Shown here piece after piece: positions 1-33,954 of a stretch of 33,954 nt of DNA (position 1 is its first letter; each line of letters opens with the position of its first letter). The position numbers and the translations under genes were made by a program. The DNA is from Meiothermus rufus DSM 22234 (GTDB lineage Bacteria; Deinococcota; Deinococci; Deinococcales; Thermaceae), in NCBI RefSeq assembly GCF_000423425.1, contig NZ_AUHY01000030.1:1-33954 (forward strand), written 5' to 3'. The notes under the pieces are model-generated. The model searched no databases. It was not told where the DNA came from and worked only from the letters and a program-made list of their open reading frames with translations.

Positions 1-1
1 C

Positions 2-175
2 GTGCTCCACGACCTCTCGCAGCTGCACGCCGTGGCCGTGGAGCTGGACGGCGAGGCCTGCCTCACCCGCACCGAGCTGGTCGGGCAGGCCTACGAGGCC
101 TTCAAGGCCGTGGGCCTGCGGCCGCCGGCGCGGGTCCAGCCGCTGCCACGTCCCGAGACGACCCCCGCCGGGTAG
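2..175 (+). CDS. Transposase C-terminus (partial)
   Basis: An open frame enters from the left edge and stops at TAG 173-175, leaving the last 57 residues. The tail carries a segment reading RTELVGQAYEAFKAVGLRPP followed by a Pro-rich end. From memory this resembles the C-termini of IS1634/IS4-like DDE transposases, but the catalytic domain lies outside the window, so the family is uncertain. The flank to about 300 has no other gene and probably contains the end of the element. Codon use is very rich in GCC, CTG and GTG, and the fragment has no CTCGAG site, unlike most neighbouring DNA. An unrelated protein remains possible. Confidence 0.45.
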   Translation: MLHDLSQLHAVAVELDGEACLTRTELVGQAYEAFKAVGLRPPARVQPLPRPETTPAG

Positions 176-372
176 TGTAGTGGTACGCGACCCCCGTGTG
201 CCCAAGAAAGCCTTGTGTTTCAAGGGTTCTCAAGGATCACGGTGTCAAAGTCGAGCTTAACTGAGGCTATTTCTAAGCGAAAATTTGGCACTTAGAGGTT
301 ATGATGAAGCATGCAGCCCACAAAACTCTGCTCACTTGCTCAAACATAGGACTAGCTGCCAGGAGGTTAGCC
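176..372. other. IS flank and promoter region of the TA module
   Basis: About 200 bases without a gene. The left part probably contains the end of the insertion sequence whose transposase stops at 175; I cannot fix the boundary, but GTGTCAAAGTCGAG near 242-255 looks like a possible element end. A -10-like TAGGAC (347-352) lies 20 nt before the antitoxin GTG, without a convincing -35. Confidence 0.3.
361..366 (+). promoter_or_regulatory. Shine-Dalgarno of the DUF433 antitoxin
   Basis: A perfect AGGAGG lies 6 nt before the GTG at 373. It decides that start over the in-frame ATG at 301, which has no such site and would add 24 residues not typical of the family. Confidence 0.75.
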
Positions 373-627
373 GTGAAGCTGGGTGCCAAGGTTCGCCACG
401 AACTCCTCTCCCGCATCAGCGCCCACCCGGATGTTCTGCGGGGCAGGCCCCGCCTCAAAGGAACCCGTATCGCAGTGCACATGGTGCTGGAAGCTTTGGC
501 CTCACAGATGTCCATCGAAGAGGTTCTGCTGCAGTGGCCCGAGCTGACCCGCCAGGACATCCAAGCCGCTTTACTATACGGGGCCCGTGCCACCAACTAC
601 GAGTGGATTGCCCTGCACGAGGAGTAA
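373..627 (+). CDS. DUF433 family antitoxin
   Basis: An 84-residue protein of the DUF433 (VapB-like) family. It shows the family's core order: an Ile-Ser-x-His-Pro-x-Val start, then GRPRLKGTRIAVHMVLEALA, then a 'MSIEEVLLQWPELTRQDIQAALLYGA' type helix-turn-helix segment (described here by its key residues SIEE, WPEL and DIQAAL). DUF433 proteins usually accompany DUF5615 PIN-like toxins and are expected to neutralise them and repress the operon. The GTG start is preferred because a perfect AGGAGG sits 6 nt upstream. Its TAA overlaps the next ATG (TAATG), so the pair is translationally coupled. Family assignment is by motif; antitoxin activity is inferred from pairing. Confidence 0.85.
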   Translation: MKLGAKVRHELLSRISAHPDVLRGRPRLKGTRIAVHMVLEALASQMSIEEVLLQWPELTRQDIQAALLYGARATNYEWIALHEE

Positions 628-977
628 TGCGCATTCTGCTAGACGAAAACATTCCCCAGCGGGTGCTGTGGTGGCTGATTGGAGAAGGCCACGAGGCGCT
701 GAGCGTGCGGGAGGTAGGGCTGAGTGGGCGCTCCGATGCCCAGCTGTATGCCTATGCCGCGCAGCATGAATACGTCCTGGTTACGCTCGATCTGGACTTC
801 TCCGATCCGCTGCGCTTCCCCCTTGGCTTTCCCCGCATCGTGCTACGCCCAGGCGTCATCGACCCCGAGCTAATCCGCCTGCTTCTTCGCGATGTGTTTC
901 GGCTGGGCTATCCCCTCTGGGGCGAGCTGTATGTAGTTCAGCCCGAGGGCATCGCCCGGTATAGTGAGGTACTGTGA
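627..977 (+). CDS. DUF5615 PIN-like toxin
   Basis: A 116-residue PIN-like protein. The N-terminus reads MRILLDENIPQRV, giving the first acidic pair of the PIN fold. A central SGRSDAQLYAYA segment and VLVTLDLDFSD supply the further acidic residues seen in DUF5615 members, and the length is normal for the family. Such proteins are predicted Mg-dependent RNases acting as toxins of type II toxin-antitoxin systems. The start overlaps the antitoxin stop (TAATG), and its own TGA overlaps the GTG of the following lyase gene. All acidic motifs are intact, so it looks functional. Toxicity and the RNA target are not shown by the sequence. Confidence 0.85.
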   Translation: MRILLDENIPQRVLWWLIGEGHEALSVREVGLSGRSDAQLYAYAAQHEYVLVTLDLDFSDPLRFPLGFPRIVLRPGVIDPELIRLLLRDVFRLGYPLWGELYVVQPEGIARYSEVL

Positions 978-1819
978 AGTGGGTGGAGTGTCCCCGCGAC
1001 GCCTGGCAAGGGCTAAAGGGATTCATCCCCACCGAGGAAAAGGTGGGCTTCCTGCGTAAGCTGCTCGAGGCCGGGTTCAAGAACCTAGACCTGACCAGTT
1101 TCGTATCCCCCCAATGGGTTCCCCAGCACGCCGATGCCGCTGAGGTGCTGGCGGCCTTGCCCCCGCCGGAAGGACGGGAGTACCTGGCTATCATTGGCAA
1201 CCAGAGGGGCCTAGTGCGAGCATTGCAGGCCCCCCACCTAACCACCCTGGGCTACCCCTTCTCCATCTGCGAGACCTTCCAACGTAAAAACCTCAATCTG
1301 GGCATTGAGGAATCCTGGCCGGTGCTGGAACAACTCATCGCCGAAGCCCAGGGGCTGCGGTTTGTGGTTTACCTCTCCATGGCCTTTGGCAACCCCTACG
1401 GCGAACCTTGGGAACCGGGCCTCACCGCTTCCTTCGTACGGCAGGTGCGCGAGCTGGAAGGGGTTTCTGGTATTGTGCTGGCCGATACCTATGGGGTAGC
1501 CTCAAAAGAGGCCATCGCCCAGACCCTATGGGCCGTGGCCCAGGAAGGGCTCGAAAACCTGGGGGTGCACCTGCACAGCCGGCCCGAGGAAACCCTAGAG
1601 AAAGTCGAGGTCGTTTTAGCCGCCGGGATTCGCTGGTTGGAGGGCGCCTTGGGGGGGATTGGTGGCTGTCCTTTTGCTGGGGATGCGCTGGTAGGCAACC
1701 TGGCCACCGAGCAGGTACTGCCCTACCTGAAGGAGCGTGGCTTCGACCTGGGCATCCCCTTGGAGCACCTCCCCAGGCTGGCCCAAGAGGCCCTCGAGCT
1801 GCGCTGGCGCTATGGCTAG
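974..1819 (+). CDS. Hydroxymethylglutaryl-CoA lyase-like protein
   Basis: A 281-residue TIM-barrel enzyme of the HMG-CoA lyase / isopropylmalate synthase superfamily (HMGL-like). Visible features are the N-terminal CPRDAWQG (catalytic Arg-Asp of the family's GPRDGLQ), DLTSFVSPQWVPQHAD, a metal-binding HLHSRP, and ALGGIGGCPFAGDALVGN, which matches the HMG-CoA lyase signature with its active-site Cys. HMG-CoA lyase splits HMG-CoA into acetoacetate and acetyl-CoA in leucine breakdown. Several pocket residues differ from the usual lyase (see findings), so the substrate is uncertain. GTG start; the first 4 nt overlap the toxin gene, so it may depend on that transcript. It ends directly against the convergent FUN14 gene. 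Confidence 0.8.
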   Translation: MKWVECPRDAWQGLKGFIPTEEKVGFLRKLLEAGFKNLDLTSFVSPQWVPQHADAAEVLAALPPPEGREYLAIIGNQRGLVRALQAPHLTTLGYPFSICETFQRKNLNLGIEESWPVLEQLIAEAQGLRFVVYLSMAFGNPYGEPWEPGLTASFVRQVRELEGVSGIVLADTYGVASKEAIAQTLWAVAQEGLENLGVHLHSRPEETLEKVEVVLAAGIRWLEGALGGIGGCPFAGDALVGNLATEQVLPYLKERGFDLGIPLEHLPRLAQEALELRWRYG

Positions 1820-2134
1820 TCAGCCACGGCGCAAGCCCAGCAGCAGCCCAGCCACAAAAGCCCCGCCAAAAGGCAGGTTGGTGGTGAGCACCTGCACCAG
1901 GCCATCCCAGGCCGACTTGATCTGCTCCTGCTGCAGCAGCGGCTCCACATCGCGCTGGATGCGGGTCCAGTCCACGTTGATGTAGCCCATCGAGGCCAGC
2001 ACCTGCACCACCACAAAGATCAAGCCCAGGATGATGGCCACCCAGCGCCCTACCGTTTTTATGGCGTAGCCCACAGCAAAACCAGCCAGCCCCCCGAAGG
2101 TGAGCTGCCCGATGTACGGTTGAATAAGGTCCAC
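1820..2134 (-). CDS. FUN14 domain membrane protein
   Basis: About 104 residues starting VDLIQPYIGQLTFGGLAGFA with a Gly-rich first membrane segment (GGLAGFAVGYAIK), a second hydrophobic segment (WVAIILGLIFVVVQVLA), an amphipathic stretch, and a final glycine-rich helix (FGGAFVAGLLLGLRRG). This is the bacterial FUN14 (PF04930) layout; the function in bacteria is unknown. I place the start at GTG 2134, because the longer ATG at 2197 would overlap the upstream SDR gene by 32 nt and add non-family residues. It lies 31 nt downstream of the SDR gene and is probably cotranscribed with it. Its stop abuts the stop of the convergent lyase gene. Confidence 0.75.
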   Translation of the reverse strand: MDLIQPYIGQLTFGGLAGFAVGYAIKTVGRWVAIILGLIFVVVQVLASMGYINVDWTRIQRDVEPLLQQEQIKSAWDGLVQVLTTNLPFGGAFVAGLLLGLRRG

Positions 2135-2165
2135 TTCTCTATTGTGCCATGCCCACCCAAAGAGG

Positions 2166-3014
2166 TCAGCCTTTTTTGCGCATGACCTCGAGGGCATCCC
2201 ACTGCTCCTTGGTCACCGCGTCCAGAACGTTAAACTCTCCCGCATTCCAAACCGACTCGCCCCCGTCAATGGTGATTACATCCCCAGTGATAAAGCCAGC
2301 GTAGTCGGAGATTAGGTAAGCCGCTAGGTTGGCTAGTTCGATGTGCTCGCCCACCCGGCCCAGGGGTACTTTCTTCTCGAACATTTGGGCAATCTCCGGG
2401 GTGGGCATCAGGCGGCTCCAGGCCCCTTCAGTGGGGAAAGGGCCGGGGGCAATGGCGTTCAGACGAATACCGTACTTGCCCCACTCCGCAGCCAGAGAAC
2501 GGGTCAGCACCACTACCCCCCCCTTGGCCGTGGCCGAGGGCACCACATACCCCGAGCCGGTCTGGGCATAGGTGGTGGCAATATTGAGCACGGTGCCCTT
2601 CTGCCCTTTGGCAATCCAGCGCTTGCCGACCTCGAGGGTGCAGTAGACCGTGCCGTGCAACACGATATTCAGCACCGCATCGAAGGCCCGGTAGGATAGC
2701 CGCTCGGTGGGCGAGATAAAGTTACCGGCAGCGTTGTTGACCAGCACATCAATCCGGCCAAAATGGGCCTCCACCGCATCCACCATGGCCCGCACCGCCT
2801 CGGGGTCGCGCACGTCTACCGGGGTGGCAAACACCTCCCCCCCGGTCTGCTGCATCATCTCCTGGGCCGCCTGGGCGATGGTCTCGGCCCGGCGGCTGGT
2901 GATAGCCACCTTGGCCCCCAGTTCCAGGAAACGTGTGCTCATCGAGCGGCCCAGGCCGGTGCCGCCACCCGTTACCAACACTACCTTATCTTTGAGGAGT
3001 CCAGGCTCAAACAT
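2166..3014 (-). CDS. SDR oxidoreductase, 2,4-dienoyl-CoA reductase-like
   Basis: A 282-residue classical short-chain dehydrogenase. It has the cofactor motif VTGGGTGLGRSMS near residue 14, NNAAGNF, and TSRR after the second strand, which suggests NADP(H). The usual YxxxK is absent. Instead it has TTYAQTGSGYVVPSATAK, where the Tyr lies 15 residues before the Lys, as in mitochondrial 2,4-dienoyl-CoA reductase (DECR1 Tyr199/Lys214). The segment SLAAEWGKYGIRLNAIAPGP also fits that subfamily. The likely role is NADPH-dependent reduction of dienoyl-CoA in beta-oxidation of unsaturated fatty acids. ATG with a GGTGA ribosome site 5 nt upstream; candidate -10 TAGAGT at 3033-3038. A palindrome covers the expected -35. 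Confidence 0.85.
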   Translation of the reverse strand: MFEPGLLKDKVVLVTGGGTGLGRSMSTRFLELGAKVAITSRRAETIAQAAQEMMQQTGGEVFATPVDVRDPEAVRAMVDAVEAHFGRIDVLVNNAAGNFISPTERLSYRAFDAVLNIVLHGTVYCTLEVGKRWIAKGQKGTVLNIATTYAQTGSGYVVPSATAKGGVVVLTRSLAAEWGKYGIRLNAIAPGPFPTEGAWSRLMPTPEIAQMFEKKVPLGRVGEHIELANLAAYLISDYAGFITGDVITIDGGESVWNAGEFNVLDAVTKEQWDALEVMRKKG

Positions 3015-3032
3015 AGCTTCACCGTAGGGGAT

Positions 3033-3038
3033 ACTCTA
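3033..3038 (-). promoter_or_regulatory. -10 box of the SDR gene
   Basis: TAGAGT on the minus strand, 18 nt before the ATG. At a 17-nt spacing the -35 position falls on the TTCACC arm of the adjacent palindrome. Confidence 0.45.
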
Positions 3039-3054
3039 CCGCGAGGGGCCCAAA

Positions 3055-3073
3055 GGGTGAAGCAGCTTCACCC
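3055..3073 (-). promoter_or_regulatory. Palindromic operator candidate
   Basis: Perfect inverted repeat GGGTGAAG-CAG-CTTCACCC. A third half-site, AGCTTCACC, recurs at 3015-3023 immediately before the SDR start codon and equals 3064-3072. The palindrome covers the -35 position relative to TAGAGT. No T-run follows it, so an operator is more likely than a terminator for the upstream HD gene. Confidence 0.45.
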
Positions 3074-3107
3074 CTCCAGCCTACTGCATAGCCAGTCGGG
3101 CAGCGGT

Positions 3108-3677
3108 TTATGCCAGTCCGAGCCGCTGAGCGTCGGCTTTCATGGCCTCGAGCACGAAAGCCATGTGCTCGTCGAGGTCTACCCCCAGTTCCTGGGCTCC
3201 GCGCACAATGCCCTCACGGTCGACCCGAGCAGCAAAGGCTTTGTCCTTGAACTTCTTCTTCAAGCTGGAGAGCTCGAGGCTCTGGATGCTCTTATCGGGC
3301 CGGACGTAGACCGCCGCGGTGATCAGCCCCACCAGCTCATCTACCGCGAACAGCGCCTTGGCCAACAGGGTATGACGGGGGTACTCGGGCACATCGGCGT
3401 GGCCCAGGATGGCCTCGAGCACGTCCTCGGGGTAGCCCATCTCGCGCAGCATCTCTACCCCTTTGAAGGGGTGGGTTTCAGGGGCTTTTTCGTAGTCGAA
3501 ATCGTGCAGAATACCGGTGATGGCCCATTTCTCCTCGGGTTCACCAAACCGGCGGGCATAGGCCCGCATGGCCGCCTCCACCGCCATCATGTGCTTGCGC
3601 AGGCTTTCCGAGGAAGTCCAGCGCTGCATTAAGGCCAGGGCATCTTCGTAGACCATGTAGATTGCCATGTTTCCCAT
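3108..3677 (-). CDS. HD domain phosphohydrolase
   Basis: A 189-residue HD-domain protein of the HDIG type. Metal ligands are visible as SLRKHMMAVEAAM (first His), ITGILHDFDYE (HD pair) and LGHADVPEY (later His). Members hydrolyse phosphate esters of nucleotides or related compounds, but the substrate cannot be read from the sequence. The C-terminal third is Lys- and Glu-rich and helical. I keep the ATG at 3677, which lies 8 nt after a weak -10-like TAGGCC; the ATG at 3668 is an alternative. The gene runs toward the SDR gene 93 nt downstream, which probably has its own promoter. Confidence 0.8.
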   Translation of the reverse strand: MGNMAIYMVYEDALALMQRWTSSESLRKHMMAVEAAMRAYARRFGEPEEKWAITGILHDFDYEKAPETHPFKGVEMLREMGYPEDVLEAILGHADVPEYPRHTLLAKALFAVDELVGLITAAVYVRPDKSIQSLELSSLKKKFKDKAFAARVDREGIVRGAQELGVDLDEHMAFVLEAMKADAQRLGLA

Positions 3678-3734
3678 TCTCGAAGGGCCTAGGCCACAGG
3701 GTCAAGGGCTATGGGGTGGGCTGGGCAGCCGCTT

Positions 3735-3763
3735 TTGCACGCCGCCGCAAGACTCGTTAGGAT
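3735..3763 (+). promoter_or_regulatory. Promoter of ispF, leaderless type
   Basis: TTGCAC (3735-3740), a 17-nt spacer and TAGGAT (3758-3763). Six nucleotides separate the -10 box from the GTG at 3770, placing transcription start at or next to the start codon. Confidence 0.6.
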
Positions 3764-3769
3764 GACAGC

Positions 3770-4285
3770 GTGGCAGATAAAGCAACCCACCCTTTTTCCT
3801 CTCTGCTCATCGGCTATGGTGAGGATGCCCACCGCCTGGGTGAGGGGCGTGAGCTGTGGCTGGGGGGTCTTCGGGTCGAAAGCGAGCGAGGCGCCATAGC
3901 CCACTCCGATGGCGACGTTATCCTGCATGCTTTGGCCGATGCGCTGCTCTCGGCTTTTGCCCTAGGGGACATTGGCAGTTACTTTCCCGACCACGACCCC
4001 AAATGGAGGGGGCTGGAGAGTCGGGTGATCCTCGAGGTGGTGCTGCAAAAGGTACGGGAGAACGGTTACCGGCTGAGCCAGCTTGCCGCGGTGGTGGTGT
4101 TGGATCGGCCCAAGCTGGGGCCCTACCGCACGGCCATACAGGAAAATCTGGCCCTTCTCACCGGGCTGGACAAAAAACGGGTAGGCCTTACCTTCAAGAC
4201 CTCCGAGGGGCTGGCTCCCGACCACGTGCAGTGCCGGGTGGTGGTTCACCTCGAGCCCACCCCAGAAAAGTCTATTAGCAAATAA
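3770..4285 (+). CDS. ispF: 2-C-methyl-D-erythritol 2,4-cyclodiphosphate synthase
   Basis: A 171-residue IspF, the MEP-pathway enzyme that cyclises CDP-methylerythritol phosphate to methylerythritol cyclodiphosphate. The metal ligands are present in GYGEDAHRL (Asp and His) and [17 protein letters not shown], followed by [15 protein letters not shown]. The C-terminus reads [18 protein letters not shown], the form seen in Thermus, in place of the usual KATTTEKLGFTGR. About 10 residues precede the conserved start. GTG start, directly behind a promoter, so the mRNA is probably leaderless. It is followed 2 nt later by the UPF0126 gene, with which it probably forms an operon. Confidence 0.93.
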
Positions 4286-4287
4286 CC

Positions 4288-4911
4288 ATGCCGCACGGGC
4301 AATTCCTCGAGTTCTTGTCCTGGGCTGGCCTTCTGGCCTTCGGGGCCTCAGGCGCCTTGGCAGCAGTGCAAAAGCGCTTCGACCTGGTGGGTATTGTGGT
4401 GCTCACCGGGGTCACCGCCATGGGGGGTGGGGCCGTCCGGGATGTGCTGGTAGGCTCGCTACCCGCGGCCTCGCTGCGCAACGAGGCGGTGCTGTGGATG
4501 GTCTTTGTCCTGGCCCTGGGGGTATGGCGCTTTCACCGCCGCATAGGCCGGCTCGAGCGCCCCATCTACTACCTGGACACGATAGGCATGGGGTTGTTCG
4601 CCGCTTTGGGGGCCGAGCGGGCCTTGGCCTTTGGCCTGGGCTTCTGGGGCAGCGTTTTTGTGGGCACGGTCTCGGGGGTGGGTGGGGGTGTCCTGCGGGA
4701 TGTCCTGGCCGGGGAGATACCCGGCATCTTCTACCGTAACCGCGACCTCTACGCCTCGGCAGCAGCGGGCGGGGCCGCGGTGGTTTTCCTGGTCTACACC
4801 TTCCTACCCTTCTATTCGGCCTTAGCGGTGGTGCTGGGGGCTTTGGTGGCCATCGCCCTGCGGCTTTCGAGCCGCTGGCTGGGCCTGGGCCTTCCTGGGC
4901 CGCGGGACTAA
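4288..4911 (+). CDS. TRIC/UPF0126 family membrane channel
   Basis: A 207-residue, very hydrophobic protein with two UPF0126 repeats. The first contains GASGALAAVQKRFDLVGIVV and AMGGGAVRDVLVGSLP; the second contains GVGGGVLRDVLAGEIP. About six to seven membrane segments are visible. Prokaryotic members are trimeric TRIC-type cation channels (YicG family); the ion is not predictable here. The start lies 2 nt after the ispF stop, suggesting cotranscription. The stop TAA overlaps the convergent truD stop by 4 nt. Confidence 0.85.
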   Translation: MPHGQFLEFLSWAGLLAFGASGALAAVQKRFDLVGIVVLTGVTAMGGGAVRDVLVGSLPAASLRNEAVLWMVFVLALGVWRFHRRIGRLERPIYYLDTIGMGLFAALGAERALAFGLGFWGSVFVGTVSGVGGGVLRDVLAGEIPGIFYRNRDLYASAAAGGAAVVFLVYTFLPFYSALAVVLGALVAIALRLSSRWLGLGLPGPRD

Positions 4912-5996
4912 GGCCCGGCCTCCTCTAGCGCTTCATCCTCGAGCCCACCCTCCTCGGGGTTGCGCTTCATCACCTCCCGCAATACCGCGGTGGCATAGGC
5001 CCCTTTAGGTAGGAAGAAGCTGAGCCAAAGGCCCTCCGGGCTGGCCTCTACCCCCCAGTCGCGCAAGGGAAAGCGGATCAGGCGGCGGTCGCCCCGGCGG
5101 GCGGCAAAGTCCTGGCGCGAAAGGCCATAGCCCTGCAAAACCTGGTCCTCCAAAACCCGGGCTGGCCCCTGGGCCTCGCGGTACTTTTTGCCAAACAAAG
5201 GACCCGTAGCGCTGATCTCAAAGCGCTGGGCCCGGGGGTTCTCGGCCGCCGCATCTTGTACCACGAACTCCCCTCCGGTGTCGTGTTTCTTGGCCACATC
5301 GCCCTCGATCACCTGGTCAAACAGGCCCATCTCCAAGCGCAGCGCCAGCCAGTGGTTGAACAGCAGGCTTTGCAGGCTGGCCGAAAGGAACTTCTTCAGC
5401 CAAGGTGGGCTGTGCAGCCGGCCTTCCTTGAGCAGCCGATAGCCCCTAATCGGGTTCTGCCCCCCGAGGCCAAAGCGCTGGGGCCCATAGTAGTTGGGCA
5501 CCCCCTGCTGGGCCAGCCGATGCAGGATGGTCTCTGCTCGGGCTAAAACCTGAGGCGCCTCGGGGCAGCGTAGAAGGATACGAAAGCGGTTGCCCAAAAG
5601 GTGGCCTACCCGCAGCTTGTGAGGGTGCAAGGCCGCCTCGAGCACCCGCACCCCAGGAAGCTCATATAGCACCTCCAAGCGGGACTGGTAGCGGGCTGGA
5701 AGGCTAAACCACTGTCGGGTAAGGGCGTGTTTGTCCTTAAGGCCGGCTACCCCTATCTGGGCCTCACCTATGCCCAACCGGTCGCGCAGAAACTCGAGCA
5801 CCGCCCGGGTGGTCAGCCCCTCCTTCTCGATGTGCACGAACAAATGCTCGCCCTGGCCGGCTGGGCTGTAGGCCGGCACCTCGTAGACCTGAAAATCGCG
5901 GGGCTGCTGGCGTATGCGCCCTTCCACCCCAGGCAGCTCAGGGGTTAGATAGGGGTAGGCGTTGAAGTCGAAGCGCAGTTCAGGAAGCTCAAGCAT
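4908..5996 (-). CDS. truD: tRNA pseudouridine(13) synthase
   Basis: A 362-residue TruD, which isomerises U13 of tRNA to pseudouridine. The key motif GVAGLKDKHALTRQWFSLP holds the catalytic Asp (about residue 88). The N-terminal RQQPRDFQVYEVP, a central FRILLR, NYYGPQRFG and a TruD insertion domain complete the family pattern. I choose ATG 5996 (MLELPELRFDF), which has GGAG 5 nt upstream; a longer frame to 6038 would run into the divergent promoter. A -10 TACAAT (6013-6018) lies 16 nt before the ATG. It is divergent from the TilS-TadA gene, so two tRNA-modification genes share one 49-nt regulatory gap. Confidence 0.92.
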   Translation of the reverse strand: MLELPELRFDFNAYPYLTPELPGVEGRIRQQPRDFQVYEVPAYSPAGQGEHLFVHIEKEGLTTRAVLEFLRDRLGIGEAQIGVAGLKDKHALTRQWFSLPARYQSRLEVLYELPGVRVLEAALHPHKLRVGHLLGNRFRILLRCPEAPQVLARAETILHRLAQQGVPNYYGPQRFGLGGQNPIRGYRLLKEGRLHSPPWLKKFLSASLQSLLFNHWLALRLEMGLFDQVIEGDVAKKHDTGGEFVVQDAAAENPRAQRFEISATGPLFGKKYREAQGPARVLEDQVLQGYGLSRQDFAARRGDRRLIRFPLRDWGVEASPEGLWLSFFLPKGAYATAVLREVMKRNPEEGGLEDEALEEAGP

Positions 5997-6012
5997 ACAT
6001 TCTCCACCGCCG

Positions 6013-6018
6013 ATTGTA
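6013..6018 (-). promoter_or_regulatory. -10 box of truD
   Basis: TACAAT on the minus strand, 16 nt before the truD ATG, giving a short leader that includes GGTGGAG. No clear -35 is visible. It is nested with the divergent TilS-TadA promoter. Confidence 0.5.
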
Positions 6019-6032
6019 GGGGCAAAACCCGT

Positions 6033-6038
6033 TAGCAT
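6033..6038 (+). promoter_or_regulatory. -10 box of tilS-tadA, leaderless type
   Basis: TAGCAT, then 7 nt, then GTG 6046. The spacing places +1 on or next to the start codon and favours GTG 6046 over GTG 6040. Confidence 0.55.
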
Positions 6039-6045
6039 AGTGACC

Positions 6046-7602
6046 GTGGACCCGCAGGACTTCGCTGCGCTCGAGGCCCGTTTTGCCCATCACCTGACCC
6101 GGCTGGTGCCCGAAGGAAGCCTGGTGGCTGCTGTTTCAGGGGGTGGGGATTCGGTAGCCTTGCTCTTGCTCCTGACCGCTACCCCACGCCAGGTGGTGGT
6201 GGCCCACCTCGACCATGCGCTGCGCCCGGAGTCGGCAGCGGAGGCCCGCTGGGTAGAGGCCCTGGCCCGCCGGCTGGGGTATGCCTTCGAGTCGGATCGG
6301 ATCGAGGTAGCCCGGATCGCCCAGGAGCGAGGTGAGAACCTGGAGGCTACCGCACGGGAACTACGCTATGTCTTCCTGGCCAAGGTGGCCAAAAAACATC
6401 GGGCCCAGGCTGTACTGACCGCCCACACCGAGGACGACCAAGCCGAAACGGTATTGTTGCAGCTTGTACAGGGCACCGGGCGGGGGCTAGGCATACGGCC
6501 CAAGCGGGGCAAGGTGGTGCGGCCCTTGCTGGAAATAAGCCGCAGTACCCTACGGGCCTACCTCCGGCACAAAGGCCAGGACTGGCTCGAGGATGTGAGT
6601 AACGCCGATGTCTCGATGGATCGCAACTACCTGCGTCTGGAGGTCTTTCCCCGGCTCAAGGCCCGCTTTCCTCAGGTCAATACCACCCTGGCCCGCTTTG
6701 CCGCCATCTCCCAGCTCGACGACGAGGCCCTAGACCCCCTAGCCGCGCAAATTCTGCTACGCGATGGGCGCTGGCCCTGTCCAGCCTACCGGGTAGCCCC
6801 GCTATTGCAGGCCCCCAGCGGGCTGCGCCGCCGGGCCTTGCGGCAGATGCTCGAGCACATCCAGCTACGGCCCGAGACCGCCTGGATTCTCCAGCTCGAG
6901 CGGGCGCTACAGGGCGAAGCCTTCACCCTACCCGAAGGCTGGCAGGTCCGCCGCCGCGACGGTACCCTGTTTCTGATCCCGCCCACGGCCACGGCCTTCC
7001 CCCCCTGGCGCGGCTCCAGGCTGCCCCAGCCCGGCGACCAGATCGAGCTGCCCCAGGGCCGGATGCGGCTGGTAGATTTTCTAGCCGAGCACGGTGTACC
7101 TCCCGAGCTCAAGCAGGTCTGGCCCGTGCGAGCGGTGGGACAACAGGTGCAGGAGGTATGGAACCTCTGGCCCGAGGAAGAGGACCTCGAGCACATGCGC
7201 AGTGCTCTGGCGCAAGCCCAAAAAGCCTTCAAGCAAGGCGAGGTGCCCATTGGTGCGGTGGTGGTCTGGGATGGGGAGGTGCTGGCCCAGGCCCACAACC
7301 AGGTAGAGCAGAACCAAGACGCCACCGCCCACGCCGAATTCATCGCCCTAAAGCAGGCCTTAGCCCTCGAGCGAAGCAAGGTGCTGCCGGGGGCCACTGT
7401 CTACGTAACCCTCGAGCCCTGCCCTATGTGCTTCGGTGCCCTGGCCGAGGCCCAGGTGCGGCGGGTGGTCTACGCGGTGGAAAACCTCAAGGCCGGAGCG
7501 GTTACGATCCACCGCCTGAACCCCCCCTTTGCCTGGGAAGGAGGCTGGCTCGAACGCGAGTCGGCCCGGCTGCTGCGTAGCTTTTTCGCCCAGAAGCGCT
7601 AG
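6046..7602 (+). CDS. tilS-tadA: TilS-TadA fusion: tRNA(Ile)-lysidine synthase / tRNA adenosine deaminase
   Basis: A 518-residue two-enzyme protein. Residues 1 to about 380 form TilS, which makes lysidine at C34 of tRNA-Ile(CAU). It has the PP-loop VSGGGDSVALL (about 29-39), HLDHALRPES, TAHTEDDQAETVLLQL, NYLRLEVFPRL, and a C-terminal domain with RLPQPGDQIEL and VPPELKQVWPV. From about residue 383 follows a complete TadA-type deaminase: GEVPIGAVVV, zinc/catalytic HAE (His429), and PCPMC (Cys459, Cys462), ending LLRSFFAQKR. TadA makes inosine at A34 of tRNA-Arg(ACG). The frame is continuous and both active sites look intact. No Shine-Dalgarno is seen; the GTG start is set by the -10 spacing. Confidence 0.92.
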   Translation: MDPQDFAALEARFAHHLTRLVPEGSLVAAVSGGGDSVALLLLLTATPRQVVVAHLDHALRPESAAEARWVEALARRLGYAFESDRIEVARIAQERGENLEATARELRYVFLAKVAKKHRAQAVLTAHTEDDQAETVLLQLVQGTGRGLGIRPKRGKVVRPLLEISRSTLRAYLRHKGQDWLEDVSNADVSMDRNYLRLEVFPRLKARFPQVNTTLARFAAISQLDDEALDPLAAQILLRDGRWPCPAYRVAPLLQAPSGLRRRALRQMLEHIQLRPETAWILQLERALQGEAFTLPEGWQVRRRDGTLFLIPPTATAFPPWRGSRLPQPGDQIELPQGRMRLVDFLAEHGVPPELKQVWPVRAVGQQVQEVWNLWPEEEDLEHMRSALAQAQKAFKQGEVPIGAVVVWDGEVLAQAHNQVEQNQDATAHAEFIALKQALALERSKVLPGATVYVTLEPCPMCFGALAEAQVRRVVYAVENLKAGAVTIHRLNPPFAWEGGWLERESARLLRSFFAQKR

Positions 7603-7609
7603 CCCGACC

Positions 7610-8569
7610 CTACAGGTCGTACCAGGGTGGGGTGCCGCGGAAAAGCTCGAGGGGTTCCCCCAGCACCTCCGCCCGCCCCGCCTCAACCAGCGAGATGACC
7701 TGGGGCGGACAGCTTTCCACACAGGCGCCACAACCGGTGCAGGCCGATACCCTCAGCTTCAACACGTACTCCTCCCCCTCGCGCTCGCGCTCCACCGCCT
7801 TGGTAGGACAGACGTTGGTACAGACTGGGCAAAGGGTGCAGCCCTCGGCCACCCTTATGCGGGGCCAGCGCACCCCAGAGGCCCGGTAAGCCGCCAAACG
7901 GCGCAGCCGCAACTCAGCAGGCAGCTCGGCCCGGCGGTCTTCGGAGGGTTCATCCTGGGGCAAAGGCAGGTTGGGCACCAGCTCCGCCGCTCCCCGCTTG
8001 GCCCCGCCAAACATGGCCCCAAAAAACTCCCGCCGGCCTACTGCGGCGCCCCGCAGGGCCTCTTGCTGCAAGTGCACCTCGAGGCCGGGAAAGTAGCGGC
8101 GGGCCTCCTGGGCCACCTGCTGCACTTTTTCTGGGACGGAAGGCCCCCCAATCTTGCAGTGGGCACAGTCCCCGTGGGCCAGGGTAAGGGGGCCAAACCT
8201 CGAGGCCGCCTCGGCCAGCACCCCCGGGGTTAGCTGCCCCAGGCAGTGAACCTCGTCCCCCGCGCCTGGAGCCTTGGCGCAACGGAGCTGGCCCCGACCC
8301 CGGTAGAGCTTCTCCTGAATGGGCCCTAGGGGAAACTCCAGGGCGATTCCCGGGCAGGCCGAGGTGCAAAGCCCGCAGCTGGTGCACTTCACCTCATCTA
8401 TCTCAACGGTAAAGCTCTGCAGGTTAATGGCCTGGTGCGGGCAGGCCTGCTGGCACTTGTCGCACCCCCCCACGCTGTTGCGCTCGAGCAAACAGCGTGG
8501 CCCAGTGTAGTCGGGGGTTGGGTCGGTCAGTTTGAGGAAAGCGCCTACCAGGTTGTCCAAAAGCCCCAC
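7610..8569 (-). CDS. Multi-[4Fe-4S] ferredoxin-type protein
   Basis: A 319-residue soluble iron-sulfur protein. Two cluster motifs lie near the N-terminus (CDKCQQACP and CTSCGLCTSACP) and two near the C-terminus (CTLCPVCTNVCP and CTGCGACVESCP). Between them is a Cys-containing segment (RCAKAPG, VHCLGQLTPG, HGDCAHCKIG) and a linker with RREFFGAMFGG. It probably carries electrons between redox enzymes; the partner is not evident. GTG start 7 nt after TACCCT. The stop lies 7 nt from the convergent TilS-TadA stop. It follows the DAHP synthase gene by 48 nt but seems to have its own promoter. Confidence 0.8.
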   Translation of the reverse strand: MGLLDNLVGAFLKLTDPTPDYTGPRCLLERNSVGGCDKCQQACPHQAINLQSFTVEIDEVKCTSCGLCTSACPGIALEFPLGPIQEKLYRGRGQLRCAKAPGAGDEVHCLGQLTPGVLAEAASRFGPLTLAHGDCAHCKIGGPSVPEKVQQVAQEARRYFPGLEVHLQQEALRGAAVGRREFFGAMFGGAKRGAAELVPNLPLPQDEPSEDRRAELPAELRLRRLAAYRASGVRWPRIRVAEGCTLCPVCTNVCPTKAVEREREGEEYVLKLRVSACTGCGACVESCPPQVISLVEAGRAEVLGEPLELFRGTPPWYDL

Positions 8570-8576
8570 GCCTATC

Positions 8577-8582
8577 AGGGTA
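8577..8582 (-). promoter_or_regulatory. -10 box of the ferredoxin gene, leaderless type
   Basis: TACCCT on the minus strand, 7 nt before GTG 8569. No convincing -35. Confidence 0.4.
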
Positions 8583-8617
8583 CAAGGTGAAGGGGTCTAC
8601 CGTAAGGGGCTGTAGGC

Positions 8618-9697
8618 TCAAACCCTCGAGGCTTCCTTGGGCATCAGATCTTCAATAGCCTTCAAGAAGGCCTCGAACTGGGCAAAGTCTAGCTGCTGTT
8701 CGCTGTCGGAAAGGGCCACCTTGGGGTTGGGGTGTACCTCCACATGCACCCCATCCAGCCCCGCCGCTAGCGCCGCCCGGGCCAGCGGGGCCAGCAGGTC
8801 GCGCCGCCCTGCGGCATGGGTCACGTCCACAATAACCGGCAGGTGGGTTAGCTGCTTGGCCAAAACCGCCGCGGAAAGGTCGAGGGTGTTGCGGGTCCAC
8901 TTCTCGTAGGTACGAATACCCCGCTCACACAAAATAACCTCGGCGTTCCCTTGCGAAAGGATATACTCCGCGCTGTAAAACCACTCCTCGATGGTCTGGG
9001 CAAACCCCCGCTTGAGCAAAACCGGTTTGTTGGCCCGGCCCACCTCGCGCAGCAGGGCGAAGTTCTGGGCGTTACGGGTGCCTACCTGCAGGATGTCGGC
9101 ATACTGGGCCACCAGCTCCACATCGCGGGTATCCATAACCTCGGTTACAAAGACCATCCCATAGGCATCGGCGGCCTGGCGGCCCAGCCGCAAGGCCGGC
9201 TCCCCCATCCCTTGAAAGCCGTAGGGGGAGGTGCGGGGCTTATAGGCCCCTCCGCGCAATACCCGCACCCCACGCTCGGCCAGAAAGCGAGCGGTGGAAA
9301 GCATCTGCTCTTCCGACTCAATCGAGCAGGGCCCGGCCACCAGCACCTTGCCCTGACCAAAGACCACATCACCCACCCGAACCCTGGTATCCTCGGGCTT
9401 GACCTGGCGCGAGTAGAGGAATTTCTGCTTGTCCTGCCGTTCTTCTAAGTCCAGCGAGGCCTTGAAAATCTCCTTGAACAGCCGCTTGATGGTCTCCGCC
9501 GGATAGGGGCCCGGGTTTTCCGCAGTAAGGTAGGCTAGCATCTCCTCCTCGCGTTTAGGGTCGTAGTGGGGCAGCCCCAACTCGGTCTGGATGCGCCCGA
9601 TCTCGCTCACCAGCCGGCCCCGTTCGGAAAGCAAGCGAAGCAGTTCCCGGTTGATGCGGTCGACGTCCTTACGCAGCTGTACAATTCGCTGATCCAT
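8618..9697 (-). CDS. Chorismate mutase / 3-deoxy-7-phosphoheptulonate synthase
   Basis: A 359-residue bifunctional enzyme. Residues 1 to about 85 form an AroQ-type chorismate mutase helix bundle (QLRKDVDRINRELLRLLSER, then PKREEEML). From about 105 follows a KDO8P-synthase-like (type I-beta) DAHP synthase with VAGPCSIES, RGGAYKPRTSPYGFQG, LQVGTRNAQNF, LLKRG and PVIVDVTHAAGRR. It catalyses the first step of the shikimate pathway. In Bacillus-type fusions the mutase domain senses chorismate/prephenate for feedback control, and the same is likely here. I choose ATG 9697 over an upstream in-frame start because TACCAT lies exactly 7 nt before it. Gene naming differs between species (aroA/aroG/aroF), so I give none. 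Confidence 0.92.
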   Translation of the reverse strand: MDQRIVQLRKDVDRINRELLRLLSERGRLVSEIGRIQTELGLPHYDPKREEEMLAYLTAENPGPYPAETIKRLFKEIFKASLDLEERQDKQKFLYSRQVKPEDTRVRVGDVVFGQGKVLVAGPCSIESEEQMLSTARFLAERGVRVLRGGAYKPRTSPYGFQGMGEPALRLGRQAADAYGMVFVTEVMDTRDVELVAQYADILQVGTRNAQNFALLREVGRANKPVLLKRGFAQTIEEWFYSAEYILSQGNAEVILCERGIRTYEKWTRNTLDLSAAVLAKQLTHLPVIVDVTHAAGRRDLLAPLARAALAAGLDGVHVEVHPNPKVALSDSEQQLDFAQFEAFLKAIEDLMPKEASRV

Positions 9698-9704
9698 GAG
9701 CTCA

Positions 9705-9710
9705 ATGGTA
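9705..9710 (-). promoter_or_regulatory. -10 box of chorismate mutase/DAHP synthase, leaderless type
   Basis: TACCAT on the minus strand, 7 nt before ATG 9697. An intergenic CTCGAG lies just upstream at 9727-9732. Confidence 0.5.
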
Positions 9711-9743
9711 TACCAAGAGGGAGGGGCTCGAGGCAAGGCGCGG

Positions 9744-10667
9744 CTACCGCTTCTTGCTTCTTCGGGCTACACCGGGCTTAGGTGCCGGGCCCGCTGGCAC
9801 CGCCAGTGTAGCTGGGGGGTTCTCCCGCCCTCCCTTCCACCGCCCAAGCATGTACAAGGCCAGCAAGATCAGGGGAACGGAAACTATCTGCGTTGCTGTA
9901 AACAGGCCAATGCCGGCCTCCTCATTCAGGTAAACCCTAAGCCAAAGGGGGTTTAGGCGGAAGGTCTCCTCGAAAACCGAGCGCAGCAAGCTATACCACA
10001 GCACGAACTGCCAAAACACGTAGCCGTAGGCCCGGTTCTGCCGCAACCAGTAGAGGGCCAGAAGCAATAGGGCCACCCCGATTAAAACCCCGTAGAGCTG
10101 GGTAAAATGCACTGGCCCCCGCACAATAGTCTCCGGTGCACAGGTGTATACCTGGCTGATGTCCTGGATGCCGGGGCATACCCCAGGAAACCCCTTGGCC
10201 CAATCGGGCCAGGTAAACCCGATGGGCCAGTTGGTCAGGCGTCCCACGGTATCGGAGCCGTTCATAATGTTGCCCAACCGCCCAGCCGCCACACCCAGGG
10301 CAATTCCCGGCACCACCGCGTCTAAATAGGCCCAGATGGGTATTTTGTAGCGGTAGTAGTGGTAGATGAAGGGAATCAACCCCCCCACAATGGCCCCGTG
10401 GAAGGACAACCCCCCCTGCCAGATATACAAGGCCGCGGCCGGGTTGGTGCTAAACTCACCGGGGCTGGTGAGCACGTAGCCCACCCGGGCCCCCACCACC
10501 CCCCAGATCACCGCCCAAAAGGCAATCTGCTCGAAGCGGTCGGGGTCGAAACCCCAGCTTTTCAGCAAGCGCTTCGCGATCTCAAAGGCGGCAAATATCG
10601 CCAGCACCAAGAAAAGCCCGTACCAGCGAATCTGCAAGGGGCCGATTTCGATTAGGATAGGATCCAT
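9744..10667 (-). CDS. lgt: Prolipoprotein diacylglyceryl transferase
   Basis: A 307-residue, seven-segment inner-membrane enzyme that transfers diacylglycerol from phosphatidylglycerol to the lipobox Cys of prolipoproteins. Family motifs are [31 protein letters not shown] (His90) and the Lgt signature [15 protein letters not shown]. The C-terminal tail beyond the last helix is Pro/Ala/Lys-rich and slightly longer than average. ATG start with GGAGGT 4 nt upstream. It follows the glutaredoxin-like gene by 12 nt and is likely cotranscribed with it and DUF456. Confidence 0.94.
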
Positions 10668-10679
10668 TCCTACCTCCGG

Positions 10680-10901
10680 CTACTGGGCTAGCTTCTTCTC
10701 CAGGCGCTCGAGGGTAAACTTGCCCTCGAGCAGCACCTTACCCTCTTTGAGGAGTACCGGAACCCGAAAGGTATAGACTTTGCGCAGCTCTTCATCGGCA
10801 TCCACATCCTGCCAAAGGTAGTCGATGCCTTGGGCCTTCAGCAGGGCCTCAGCCTCCTGGCAGAGGTGGCAACCTTTCCGGCTGATCAACACATAGCCCA
10901 T
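10680..10901 (-). CDS. Glutaredoxin-like thioredoxin-fold protein
   Basis: A 73-residue protein starting MGYVLISRKGCHLCQEAEALL with a CHLC redox motif. It continues with DVDADEELRKVYTFRVPVLL, which holds the cis-Pro of the thioredoxin fold, and ends in a short helix. Size and motif match the glutaredoxin-like / DUF836 family (thiol-disulfide exchange); targets are unknown. Start ATG with GGAGG 4 nt upstream; a TATACT -10-like box sits at 10912-10917. It lies between DUF456 and lgt, an envelope-related context, but the protein has no signal peptide. Confidence 0.85.
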   Translation of the reverse strand: MGYVLISRKGCHLCQEAEALLKAQGIDYLWQDVDADEELRKVYTFRVPVLLKEGKVLLEGKFTLERLEKKLAQ

Positions 10902-10911
10902 CTGGCCTCCA

Positions 10912-10917
10912 AGTATA
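10912..10917 (-). promoter_or_regulatory. Possible -10 box of the glutaredoxin-like gene
   Basis: TATACT on the minus strand, 10 nt before ATG 10901 and between the DUF456 stop and this gene. No -35 recognised; it may be an internal operon promoter. Confidence 0.35.
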
Positions 10918-10926
10918 GCCGGGGCC

Positions 10927-11406
10927 TCAAAAGATAGCCATCAGCACCAACACCCCCATCACCAGGTGAATCAGGAATTTCCCTGCCAGCCCCCCCAACA
11001 AGCCCCACACCGCCCCCCAGGCCCCCCGCAGGGCCGCCGCAGCGGTGCGGCCTGCCAGCAGCTCACCCAGATAAGCACCTAGTAAAGGCATTAGAAACAA
11101 CCCCCATGGCGGGTAAACGAACACCCCCACAATCCCTCCGATGAAAGCCCCCCACACCCCCTGGCGGCTACCGCCAAACCGCCGTGCCCCTATGGCCCCA
11201 GCAATGTTGTCTATCAGCGAGGACAAAACCGTCAGCACCGCCAACGCCACCCAGAGCGGCAGACCTATCTCGCGGAAACCCACCAACAACTCGTGGAGCA
11301 AAGCTGCCCCCAGGATAATAAAGCCGGCAGGCACCACCGGGATAAAGGTGGCCCAAAGGGCCACCAGCCACACTCCCACAAAGAGCCAGTCAGCAAAGGC
11401 GTTCAC
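10927..11406 (-). CDS. DUF456 membrane protein
   Basis: About 159 residues, almost entirely hydrophobic. It contains the DUF456 (PF04306) pattern: an N-terminal helix pair with FIPVVPAGFIILGAALLHE, then IDNIAGAIGARRFGGSRQGVWGA, then Gly-rich helices with FLMPLLGAYLGELLAG. The function of the family is unknown. The GTG at 11406 lies 8 nt after TAGACT; a longer frame would run across the divergent DUF502 promoter and adds a charged, non-family N-terminus, so I reject it. It is first in a probable operon with the glutaredoxin-like gene and lgt. Confidence 0.8.
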   Translation of the reverse strand: MNAFADWLFVGVWLVALWATFIPVVPAGFIILGAALLHELLVGFREIGLPLWVALAVLTVLSSLIDNIAGAIGARRFGGSRQGVWGAFIGGIVGVFVYPPWGLFLMPLLGAYLGELLAGRTAAAALRGAWGAVWGLLGGLAGKFLIHLVMGVLVLMAIF

Positions 11407-11414
11407 GCGCCTAA

Positions 11415-11420
11415 AGTCTA
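11415..11420 (-). promoter_or_regulatory. -10 box of DUF456, near-leaderless
   Basis: TAGACT on the minus strand, 8 nt before GTG 11406. The same hexamer drives the divergent DUF502 gene. Confidence 0.45.
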
Positions 11421-11471
11421 AAGCATCCCTCGATTGGTAGGGCAGCCCCTGCACACACGGTTCCCCTGCCT

Positions 11472-11477
11472 TAGACT
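11472..11477 (+). promoter_or_regulatory. -10 box of DUF502, leaderless type
   Basis: TAGACT, 7 nt before ATG 11485. The adjoining AAAGGT is too close to the ATG to act as a ribosome site. Confidence 0.5.
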
Positions 11478-11484
11478 CAAAGGT

Positions 11485-12129
11485 ATGGGTTCTCGCCTGC
11501 GCCGCTACTTCTTCACTGGGCTTCTGTCCATTCTGCCCATAGCTGTAACCCTGTACGTGCTGGTTTGGGTCTACAGCTGGTTCAATGGCATCATCAGCAG
11601 CCTGCTCCAAGCCCTCTCTATAGAACCTCCCAAAGGGCTTTTACCCCTTTTCCCCTTCCTGGGCCTTCTGGCCACTTTAGGGTTGGTGACGCTGGCTGGT
11701 GCCCTGACCGGCAATTACGTGGGCCGGGCTATTTTTTCCGCCATAGACAAAAGCATCAAGGCCATCCCGCTGGTGCGGGAGGTGTACAACGCCGTACAAC
11801 AGATCGCCCACACCCTGCTGGGGCAGCCTGAGGTGCAGTTCCAACGCGCGGCCTTGATCGAATACCCCCGCAAGGGCCTGTATATCCTTTGCTTTATCGC
11901 CAGCCCCCAGGTGGGCAAGAAGCTGTCCCCACTGCCGGAGGGCTACACCGTGGTGTTGGTTCCCACCAGCCCGGTGCCCGCCTCCGGCATGGCCATCATC
12001 GTGCCTTCCTCTGAGGTCATCCCCCTGGACATCAGCATCGAAGATGCCCTAAAGTACGTGGTTTCCGCCGGTTTCATCCTACCGGAAAACAAGGCCAAAC
12101 CCTTGTTGGCCGACTCGAGCGCCGGTTGA
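11485..12129 (+). CDS. DUF502 membrane protein
   Basis: A 214-residue protein with two N-terminal membrane helices (about 9-32 and 58-80), separated by a short loop with EPPKG. A soluble domain follows, containing SIKAIPLVREVYNAVQQI, FIASPQVGKKL and the conserved VVLVPTSPVPASGMAIIVPS. This is the DUF502 (PF04367) family; its function is unknown. I choose ATG 11485 (MGSRLRRYFFTGLL) over the 17-residue-longer frame because of the TAGACT at -13. It ends 65 nt before the CoA-transferase gene, which has its own promoter. Confidence 0.85.
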   Translation: MGSRLRRYFFTGLLSILPIAVTLYVLVWVYSWFNGIISSLLQALSIEPPKGLLPLFPFLGLLATLGLVTLAGALTGNYVGRAIFSAIDKSIKAIPLVREVYNAVQQIAHTLLGQPEVQFQRAALIEYPRKGLYILCFIASPQVGKKLSPLPEGYTVVLVPTSPVPASGMAIIVPSSEVIPLDISIEDALKYVVSAGFILPENKAKPLLADSSAG

Positions 12130-12181
12130 ATGCCGGCCTAAACAGGGGTTACACCCGGTCATCTGTCCCGAAAAAAGGCTA

Positions 12182-12187
12182 TAGCAT
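12182..12187 (+). promoter_or_regulatory. -10 box of the CoA-transferase gene, leaderless type
   Basis: TAGCAT, 7 nt before ATG 12195. It supports that start over upstream in-frame ATGs at 12126 and 12186. Confidence 0.55.
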
Positions 12188-12194
12188 GGGGTTT

Positions 12195-13559
12195 ATGAAA
12201 CGAGTTTCCCGCACCGGCAAAGCTCTAGCCCGCAGCGAGGTGGAAAAGGTCTACCAGAGCAAGCTGGTGGACCTCGAGCTAGCCGCCAGCATGATTGGCA
12301 GCAACGCCCGGGTGTTCGTCTCGGGCAATGCCTCCACCCCTACCCCTCTGCTCGAGGCTCTGGCCCGGCGCAAGGATGAGCTGGAAAACGTGGAGCTGGT
12401 TCACGTGCTCCAGCTGGGCAGCGACCCCTTCTTAGCCCCCGAGATGGAAGGGCATTTCCGCCGCCGCTCGCTGTTTGTAGGCCCAGCCGACCGGGAGGCA
12501 GTCAACAGTGGACGGGCCGATTATGTGCCCATCTCGCTGCACCAGATTCCCTGGCTGTTCAAACGGGGTGTTCTGCCGCTGGACTACGCTTTGGTACAGG
12601 TCTCGCCTCCAGACGAGTTCGGCTTCGTCAGCCTGGGGGTGGAAGTCATCGCCGCCAAGGCCGCGGTGGAAACCGCTCGACGGGTGATCGCCTTGGTCAA
12701 CCCCCGGATGCCCCGCACCCTGGGCGACACCTTCGTGCACGTCTCCAAGTTCGCTGCCTTCGTAGAGGCGGAGTTCCCTTTGCCCGTCCTGCCCCGCGAC
12801 ACCTTCGGCGAGGTGGAGGCCAAGATTGGCAAGTATGTCGCCGACCTCATCGATGATGGCTGCACCCTGCAGATGGGCATCGGGGCCATCCCCGACGCGG
12901 TGTTGGCCAACCTGAGCGGTAGGCAGGATTTGGGTATTCACACCGAGATGATCTCCGATGGGGTGATGGAGGCCTTAGAAAAAGGCATCGTCACCGGGCA
13001 GCGCAAGACCTTGCTGCCGGGCAAGGTGGTGGGCACCTTTGTGCTGGGCTCCGAGCGGCTGTATCGCTTCGTGCACAACAATCCCCTCTTCGAGATGCGC
13101 CCCGCGGACTGGGTGAACAACCCTTTCAACATCGCCCGAAACGAGAATATGGTGGCCATCAACTCGGCCCTCGAGGTCGACCTCACGGGCCAGGTCTGCG
13201 CCGACTCCATCGGCCCGCGCATCTACTCTGGTTTTGGTGGGCAGCTCGACTTCATCCGCGGGGCTGCGGCCAGCAAGGGGGGCAAGCCCATCATCGCCCT
13301 GCCCAGCAGCGGTAAGAACCACAGCTTCAGCCGCATCCTCCCTCTGCTCAAAACCGGGGCTGGCGTGGTGACCACTCGGGCCGACGTGCACTACGTGGTC
13401 ACCGAGTACGGTGTGGCCGACCTTTTTGGCAAAAGCCTGCGCGAGCGAGCCCAGGCCCTCATCCAGATCGCCCACCCCCACTTCCGCGAAGCGCTGAGTC
13501 AGGCCGCTTTCGAGCGGGGCCTCCTGCCCAAAAGCTACCCCGGCTTCTCTCCTAGTTAG
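12195..13559 (+). CDS. Acetyl-CoA hydrolase/transferase family CoA-transferase
   Basis: A 454-residue family I CoA-transferase of the Cat1/Cat2/acetyl-CoA hydrolase group. It has the N-terminal Rossmann-like half with VFVSGNASTPTPLLEALA, and a C-terminal half with the likely catalytic Glu in IHTEMISDGVMEALEKG. GFGGQLDFIRGAAASKGGK and VTTRADVHYVVTEYGVADL are typical oxyanion and CoA-binding segments. Such enzymes swap CoA between acetate and acids such as succinate, butyrate or 4-hydroxybutyrate; which acid is not decidable here. The length fits the 4-hydroxybutyrate CoA-transferase branch better than the longer Cat1 branch. It stands alone between DUF502 and tatA. Confidence 0.85.
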   Translation: MKRVSRTGKALARSEVEKVYQSKLVDLELAASMIGSNARVFVSGNASTPTPLLEALARRKDELENVELVHVLQLGSDPFLAPEMEGHFRRRSLFVGPADREAVNSGRADYVPISLHQIPWLFKRGVLPLDYALVQVSPPDEFGFVSLGVEVIAAKAAVETARRVIALVNPRMPRTLGDTFVHVSKFAAFVEAEFPLPVLPRDTFGEVEAKIGKYVADLIDDGCTLQMGIGAIPDAVLANLSGRQDLGIHTEMISDGVMEALEKGIVTGQRKTLLPGKVVGTFVLGSERLYRFVHNNPLFEMRPADWVNNPFNIARNENMVAINSALEVDLTGQVCADSIGPRIYSGFGGQLDFIRGAAASKGGKPIIALPSSGKNHSFSRILPLLKTGAGVVTTRADVHYVVTEYGVADLFGKSLRERAQALIQIAHPHFREALSQAAFERGLLPKSYPGFSPS

Positions 13560-13580
13560 CCTGTCACGCTTTTTTGATGC

Positions 13581-13633
13581 AAGCCAGCTAGCCTTTCAGC
13601 TAGGCTTCAGCCAAGGGGGTAAACTATAGCTAG
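13581..13633 (+). repeat. Inverted repeat and AGCTAG repeats before tatA
   Basis: A hairpin is possible from CTAGC (13588-13592) and GCTAG (13599-13603), extended by AAGC/GCTT with a 3-nt bulge. The hexamer AGCTAG occurs at 13586, 13598 and 13628; the last copy touches the tatA ribosome site. No T-run follows, so this is not a typical terminator. The T6 run at 13570-13575 has no good stem before it. Confidence 0.35.
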
Positions 13634-13642
13634 GAGACTGCC

Positions 13643-13891
13643 ATGAACCTGGGAATGACCGAGATTCTGATCATCCTGCTGATCGCCTTGCTGTTGTTCG
13701 GCCCACGCAAGCTACCCGAACTGGGGCGCAGCCTGGGCCAGAGCATCCGCGAGTTCCAGCGCGGGGCCCGCAGCATCCGCGAGGAGTTTGAAAAGGCTGC
13801 CGAGGTGAAGGAGTTCAAAGAAATCAAGGAAGAGATGAGCCGGCCCCTGGAAGAAAAGAAGCTCGAGGCCAAGGAAGAGTCCAAGTCCTGA
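13643..13891 (+). CDS. tatA: Twin-arginine translocase subunit TatA
   Basis: An 82-residue TatA/E protein. It has a short periplasmic N-terminus, one membrane helix (TEILIILLIALLLF), the FGPRKLPELGRSLG hinge with the conserved Phe-Gly, then a long amphipathic helix and a Lys/Glu-rich tail. It forms the pore-forming oligomer of the Tat export system for folded proteins. AGGAG lies 6 nt before the ATG, so this gene has a leader. TatC follows 8 nt after its stop. No TatB-like third subunit is seen, which is normal for minimal TatAC systems. Confidence 0.94.
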   Translation: MNLGMTEILIILLIALLLFGPRKLPELGRSLGQSIREFQRGARSIREEFEKAAEVKEFKEIKEEMSRPLEEKKLEAKEESKS

Positions 13892-13899
13892 GGTAGGCC

Positions 13900-14652
13900 A
13901 TGCGCGAAGCCCCATTGATGGAACACCTGGAGGAGCTGCGCAACCGCCTGATCTGGTCCATTGCGGCCTGGGGCGTGATGACGGTGGTGGCTTTTAGCTT
14001 CCGGGTGCAAATCCTCGAGGCCCTCCGACGCCCCCTGGACGCCTACAACAAGACCGCTAACCTGAAAGCCGAGCTGATCGTTTTGAACATCACCGAGCCC
14101 TTCCTCACCGCCTTTAAGGTGGCCGCTTTTGGGGGGCTGGTGTTGGCTTTGCCCTTCATCGTTTATCAGATATGGGCCTTCATCGCTCCGGGGCTTTACG
14201 ACCATGAGCGCAGGCTAGCAGTTCCCTTCCTCCTCGGTGCCGGCTTCAGCTTTGGCCTGGGGGCGCTGTTCGCCTACTATGTGCTGCTTCCCTTTGCTGT
14301 GCCCTTCCTCTTAGGGTTTTTGGGCGACGTCATCACCCCCCAGATCTCCATCGGGATGTACATGGGCCAGATTCTCACCTTCCTGGGCCTGATGGGCATT
14401 CTCTTCGAGATGCCGGTGGTGAGCTACCTGCTGGCCCGGCTGGGGCTGCTTTCTAGCCGCTTCCTAATCAACAACTGGCGCATCGCTATCGTGGCCCTGG
14501 TAACCCTGGCGGCCATCATTACCCCTACGGTGGATGTGGTTAATCTGAGCCTGGTCTCCGTACCGCTTATGGTGCTCTACGGCATCTCTATCCTGCTGGT
14601 CAAGTGGGCCGAGCGGGGCCGCCCTAAAGAGGCTGAGGCCAGCACGGCCTGA
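13900..14652 (+). CDS. tatC: Twin-arginine translocase subunit TatC
   Basis: A 250-residue, six-helix membrane protein, the Tat signal-peptide receptor. Conserved features include MEHLEELRNRLIWS at the N-terminus, the NITEPFLTAFK loop with its key Glu, FIVYQIWAFIAPGLYDHER, FEMPVVSYLL and a last loop with TPTVDVVNL. A GAGGT ribosome site lies a few nt before the ATG. It is coupled to tatA. The spacer after it (14653-14686) has only a weak 4-bp GCCC/GGGC stem and no clear terminator before the glmU promoter. Confidence 0.95.
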   Translation: MREAPLMEHLEELRNRLIWSIAAWGVMTVVAFSFRVQILEALRRPLDAYNKTANLKAELIVLNITEPFLTAFKVAAFGGLVLALPFIVYQIWAFIAPGLYDHERRLAVPFLLGAGFSFGLGALFAYYVLLPFAVPFLLGFLGDVITPQISIGMYMGQILTFLGLMGILFEMPVVSYLLARLGLLSSRFLINNWRIAIVALVTLAAIITPTVDVVNLSLVSVPLMVLYGISILLVKWAERGRPKEAEASTA

Positions 14653-14686
14653 GGGCCCGGCTAGCCCCAAAAGGGCGGGTAAGCCA

Positions 14687-14692
14687 TACAAT
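14687..14692 (+). promoter_or_regulatory. -10 box of glmU, leaderless type
   Basis: TACAAT, 6 nt before ATG 14699. No -35 recognised 17 nt upstream. Confidence 0.55.
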
Positions 14693-14698
14693 CGTGGC

Positions 14699-16099
14699 AT
14701 GGCACACGCTGTGGTTATCCTCGCGGCGGGGCTAGGCACCCGCATGAAATCCAAACAACCCAAAGTGCTCCACCCCCTGCTGGGCAAACCCCTGGTGGGC
14801 TACTGTATCGAGACGGCTTTTGCCAGCGGGGCAAAAAAGGTGGTGGTGGTGGTAGGGCATGGGGCCGAGCAGGTTCGCCAAACCTTTGCCGCCTACCCCA
14901 ACCTGAGCTTCGTGGTGCAGAGAGAACAGTTGGGCACTGCCCATGCCCTGGCCCAGGCCCGACCCCTGCTAGAGGGCTTCCCTGGGCCTATCGTGGTCAC
15001 CCAGGGGGACACCCCCCTCACCCGGGTCGAAACCCTTACCGGGTTGGTCGAGACCATGCGGCAAAGCGGGGCAGGCATGGCCCTGCTTACCATGCGGTTG
15101 GACGACCCCACCGGCTATGGGCGCATCCTGCGCGACGCACAGGGCGAAATCCTGGCCAACGTGGAGGAAAAGGACGCCACCCCCGAGGAGCGGGCCATCC
15201 GGGAGATCAACCCTGGGGTGTACTGCTTCGACTCGAGCCTGTGGGAAAAACTGGCCCAGGTAGACAACCGCAACGCCGCCGGGGAGTACTACCTACCCGA
15301 CCTGATCCGGATTTACCGCCAGGCTGGGCAGAAGGTGGTCTCCCTCGAGTCCAAGGATACTGGGGAACTTCTGGGGGTTAACTCTCGGGCCCAGCTCGCC
15401 GAGGTCGAACGAGTGCTGCTCGCCCGCCTACGGGCCTACTGGATGAGCCAGGGGGTACGCATGATCCAGCCCGAGACCATCTACCTAGAGCCCAGTGTGG
15501 AGCTAGCTCCCGACGTCACCCTGTGGCCGGGGGTCATCCTGCGGGGCCACACCCGCCTAGGCGAGGGGGTGGAGGTAGGGGCCTATGCGGTGCTGAGCGA
15601 CACGGTGGTAGAGGCCGGCGGTAAAATCAAGTCGCACACCGTCTGCGAGGAGGCCTACATCGCCAGCAGGGCCGACGCCGGTCCTTTTGCCCGCCTACGC
15701 CCTAAGGCCCATCTGGAGGAAGGGGCCCATGTGGGCAATTTTGTCGAGCTTAAGAACGCCCGCCTGGGCAAAGAGGCCAAAGCTGGCCACCTGGCCTATC
15801 TGGGCGATGCCGAGGTGGGCGAGGGGTCTAACATCGGGGCCGGGGTCATCACCGCCAACTACGACGGGGAGCGCAAACACCGTACCCAGATCGGCAAGCG
15901 GGTCTTTGTAGGTTCCAACAGCCTGCTCATCGCCCCGGTCACCCTGGCCGATGGCTCGTTTATCGCCGGAGGAAGCTGCATCAACCAGGATGTACCTGAG
16001 GACGCCCTGGCCATCGCCCGCCAACGCCAGCGCAACATCGAGGGCTACATGAAACGCAAGCGGACCGAAGGGCAAAAAAGCCCTAACGAACCGGCTTGA
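14699..16099 (+). CDS. glmU: Bifunctional N-acetylglucosamine-1-phosphate uridyltransferase / glucosamine-1-phosphate acetyltransferase
   Basis: A 466-residue GlmU making UDP-GlcNAc for peptidoglycan and surface polymers. The N-terminal uridyltransferase has LAAGLGTRMKSKQPKVLHPL, EQLGTAHALAQA and TQGDTPL. From about residue 255 a left-handed beta-helix with hexapeptide repeats forms the acetyltransferase, with ARLRPKAHL, GNFVELKNARL, HLAYLGDAEVG and ITANYDGERKH. The short tail is basic. Both halves are complete. Its last 17 nt overlap the convergent secreted-protein gene. Confidence 0.95.
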   Translation: MAHAVVILAAGLGTRMKSKQPKVLHPLLGKPLVGYCIETAFASGAKKVVVVVGHGAEQVRQTFAAYPNLSFVVQREQLGTAHALAQARPLLEGFPGPIVVTQGDTPLTRVETLTGLVETMRQSGAGMALLTMRLDDPTGYGRILRDAQGEILANVEEKDATPEERAIREINPGVYCFDSSLWEKLAQVDNRNAAGEYYLPDLIRIYRQAGQKVVSLESKDTGELLGVNSRAQLAEVERVLLARLRAYWMSQGVRMIQPETIYLEPSVELAPDVTLWPGVILRGHTRLGEGVEVGAYAVLSDTVVEAGGKIKSHTVCEEAYIASRADAGPFARLRPKAHLEEGAHVGNFVELKNARLGKEAKAGHLAYLGDAEVGEGSNIGAGVITANYDGERKHRTQIGKRVFVGSNSLLIAPVTLADGSFIAGGSCINQDVPEDALAIARQRQRNIEGYMKRKRTEGQKSPNEPA

Positions 16100-16829
16100 A
16101 AAAGTCGGCCTCGCTGAAGGAGGGGTTGACCTCAACCTCGAGGAGTTCCCCTTTGGCCGCCAGGGTACCCCCCAGGTAGTTTTCCCAGCTAAAGGGCAGG
16201 CGGATGCCTTCTACACTACGGTAGTTGGAAAAAAAGGTGATGCTCTCCCCGACCCCCGGAATCACCAGGCGCTCGCCCAAGAGCAAGCCATCGGCAGCAA
16301 ACAGGTAGGTGCTGACCCAACCCTGGGTGCTGACCGTAAGCAGGCGGCCCGAGCGGTCGCGCAGGCTGCCCTGGGCTACACTGGCCCGCTCGCGGTTGCT
16401 ACTGCCGTACTTGAGGCCCAGCCAGCCGGTAAAGAGGCTCGAGCGCAATACCTCGCGCTCCCGAGGAGGCAAAGGGCGCAAGGCGGTCTCCCGGCTCCAG
16501 AAAAAGCTCTCCTGGGGGCTGTACTGCTGCAGGGCTAGGGGAATGGGGCTAGGGTTTTTGAGGCTCTCCGGGTCGTAGATCTCCAAGCGTACCCGCTGGT
16601 TGGCAAAATCTATCAGCAGCAGGGTAACGATGCGGCTTTCCTCCCGGCCCTCGGGGGTGAAGTAGGTATAGGCGGTCACCTCGCGGTAGGTGCGCAGGTT
16701 GGCTAGAGCCGGCCCACCCAAAACGTTGCGGCCCCGCTCCAGAAGCTGGGCTGCCTCAGGGGTCACCTGGGCCAAAGCCGGGCTCAAAAGCAGGGCCCCC
16801 ATCATCCAGGCTAAGCTTCGTATCCCCAT
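16083..16829 (-). CDS. Secreted protein, LolA-like fold possible
   Basis: A 248-residue exported protein of unknown function. The N-terminus MGIRSLAWMMGALLLSPALAQ is a signal peptide with a cleavage site after ALA; no lipobox Cys is present. The mature part begins with an Ala/Leu/Gly helix (AAQLLERGRNVLGGPALANL), then alternating strands such as YREVTAYTYFTPEGRE and IVTLLLIDFANQRVRLEIYD. This resembles LolA/outer-membrane-lipoprotein-sorting-like proteins, but weakly. Start chosen at ATG 16829: it begins the signal peptide and lies 7 nt after TAGTTT. It is divergent from the M24 peptidase gene. Its stop lies inside the glmU 3' end. Confidence 0.7.
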   Translation of the reverse strand: MGIRSLAWMMGALLLSPALAQVTPEAAQLLERGRNVLGGPALANLRTYREVTAYTYFTPEGREESRIVTLLLIDFANQRVRLEIYDPESLKNPSPIPLALQQYSPQESFFWSRETALRPLPPREREVLRSSLFTGWLGLKYGSSNRERASVAQGSLRDRSGRLLTVSTQGWVSTYLFAADGLLLGERLVIPGVGESITFFSNYRSVEGIRLPFSWENYLGGTLAAKGELLEVEVNPSFSEADFFKPVR

Positions 16830-16836
16830 CGTTACC

Positions 16837-16842
16837 AAACTA
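16837..16842 (-). promoter_or_regulatory. -10 box of the secreted-protein gene, leaderless type
   Basis: TAGTTT on the minus strand, 7 nt before ATG 16829. It excludes the longer frame beginning at 16865. Confidence 0.5.
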
Positions 16843-16882
16843 GCACAGCCGCTGTAGGCTTCCATGAGCCCAAGCCATGGGG

Positions 16883-16888
16883 TAAAGT
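16883..16888 (+). promoter_or_regulatory. -10 box of the M24 peptidase gene, leaderless type
   Basis: TAAAGT, 6 nt before GTG 16895. The 65-nt gap between the two divergent starts holds both promoters. Confidence 0.45.
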
Positions 16889-16894
16889 CAGAGG

Positions 16895-17938
16895 GTGGAT
16901 TTTCAGAGCCTGCTAGACGAACTCGAGCTCGACGCCTTCTTCGTCTCCAACCCCTACAACGTCCGCTACCTCTCGGGGTTTGTCGAGGGCAAGGACGCCA
17001 AGATCGTCATTACCCGCACTGGGGCAACCCTGATCACCGACGGGCGCTACCGGGTAGAGGCCGAGCAGCAGCCCCTACCCCACCGGATTCTCCTCCGGCG
17101 CAGCCAGATGAACCAACTTCTGGCCGAGTTTTTTCAGGGGCGGGTGGGCCTCGAGGCCGAACACCTGAGCATCGCCACCCTGGAAAGCTTCCAGAAAGAC
17201 TTTCCCCAGGTTACATTCGTCCCTACCCGCGGGGTATTTGAACGCCTAAGGCAAAAGAAAAACCCTGGGGAAATTGAGCACATCCGCCAGGCGGCGGCCC
17301 TGGCCGACCGGGGCTTTGCCCATATCCTGTCCTTCCTTAAGCCGGGGGTGCGCGAAATCGATATCGCCCTAGAGCTGGAGTTTTTCCTGCGTAAACACGG
17401 CTCAGAGGGTATGGCCTTCGGCACCACAGTGGCCTCGGGCGAGCGCAGCGCCATGCCCCACGGGGGGGCCAGCCCCCGGGTCATCCAGGCCGGGGAGCTG
17501 GTCACGCTGGATTTTGGCTGCGTGGTGGGGGGGTATTGCTCCGACATGACCCGCACGGTGGCGGTAGGCCAGGTCTCCCCGGAGCTACGCGCCATGTACC
17601 AAGCCGTGCTGGAGGCCCAGACCCTGGCCCTGGAGGCAGTGGCCCCGGGGCGGCAAGGGCAGGAACTCGATGCCCTGGCCCGCAACCACCTGGCCCGCTG
17701 GGGCTACGGGGAGTACTTCACCCACGGGCTGGGGCACGGGGTGGGCCTGTTCATCCATGAGGGGCCTAGTCTAGGGCAGGGCTCGGAGGAGGTGCTCGAG
17801 GCTGGCCAGGTGGTGACCATCGAACCGGGGGTCTATATCCCCCACCAGGCCGGCTGCCGCATCGAGGATCTGGTGCTGGTCACGCCCGAAGGCCACGAGG
17901 TGCTCTCCCAAAGCCCCAAGCAGCTCATCGAGCTATGA
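16895..17938 (+). CDS. M24 family Xaa-Pro peptidase
   Basis: A 347-residue metallopeptidase of the aminopeptidase P / Xaa-Pro dipeptidase (PepP/PepQ) group. A creatinase-type N-terminal domain (about 1-120; [11 protein letters not shown]) precedes the pita-bread domain. Metal ligands are visible: [20 protein letters not shown] (two Asp), [15 protein letters not shown] (His), [11 protein letters not shown] (Glu) and CRIEDLVLV (Glu). It cleaves peptides with Pro in the second position in the cytosol. GTG start. Its TGA overlaps the next ATG (ATGA), coupling it to the LysM-RlpA gene. Confidence 0.9.
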
Positions 17939-18516
17939 AGCGCTGGTTGGCCTTGTTGCTGTGGAGCGGGCTAGCTTTGGGCCAGGGCTATGTGGTGCAG
18001 CCAGGTGATACCCTGGAGCGCATCGCCCGACTATTCCAGGTGCAGGTGGCCGAGCTGATGCTGGCTAACGGCCTGATCCAAGACCCCCTGCCGGTAGGCG
18101 TGGCGCTCCACATCCCCGGTTCGGACTGGGATCCCATGAACCTCGAGGTACTGCCGTTGGAAGAACCCCTCCCCTGGGTCTTCCTCCCCCTGCCCCCGGC
18201 CCCCCTCGAGGCCAAAACCCCGCCTTTGGGCTTGCAGGGCCGGGCTTCCTGGTACGGAGGCCGTTTCCACGGTCGGCGCACTGCCAGCGGCGAACGGTTC
18301 AACAAGTTTCACCTGACCGCAGCCCACCGCACGCTGCCCTTCGGCACCCGGGTGCGGGTAACCAATCTGCACAATGGCCGCAGTGTGGTGGTGCGCATCA
18401 ACGACCGGGGCCCCTATAGCCAGGGGCGCATCCTCGACCTCTCCTATGCGGCGGCCCGCCAGCTTGGCATCCTGCGGCAGGGGGTAGCCCAGGTTCGTTT
18501 GGAGATTCTGCGATGA
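17935..18516 (+). CDS. rlpA: LysM-RlpA septal-ring-type lytic transglycosylase
   Basis: A 193-residue envelope protein. A signal peptide ([16 protein letters not shown]) is followed by one LysM domain (about 19-60, [16 protein letters not shown]) that binds peptidoglycan. After a Pro-rich linker comes a double-psi beta-barrel (about 100-193) with [36 protein letters not shown] and [10 protein letters not shown], the RlpA core with its catalytic Asp. RlpA cleaves naked glycan strands at division sites. The usual C-terminal SPOR domain is absent; LysM may replace it for targeting. It has no lipobox. It overlaps the genes on both sides by ATGA. Confidence 0.9.
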
Positions 18517-19313
18517 AGTACGGTTTTCACCTCTCCATTGCTGGGAAGCTCGGCATGGCCGGGGCCCTCGAGGAGGCCCAATCCCTGGGGCTGAGCGCCC
18601 TACAAATCTTCGCCAAAAGCCCCCGTAGCTGGAAAACCCGCAGCCTGCGGCCTGGCGAGGTGGAGGGTTTCCGCAGCCGTAAGGAGAACCTAGGCAACCT
18701 GCCGGGGGTCATCCACGCCTCCTACCTGGTCAACCTAGCGGCCGAGGGCGAGCTGTGGGAGAAGAGCGTGTTCAGCCTGGCCGACGACCTAGCCAAAGCC
18801 CAGACCCTGGGCCTCGAGTACGTGGTGGTGCACCCTGGTTCAGGCTCACCAAAACGGGCCCGGGCCGGGGCCCTCCGGGCCCGCGAGCTGGCTGGTTTGG
18901 GGCGGAACGGGCCTTGGCTCCTGCTGGAGAATACCGCCGGCGGAGGAGAAAAACTGGGAGCCCGCCTATCCACCTTGGCCGAGCTGGTTGAAGACAGCCC
19001 CTTGGGCGTCTGCTTTGATACCTGCCACGCTTTTGCCGCAGGGTACACCCTGGGGGAAGCCCTGGAAGAGCTGGAAAGAAGCGTAGGGTTAGAGCGGGTT
19101 CCGGTGATCCACCTCAACGACTCGGTAGGCCAGCGGGGCTCCCAGCTAGACCACCACGCCAACCTGCTGGAAGGCCAGATGGGCGAAGAATTGAAAAATT
19201 TGCTGCTCGATCCCCGCCTGCAGGACAAGGTCTTCATCCTGGAAACCCCTCGAGGCCCACGGGAGGACAACCACAACCTGCGGGTGCTACGAAGCTGGCT
19301 AGAGGCCAAATAG
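18513..19313 (+). CDS. nfo: Endonuclease IV (AP endonuclease)
   Basis: A 266-residue TIM-barrel endonuclease IV that cuts DNA 5' to abasic sites in base-excision repair. Zinc-ligand segments are all present: [60 protein letters not shown] and FILETPRG. Length is slightly short but complete at both ends. It is the third gene of an overlapping set with the M24 peptidase and RlpA, although the functions are unrelated. The last 15 nt overlap the convergent M50 protease gene. Confidence 0.94.
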
Positions 19314-19952
19314 CTGGAAAAACTGCTGGCGCACGCCACTTAGAAACCCCACCAAGGGCTGGCGCAGCACCGTCAGCAGCAACAGCAAAGCTACCACCGC
19401 ATAGGTGGGGTTGGCCTCCAGGCGCCAGATGAAGGGGTGCCAGCGCAGGGGCAGAAAGCTCTGCACGATTTTAGAACCATCCAACGGGGGGATGGGCAGC
19501 AGGTTGAATACCGCCAGGGTTAGGTTGATGCTGGCCGCCACCACCGCGGCCCTGGCCACCATCGCCCAAAAGGCGCTGGGGTTGTATAGGTAGCCCATGT
19601 CCAACATCCAGCGCAGCAGCAAGGCGAGCAAGGTAGCGATCAACAGATTGATCACAATGCCAGCCAGCGAAACCACCAAAAGCCCCAGGCGGTAGTGGCG
19701 AAAGTTGGGTGGATAGATAGGCACTGGCTTAGCCCAACCGATGCCTACCAATAAAATCATCAGGGAACCGATAAGCTCGAGGTGCTTGAGGGGGTTGAGG
19801 GTCACCCGGCCCTGCTGGGCTGCGGTGGGGTCGCCCATCCAAAGCGCGGTAACGGCATGGCCCCACTCGTGCAGGGCCAGGGAAAGCATCAACACCAGCA
19901 CCACCAGGCCAAAGGCCAGGGGATCGCTTTGCAACAGGGGAAGCAAGCCCAT
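19299..19952 (-). CDS. Site-2 protease (M50) family metalloprotease
   Basis: A 217-residue, compact integral-membrane zinc protease of the rhomboid-like-sized S2P group. The zinc/catalytic HEWGH motif lies at the end of the first helix (LALHEWGHAVTALWMGDPTA). The third ligand is in NLLPIPPLDGSK near residue 165, and GRVTLNPLKHLELIGSL follows the family pattern. Such proteases cut transmembrane substrates; the substrate is unknown. There is no PDZ or CBS domain. ATG is directly adjacent to the stop of the upstream paralogue (TAGATG), so the two are coupled and probably made together. Confidence 0.88.
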   Translation of the reverse strand: MGLLPLLQSDPLAFGLVVLVLMLSLALHEWGHAVTALWMGDPTAAQQGRVTLNPLKHLELIGSLMILLVGIGWAKPVPIYPPNFRHYRLGLLVVSLAGIVINLLIATLLALLLRWMLDMGYLYNPSAFWAMVARAAVVAASINLTLAVFNLLPIPPLDGSKIVQSFLPLRWHPFIWRLEANPTYAVVALLLLLTVLRQPLVGFLSGVRQQFFQLFGL

Positions 19953-20579
19953 CTATAAGCCCATGGCGGCAAACAGGCTGTTGAGCAGGCCGCTCAGGCC
20001 CGCCCGGATGGCGGGTAGGATGCCGCTTAGGTTCAGCACCAGGAAGATGAGAAAGAAGCCTATAAAGCCATAACTCTGGAGCTGGTCCATAAAGCGCCGG
20101 GCCTCTATGCTACCGATGGCATAGACCACCCGGGCTCCATCCAAAGGCGGCACCGGGAATAGAAAGACAGCGGCGTGGCCGATCATCAGCGAGCCCGCCA
20201 CCTGCATCCCCAGCGCGATGCTCGAGGTGGCTGGCCCCAGGCCCTCCAAAAGCCGCCCCAGCAGGATGTAGACAAAGGCCGCCACAAAAAAGCCTAGCGG
20301 CCCCATCAAGGCCACCTGGGCCCCCTTGGGGCCAAAAAGCCGCCAGGGCACCAGCCTAGGAAAGCCAAAGCCAATCAAGGCTAAGAACAAAAGGCCCAAG
20401 CCGTCCAGGTGTACCCGAGGCTCCACGGTTAGGAAGCCATAGCGACGCGGGTCGCCGTCCTTGTAGCGGTCGGCCAGATAGGCTTGGAAAAGGTTGTGCA
20501 CCACCAGGCCAAAAGCCCCAGCGGCGAAGGCTACCAGATAGGCCAGCGGATCTCTACCGAGAAGTTCGAAGAAGAACAT
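19953..20579 (-). CDS. Inactive-looking M50-family paralogue
   Basis: A 208-residue membrane protein with the same layout as the M50 protease immediately downstream. The expected HExxH site reads VVHNLFQAYLADRYKDGDP: only the first His of the zinc site remains and the catalytic Glu is lost. GFLTVEPRVHLDGLGLLFLA matches the NPLKHLE region, and FLFPVPPLDGARVV keeps the distal Asp motif. I infer a non-proteolytic partner or regulator of the active protease. Start ATG 20579 has a possible TAAACT box 9 nt upstream. It follows accC by 96 nt. Confidence 0.8.
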   Translation of the reverse strand: MFFFELLGRDPLAYLVAFAAGAFGLVVHNLFQAYLADRYKDGDPRRYGFLTVEPRVHLDGLGLLFLALIGFGFPRLVPWRLFGPKGAQVALMGPLGFFVAAFVYILLGRLLEGLGPATSSIALGMQVAGSLMIGHAAVFLFPVPPLDGARVVYAIGSIEARRFMDQLQSYGFIGFFLIFLVLNLSGILPAIRAGLSGLLNSLFAAMGL

Positions 20580-20645
20580 GCCGCTACCAGTTTACGGGTT
20601 CGGCCCAGTTGGGCGAATACCCGGCCCTCCATTGAGCGCCTCCAA

Positions 20646-20660
20646 GCCCTTGGAAAGGGC
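20646..20660 (-). terminator. Weak hairpin after accC
   Basis: GCCCTT-TCC-AAGGGC on the minus strand, 15 nt after the accC stop. A 6-bp stem with no T-run, so at best a weak or factor-assisted terminator or an mRNA-end structure. Confidence 0.25.
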
Positions 20661-20675
20661 AAACCGCAGGTTCCT

Positions 20676-22019
<1,344 letters not shown>

Positions 22020-22081
22020 ATCGCACTCCAACGGTAGTGGGCCGGTTTTCTAAAGCCCTGCTACCCGGTTCAATCGCGAGC

Positions 22082-22576
22082 TTAGGCGGGTTCGATCAAA
22101 AACAGCACCTGGCCGTACTCCACTGGCTCGGCGTTGGCCACCAGAATTTTGCGCACCACCCCGGCCACCTCGCTCTCGATTTCGTTCATGAGCTTCATAG
22201 CCTCGATAATGCACAGCACCTGGCCCTTTTTCACCGTATCCCCTTCCTTCACGAAAGGCTCGGCATCGGGCGAGGGTGCACGGTAAAAGGTACCCACGAT
22301 GGGAGCCTTAACCTCGACGTAGCGGCTGGTGTCTTCCTTGGGGGGCTCGCTTTTAGGAGCAGGCGTAGGGGCAGGCACGGCTGGCGGCAGCGGCTCGGGT
22401 GTGGGCGCCGGTGCAGGGGCTGCCGTGGGCACCACCACCGGGGTGGGCGCAGCCACCACCTGCACCTCACCCCCGCGCTTGACGGTTAGCTTGTAATCGG
22501 GGGTCTCGAGGGTCAACTCGGACACCTCGTGTTCTTGCAAGGCTTGGAGGATAGACTTGAGTTCCTTTGTATTCAT
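22082..22576 (-). CDS. accB: Biotin carboxyl carrier protein of acetyl-CoA carboxylase
   Basis: A 164-residue BCCP. The N-terminal segment [20 protein letters not shown] and the strand [14 protein letters not shown] are followed by a mobile Pro/Ala/Val-rich linker (about 40-85). The C-terminal biotinyl domain has [16 protein letters not shown] and the biotin site [11 protein letters not shown]. It carries carboxybiotin between AccC and the carboxyltransferase. Start ATG 22576 has GGAGG 5 nt upstream; the longer frame to 22636 overlaps the promoter region and is rejected. It has its own promoter after the efp terminator. Confidence 0.94.
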
Positions 22577-22609
22577 GACAACCTCCGAAACTCTACTGCA
22601 GCACCTTGG

Positions 22610-22636
22610 CCTATAGAAGTATACGGCCCGGTGCAA
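22610..22636 (-). promoter_or_regulatory. Promoter of accBC
   Basis: TTGCAC (22631-22636) with TATAGG (22610-22615) at 15 nt, or TAGGCC at 17 nt, on the minus strand. It lies between the efp terminator and the accB ribosome site, the right place for the operon promoter. Confidence 0.4.
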
Positions 22637-22644
22637 GGTTGGTA

Positions 22645-22679
22645 TAAAAAGCCACGGCCCCGCCGAAAGGCGGCGCCGT
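22645..22679 (-). terminator. Rho-independent terminator after efp
   Basis: On the minus strand an 11-bp stem with one mismatch (arms 22669-22679 and 22654-22664), a TTTC loop, then GGC and TTTTT. It begins 15 nt after the efp stop and is the only clear intrinsic terminator seen in the window. Confidence 0.8.
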
Positions 22680-22693
22680 TGGGCAGCAAGCCT

Positions 22694-23248
22694 TTAGGCC
22701 CGCCCCAGGTACTCGCCGGTGCGGGTATCTACCCGGATCACCTGCCCACTTTCCACAAAGAGGGGCACCTGTACCACGGCCCCGGTCTCGAGGGTGGCGG
22801 GTTTGCTCCCCCCCGAGACCGTATCGCCCCGCACCCCTGGGGGTGTCTCGATAACCTTGAGCTCCACCGAGGCCGGCAGGGTGATGTCCAGAGGACGGCC
22901 ATTGTACATGGCCCCCTGTACGGTCATCCCCTCCTTGAGAAAGCGGGTAGCCTCGGAGATGCTGCGCGGGACGTGGAACTGCTCGTAGGTTTCCAGATCC
23001 ATGAAGACCAGTTCGTCGCCCTCGGGGTAGAGGTATTGCAGGTCTTTGGTTTCAACGTAGATGTCCTCGAGTTTCTCCCCCGAGTTGAAGGAGCGCTCCA
23101 CAATGGCCCCGGTCTCGAGATTCCTAAACTTAGCCACCACCTTGGCCCCACCGCGCCCAATTTTCTGGTGCTGGTACTCGATGCACTGCCACAAGGCGCC
23201 ATCCATCTTGACTTTGGTTCCGTTGCGCAGATCGGTAACGCTAATCAT
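22694..23248 (-). CDS. efp: Elongation factor P
   Basis: A 184-residue EF-P, which rescues ribosomes stalled at polyproline stretches. It has the three OB-like domains: MISVTDLRNGTKVKMDGALW, the loop QKIGRGGAKV whose tip residue is Arg32, LVFMDLETYEQFHVP, and the C-terminal signature TPPGVRGDTVSGGSKPATLE. ATG 23248 has GAGGAGG close upstream; a longer frame to 23443 would cross the divergent promoter. TAGACT at 23275-23280 may be its -10. A strong terminator follows. No modifying enzyme for position 32 is recognised nearby. Confidence 0.95.
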   Translation of the reverse strand: MISVTDLRNGTKVKMDGALWQCIEYQHQKIGRGGAKVVAKFRNLETGAIVERSFNSGEKLEDIYVETKDLQYLYPEGDELVFMDLETYEQFHVPRSISEATRFLKEGMTVQGAMYNGRPLDITLPASVELKVIETPPGVRGDTVSGGSKPATLETGAVVQVPLFVESGQVIRVDTRTGEYLGRA

Positions 23249-23274
23249 CCAACCTCCTCGTACCCAAAGGAAAA

Positions 23275-23280
23275 GTCTAC
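23275..23280 (-). promoter_or_regulatory. -10 box of efp
   Basis: TAGACT on the minus strand, 26 nt before the ATG, leaving a short leader with GAGGAGG. No clear -35. Confidence 0.4.
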
Positions 23281-23310
23281 GCGATGAAGCGGCCAAAAAA
23301 AAGCGGGCGT

Positions 23311-23341
23311 TTGACAAGGCCACCCCGCCCTGCCATAGGCT
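23311..23341 (+). promoter_or_regulatory. Promoter of the TrmJ-like gene, leaderless type
   Basis: TTGACA (23311-23316), a 19-nt spacer, then TAGGCT (23336-23341), 7 nt before ATG 23349. It has the best -35 match in the window. Confidence 0.6.
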
Positions 23342-23348
23342 AAAGCCG

Positions 23349-24131
23349 ATGAACTGGCTGGAGAACATCCGCATCGTGTTGGTGGGCAGCCAAGAACCCA
23401 TGAACGTAGGGGCCGCCGCACGGGCTATGCAAAACTTTGGCATGACCGACCTGTGGCTGGTAGCCCCCGAGCCAAGAGTGCAGCAAGACCTGGCTCTCCA
23501 CCCCCAAGGCTCGCTGGCCTACCGCCTGGCGGTGCGGGCAGAGGAGATACTGGATAACCTCAAGGTGGTACAAACCCTGCGCGAGGCCACCGCCGAAGCC
23601 CGGTTGGTGGTAGGCACCACCGTGCGCGAGCGGGAAATTTACACCGGCCCACTGGTAGAGCCCAAAACCATGGCCCAGCGTGTGGCCGAGGTGGCCCCCC
23701 AGGGCCGGGTGGCTTTGGTCTTCGGGCGCGAGACCTCGGGCCTGACCCGGGAGGAGATCGATCTTTCCCAGCTCATCGTGCGCATCCCCACCTCGCCCAA
23801 GCAGGCCAGCCTAAACCTGGCCCAGGCTGTACTGCTTTTGTGCTACGAGGTCTTTGGGGCTGCCCACAATCCTCCCGAGCCGGCCCCGGCCCCCCTGGCC
23901 GAGCGGGAGGCCTTGGAACGGCTCTTCGACGATCTGCAAAACTACATTCGCCAAATTGGCTTTACCGATGAGAAGCGGCTCCCCTACGCGATGCGGCGCT
24001 TCCGTCGGCTGCTGCACAAGGCCCAGCTAACCCCTGCCGAGGTGCAATTTTTGCGGGGCTTCCTGCACCAAAGCCGCTGGTACGCCCAGCACGGGCGGCG
24101 CAAAACCGACCCCAAGCCTGAGGAAAGGTGA
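23349..24131 (+). CDS. SpoU-class tRNA 2'-O-methyltransferase, TrmJ-like
   Basis: A 260-residue SPOUT methyltransferase. It begins NWLENIRIVLVGSQEPMNVGAAARAMQNFG (first motif NVGAAARAM). The knot contains VALVFGRETSGLTREEIDL and IPTSPKQASLNLAQAVLLLCYEVF, as in E. coli TrmJ. A helical C-terminal extension (LFDDLQNYIRQIGF to FLHQSRWY) also fits TrmJ, which methylates the 2'-OH of position 32 in tRNAs. TrmJ is favoured over rRNA enzymes, but the target is inferred. ATG 23349 is set by the -10 spacing; the longer frame to 23061 overlaps efp. The histidine kinase starts 3 nt after its stop. Confidence 0.85.
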   Translation: MNWLENIRIVLVGSQEPMNVGAAARAMQNFGMTDLWLVAPEPRVQQDLALHPQGSLAYRLAVRAEEILDNLKVVQTLREATAEARLVVGTTVREREIYTGPLVEPKTMAQRVAEVAPQGRVALVFGRETSGLTREEIDLSQLIVRIPTSPKQASLNLAQAVLLLCYEVFGAAHNPPEPAPAPLAEREALERLFDDLQNYIRQIGFTDEKRLPYAMRRFRRLLHKAQLTPAEVQFLRGFLHQSRWYAQHGRRKTDPKPEER

Positions 24132-24134
24132 GCT

Positions 24135-25721
24135 ATGGAAACCGCCCCTAGCCTGTTCCGGCTCATTCGGCTGTACCGGCTGGTTCTGCCTTTGGCTATC
24201 GCGTTGGTGGTGGTTCTTTTTGAACTTTCCCTCCAGCCCTTCCAAGGCCAACCCGCGGCCTTCTGGCTAAGGCTGGGTTTTTACGGCCTGGTAGGCCCTT
24301 TGGTCACCTGGATGACCCTAGAGTGGATTGCCCAGCAGGTACAGGAACGCGAACGGGCCCAGCGAGCCTTAGAGGTGGCCAACCAACGCCTGGAGGCCAT
24401 CGAGCGGGTGCTCAAGCAGGCTTCCGCTGCCGAAAACCTAGAGCAGGCCTTGGCCGCGGTGGTACAGGAGGCCGCCCAGGCCCTGGGCATGGAGGTCGCC
24501 CTCAGCCTCGAGGGGGTACAGGCTACCTCGGTTGGTTTCCGAGAAACAGGGCCGGTGTATGCCCTGCCGCTACCCGGAATGGCGGGGAAGCTCGAGGTGG
24601 CCCTCCCCCGGCCCTTGAGCGATGAGGAAAAGAACTTTTTGGAGGTACTGGTAGCCGAGGTGGCCGGAGCCCTGGACTCGGTACGCGCCCGCAGCCGGGA
24701 TCTACTCACCCTCTACGAGGTGGATCAGGCCCTGCGGGCTGAGGCCAACCTGGGGCGGCTTTTGGAGCGCCTGTTGGAGCGCATTCTGGACTGGGCTGGG
24801 GCCGAGGGCGGAGGGGTGCTGCTTTTGGACGAGGAGCACTTCCTCCAACCCCAGGTGCTGCACAACCTGGCCCTGCCCCCGCACGCCTTTGCTCCTGAAG
24901 GGCGCTGGAAGGAGGCCCTCGAGGCCCCCACCTTCGTACAGGACAACCTGCTGGCCATACCGCTGCGCCAGCAGGGCCCTATCGGCCTATTGCTGGTGCA
25001 AGGGGAAGCAGAAAACCTACGCCAACGAATGGCCTTCCTGCGGTTCTTGGCTGCACAGGTCACCCTGGCGGTACGCAACGCCCAGGCCTACCTGAGGGCG
25101 GAGGAGCTGGCCCTGACCGAGGAGCGCAACCGCATCGCCCGGGAAATCCACGACGGCATCGCCCAGGCCCTGGCCTTTATGGCCCTCAAGCTCGACTTGG
25201 CCGAGCGCCTCTTGCCAACCGATCCCTCCCGGGCCTTGGAGGAACTATCCCAGGTCAAAGAGACCCTGCGGGCCCAGATTCGCGAAGTCCGGCGCAGCAT
25301 CTTTGCCTTGCGCCCCATCGACCTCGAGCGCTATGGCTTTTTGGAGTCGGTGCGACGCTACGCCAGCGCCTTCGCCGAGCAGGCCGGCTTCCGGGTGCGG
25401 CTTGGTCTGCCGGAGCGGCTCGAGCTCTCCCAGGCTTCCGAGCTAGTCTTCTTCCGGGTTTTACAGGAGGCCCTAACCAACGCCGCCAAACATGGCCGGC
25501 CCAGCCTGGTTCAGGTCACCCTCACCCCCCTGGGGGAGCGGGGTGGGGTGCTCGAGGTACGCGACAATGGCAAAGGCTTCACTGCCGAGGGGGCCGCAGG
25601 GGGCCTAGGAGGCTTCGGCCTAACCCAGATGCGCGAGCGGGTGGAGGCCCGGGGGGGGCGTTTCGAAGTGGTCTCGCTTCCCGGCCAAGGTACCTGCGTG
25701 CGGGCCGAGTTGCCCTTTTAG
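24135..25721 (+). CDS. NarL-type sensor histidine kinase with GAF-like regions
   Basis: A 528-residue membrane sensor kinase. Two N-terminal helices (about 16-32 and 43-60) have almost no loop between them. A coiled coil (about 62-105) and two GAF-like regions (about 105-175 and 195-310) follow. The HisKA_3 phosphoacceptor motif is EERNRIAREIHDGIAQALAF with His339. The HATPase domain has LQEALTNAAKHGRPS, DNGKGF and GGFGLTQMRERVEARGG. The lack of a large external domain suggests a cytosolic or membrane signal. No response regulator is adjacent, so it is an orphan kinase here. It is cotranscribed with the TrmJ-like gene upstream and YdcF downstream. Confidence 0.9.
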   Translation: METAPSLFRLIRLYRLVLPLAIALVVVLFELSLQPFQGQPAAFWLRLGFYGLVGPLVTWMTLEWIAQQVQERERAQRALEVANQRLEAIERVLKQASAAENLEQALAAVVQEAAQALGMEVALSLEGVQATSVGFRETGPVYALPLPGMAGKLEVALPRPLSDEEKNFLEVLVAEVAGALDSVRARSRDLLTLYEVDQALRAEANLGRLLERLLERILDWAGAEGGGVLLLDEEHFLQPQVLHNLALPPHAFAPEGRWKEALEAPTFVQDNLLAIPLRQQGPIGLLLVQGEAENLRQRMAFLRFLAAQVTLAVRNAQAYLRAEELALTEERNRIAREIHDGIAQALAFMALKLDLAERLLPTDPSRALEELSQVKETLRAQIREVRRSIFALRPIDLERYGFLESVRRYASAFAEQAGFRVRLGLPERLELSQASELVFFRVLQEALTNAAKHGRPSLVQVTLTPLGERGGVLEVRDNGKGFTAEGAAGGLGGFGLTQMRERVEARGGRFEVVSLPGQGTCVRAELPF

Positions 25722-25730
25722 GATGGAAGT

Positions 25731-26516
25731 ATGGCCTGGTGGAAAACGCGCCTCGGCATCTCCGCTGGACTAAGCCTGTTGCTGCTGCCTTTGGGCCTAC
25801 TGCTCAACCCCAGCTTGCCGCCGGGCCCTTTGGGTTTGCTGTGGCTGGCTGGCGCTTTGTGCGGCCTCTGGACGCCCGCCTTCCGCCTGTTGCTGGGGGG
25901 CGCCGCCACTTTGGCTTTGCTGGTGGGCCTGATCCTGTTTACCCCGCTTCCCGCCTGGCTTTTGGGCTGGCTCGAGGTACGGCAACAACCCCAGCCCGCC
26001 GATGCCATTGTGGTGCTGGGTGGGGGGATGCACTGCGGGGCAGGCGAGCTGGAAGGCAGCTCGCTGGCCCGGTTGGAAAAGGGCCTGGAACTCTGGCAGG
26101 CTGGCTGGGCCCCCCGTCTCACCCTTTCCGACACCGTAGGGGAGATTTTCGGCGATAGCCGCTGCCCTTCCTTAGGGCGGGTGGCCCTGGAGCGGGTGCG
26201 GGCGCTGTACAGCATAGCTGGCCCGGAAGTGGTGCTCTTGCCGCAGATGCGTACCACCCGCACCGAGGCCCTGGCCGTGGCTGAGGTGGCCCAGCGCCAA
26301 GGCTGGCAGCGGGTACTCTTGGTCACCACCCCGGCCCACAGCCGCCGCGCAGTGGGAGCCTTCCGCCGGCTGGGCTTGGAGGTGGTGAGCGTGCCCTCGA
26401 GCGAGCCCCGCTTCGACCGGGCTCTGGCCCAGCCCTTCGACCGCCTCCTGGCCCTGACCCCGCTGGTGCGGGAATACCTGGGGCTGGGGCTCTACCGGCT
26501 GCGGGGCTGGCTGTAG
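25731..26516 (+). CDS. YdcF/ElyC-family membrane protein (DUF218)
   Basis: A 261-residue protein with two or three N-terminal hydrophobic helices (to about residue 80) and a DUF218 domain. Conserved points are ADAIVVLGGGMHCGAGELEG, SLARLEKGLELWQAGWAPRL, LLPQMRTTRTEALAVAEVA and RVLLVTTPAHSRRAVGAFRRLG. Related E. coli proteins (ElyC, SanA, YdcF) act on or near envelope precursors, but the reaction is unclear. The start lies 9 nt after the kinase stop, behind a GGA-rich ribosome site, so it belongs to that operon. It ends 2 nt from the convergent oxidoreductase gene. Confidence 0.82.
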   Translation: MAWWKTRLGISAGLSLLLLPLGLLLNPSLPPGPLGLLWLAGALCGLWTPAFRLLLGGAATLALLVGLILFTPLPAWLLGWLEVRQQPQPADAIVVLGGGMHCGAGELEGSSLARLEKGLELWQAGWAPRLTLSDTVGEIFGDSRCPSLGRVALERVRALYSIAGPEVVLLPQMRTTRTEALAVAEVAQRQGWQRVLLVTTPAHSRRAVGAFRRLGLEVVSVPSSEPRFDRALAQPFDRLLALTPLVREYLGLGLYRLRGWL

Positions 26517-26518
26517 GG

Positions 26519-27562
26519 TTAGGCGTAGTCCTGCAAGACGGCAGCCAGGGCAGCCGGGCTGGGGCGTAGCTGCTCAGGGGAGAGGTGGGCCAGGGGGGTG
26601 TGCAGGCCCTCTACCTCGGCCAGGTTAGGCCGGTGAGGGTTGTAGTAGATTAGACCGGTGATGAACTCCTGCTTCTCCTGGGCCTCCAGCAGGCGCCTTA
26701 GGGCTACGGTTTTGTCGGTGGGGTCGTAGTCGGCCTCGAGGTTGCGCAGGGCGATGCGCGAGCCATCGTGCAACTCGACCAGGCGGTACTCGCCAGGCTG
26801 CATCGGCTCGATGGCGATCTCCTCGGCCGGGGGGATGAAACCCAGCTCGTGCAGGGGCTTTTCGTGCTTAGTACCGTAACCGTAGCTCTTGGGGCTGTCG
26901 TCCTCGTTGTTGAAGGTCACGCAGGGGCTGATGATGTCCAGCACCGCCGTGCCCCGGTGGGAGAGGGCCGCTTTGAGAAGCTCGCGCACCTGCTTGGCAT
27001 CCCCAGCGAAGCTGCGGGCCACGAAGCCGCACCCCGCGACCAAGGCCTCGAGGCACAGGTCTACCGGTGGAAAAGGGTTTTCTCCCGCATACTTAAGGCG
27101 CAGCCCTTCCTCGGCGGTGGCGGAAAACTGGCCCTTGGTCAGGCCGTATACCCCGTTGTTCTCGATAATGTAGACCATGCGCAGGTTGCGCCGCATGAGG
27201 TGCTTGAACTGGCCCAGGCCAATGCTGCCGGTATCGCCATCGCCCGAAACCCCAATGGCCCGCAGGGTGTGGTTGGCCAGCAAGGCCCCAGTGGCCACGC
27301 TGGGCATGCGACCGTGCAGGGCGTTGAAGCCGTGGGACATCCCCAAGAAATAGGCCGGCGACTTGGAAGAGCAGCCGATACCAGAGAGCTTGATGACCTG
27401 GTGAGGCCGCAAGGAAAGCTCAAAGGCCACTTGGACGATCTGGCTGGAGATGCTGTTGTGGCCGCAGCCCTTGCACAAGGTGCTGGGAGCACCGTCGTAG
27501 TCTTTCTTGCTTAGACCGGCTAGGTTGAGCTTAGGGGCGGTGGTGGGAAGAGGGTTTTCCAT
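26519..27562 (-). CDS. 2-oxoacid:ferredoxin oxidoreductase, beta subunit
   Basis: A 347-residue thiamine-diphosphate subunit. It has cluster ligands in LCKGCGHNSI and GIGCSSKSPAYF, a ThDP/Mg motif in GDGDTGSIGLGQFKHLMRRN, and NNGVYGLTKGQFSAT. A C-terminal region of about 70 residues follows. This is the beta subunit that decarboxylates a 2-oxoacid and passes electrons to ferredoxin; the sequence type is KorB-like (2-oxoglutarate), but pyruvate or other acids are possible. GGAG 7 nt before the ATG; the gap to the alpha gene is 12 nt, so the two form an operon. The ferredoxin-type protein at 7610-8569 could be a partner only by speculation. Confidence 0.9.
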   Translation of the reverse strand: MENPLPTTAPKLNLAGLSKKDYDGAPSTLCKGCGHNSISSQIVQVAFELSLRPHQVIKLSGIGCSSKSPAYFLGMSHGFNALHGRMPSVATGALLANHTLRAIGVSGDGDTGSIGLGQFKHLMRRNLRMVYIIENNGVYGLTKGQFSATAEEGLRLKYAGENPFPPVDLCLEALVAGCGFVARSFAGDAKQVRELLKAALSHRGTAVLDIISPCVTFNNEDDSPKSYGYGTKHEKPLHELGFIPPAEEIAIEPMQPGEYRLVELHDGSRIALRNLEADYDPTDKTVALRRLLEAQEKQEFITGLIYYNPHRPNLAEVEGLHTPLAHLSPEQLRPSPAALAAVLQDYA

Positions 27563-27574
27563 ACTCGGGCTCCT

Positions 27575-29398
27575 TTACTGTAGGGCCTCCCGCTTCAAAA
27601 GCTCCTCGAGAACCCACTGGGCGGTAAGGGGAAGGCCATCGAGGTAGGCGATGGGATAGAGGCGGCTTGCCAGCTCGGGCAGCTCGTTTTGCAGGATGGC
27701 GCAAAGCTGGCCATCGCGGTTGAGCTCAATCACGTAGACCCGCTCGTGGGCCGCCACGAACTCGCCCACCTCGGGGCCGATGGGCAAAGCCCGCAGGCGC
27801 AGGAAGCTGGTGGGCAGGCGTTCCGCCAGCCGGTCGCGCGCTTCCTCAATGGCGTAGCGGGTGGTGCCGAAGGCGATAAGACCAATACGGGCCTGGGGAT
27901 GGGCCTGGATCACCGGCGGGGGCATCCGCTTGCGGGCCGTCTCGAACTTCCGGGCCAGGCGGGCCATATTGCGCACCCAGTCCTCGGGACGTTCGCTGTA
28001 CTGGGCCTGCTCGTTGTGGCCGCTGCCACGGGTGAAATAGGCCGCCATAGGGTGCGGGGTGCCCGGCAGGGTGCGGTAGGGAATGCCGTCGCCATCCACA
28101 TCCTTGTAGCGGGCAAAATACCCCAGGGCCTCAAGCTCTTGGGCGCTGAGCACCTTACCCCGCTGCAGGGGCTGGTTCGGGTAGTCGAAGGGGCGGCCCA
28201 TCCAGTTGTTCATGCCCAAATCCAGGTCGGAAAGCACAAACACCGGGGTCTGGAGTTCTTCCGCTAGGTCAAAGGCCTTCCACCCGAACTCGAAGCACTC
28301 CTCGATGGAGGAGGGCAGCAGCACGGGGTGCTTGGTGTCGCCGTGGCCCAGGTAGTAGGTAAAAAGCAGGTCGCCCTGGCTGGTGCGGGTGGGTAGGCCG
28401 GTGCTGGGGCCTACCCGCTGGATGTCCCAGATAACCGCAGGAATCTCGGCGTAGTAGCCGTAGCTGACAAATTCGGCCATCAGGCTGATGCCCGGGCCAC
28501 TGGTGGCGGTTAGCGCCCGGGCCCCGGCCCAGCCCGCCCCCATCACGATGCCAGCAGCAGCAAGCTCATCCTCGGCCTGCACCACCGCATAAGTGGGGTG
28601 ACCTTGCTCGTCCTTGCGTAGCCGGGCCAGGAACTCCTTCAAAGCATCCATAAAGCTGGTGGAGGGGGTGATGGGGTACCAGGCCGCCACGCTCACCCCC
28701 CCAAAGACCGCCCCCAGGGCTCCGGCCTCGTTGCCGGTCATTAAGATCAGGCCCTCGGTTTTGTTCATGGGCTCGAGGCGGTAGGGGTCTCGCTTTTGCA
28801 GGTTCTGCGCCGCCCAGGCCTGGGCCCGCCGCACCACCTCGAGGTTGCTCTCCACCAGCTTGGCCCGCTGAGCAAACTGAGCTCCCAGGGCCTCCGCCAC
28901 CACCTCGAGGGGCAGGTCTAGCATCCAGGCCAGTACCCCCACGTAGGCCATGTTGGCCAGGTAGGGCTTACGCTTGACCGGTATGTCCATTCCGGCCAAG
29001 AACTCCCCCGCGGGGATGGGGTAGTAGACCAGATCGGAGCGCTGGGGCAGGTTTTTGATCTCGGTGTGGTATAGGCAAACCCCCCCGCTAGGTAGTGCGG
29101 CCACGTCTTCCTGGGCGGTGGCGGGGTTGAAGGCCACCAGAATCTCCGAGGGCTTGCGGGCCACGTAACCTTGGTGGCTGACCCGGATGTGGTACCAGGT
29201 GGGCATCCCCTGGATGTTGGAAGGGAAGATGTTCTTGCCGTGTACCGGTATGCCTAGCTTAAAAAACGACCGCAACAGGGTAAGGTTGGCGGTCTGGCTT
29301 CCGGTTCCGTTGGCGGTAGCCACCACCAGCGAAAAGTCGTTGACGATGGGGGACTGGATGGCGGGCTGGGCCATCTGCGCATGTTCCAGAACGCTCAT
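27575..29398 (-). CDS. 2-oxoacid:ferredoxin oxidoreductase, fused gamma-alpha subunit
   Basis: A 607-residue subunit. Residues about 20-190 form the gamma (POR_N-gamma) domain: DFSLVVATANGTGSQTANL, NIQGMPTWYHIRVS and NMAYVGVLAWMLDLPLEVV. The alpha domain follows from about 215 with NEAGALGAVFGGVSVAAWYPITPSTS and AGIVMGAGWAGARALTATSGPG, then a Rossmann-like C-terminal domain with RIGLIAFGTTRYAIEEA. The gamma-alpha order is typical for KorA-type enzymes. ATG 29398 is set by AGGAGG 5 nt upstream; 24 extra in-frame residues from 29470 are rejected. A -10-like TAGGAT lies further upstream, sharing the gap with the divergent amidohydrolase gene. Confidence 0.9.
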   Translation of the reverse strand: MSVLEHAQMAQPAIQSPIVNDFSLVVATANGTGSQTANLTLLRSFFKLGIPVHGKNIFPSNIQGMPTWYHIRVSHQGYVARKPSEILVAFNPATAQEDVAALPSGGVCLYHTEIKNLPQRSDLVYYPIPAGEFLAGMDIPVKRKPYLANMAYVGVLAWMLDLPLEVVAEALGAQFAQRAKLVESNLEVVRRAQAWAAQNLQKRDPYRLEPMNKTEGLILMTGNEAGALGAVFGGVSVAAWYPITPSTSFMDALKEFLARLRKDEQGHPTYAVVQAEDELAAAGIVMGAGWAGARALTATSGPGISLMAEFVSYGYYAEIPAVIWDIQRVGPSTGLPTRTSQGDLLFTYYLGHGDTKHPVLLPSSIEECFEFGWKAFDLAEELQTPVFVLSDLDLGMNNWMGRPFDYPNQPLQRGKVLSAQELEALGYFARYKDVDGDGIPYRTLPGTPHPMAAYFTRGSGHNEQAQYSERPEDWVRNMARLARKFETARKRMPPPVIQAHPQARIGLIAFGTTRYAIEEARDRLAERLPTSFLRLRALPIGPEVGEFVAAHERVYVIELNRDGQLCAILQNELPELASRLYPIAYLDGLPLTAQWVLEELLKREALQ

Positions 29399-29457
29399 GA
29401 CACCTCCTACAGGCCAAAGCTTGGTCTGTGCCCTTATCCTACCGAAAAAATGGGCGG

Positions 29458-29486
29458 TTGGTTGAATCAAAGAGCCCAGTTAGACT
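29458..29486 (+). promoter_or_regulatory. Promoter of the amidohydrolase gene, near-leaderless
   Basis: TTGGTT (29458-29463), 17-nt spacer, TAGACT (29481-29486), then 5 nt to ATG 29492. Confidence 0.5.
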
Positions 29487-29491
29487 TGGGC

Positions 29492-30766
29492 ATGGCGCCT
29501 TTGCTACTGGAAGAGGCTACGGTGCTGGATGTGCGCGCGGGCCGGTTGCTGCCCGACCAGCGGGTGGTGCTGCGGGAGGGCCGAATCGCGCGCCTCGAGC
29601 CCATGGAAGCCCCGGCCCCCGAGGCCCAGGCCCCGGGGGTGCGGGTGCTCAAGGTGCGCGGCCTGACCCTCCTCCCCGGGCTGATCGACGCCCACGTCCA
29701 CGTGATGGCCTGGACCGCCAACCTGCGCGAGCTGAGCAACGCCTCACCCCACTACAACGCCCTCTGCGCCGCCCAGATCATGCGGGAGATGCTGCGGCGG
29801 GGCTTCACTACTGTACGCGACGCCGCCGGGGCCGACTTTGGCCTCAAGCGGGCAGTCGAGGAAGGGCTTCTCGAGGGGCCCCGGCTCTACATCTGCGGGC
29901 GGGCCCTGAGCCAGACCGGGGGGCACGGCGATGTGCGGGGACCAGGCGAGGAGGCCCTACAAACCGTGAGCAGTCCGGTGGCCTTTGGCCGGGTGGCCGA
30001 CGGGGTGCCGGAGGTGCGCCGGGCCGCCCGGGAGGAGATCCGCCGGGGCGCCGACCAGCTCAAGCTGATGCTAGGCGGGGGCATTGCCTCACCTACCGAC
30101 CGCCTGACCAACGACCAGTTCTCCCGCGAGGAAATCGCCGCAGCGGTGGAAGAGGCCGAGATGGCCGACCTCTACGTAATGGCCCACGCCTATACGGCCC
30201 GCGCGGTCAACCGCGCCCTAGAGGCCGGGGTACGCAGCATAGAGCACGGCAATCTGATCGATGAAAGCAGCGTGGAGCGGTTTTTGCGCTACGGAGCCTG
30301 GCTGGTGCCCACCCTGGTCACCTACCAGGCCCTAGCCCAAGAAGGGGTAACCGCCGGGTTGCCCCGCGAGGTAGCCCACAAAATAGACCTGGTGCTGGAC
30401 AAGGGGCTGGCCGCCCTCGAGCTGGCCTACCGCGCGGGGGTCAATCTGGCCTACGGCACTGACCTGTTAGGGAGCATGCATCGCCACCAGCTGCAGGAGT
30501 TCACCCTACGGGCCCAGGTGCAGCCCAACCTCGAGGTCATCCGGGCCGCCACCCTCTATGCCGCCCGGCTGTTGCGGGCCGAGGGCCAGCTGGGCGAATT
30601 GGTTCCCGGGGCCTATGCCGACCTGATCGCCGTGGCGGGAAACCCCTTGGAAGACCTGGGGGTGCTGACCCAGCCCGAACGTTACCTTCAGCTGGTAATC
30701 AAGGGGGGGCGGGTCTACCTCGAGGCCATCCCCCCCCCAAGCGGCCAGTTGGGAAAAACCGCATAA
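29492..30766 (+). CDS. Metal-dependent amidohydrolase
   Basis: A 424-residue amidohydrolase of the imidazolonepropionase/prolidase-like type. A small beta domain flanks the TIM barrel. Metal-site motifs are present: GLIDAHVHVMAW (HxH), DQLKLMLGGGIAS (probable carboxylated Lys), VMAHAYTARAV and SIEHGNLID (two His), and LAYGTDLLG (Asp). Members cut Xaa-Pro, Xaa-Arg or other cyclic/peptide amides; the substrate is not predictable. ATG 29492 (MAPLLLEEATVLD) is chosen from the promoter spacing and the family start; the frame extends further upstream into the divergent gene. The metallo-beta-lactamase-fold gene follows with its own promoter. Confidence 0.85.
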   Translation: MAPLLLEEATVLDVRAGRLLPDQRVVLREGRIARLEPMEAPAPEAQAPGVRVLKVRGLTLLPGLIDAHVHVMAWTANLRELSNASPHYNALCAAQIMREMLRRGFTTVRDAAGADFGLKRAVEEGLLEGPRLYICGRALSQTGGHGDVRGPGEEALQTVSSPVAFGRVADGVPEVRRAAREEIRRGADQLKLMLGGGIASPTDRLTNDQFSREEIAAAVEEAEMADLYVMAHAYTARAVNRALEAGVRSIEHGNLIDESSVERFLRYGAWLVPTLVTYQALAQEGVTAGLPREVAHKIDLVLDKGLAALELAYRAGVNLAYGTDLLGSMHRHQLQEFTLRAQVQPNLEVIRAATLYAARLLRAEGQLGELVPGAYADLIAVAGNPLEDLGVLTQPERYLQLVIKGGRVYLEAIPPPSGQLGKTA

Positions 30767-30826
30767 TGAGACCCCTCTTTGGCCAAAGAGCCACGCAACC
30801 CACCTTCGGGAAAAAGTTTGACTTGG

Positions 30827-30832
30827 TACAAT
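30827..30832 (+). promoter_or_regulatory. -10 box of the MBL-fold gene, leaderless type
   Basis: TACAAT, 6 nt before ATG 30839. No good -35 at 17 nt. Confidence 0.5.
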
Positions 30833-30838
30833 CCCTCC

Positions 30839-31852
<1,014 letters not shown>

Positions 31853-31919
31853 AGCATCCCGGGAAACAGGCCCCTTAAGTGATCCGCTGCTTCCCGTGGC
31901 TGTTCGGAAGGAGGCCCCC

Positions 31920-32126
31920 ATGAGCAAGGTCTATAAGAAGGTAGAGCTGGTAGGCAGTAGCTCGGAAAGCCTCGAGGACGCCATCCAAGTGGCGCTGGCC
32001 CGGGCCCGCCAAACCCTGCGCAACCTGGACTGGTTCGAGGTCAAGGAGATCCGCGGCAGCCTGAGCGACGGCCAGGTGAGCGCCTACCAGGTCACGCTGC
32101 TGGTGGGCTTTCGCCTGGAGGAGTAG
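31920..32126 (+). CDS. Dodecin, flavin-binding protein
   Basis: A 68-residue dodecin, which forms a hollow dodecamer storing FMN/riboflavin (and in Thermus also CoA). Conserved are MSKVYKKVELVGSSSESLED, a helix, then NLDWFEVKEIRGSL with Trp38 that stacks on flavin, Arg45, and SAYQVTLLVGFRLEE with Gln57 and Arg65. ATG 31920 has GGAAGGAGG 5 nt upstream. The stop lies 1 nt from the convergent gamma-glutamyltransferase stop. Confidence 0.94.
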   Translation: MSKVYKKVELVGSSSESLEDAIQVALARARQTLRNLDWFEVKEIRGSLSDGQVSAYQVTLLVGFRLEE

Positions 32127-32127
32127 C

Positions 32128-33717
32128 TCACCAGGCCAAGGCCAGACCGTCGGCCCGGGGCTCGCTGGCGGCCAGGAAGGCGGGGCCCTTTCGGAGAATC
32201 ATCTGTCCCCGGCCAAAAGCGGCCCACTCCGGCTGCAAGATCACCTCGTGGCCGCGCTCGCGTAGTCCCTGGACAACATGAGGGGGCGTGGTGGGCTCGA
32301 GTTCCACCCGCAGACCGCGCACCCATTGCCAGCGGGGCGCATCCAAAGCGGCCTGGGGGTTTAGGCCGTAGTCCTCTAGGTTCACCACCACCTGGAGGTG
32401 CCCCTGGGGCTGCATATGCCCCCCCATCACCCCAAAAGGCCCTAGGGGTTTACCTTCACGGGTGAGAAACCCCGGAATAATGGTATGAAAAGGCTTCTTG
32501 CCCGGGGCATAGCGGTTGGGGTGGCCCTCCTCGAGCACAAAACAGGCCCCCCGGTTTTGCAGGGCGATGCCAGTACCGTCCACCACAATCCCTGAACCAA
32601 AGCCCATGTAGTTGGACTGGATAAGGGAAACCTGCAGCTCTCCATCCGCCGCACACAGGTATACGGTGCCCCCCCTTGGAGCCCCCGCCTGAATTGGAAG
32701 GGCTCGCTCTCCAATCAGCTCGCGGCGCTGGGAAAGATACTCGCTGTCGAGCAGGTCGACTGCCGAAACCGTCATGAAGCTCGGATCGGCTACATATTTC
32801 TGCACGTCGGCGAAGGCCAGCTTCATCGCCTCGATCTGGAGATGAAAGCTCTCCATGGAGTCGCGCGGATATTTTTCGAGCTCGAGGCCTTCCAGAATTT
32901 TCAGAGCCATCAGGGCGGCTATACCCTGCCCGGCGGGAGGAATCTCGTGTACTTCCAACCCCCGGTAGCGCACCGAAAGGGGTTCCACCCACTCCGAACG
33001 GTAGGCCGCTAGATCGGCCCGGGTCAGGTAACCCCCAGTGGCCGCGGCGAAGTCGGCGATTTGCGCCGCCAGCCTACCGGTATAGAAGCTCTCCGCCCCG
33101 GTGCGGGCAATCTCCCGCAGGGTAGCGGCGTGGGACGGACTATACCAAACCTCCCCAGGCCGCGGAGCCCGGCCTCCCGGCATAAACACCCTCTTGAAGG
33201 GTTGGAAACAGGCCTCCTCGAGGGGGCCGTACACCGCCTCGATGCGCTGCCAGTTGCGTCCGGTCTCGGGGGTTACGGCAAAGCCTTCCTCGGCATAGCG
33301 GATGGCTGGCTGGAAAAGCGCTTCAAAGGGAAGCCGGCCAAAGCGTTGGTGTAGCTCCCGCCAGGCCGAAGGAGCCCCCGGCACCGTAACCGGCAGCCAG
33401 CCCCGGGTGGGCACCTGGCCGCTTTGGGCAAAGGTAGCGAAGTCCAGTCCTGTCGGGCTCATGCCGTAGGCGCTTAGGCCATGAAGCCTCTGGCCATCGT
33501 GCACCAAGGCGAAGGCATCGGCACCGATGCCGTTGGAGGTGGGCTCGAGGACGGTAAGGGCAATGGCCGCCGCCACCGCAGCATCCACTGCGTTGCCCCC
33601 GGCCAAAAACATCTCCATACCGGCCAAAGCGGCCTGGGGCTGGCTGGTGGCGACCGCCCCTCGCCGGCCCACCACTACATTGCGGCGGGAGGGATAGGGA
33701 TACTGGTTGAGATTCAT
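32128..33717 (-). CDS. Gamma-glutamyltransferase-like Ntn hydrolase
   Basis: A 529-residue member of the gamma-glutamyltranspeptidase family, made as a precursor that self-cleaves before a nucleophile Thr. The likely site is GAPRGGTVYLCAADGELQV (about residue 347). Other family segments are GMEMFLAGGNAVDAAVAAA, ANNGIG-like TSNGIGADAF, EIPPAGQGIAALMAL and MESFHLQIEAMKLAFAD. The usual GSPGGSRI loop reads GVMGGHMQPQGHLQ, as in YwrD-like branches. There is no signal peptide, so the enzyme should be cytosolic. ATG 33717 is preferred (AAAGGA 8 nt upstream) over TTG 33723. An IS end lies about 40 nt upstream. Confidence 0.85.
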   Translation of the reverse strand: MNLNQYPYPSRRNVVVGRRGAVATSQPQAALAGMEMFLAGGNAVDAAVAAAIALTVLEPTSNGIGADAFALVHDGQRLHGLSAYGMSPTGLDFATFAQSGQVPTRGWLPVTVPGAPSAWRELHQRFGRLPFEALFQPAIRYAEEGFAVTPETGRNWQRIEAVYGPLEEACFQPFKRVFMPGGRAPRPGEVWYSPSHAATLREIARTGAESFYTGRLAAQIADFAAATGGYLTRADLAAYRSEWVEPLSVRYRGLEVHEIPPAGQGIAALMALKILEGLELEKYPRDSMESFHLQIEAMKLAFADVQKYVADPSFMTVSAVDLLDSEYLSQRRELIGERALPIQAGAPRGGTVYLCAADGELQVSLIQSNYMGFGSGIVVDGTGIALQNRGACFVLEEGHPNRYAPGKKPFHTIIPGFLTREGKPLGPFGVMGGHMQPQGHLQVVVNLEDYGLNPQAALDAPRWQWVRGLRVELEPTTPPHVVQGLRERGHEVILQPEWAAFGRGQMILRKGPAFLAASEPRADGLALAW

Positions 33718-33756
33718 AGTCAAAGTCCTTTCTCGTAGAGCTAGCGAAAAATACTT

Positions 33757-33771
33757 AGGACTTACGCAGTT
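33757..33771 (-). repeat. Candidate IS terminal repeat
   Basis: AGGACTTACGCAGTT at the junction between the ggt-like upstream region and the transposase 3' end. Sequences of this kind are common at IS ends. The transposase stop codon (33762-33764) lies inside it. The other end is outside the window. Confidence 0.5.
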
Positions 33772-33954
33772 GGCTGAAGGATGTGGAGGGGATGGGCGAG
33801 ATAACTTCGTATTGCCTCGCGAACAATGGACGCCTTGGCCTCGTACCAGCTCACCCCCCTGCGCAGCCGGTAGACCTCCAGCCGGAGGAAGGCCCGCAAA
33901 GCCAGGAGGAGGTGCCGCAGGATGGAGACCGCCTTCCTCACCTGGGCCCGCTCC
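33762..33954 (-). CDS. Transposase C-terminus (partial)
   Basis: The last 63 residues of a transposase whose gene runs in from the right edge; the stop is at 33762-33764. The tail reads ALRAFLRLEVYRLRRGVSWY then EAKASIVREAIRSYLAHP. From memory this is the end of a DDE transposase common in Deinococcus-Thermus IS4/IS701-like elements; the family is not certain. It differs from the fragment at the left edge. No CTCGAG is present. The element may have inserted just upstream of the gamma-glutamyltransferase-like gene. Confidence 0.6.
   Translation of the reverse strand, partial: ERAQVRKAVSILRHLLLALRAFLRLEVYRLRRGVSWYEAKASIVREAIRSYLAHPLHILQPTA

Follow-up and report, generated by a model that had tools for sequence, protein, structure and literature searches.

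A TilS-TadA fusion unites two tRNA position-34 enzymes in all sampled genera of the Deinococcota

In the Meiothermus rufus DNA analysed here, one gene encodes both TilS and TadA, two enzymes of the tRNA wobble base. The product is very probably a bifunctional wobble-base enzyme that was fused once and whose halves act independently; we infer both activities, dimer formation and a benefit of the fusion. With ATP and lysine, the TilS half would turn C34 of tRNA-Ile2(CAU) into lysidine, while the TadA half would deaminate A34 of tRNA-Arg(ACG) to inosine, the two reactions proceeding independently, each on its own tRNA. The genes appear to have been joined once, early in the Deinococcota, and never to have separated since. 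Catalytic residues of both halves are invariant in the family, and the protein encoded in the window (the whole stretch of 33,954 nucleotides that was analysed) evolves without relaxed constraint. Three features count against the bifunctional reading: the TadA half scores below the cut-off for E. coli-type TadA, it lacks the otherwise conserved Asp/Glu at position 108, and a species-specific tRNA-Ile(UAU) could reduce the need for lysidine.

What the gene represents is a domain fusion, at the level of a phylum, between two enzymes already known, and an Asn signature at position 108 adds some interest. An earlier note on this DNA had observed the fusion, correctly and with good support in this analysis; the Asn-108 signature was absent from it. 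Within the literature searched (open-licence, with subscription journals largely outside), no paper was found that describes or assays a TilS-TadA fusion, nor any description of a near-fixed Asn-108 throughout a phylum in TilS-fused TadA.

The gene and its neighbourhood

The tilS-tadA gene lies on the forward strand at 6046..7602. A single reading frame of 518 codons opens at GTG 6046 and closes with the stop codon ending at 7602. Its 518-residue product bears Pfam and NCBIfam matches to TilS and Pfam matches to TadA, together with the HAE and PCPMC motifs that the earlier note had read. The start is placed by comparison with congeners, in which starts and upstream stops align, the frame being closed by a stop shortly upstream of the start in most of them. 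GTG 6040 is an alternative start, and a TTG start at 5962 would give a longer frame that overlaps truD.

The neighbouring truD (4908..5996, reverse strand) is divergent, with ATG 5996 as its likely start and 6038 as a possible one. This divergence had been pointed out before; the window's genus and several further genera conserve it, whereas none of the Thermus-type genomes checked showed truD next to the fusion gene. The intergenic region (5997..6045) spans about 49 bp, and a sigma-70 scan of it found no consensus pair. A TANNNT-type -10 element, TAGCAT, lies a short way before the GTG start (6033-6046) with no clear Shine-Dalgarno sequence, so the tilS-tadA transcript could be leaderless.

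Domain organisation

The N-terminal PP-loop ATPase domain of TilS comprises residues 1-205 (6046..6660; this and all the following features are on the forward strand). Pfam PF01171 matches residues 26-198 of the fusion (E 3e-48), and the NCBIfam model TilS_N (TIGR02432) reaches 164.9 bits, above its cut-off of 93.6. The PP-loop motif SGGGDS (residues 31-36, 6136..6153) is conserved in the family. Next come, in the structure model, a helical, substrate-binding CTD1 (residues ~206-312, 6661..6981) and a compact CTD2, or TilS_C (residues ~319-372, 7000..7161). A short linker, placed by model and alignment at residues ~373-378 (7162..7179), leads to TadA.

Sequence models for the C-terminal TilS domains fall below threshold in the fusion, with 13 bits of 21 for PF09179 and 14.3 of 20.2 for TIGR02433. 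An AlphaFold2 model built with 36 sequences (mean pLDDT 91.6, pTM 0.73) gives the order N-domain, helical CTD1, compact beta/alpha CTD2 at residues ~332-371 and then TadA, whose first helix begins at residue 379. Foldseek searches with this model retrieve the TilS structures 2e21 (Aquifex) and 3a2k (Geobacillus) at E ~1e-20; CTD1 is matched by both, and the C-terminal domains also fall within the 3a2k alignment. The earlier description of a full TilS therefore rests on structure: both C-terminal domains are present in the model, although their sequence models are sub-threshold.

The TadA adenosine deaminase domain occupies residues 379-518 (7180..7599). Over residues ~378-487 it matches MafB19-deam (PF14437, residues 379-487, E 6e-33) and dCMP_cyt_deam_1 (PF00383, E 4e-27), and Foldseek finds the TadA fold in 2b3j (S. 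aureus TadA with RNA, E 1e-15), 7cph and 1wwr at E 1e-14 to 1e-15. The HAE zinc/catalytic motif (residues 429-431, 7330..7338) is invariant among 77 fused TadAs, as are both Cys residues of the PCPMC zinc motif (residues 458-462, 7417..7431). Against the E. coli-type TadA equivalog NF008113 the fusion reaches 100 bits, under a cut-off of 150 that serves as a threshold for naming and not as a biological definition.

Distribution and origin

The fusion was matched in 99 of 111 Deinococcota genomes, which cover all 31 of the 31 genera in the set; its named records are Meiothermus and Thermus, and none of the 111 is identifiable as Deinococcaceae. Frames were read for 78 fused proteins, and in all of them a single frame spans both enzymes. 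The earlier note had proposed a comparison across Deinococcus-Thermus and had supposed that Thermus relatives carry similar fusions; the same arrangement was found in every genus sampled, named Meiothermus and Thermus records included. The only split case is locus L217 (G074:C1:528600-531600), where the frame is broken between TilS and TadA in a genome that is 87% complete, through either a sequencing error or perhaps a true fission. In the 12 genomes with no match a convincing TilS is missing too; what was found there amounts to fragments and to pieces of RibD-like or other deaminases. Natural separation of tilS and tadA is disfavoured for these, since both halves are missing, and assembly gaps are the likelier cause.

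Beyond the phylum, a family profile applied at E 1e-80 found no fusion among 1,045 genomes from three further phyla, namely those of a Chloroflexi (251), an Acidimicrobiales (396) and a Paradesulfitobacterium (398) record; at this threshold the profile recovered 7 of 8 divergent members as a positive control. Ten outgroup genomes were examined closely, and each has its TilS match and its TadA match in different frames. Viral and plasmid collections yielded no TilS-TadA fusion. In a tree of the TadA domain, a branch with an SH-aLRT of 95 sets the 60 fused rows apart from the others. Because the three further phyla yielded no fusion and the fused TadAs group as a single clade, one old fusion event, early in the Deinococcota, is the simplest and likeliest reading.

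The linker from TilS to TadA in the window protein measures about 7 residues. From the TilS GD motif to the TadA HAE motif, Thermaceae and one sister family have a spacing of 96-97. Most others have 103-112, while a single case is shorter (88) and two are longer (137, 152); for some loci the motif search took another site or none. This spread fits an arrangement that is usually close, not obligatorily rigid.

Why the halves remain joined

The earlier note had raised the idea of channelled wobble editing, which does not hold: lysidine is formed on tRNA-Ile2 and inosine on tRNA-Arg, and the product of neither half is the substrate of the other. As the two halves use different tRNAs, channelling of the usual kind is impossible; the halves could be linked only by being co-expressed, by being co-localised or by sharing a surface that binds tRNA. 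TadA forms dimers in characterised relatives, as do the Aquifex and Geobacillus TilS enzymes. Any benefit of the fusion would most likely come from fixed 1:1 co-expression and joint oligomerisation rather than from substrate channelling.

A purely neutral join is a substantial possibility, though short of probable. The stop between two adjacent genes would have been lost in the ancestor of the phylum, and both halves would work while the join itself has no functional value. Neither a single origin nor the use of different tRNA substrates requires a selective story, and in two genomes the linker has lengthened by ~50 residues. On the other hand, linker length is otherwise narrow, and no convincing fission appears in the 99 genomes with a match, which span ~40% identity, although re-splitting essential genes may be hard. 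The likeliest reason for the join is either co-expression with joint oligomerisation or plain inertia.

Position 108 of the TadA half

Val478-Glu479-Asn480 of the window protein (7477..7485) align with A106-R107-D108 of E. coli TadA, with the E. coli sequence as the reference for position numbers. Asn occupies position 108 in 76 of 77 fused Deinococcota TadAs, that of the window included, whereas standalone TadAs of other phyla carry Asp (66/74) or Glu (6/74) there, together 72 of 74. Val at the A106 position is found in 21 of the 77, again including the window protein. A loop of ~6 residues after E. coli position 112 (window ~7499, after residue 484), present in other TadAs, is missing in Thermaceae and one sister family. 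D108N was the founding mutation of the adenine base editors and A106V the second.

These residues raise the possibility, which we consider unlikely, that the TadA half has changed or widened its substrates through Asn-108 to other tRNAs, other RNA or single-stranded DNA, and that it depends on the TilS half to bind tRNA. By the same improbable account, the fused TadA of the Deinococcota would have a naturally evolved, altered pocket (Asn-108, with Val-106 in part of the phylum). Besides tRNA-Arg(ACG), this pocket may accept mRNA, single-stranded DNA or the anticodon loops of further tRNAs, TilS making up for lost tRNA binding. The contrast in residue 108 between fused and standalone TadAs speaks for such a change, as does the occurrence of Val at A106. 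In S. aureus TadA the Asp equivalent to D108 bonds the 2′-OH of U33, and D108N opened TadA to DNA. A review also proposes that natural Asn-bearing TadAs might act on single-stranded DNA (PMC10586758). However, Asn at this position is already natural in 6 of 54 TadA orthologs, which have no known DNA activity (PMC9880001), so the residue is in itself not new; moreover, when E. coli TadA was engineered to carry just Val and Asn, its editing was no more than marginal (PMC9880001). The Asn-108 of the fused TadAs is one inherited event and not repeated evidence of evolution, and alone it shows no changed substrate.

Sole copies and substrate tRNAs

The bifunctional reading draws further weight from the rest of the genome (2.74 Mb, 99.99% complete), in which no other PP-loop match passes the cut-off and no other TadA occurs. 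A search for separate copies of tilS or tadA, suggested by the earlier note, found none; the other matches read as the GMP synthase GuaA (C5), RibD (C27) and a small cytidine deaminase (C24). In relatives, the other matches read as GuaD-like or other deaminases. Several Deinococcota genomes carry such further deaminases (L230-L241), which look either GuaD-like (SCEPCPMC..AIYWAR) or otherwise unlike TadA.

Both cognate tRNAs are encoded. A tRNA-Ile2(CAU) gene (L016), which we identify by its likeness to E. coli tRNA-Ile2, is distinct from the elongator and initiator Met CAU tRNAs, and tRNA-Arg(ACG) is present (L022) together with tRNA-Arg(CCG). No tRNA-Arg(UCG) is among the 37 tRNA genes recovered, a list that is incomplete, since Lys, Asp and Phe tRNAs are not on it; their genes probably lie in assembly gaps despite the completeness rating. 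In the window's long ORFs, picked mechanically, AUA is rare and CGN common: ATA accounts for 37, CGT for 43, CGC for 328, CGA for 41 and CGG for 269 of 9,949 codons. With no other TilS or TadA in the genome and both cognate tRNAs present, both halves are presumed active.

The genome also holds a well-formed, canonical-looking tRNA-Ile(UAU) gene outside the window (C9:32195-32271), between a ribonucleotide-reductase-like and a superoxide-dismutase-like ORF. None of 17 congeners gave a significant match to it. A tRNA-Ile(UAU) takes over the TilS route in Mycoplasma mobile and also in B. subtilis once tilS is deleted (PMC3711424). AUA may therefore be read in two ways here, by tRNA-Ile(UAU) and by tRNA-Ile2 with an apparently intact TilS, and the species-specific tRNA could lessen the need for lysidine in this genome. 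The earlier statement that one protein would control AUA decoding is to be qualified to this extent, as tRNA-Ile(UAU) could read AUA without lysidine. Relaxed constraint on TilS from the extra tRNA is ruled out by the normal relative rates of the window protein.

It is very improbable that one half is catalytically dead and serves the other as a tRNA-binding module, an arrangement for which there is general precedent only: the catalytic motifs of both halves are kept across the phylum, and each half is the genome's only copy with its cognate tRNA present. Practically negligible is an assembly or frameshift artefact that joined two genes; the earlier note had named a frameshift as grounds for rejecting the fusion, and such an artefact is refuted by the same unbroken frame in every sampled genus and in dozens of separately assembled genomes, among them named records of Meiothermus hypogaeus and Thermus arciformis.

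Significance and comparison with known systems

TilS and TadA are essential in most bacteria studied. Their fusion joins two position-34 enzymes that set codon meaning throughout the sampled genera of a phylum, and offers a clean test case for why enzymes with different substrates remain joined. The near-fixed Asn-108 makes the phylum a natural comparison, in thermophiles, for how TadA discriminates RNA from DNA, and the fused TadAs are a possible source of base-editing deaminases.

With known TilS enzymes (Aquifex aeolicus 2e21/1wy5, Geobacillus 3a2k and E. coli MesJ 1ni5) the fusion shares the PP-loop domain, the motifs and, in the structure model, CTD1 and a CTD2-like domain. It differs from them in its sub-threshold C-terminal models and in the TadA domain at its C-terminus. 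With known TadA enzymes (Aquifex 1wwr, S. aureus 2b3j and E. coli 1z3a) the fused TadA shares HAE, PCxxC, the conserved Asn at E. coli N46 and the fold; unlike them, it is joined to TilS, carries Asn at D108 and falls below the E. coli equivalog cut-off, and in Thermaceae and one sister family it has a shorter loop after position 112.

The evolved TadA of adenine base editors (ABE; TadA-8e, 6vpc) has the same fold, and its core Val and Asn positions occur naturally in the window protein. The partner here is TilS and not Cas9, most of the other evolved positions examined differ, and DNA activity of the fused TadA is hypothetical. A TilS/HprT bifunctional protein of Listeria, annotated in two Listeria records of the plasmid collection, likewise joins TilS to an enzyme with an unrelated substrate. 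Its partner is hypoxanthine phosphoribosyltransferase, which, unlike the TadA of the Deinococcota fusion, is no tRNA enzyme.
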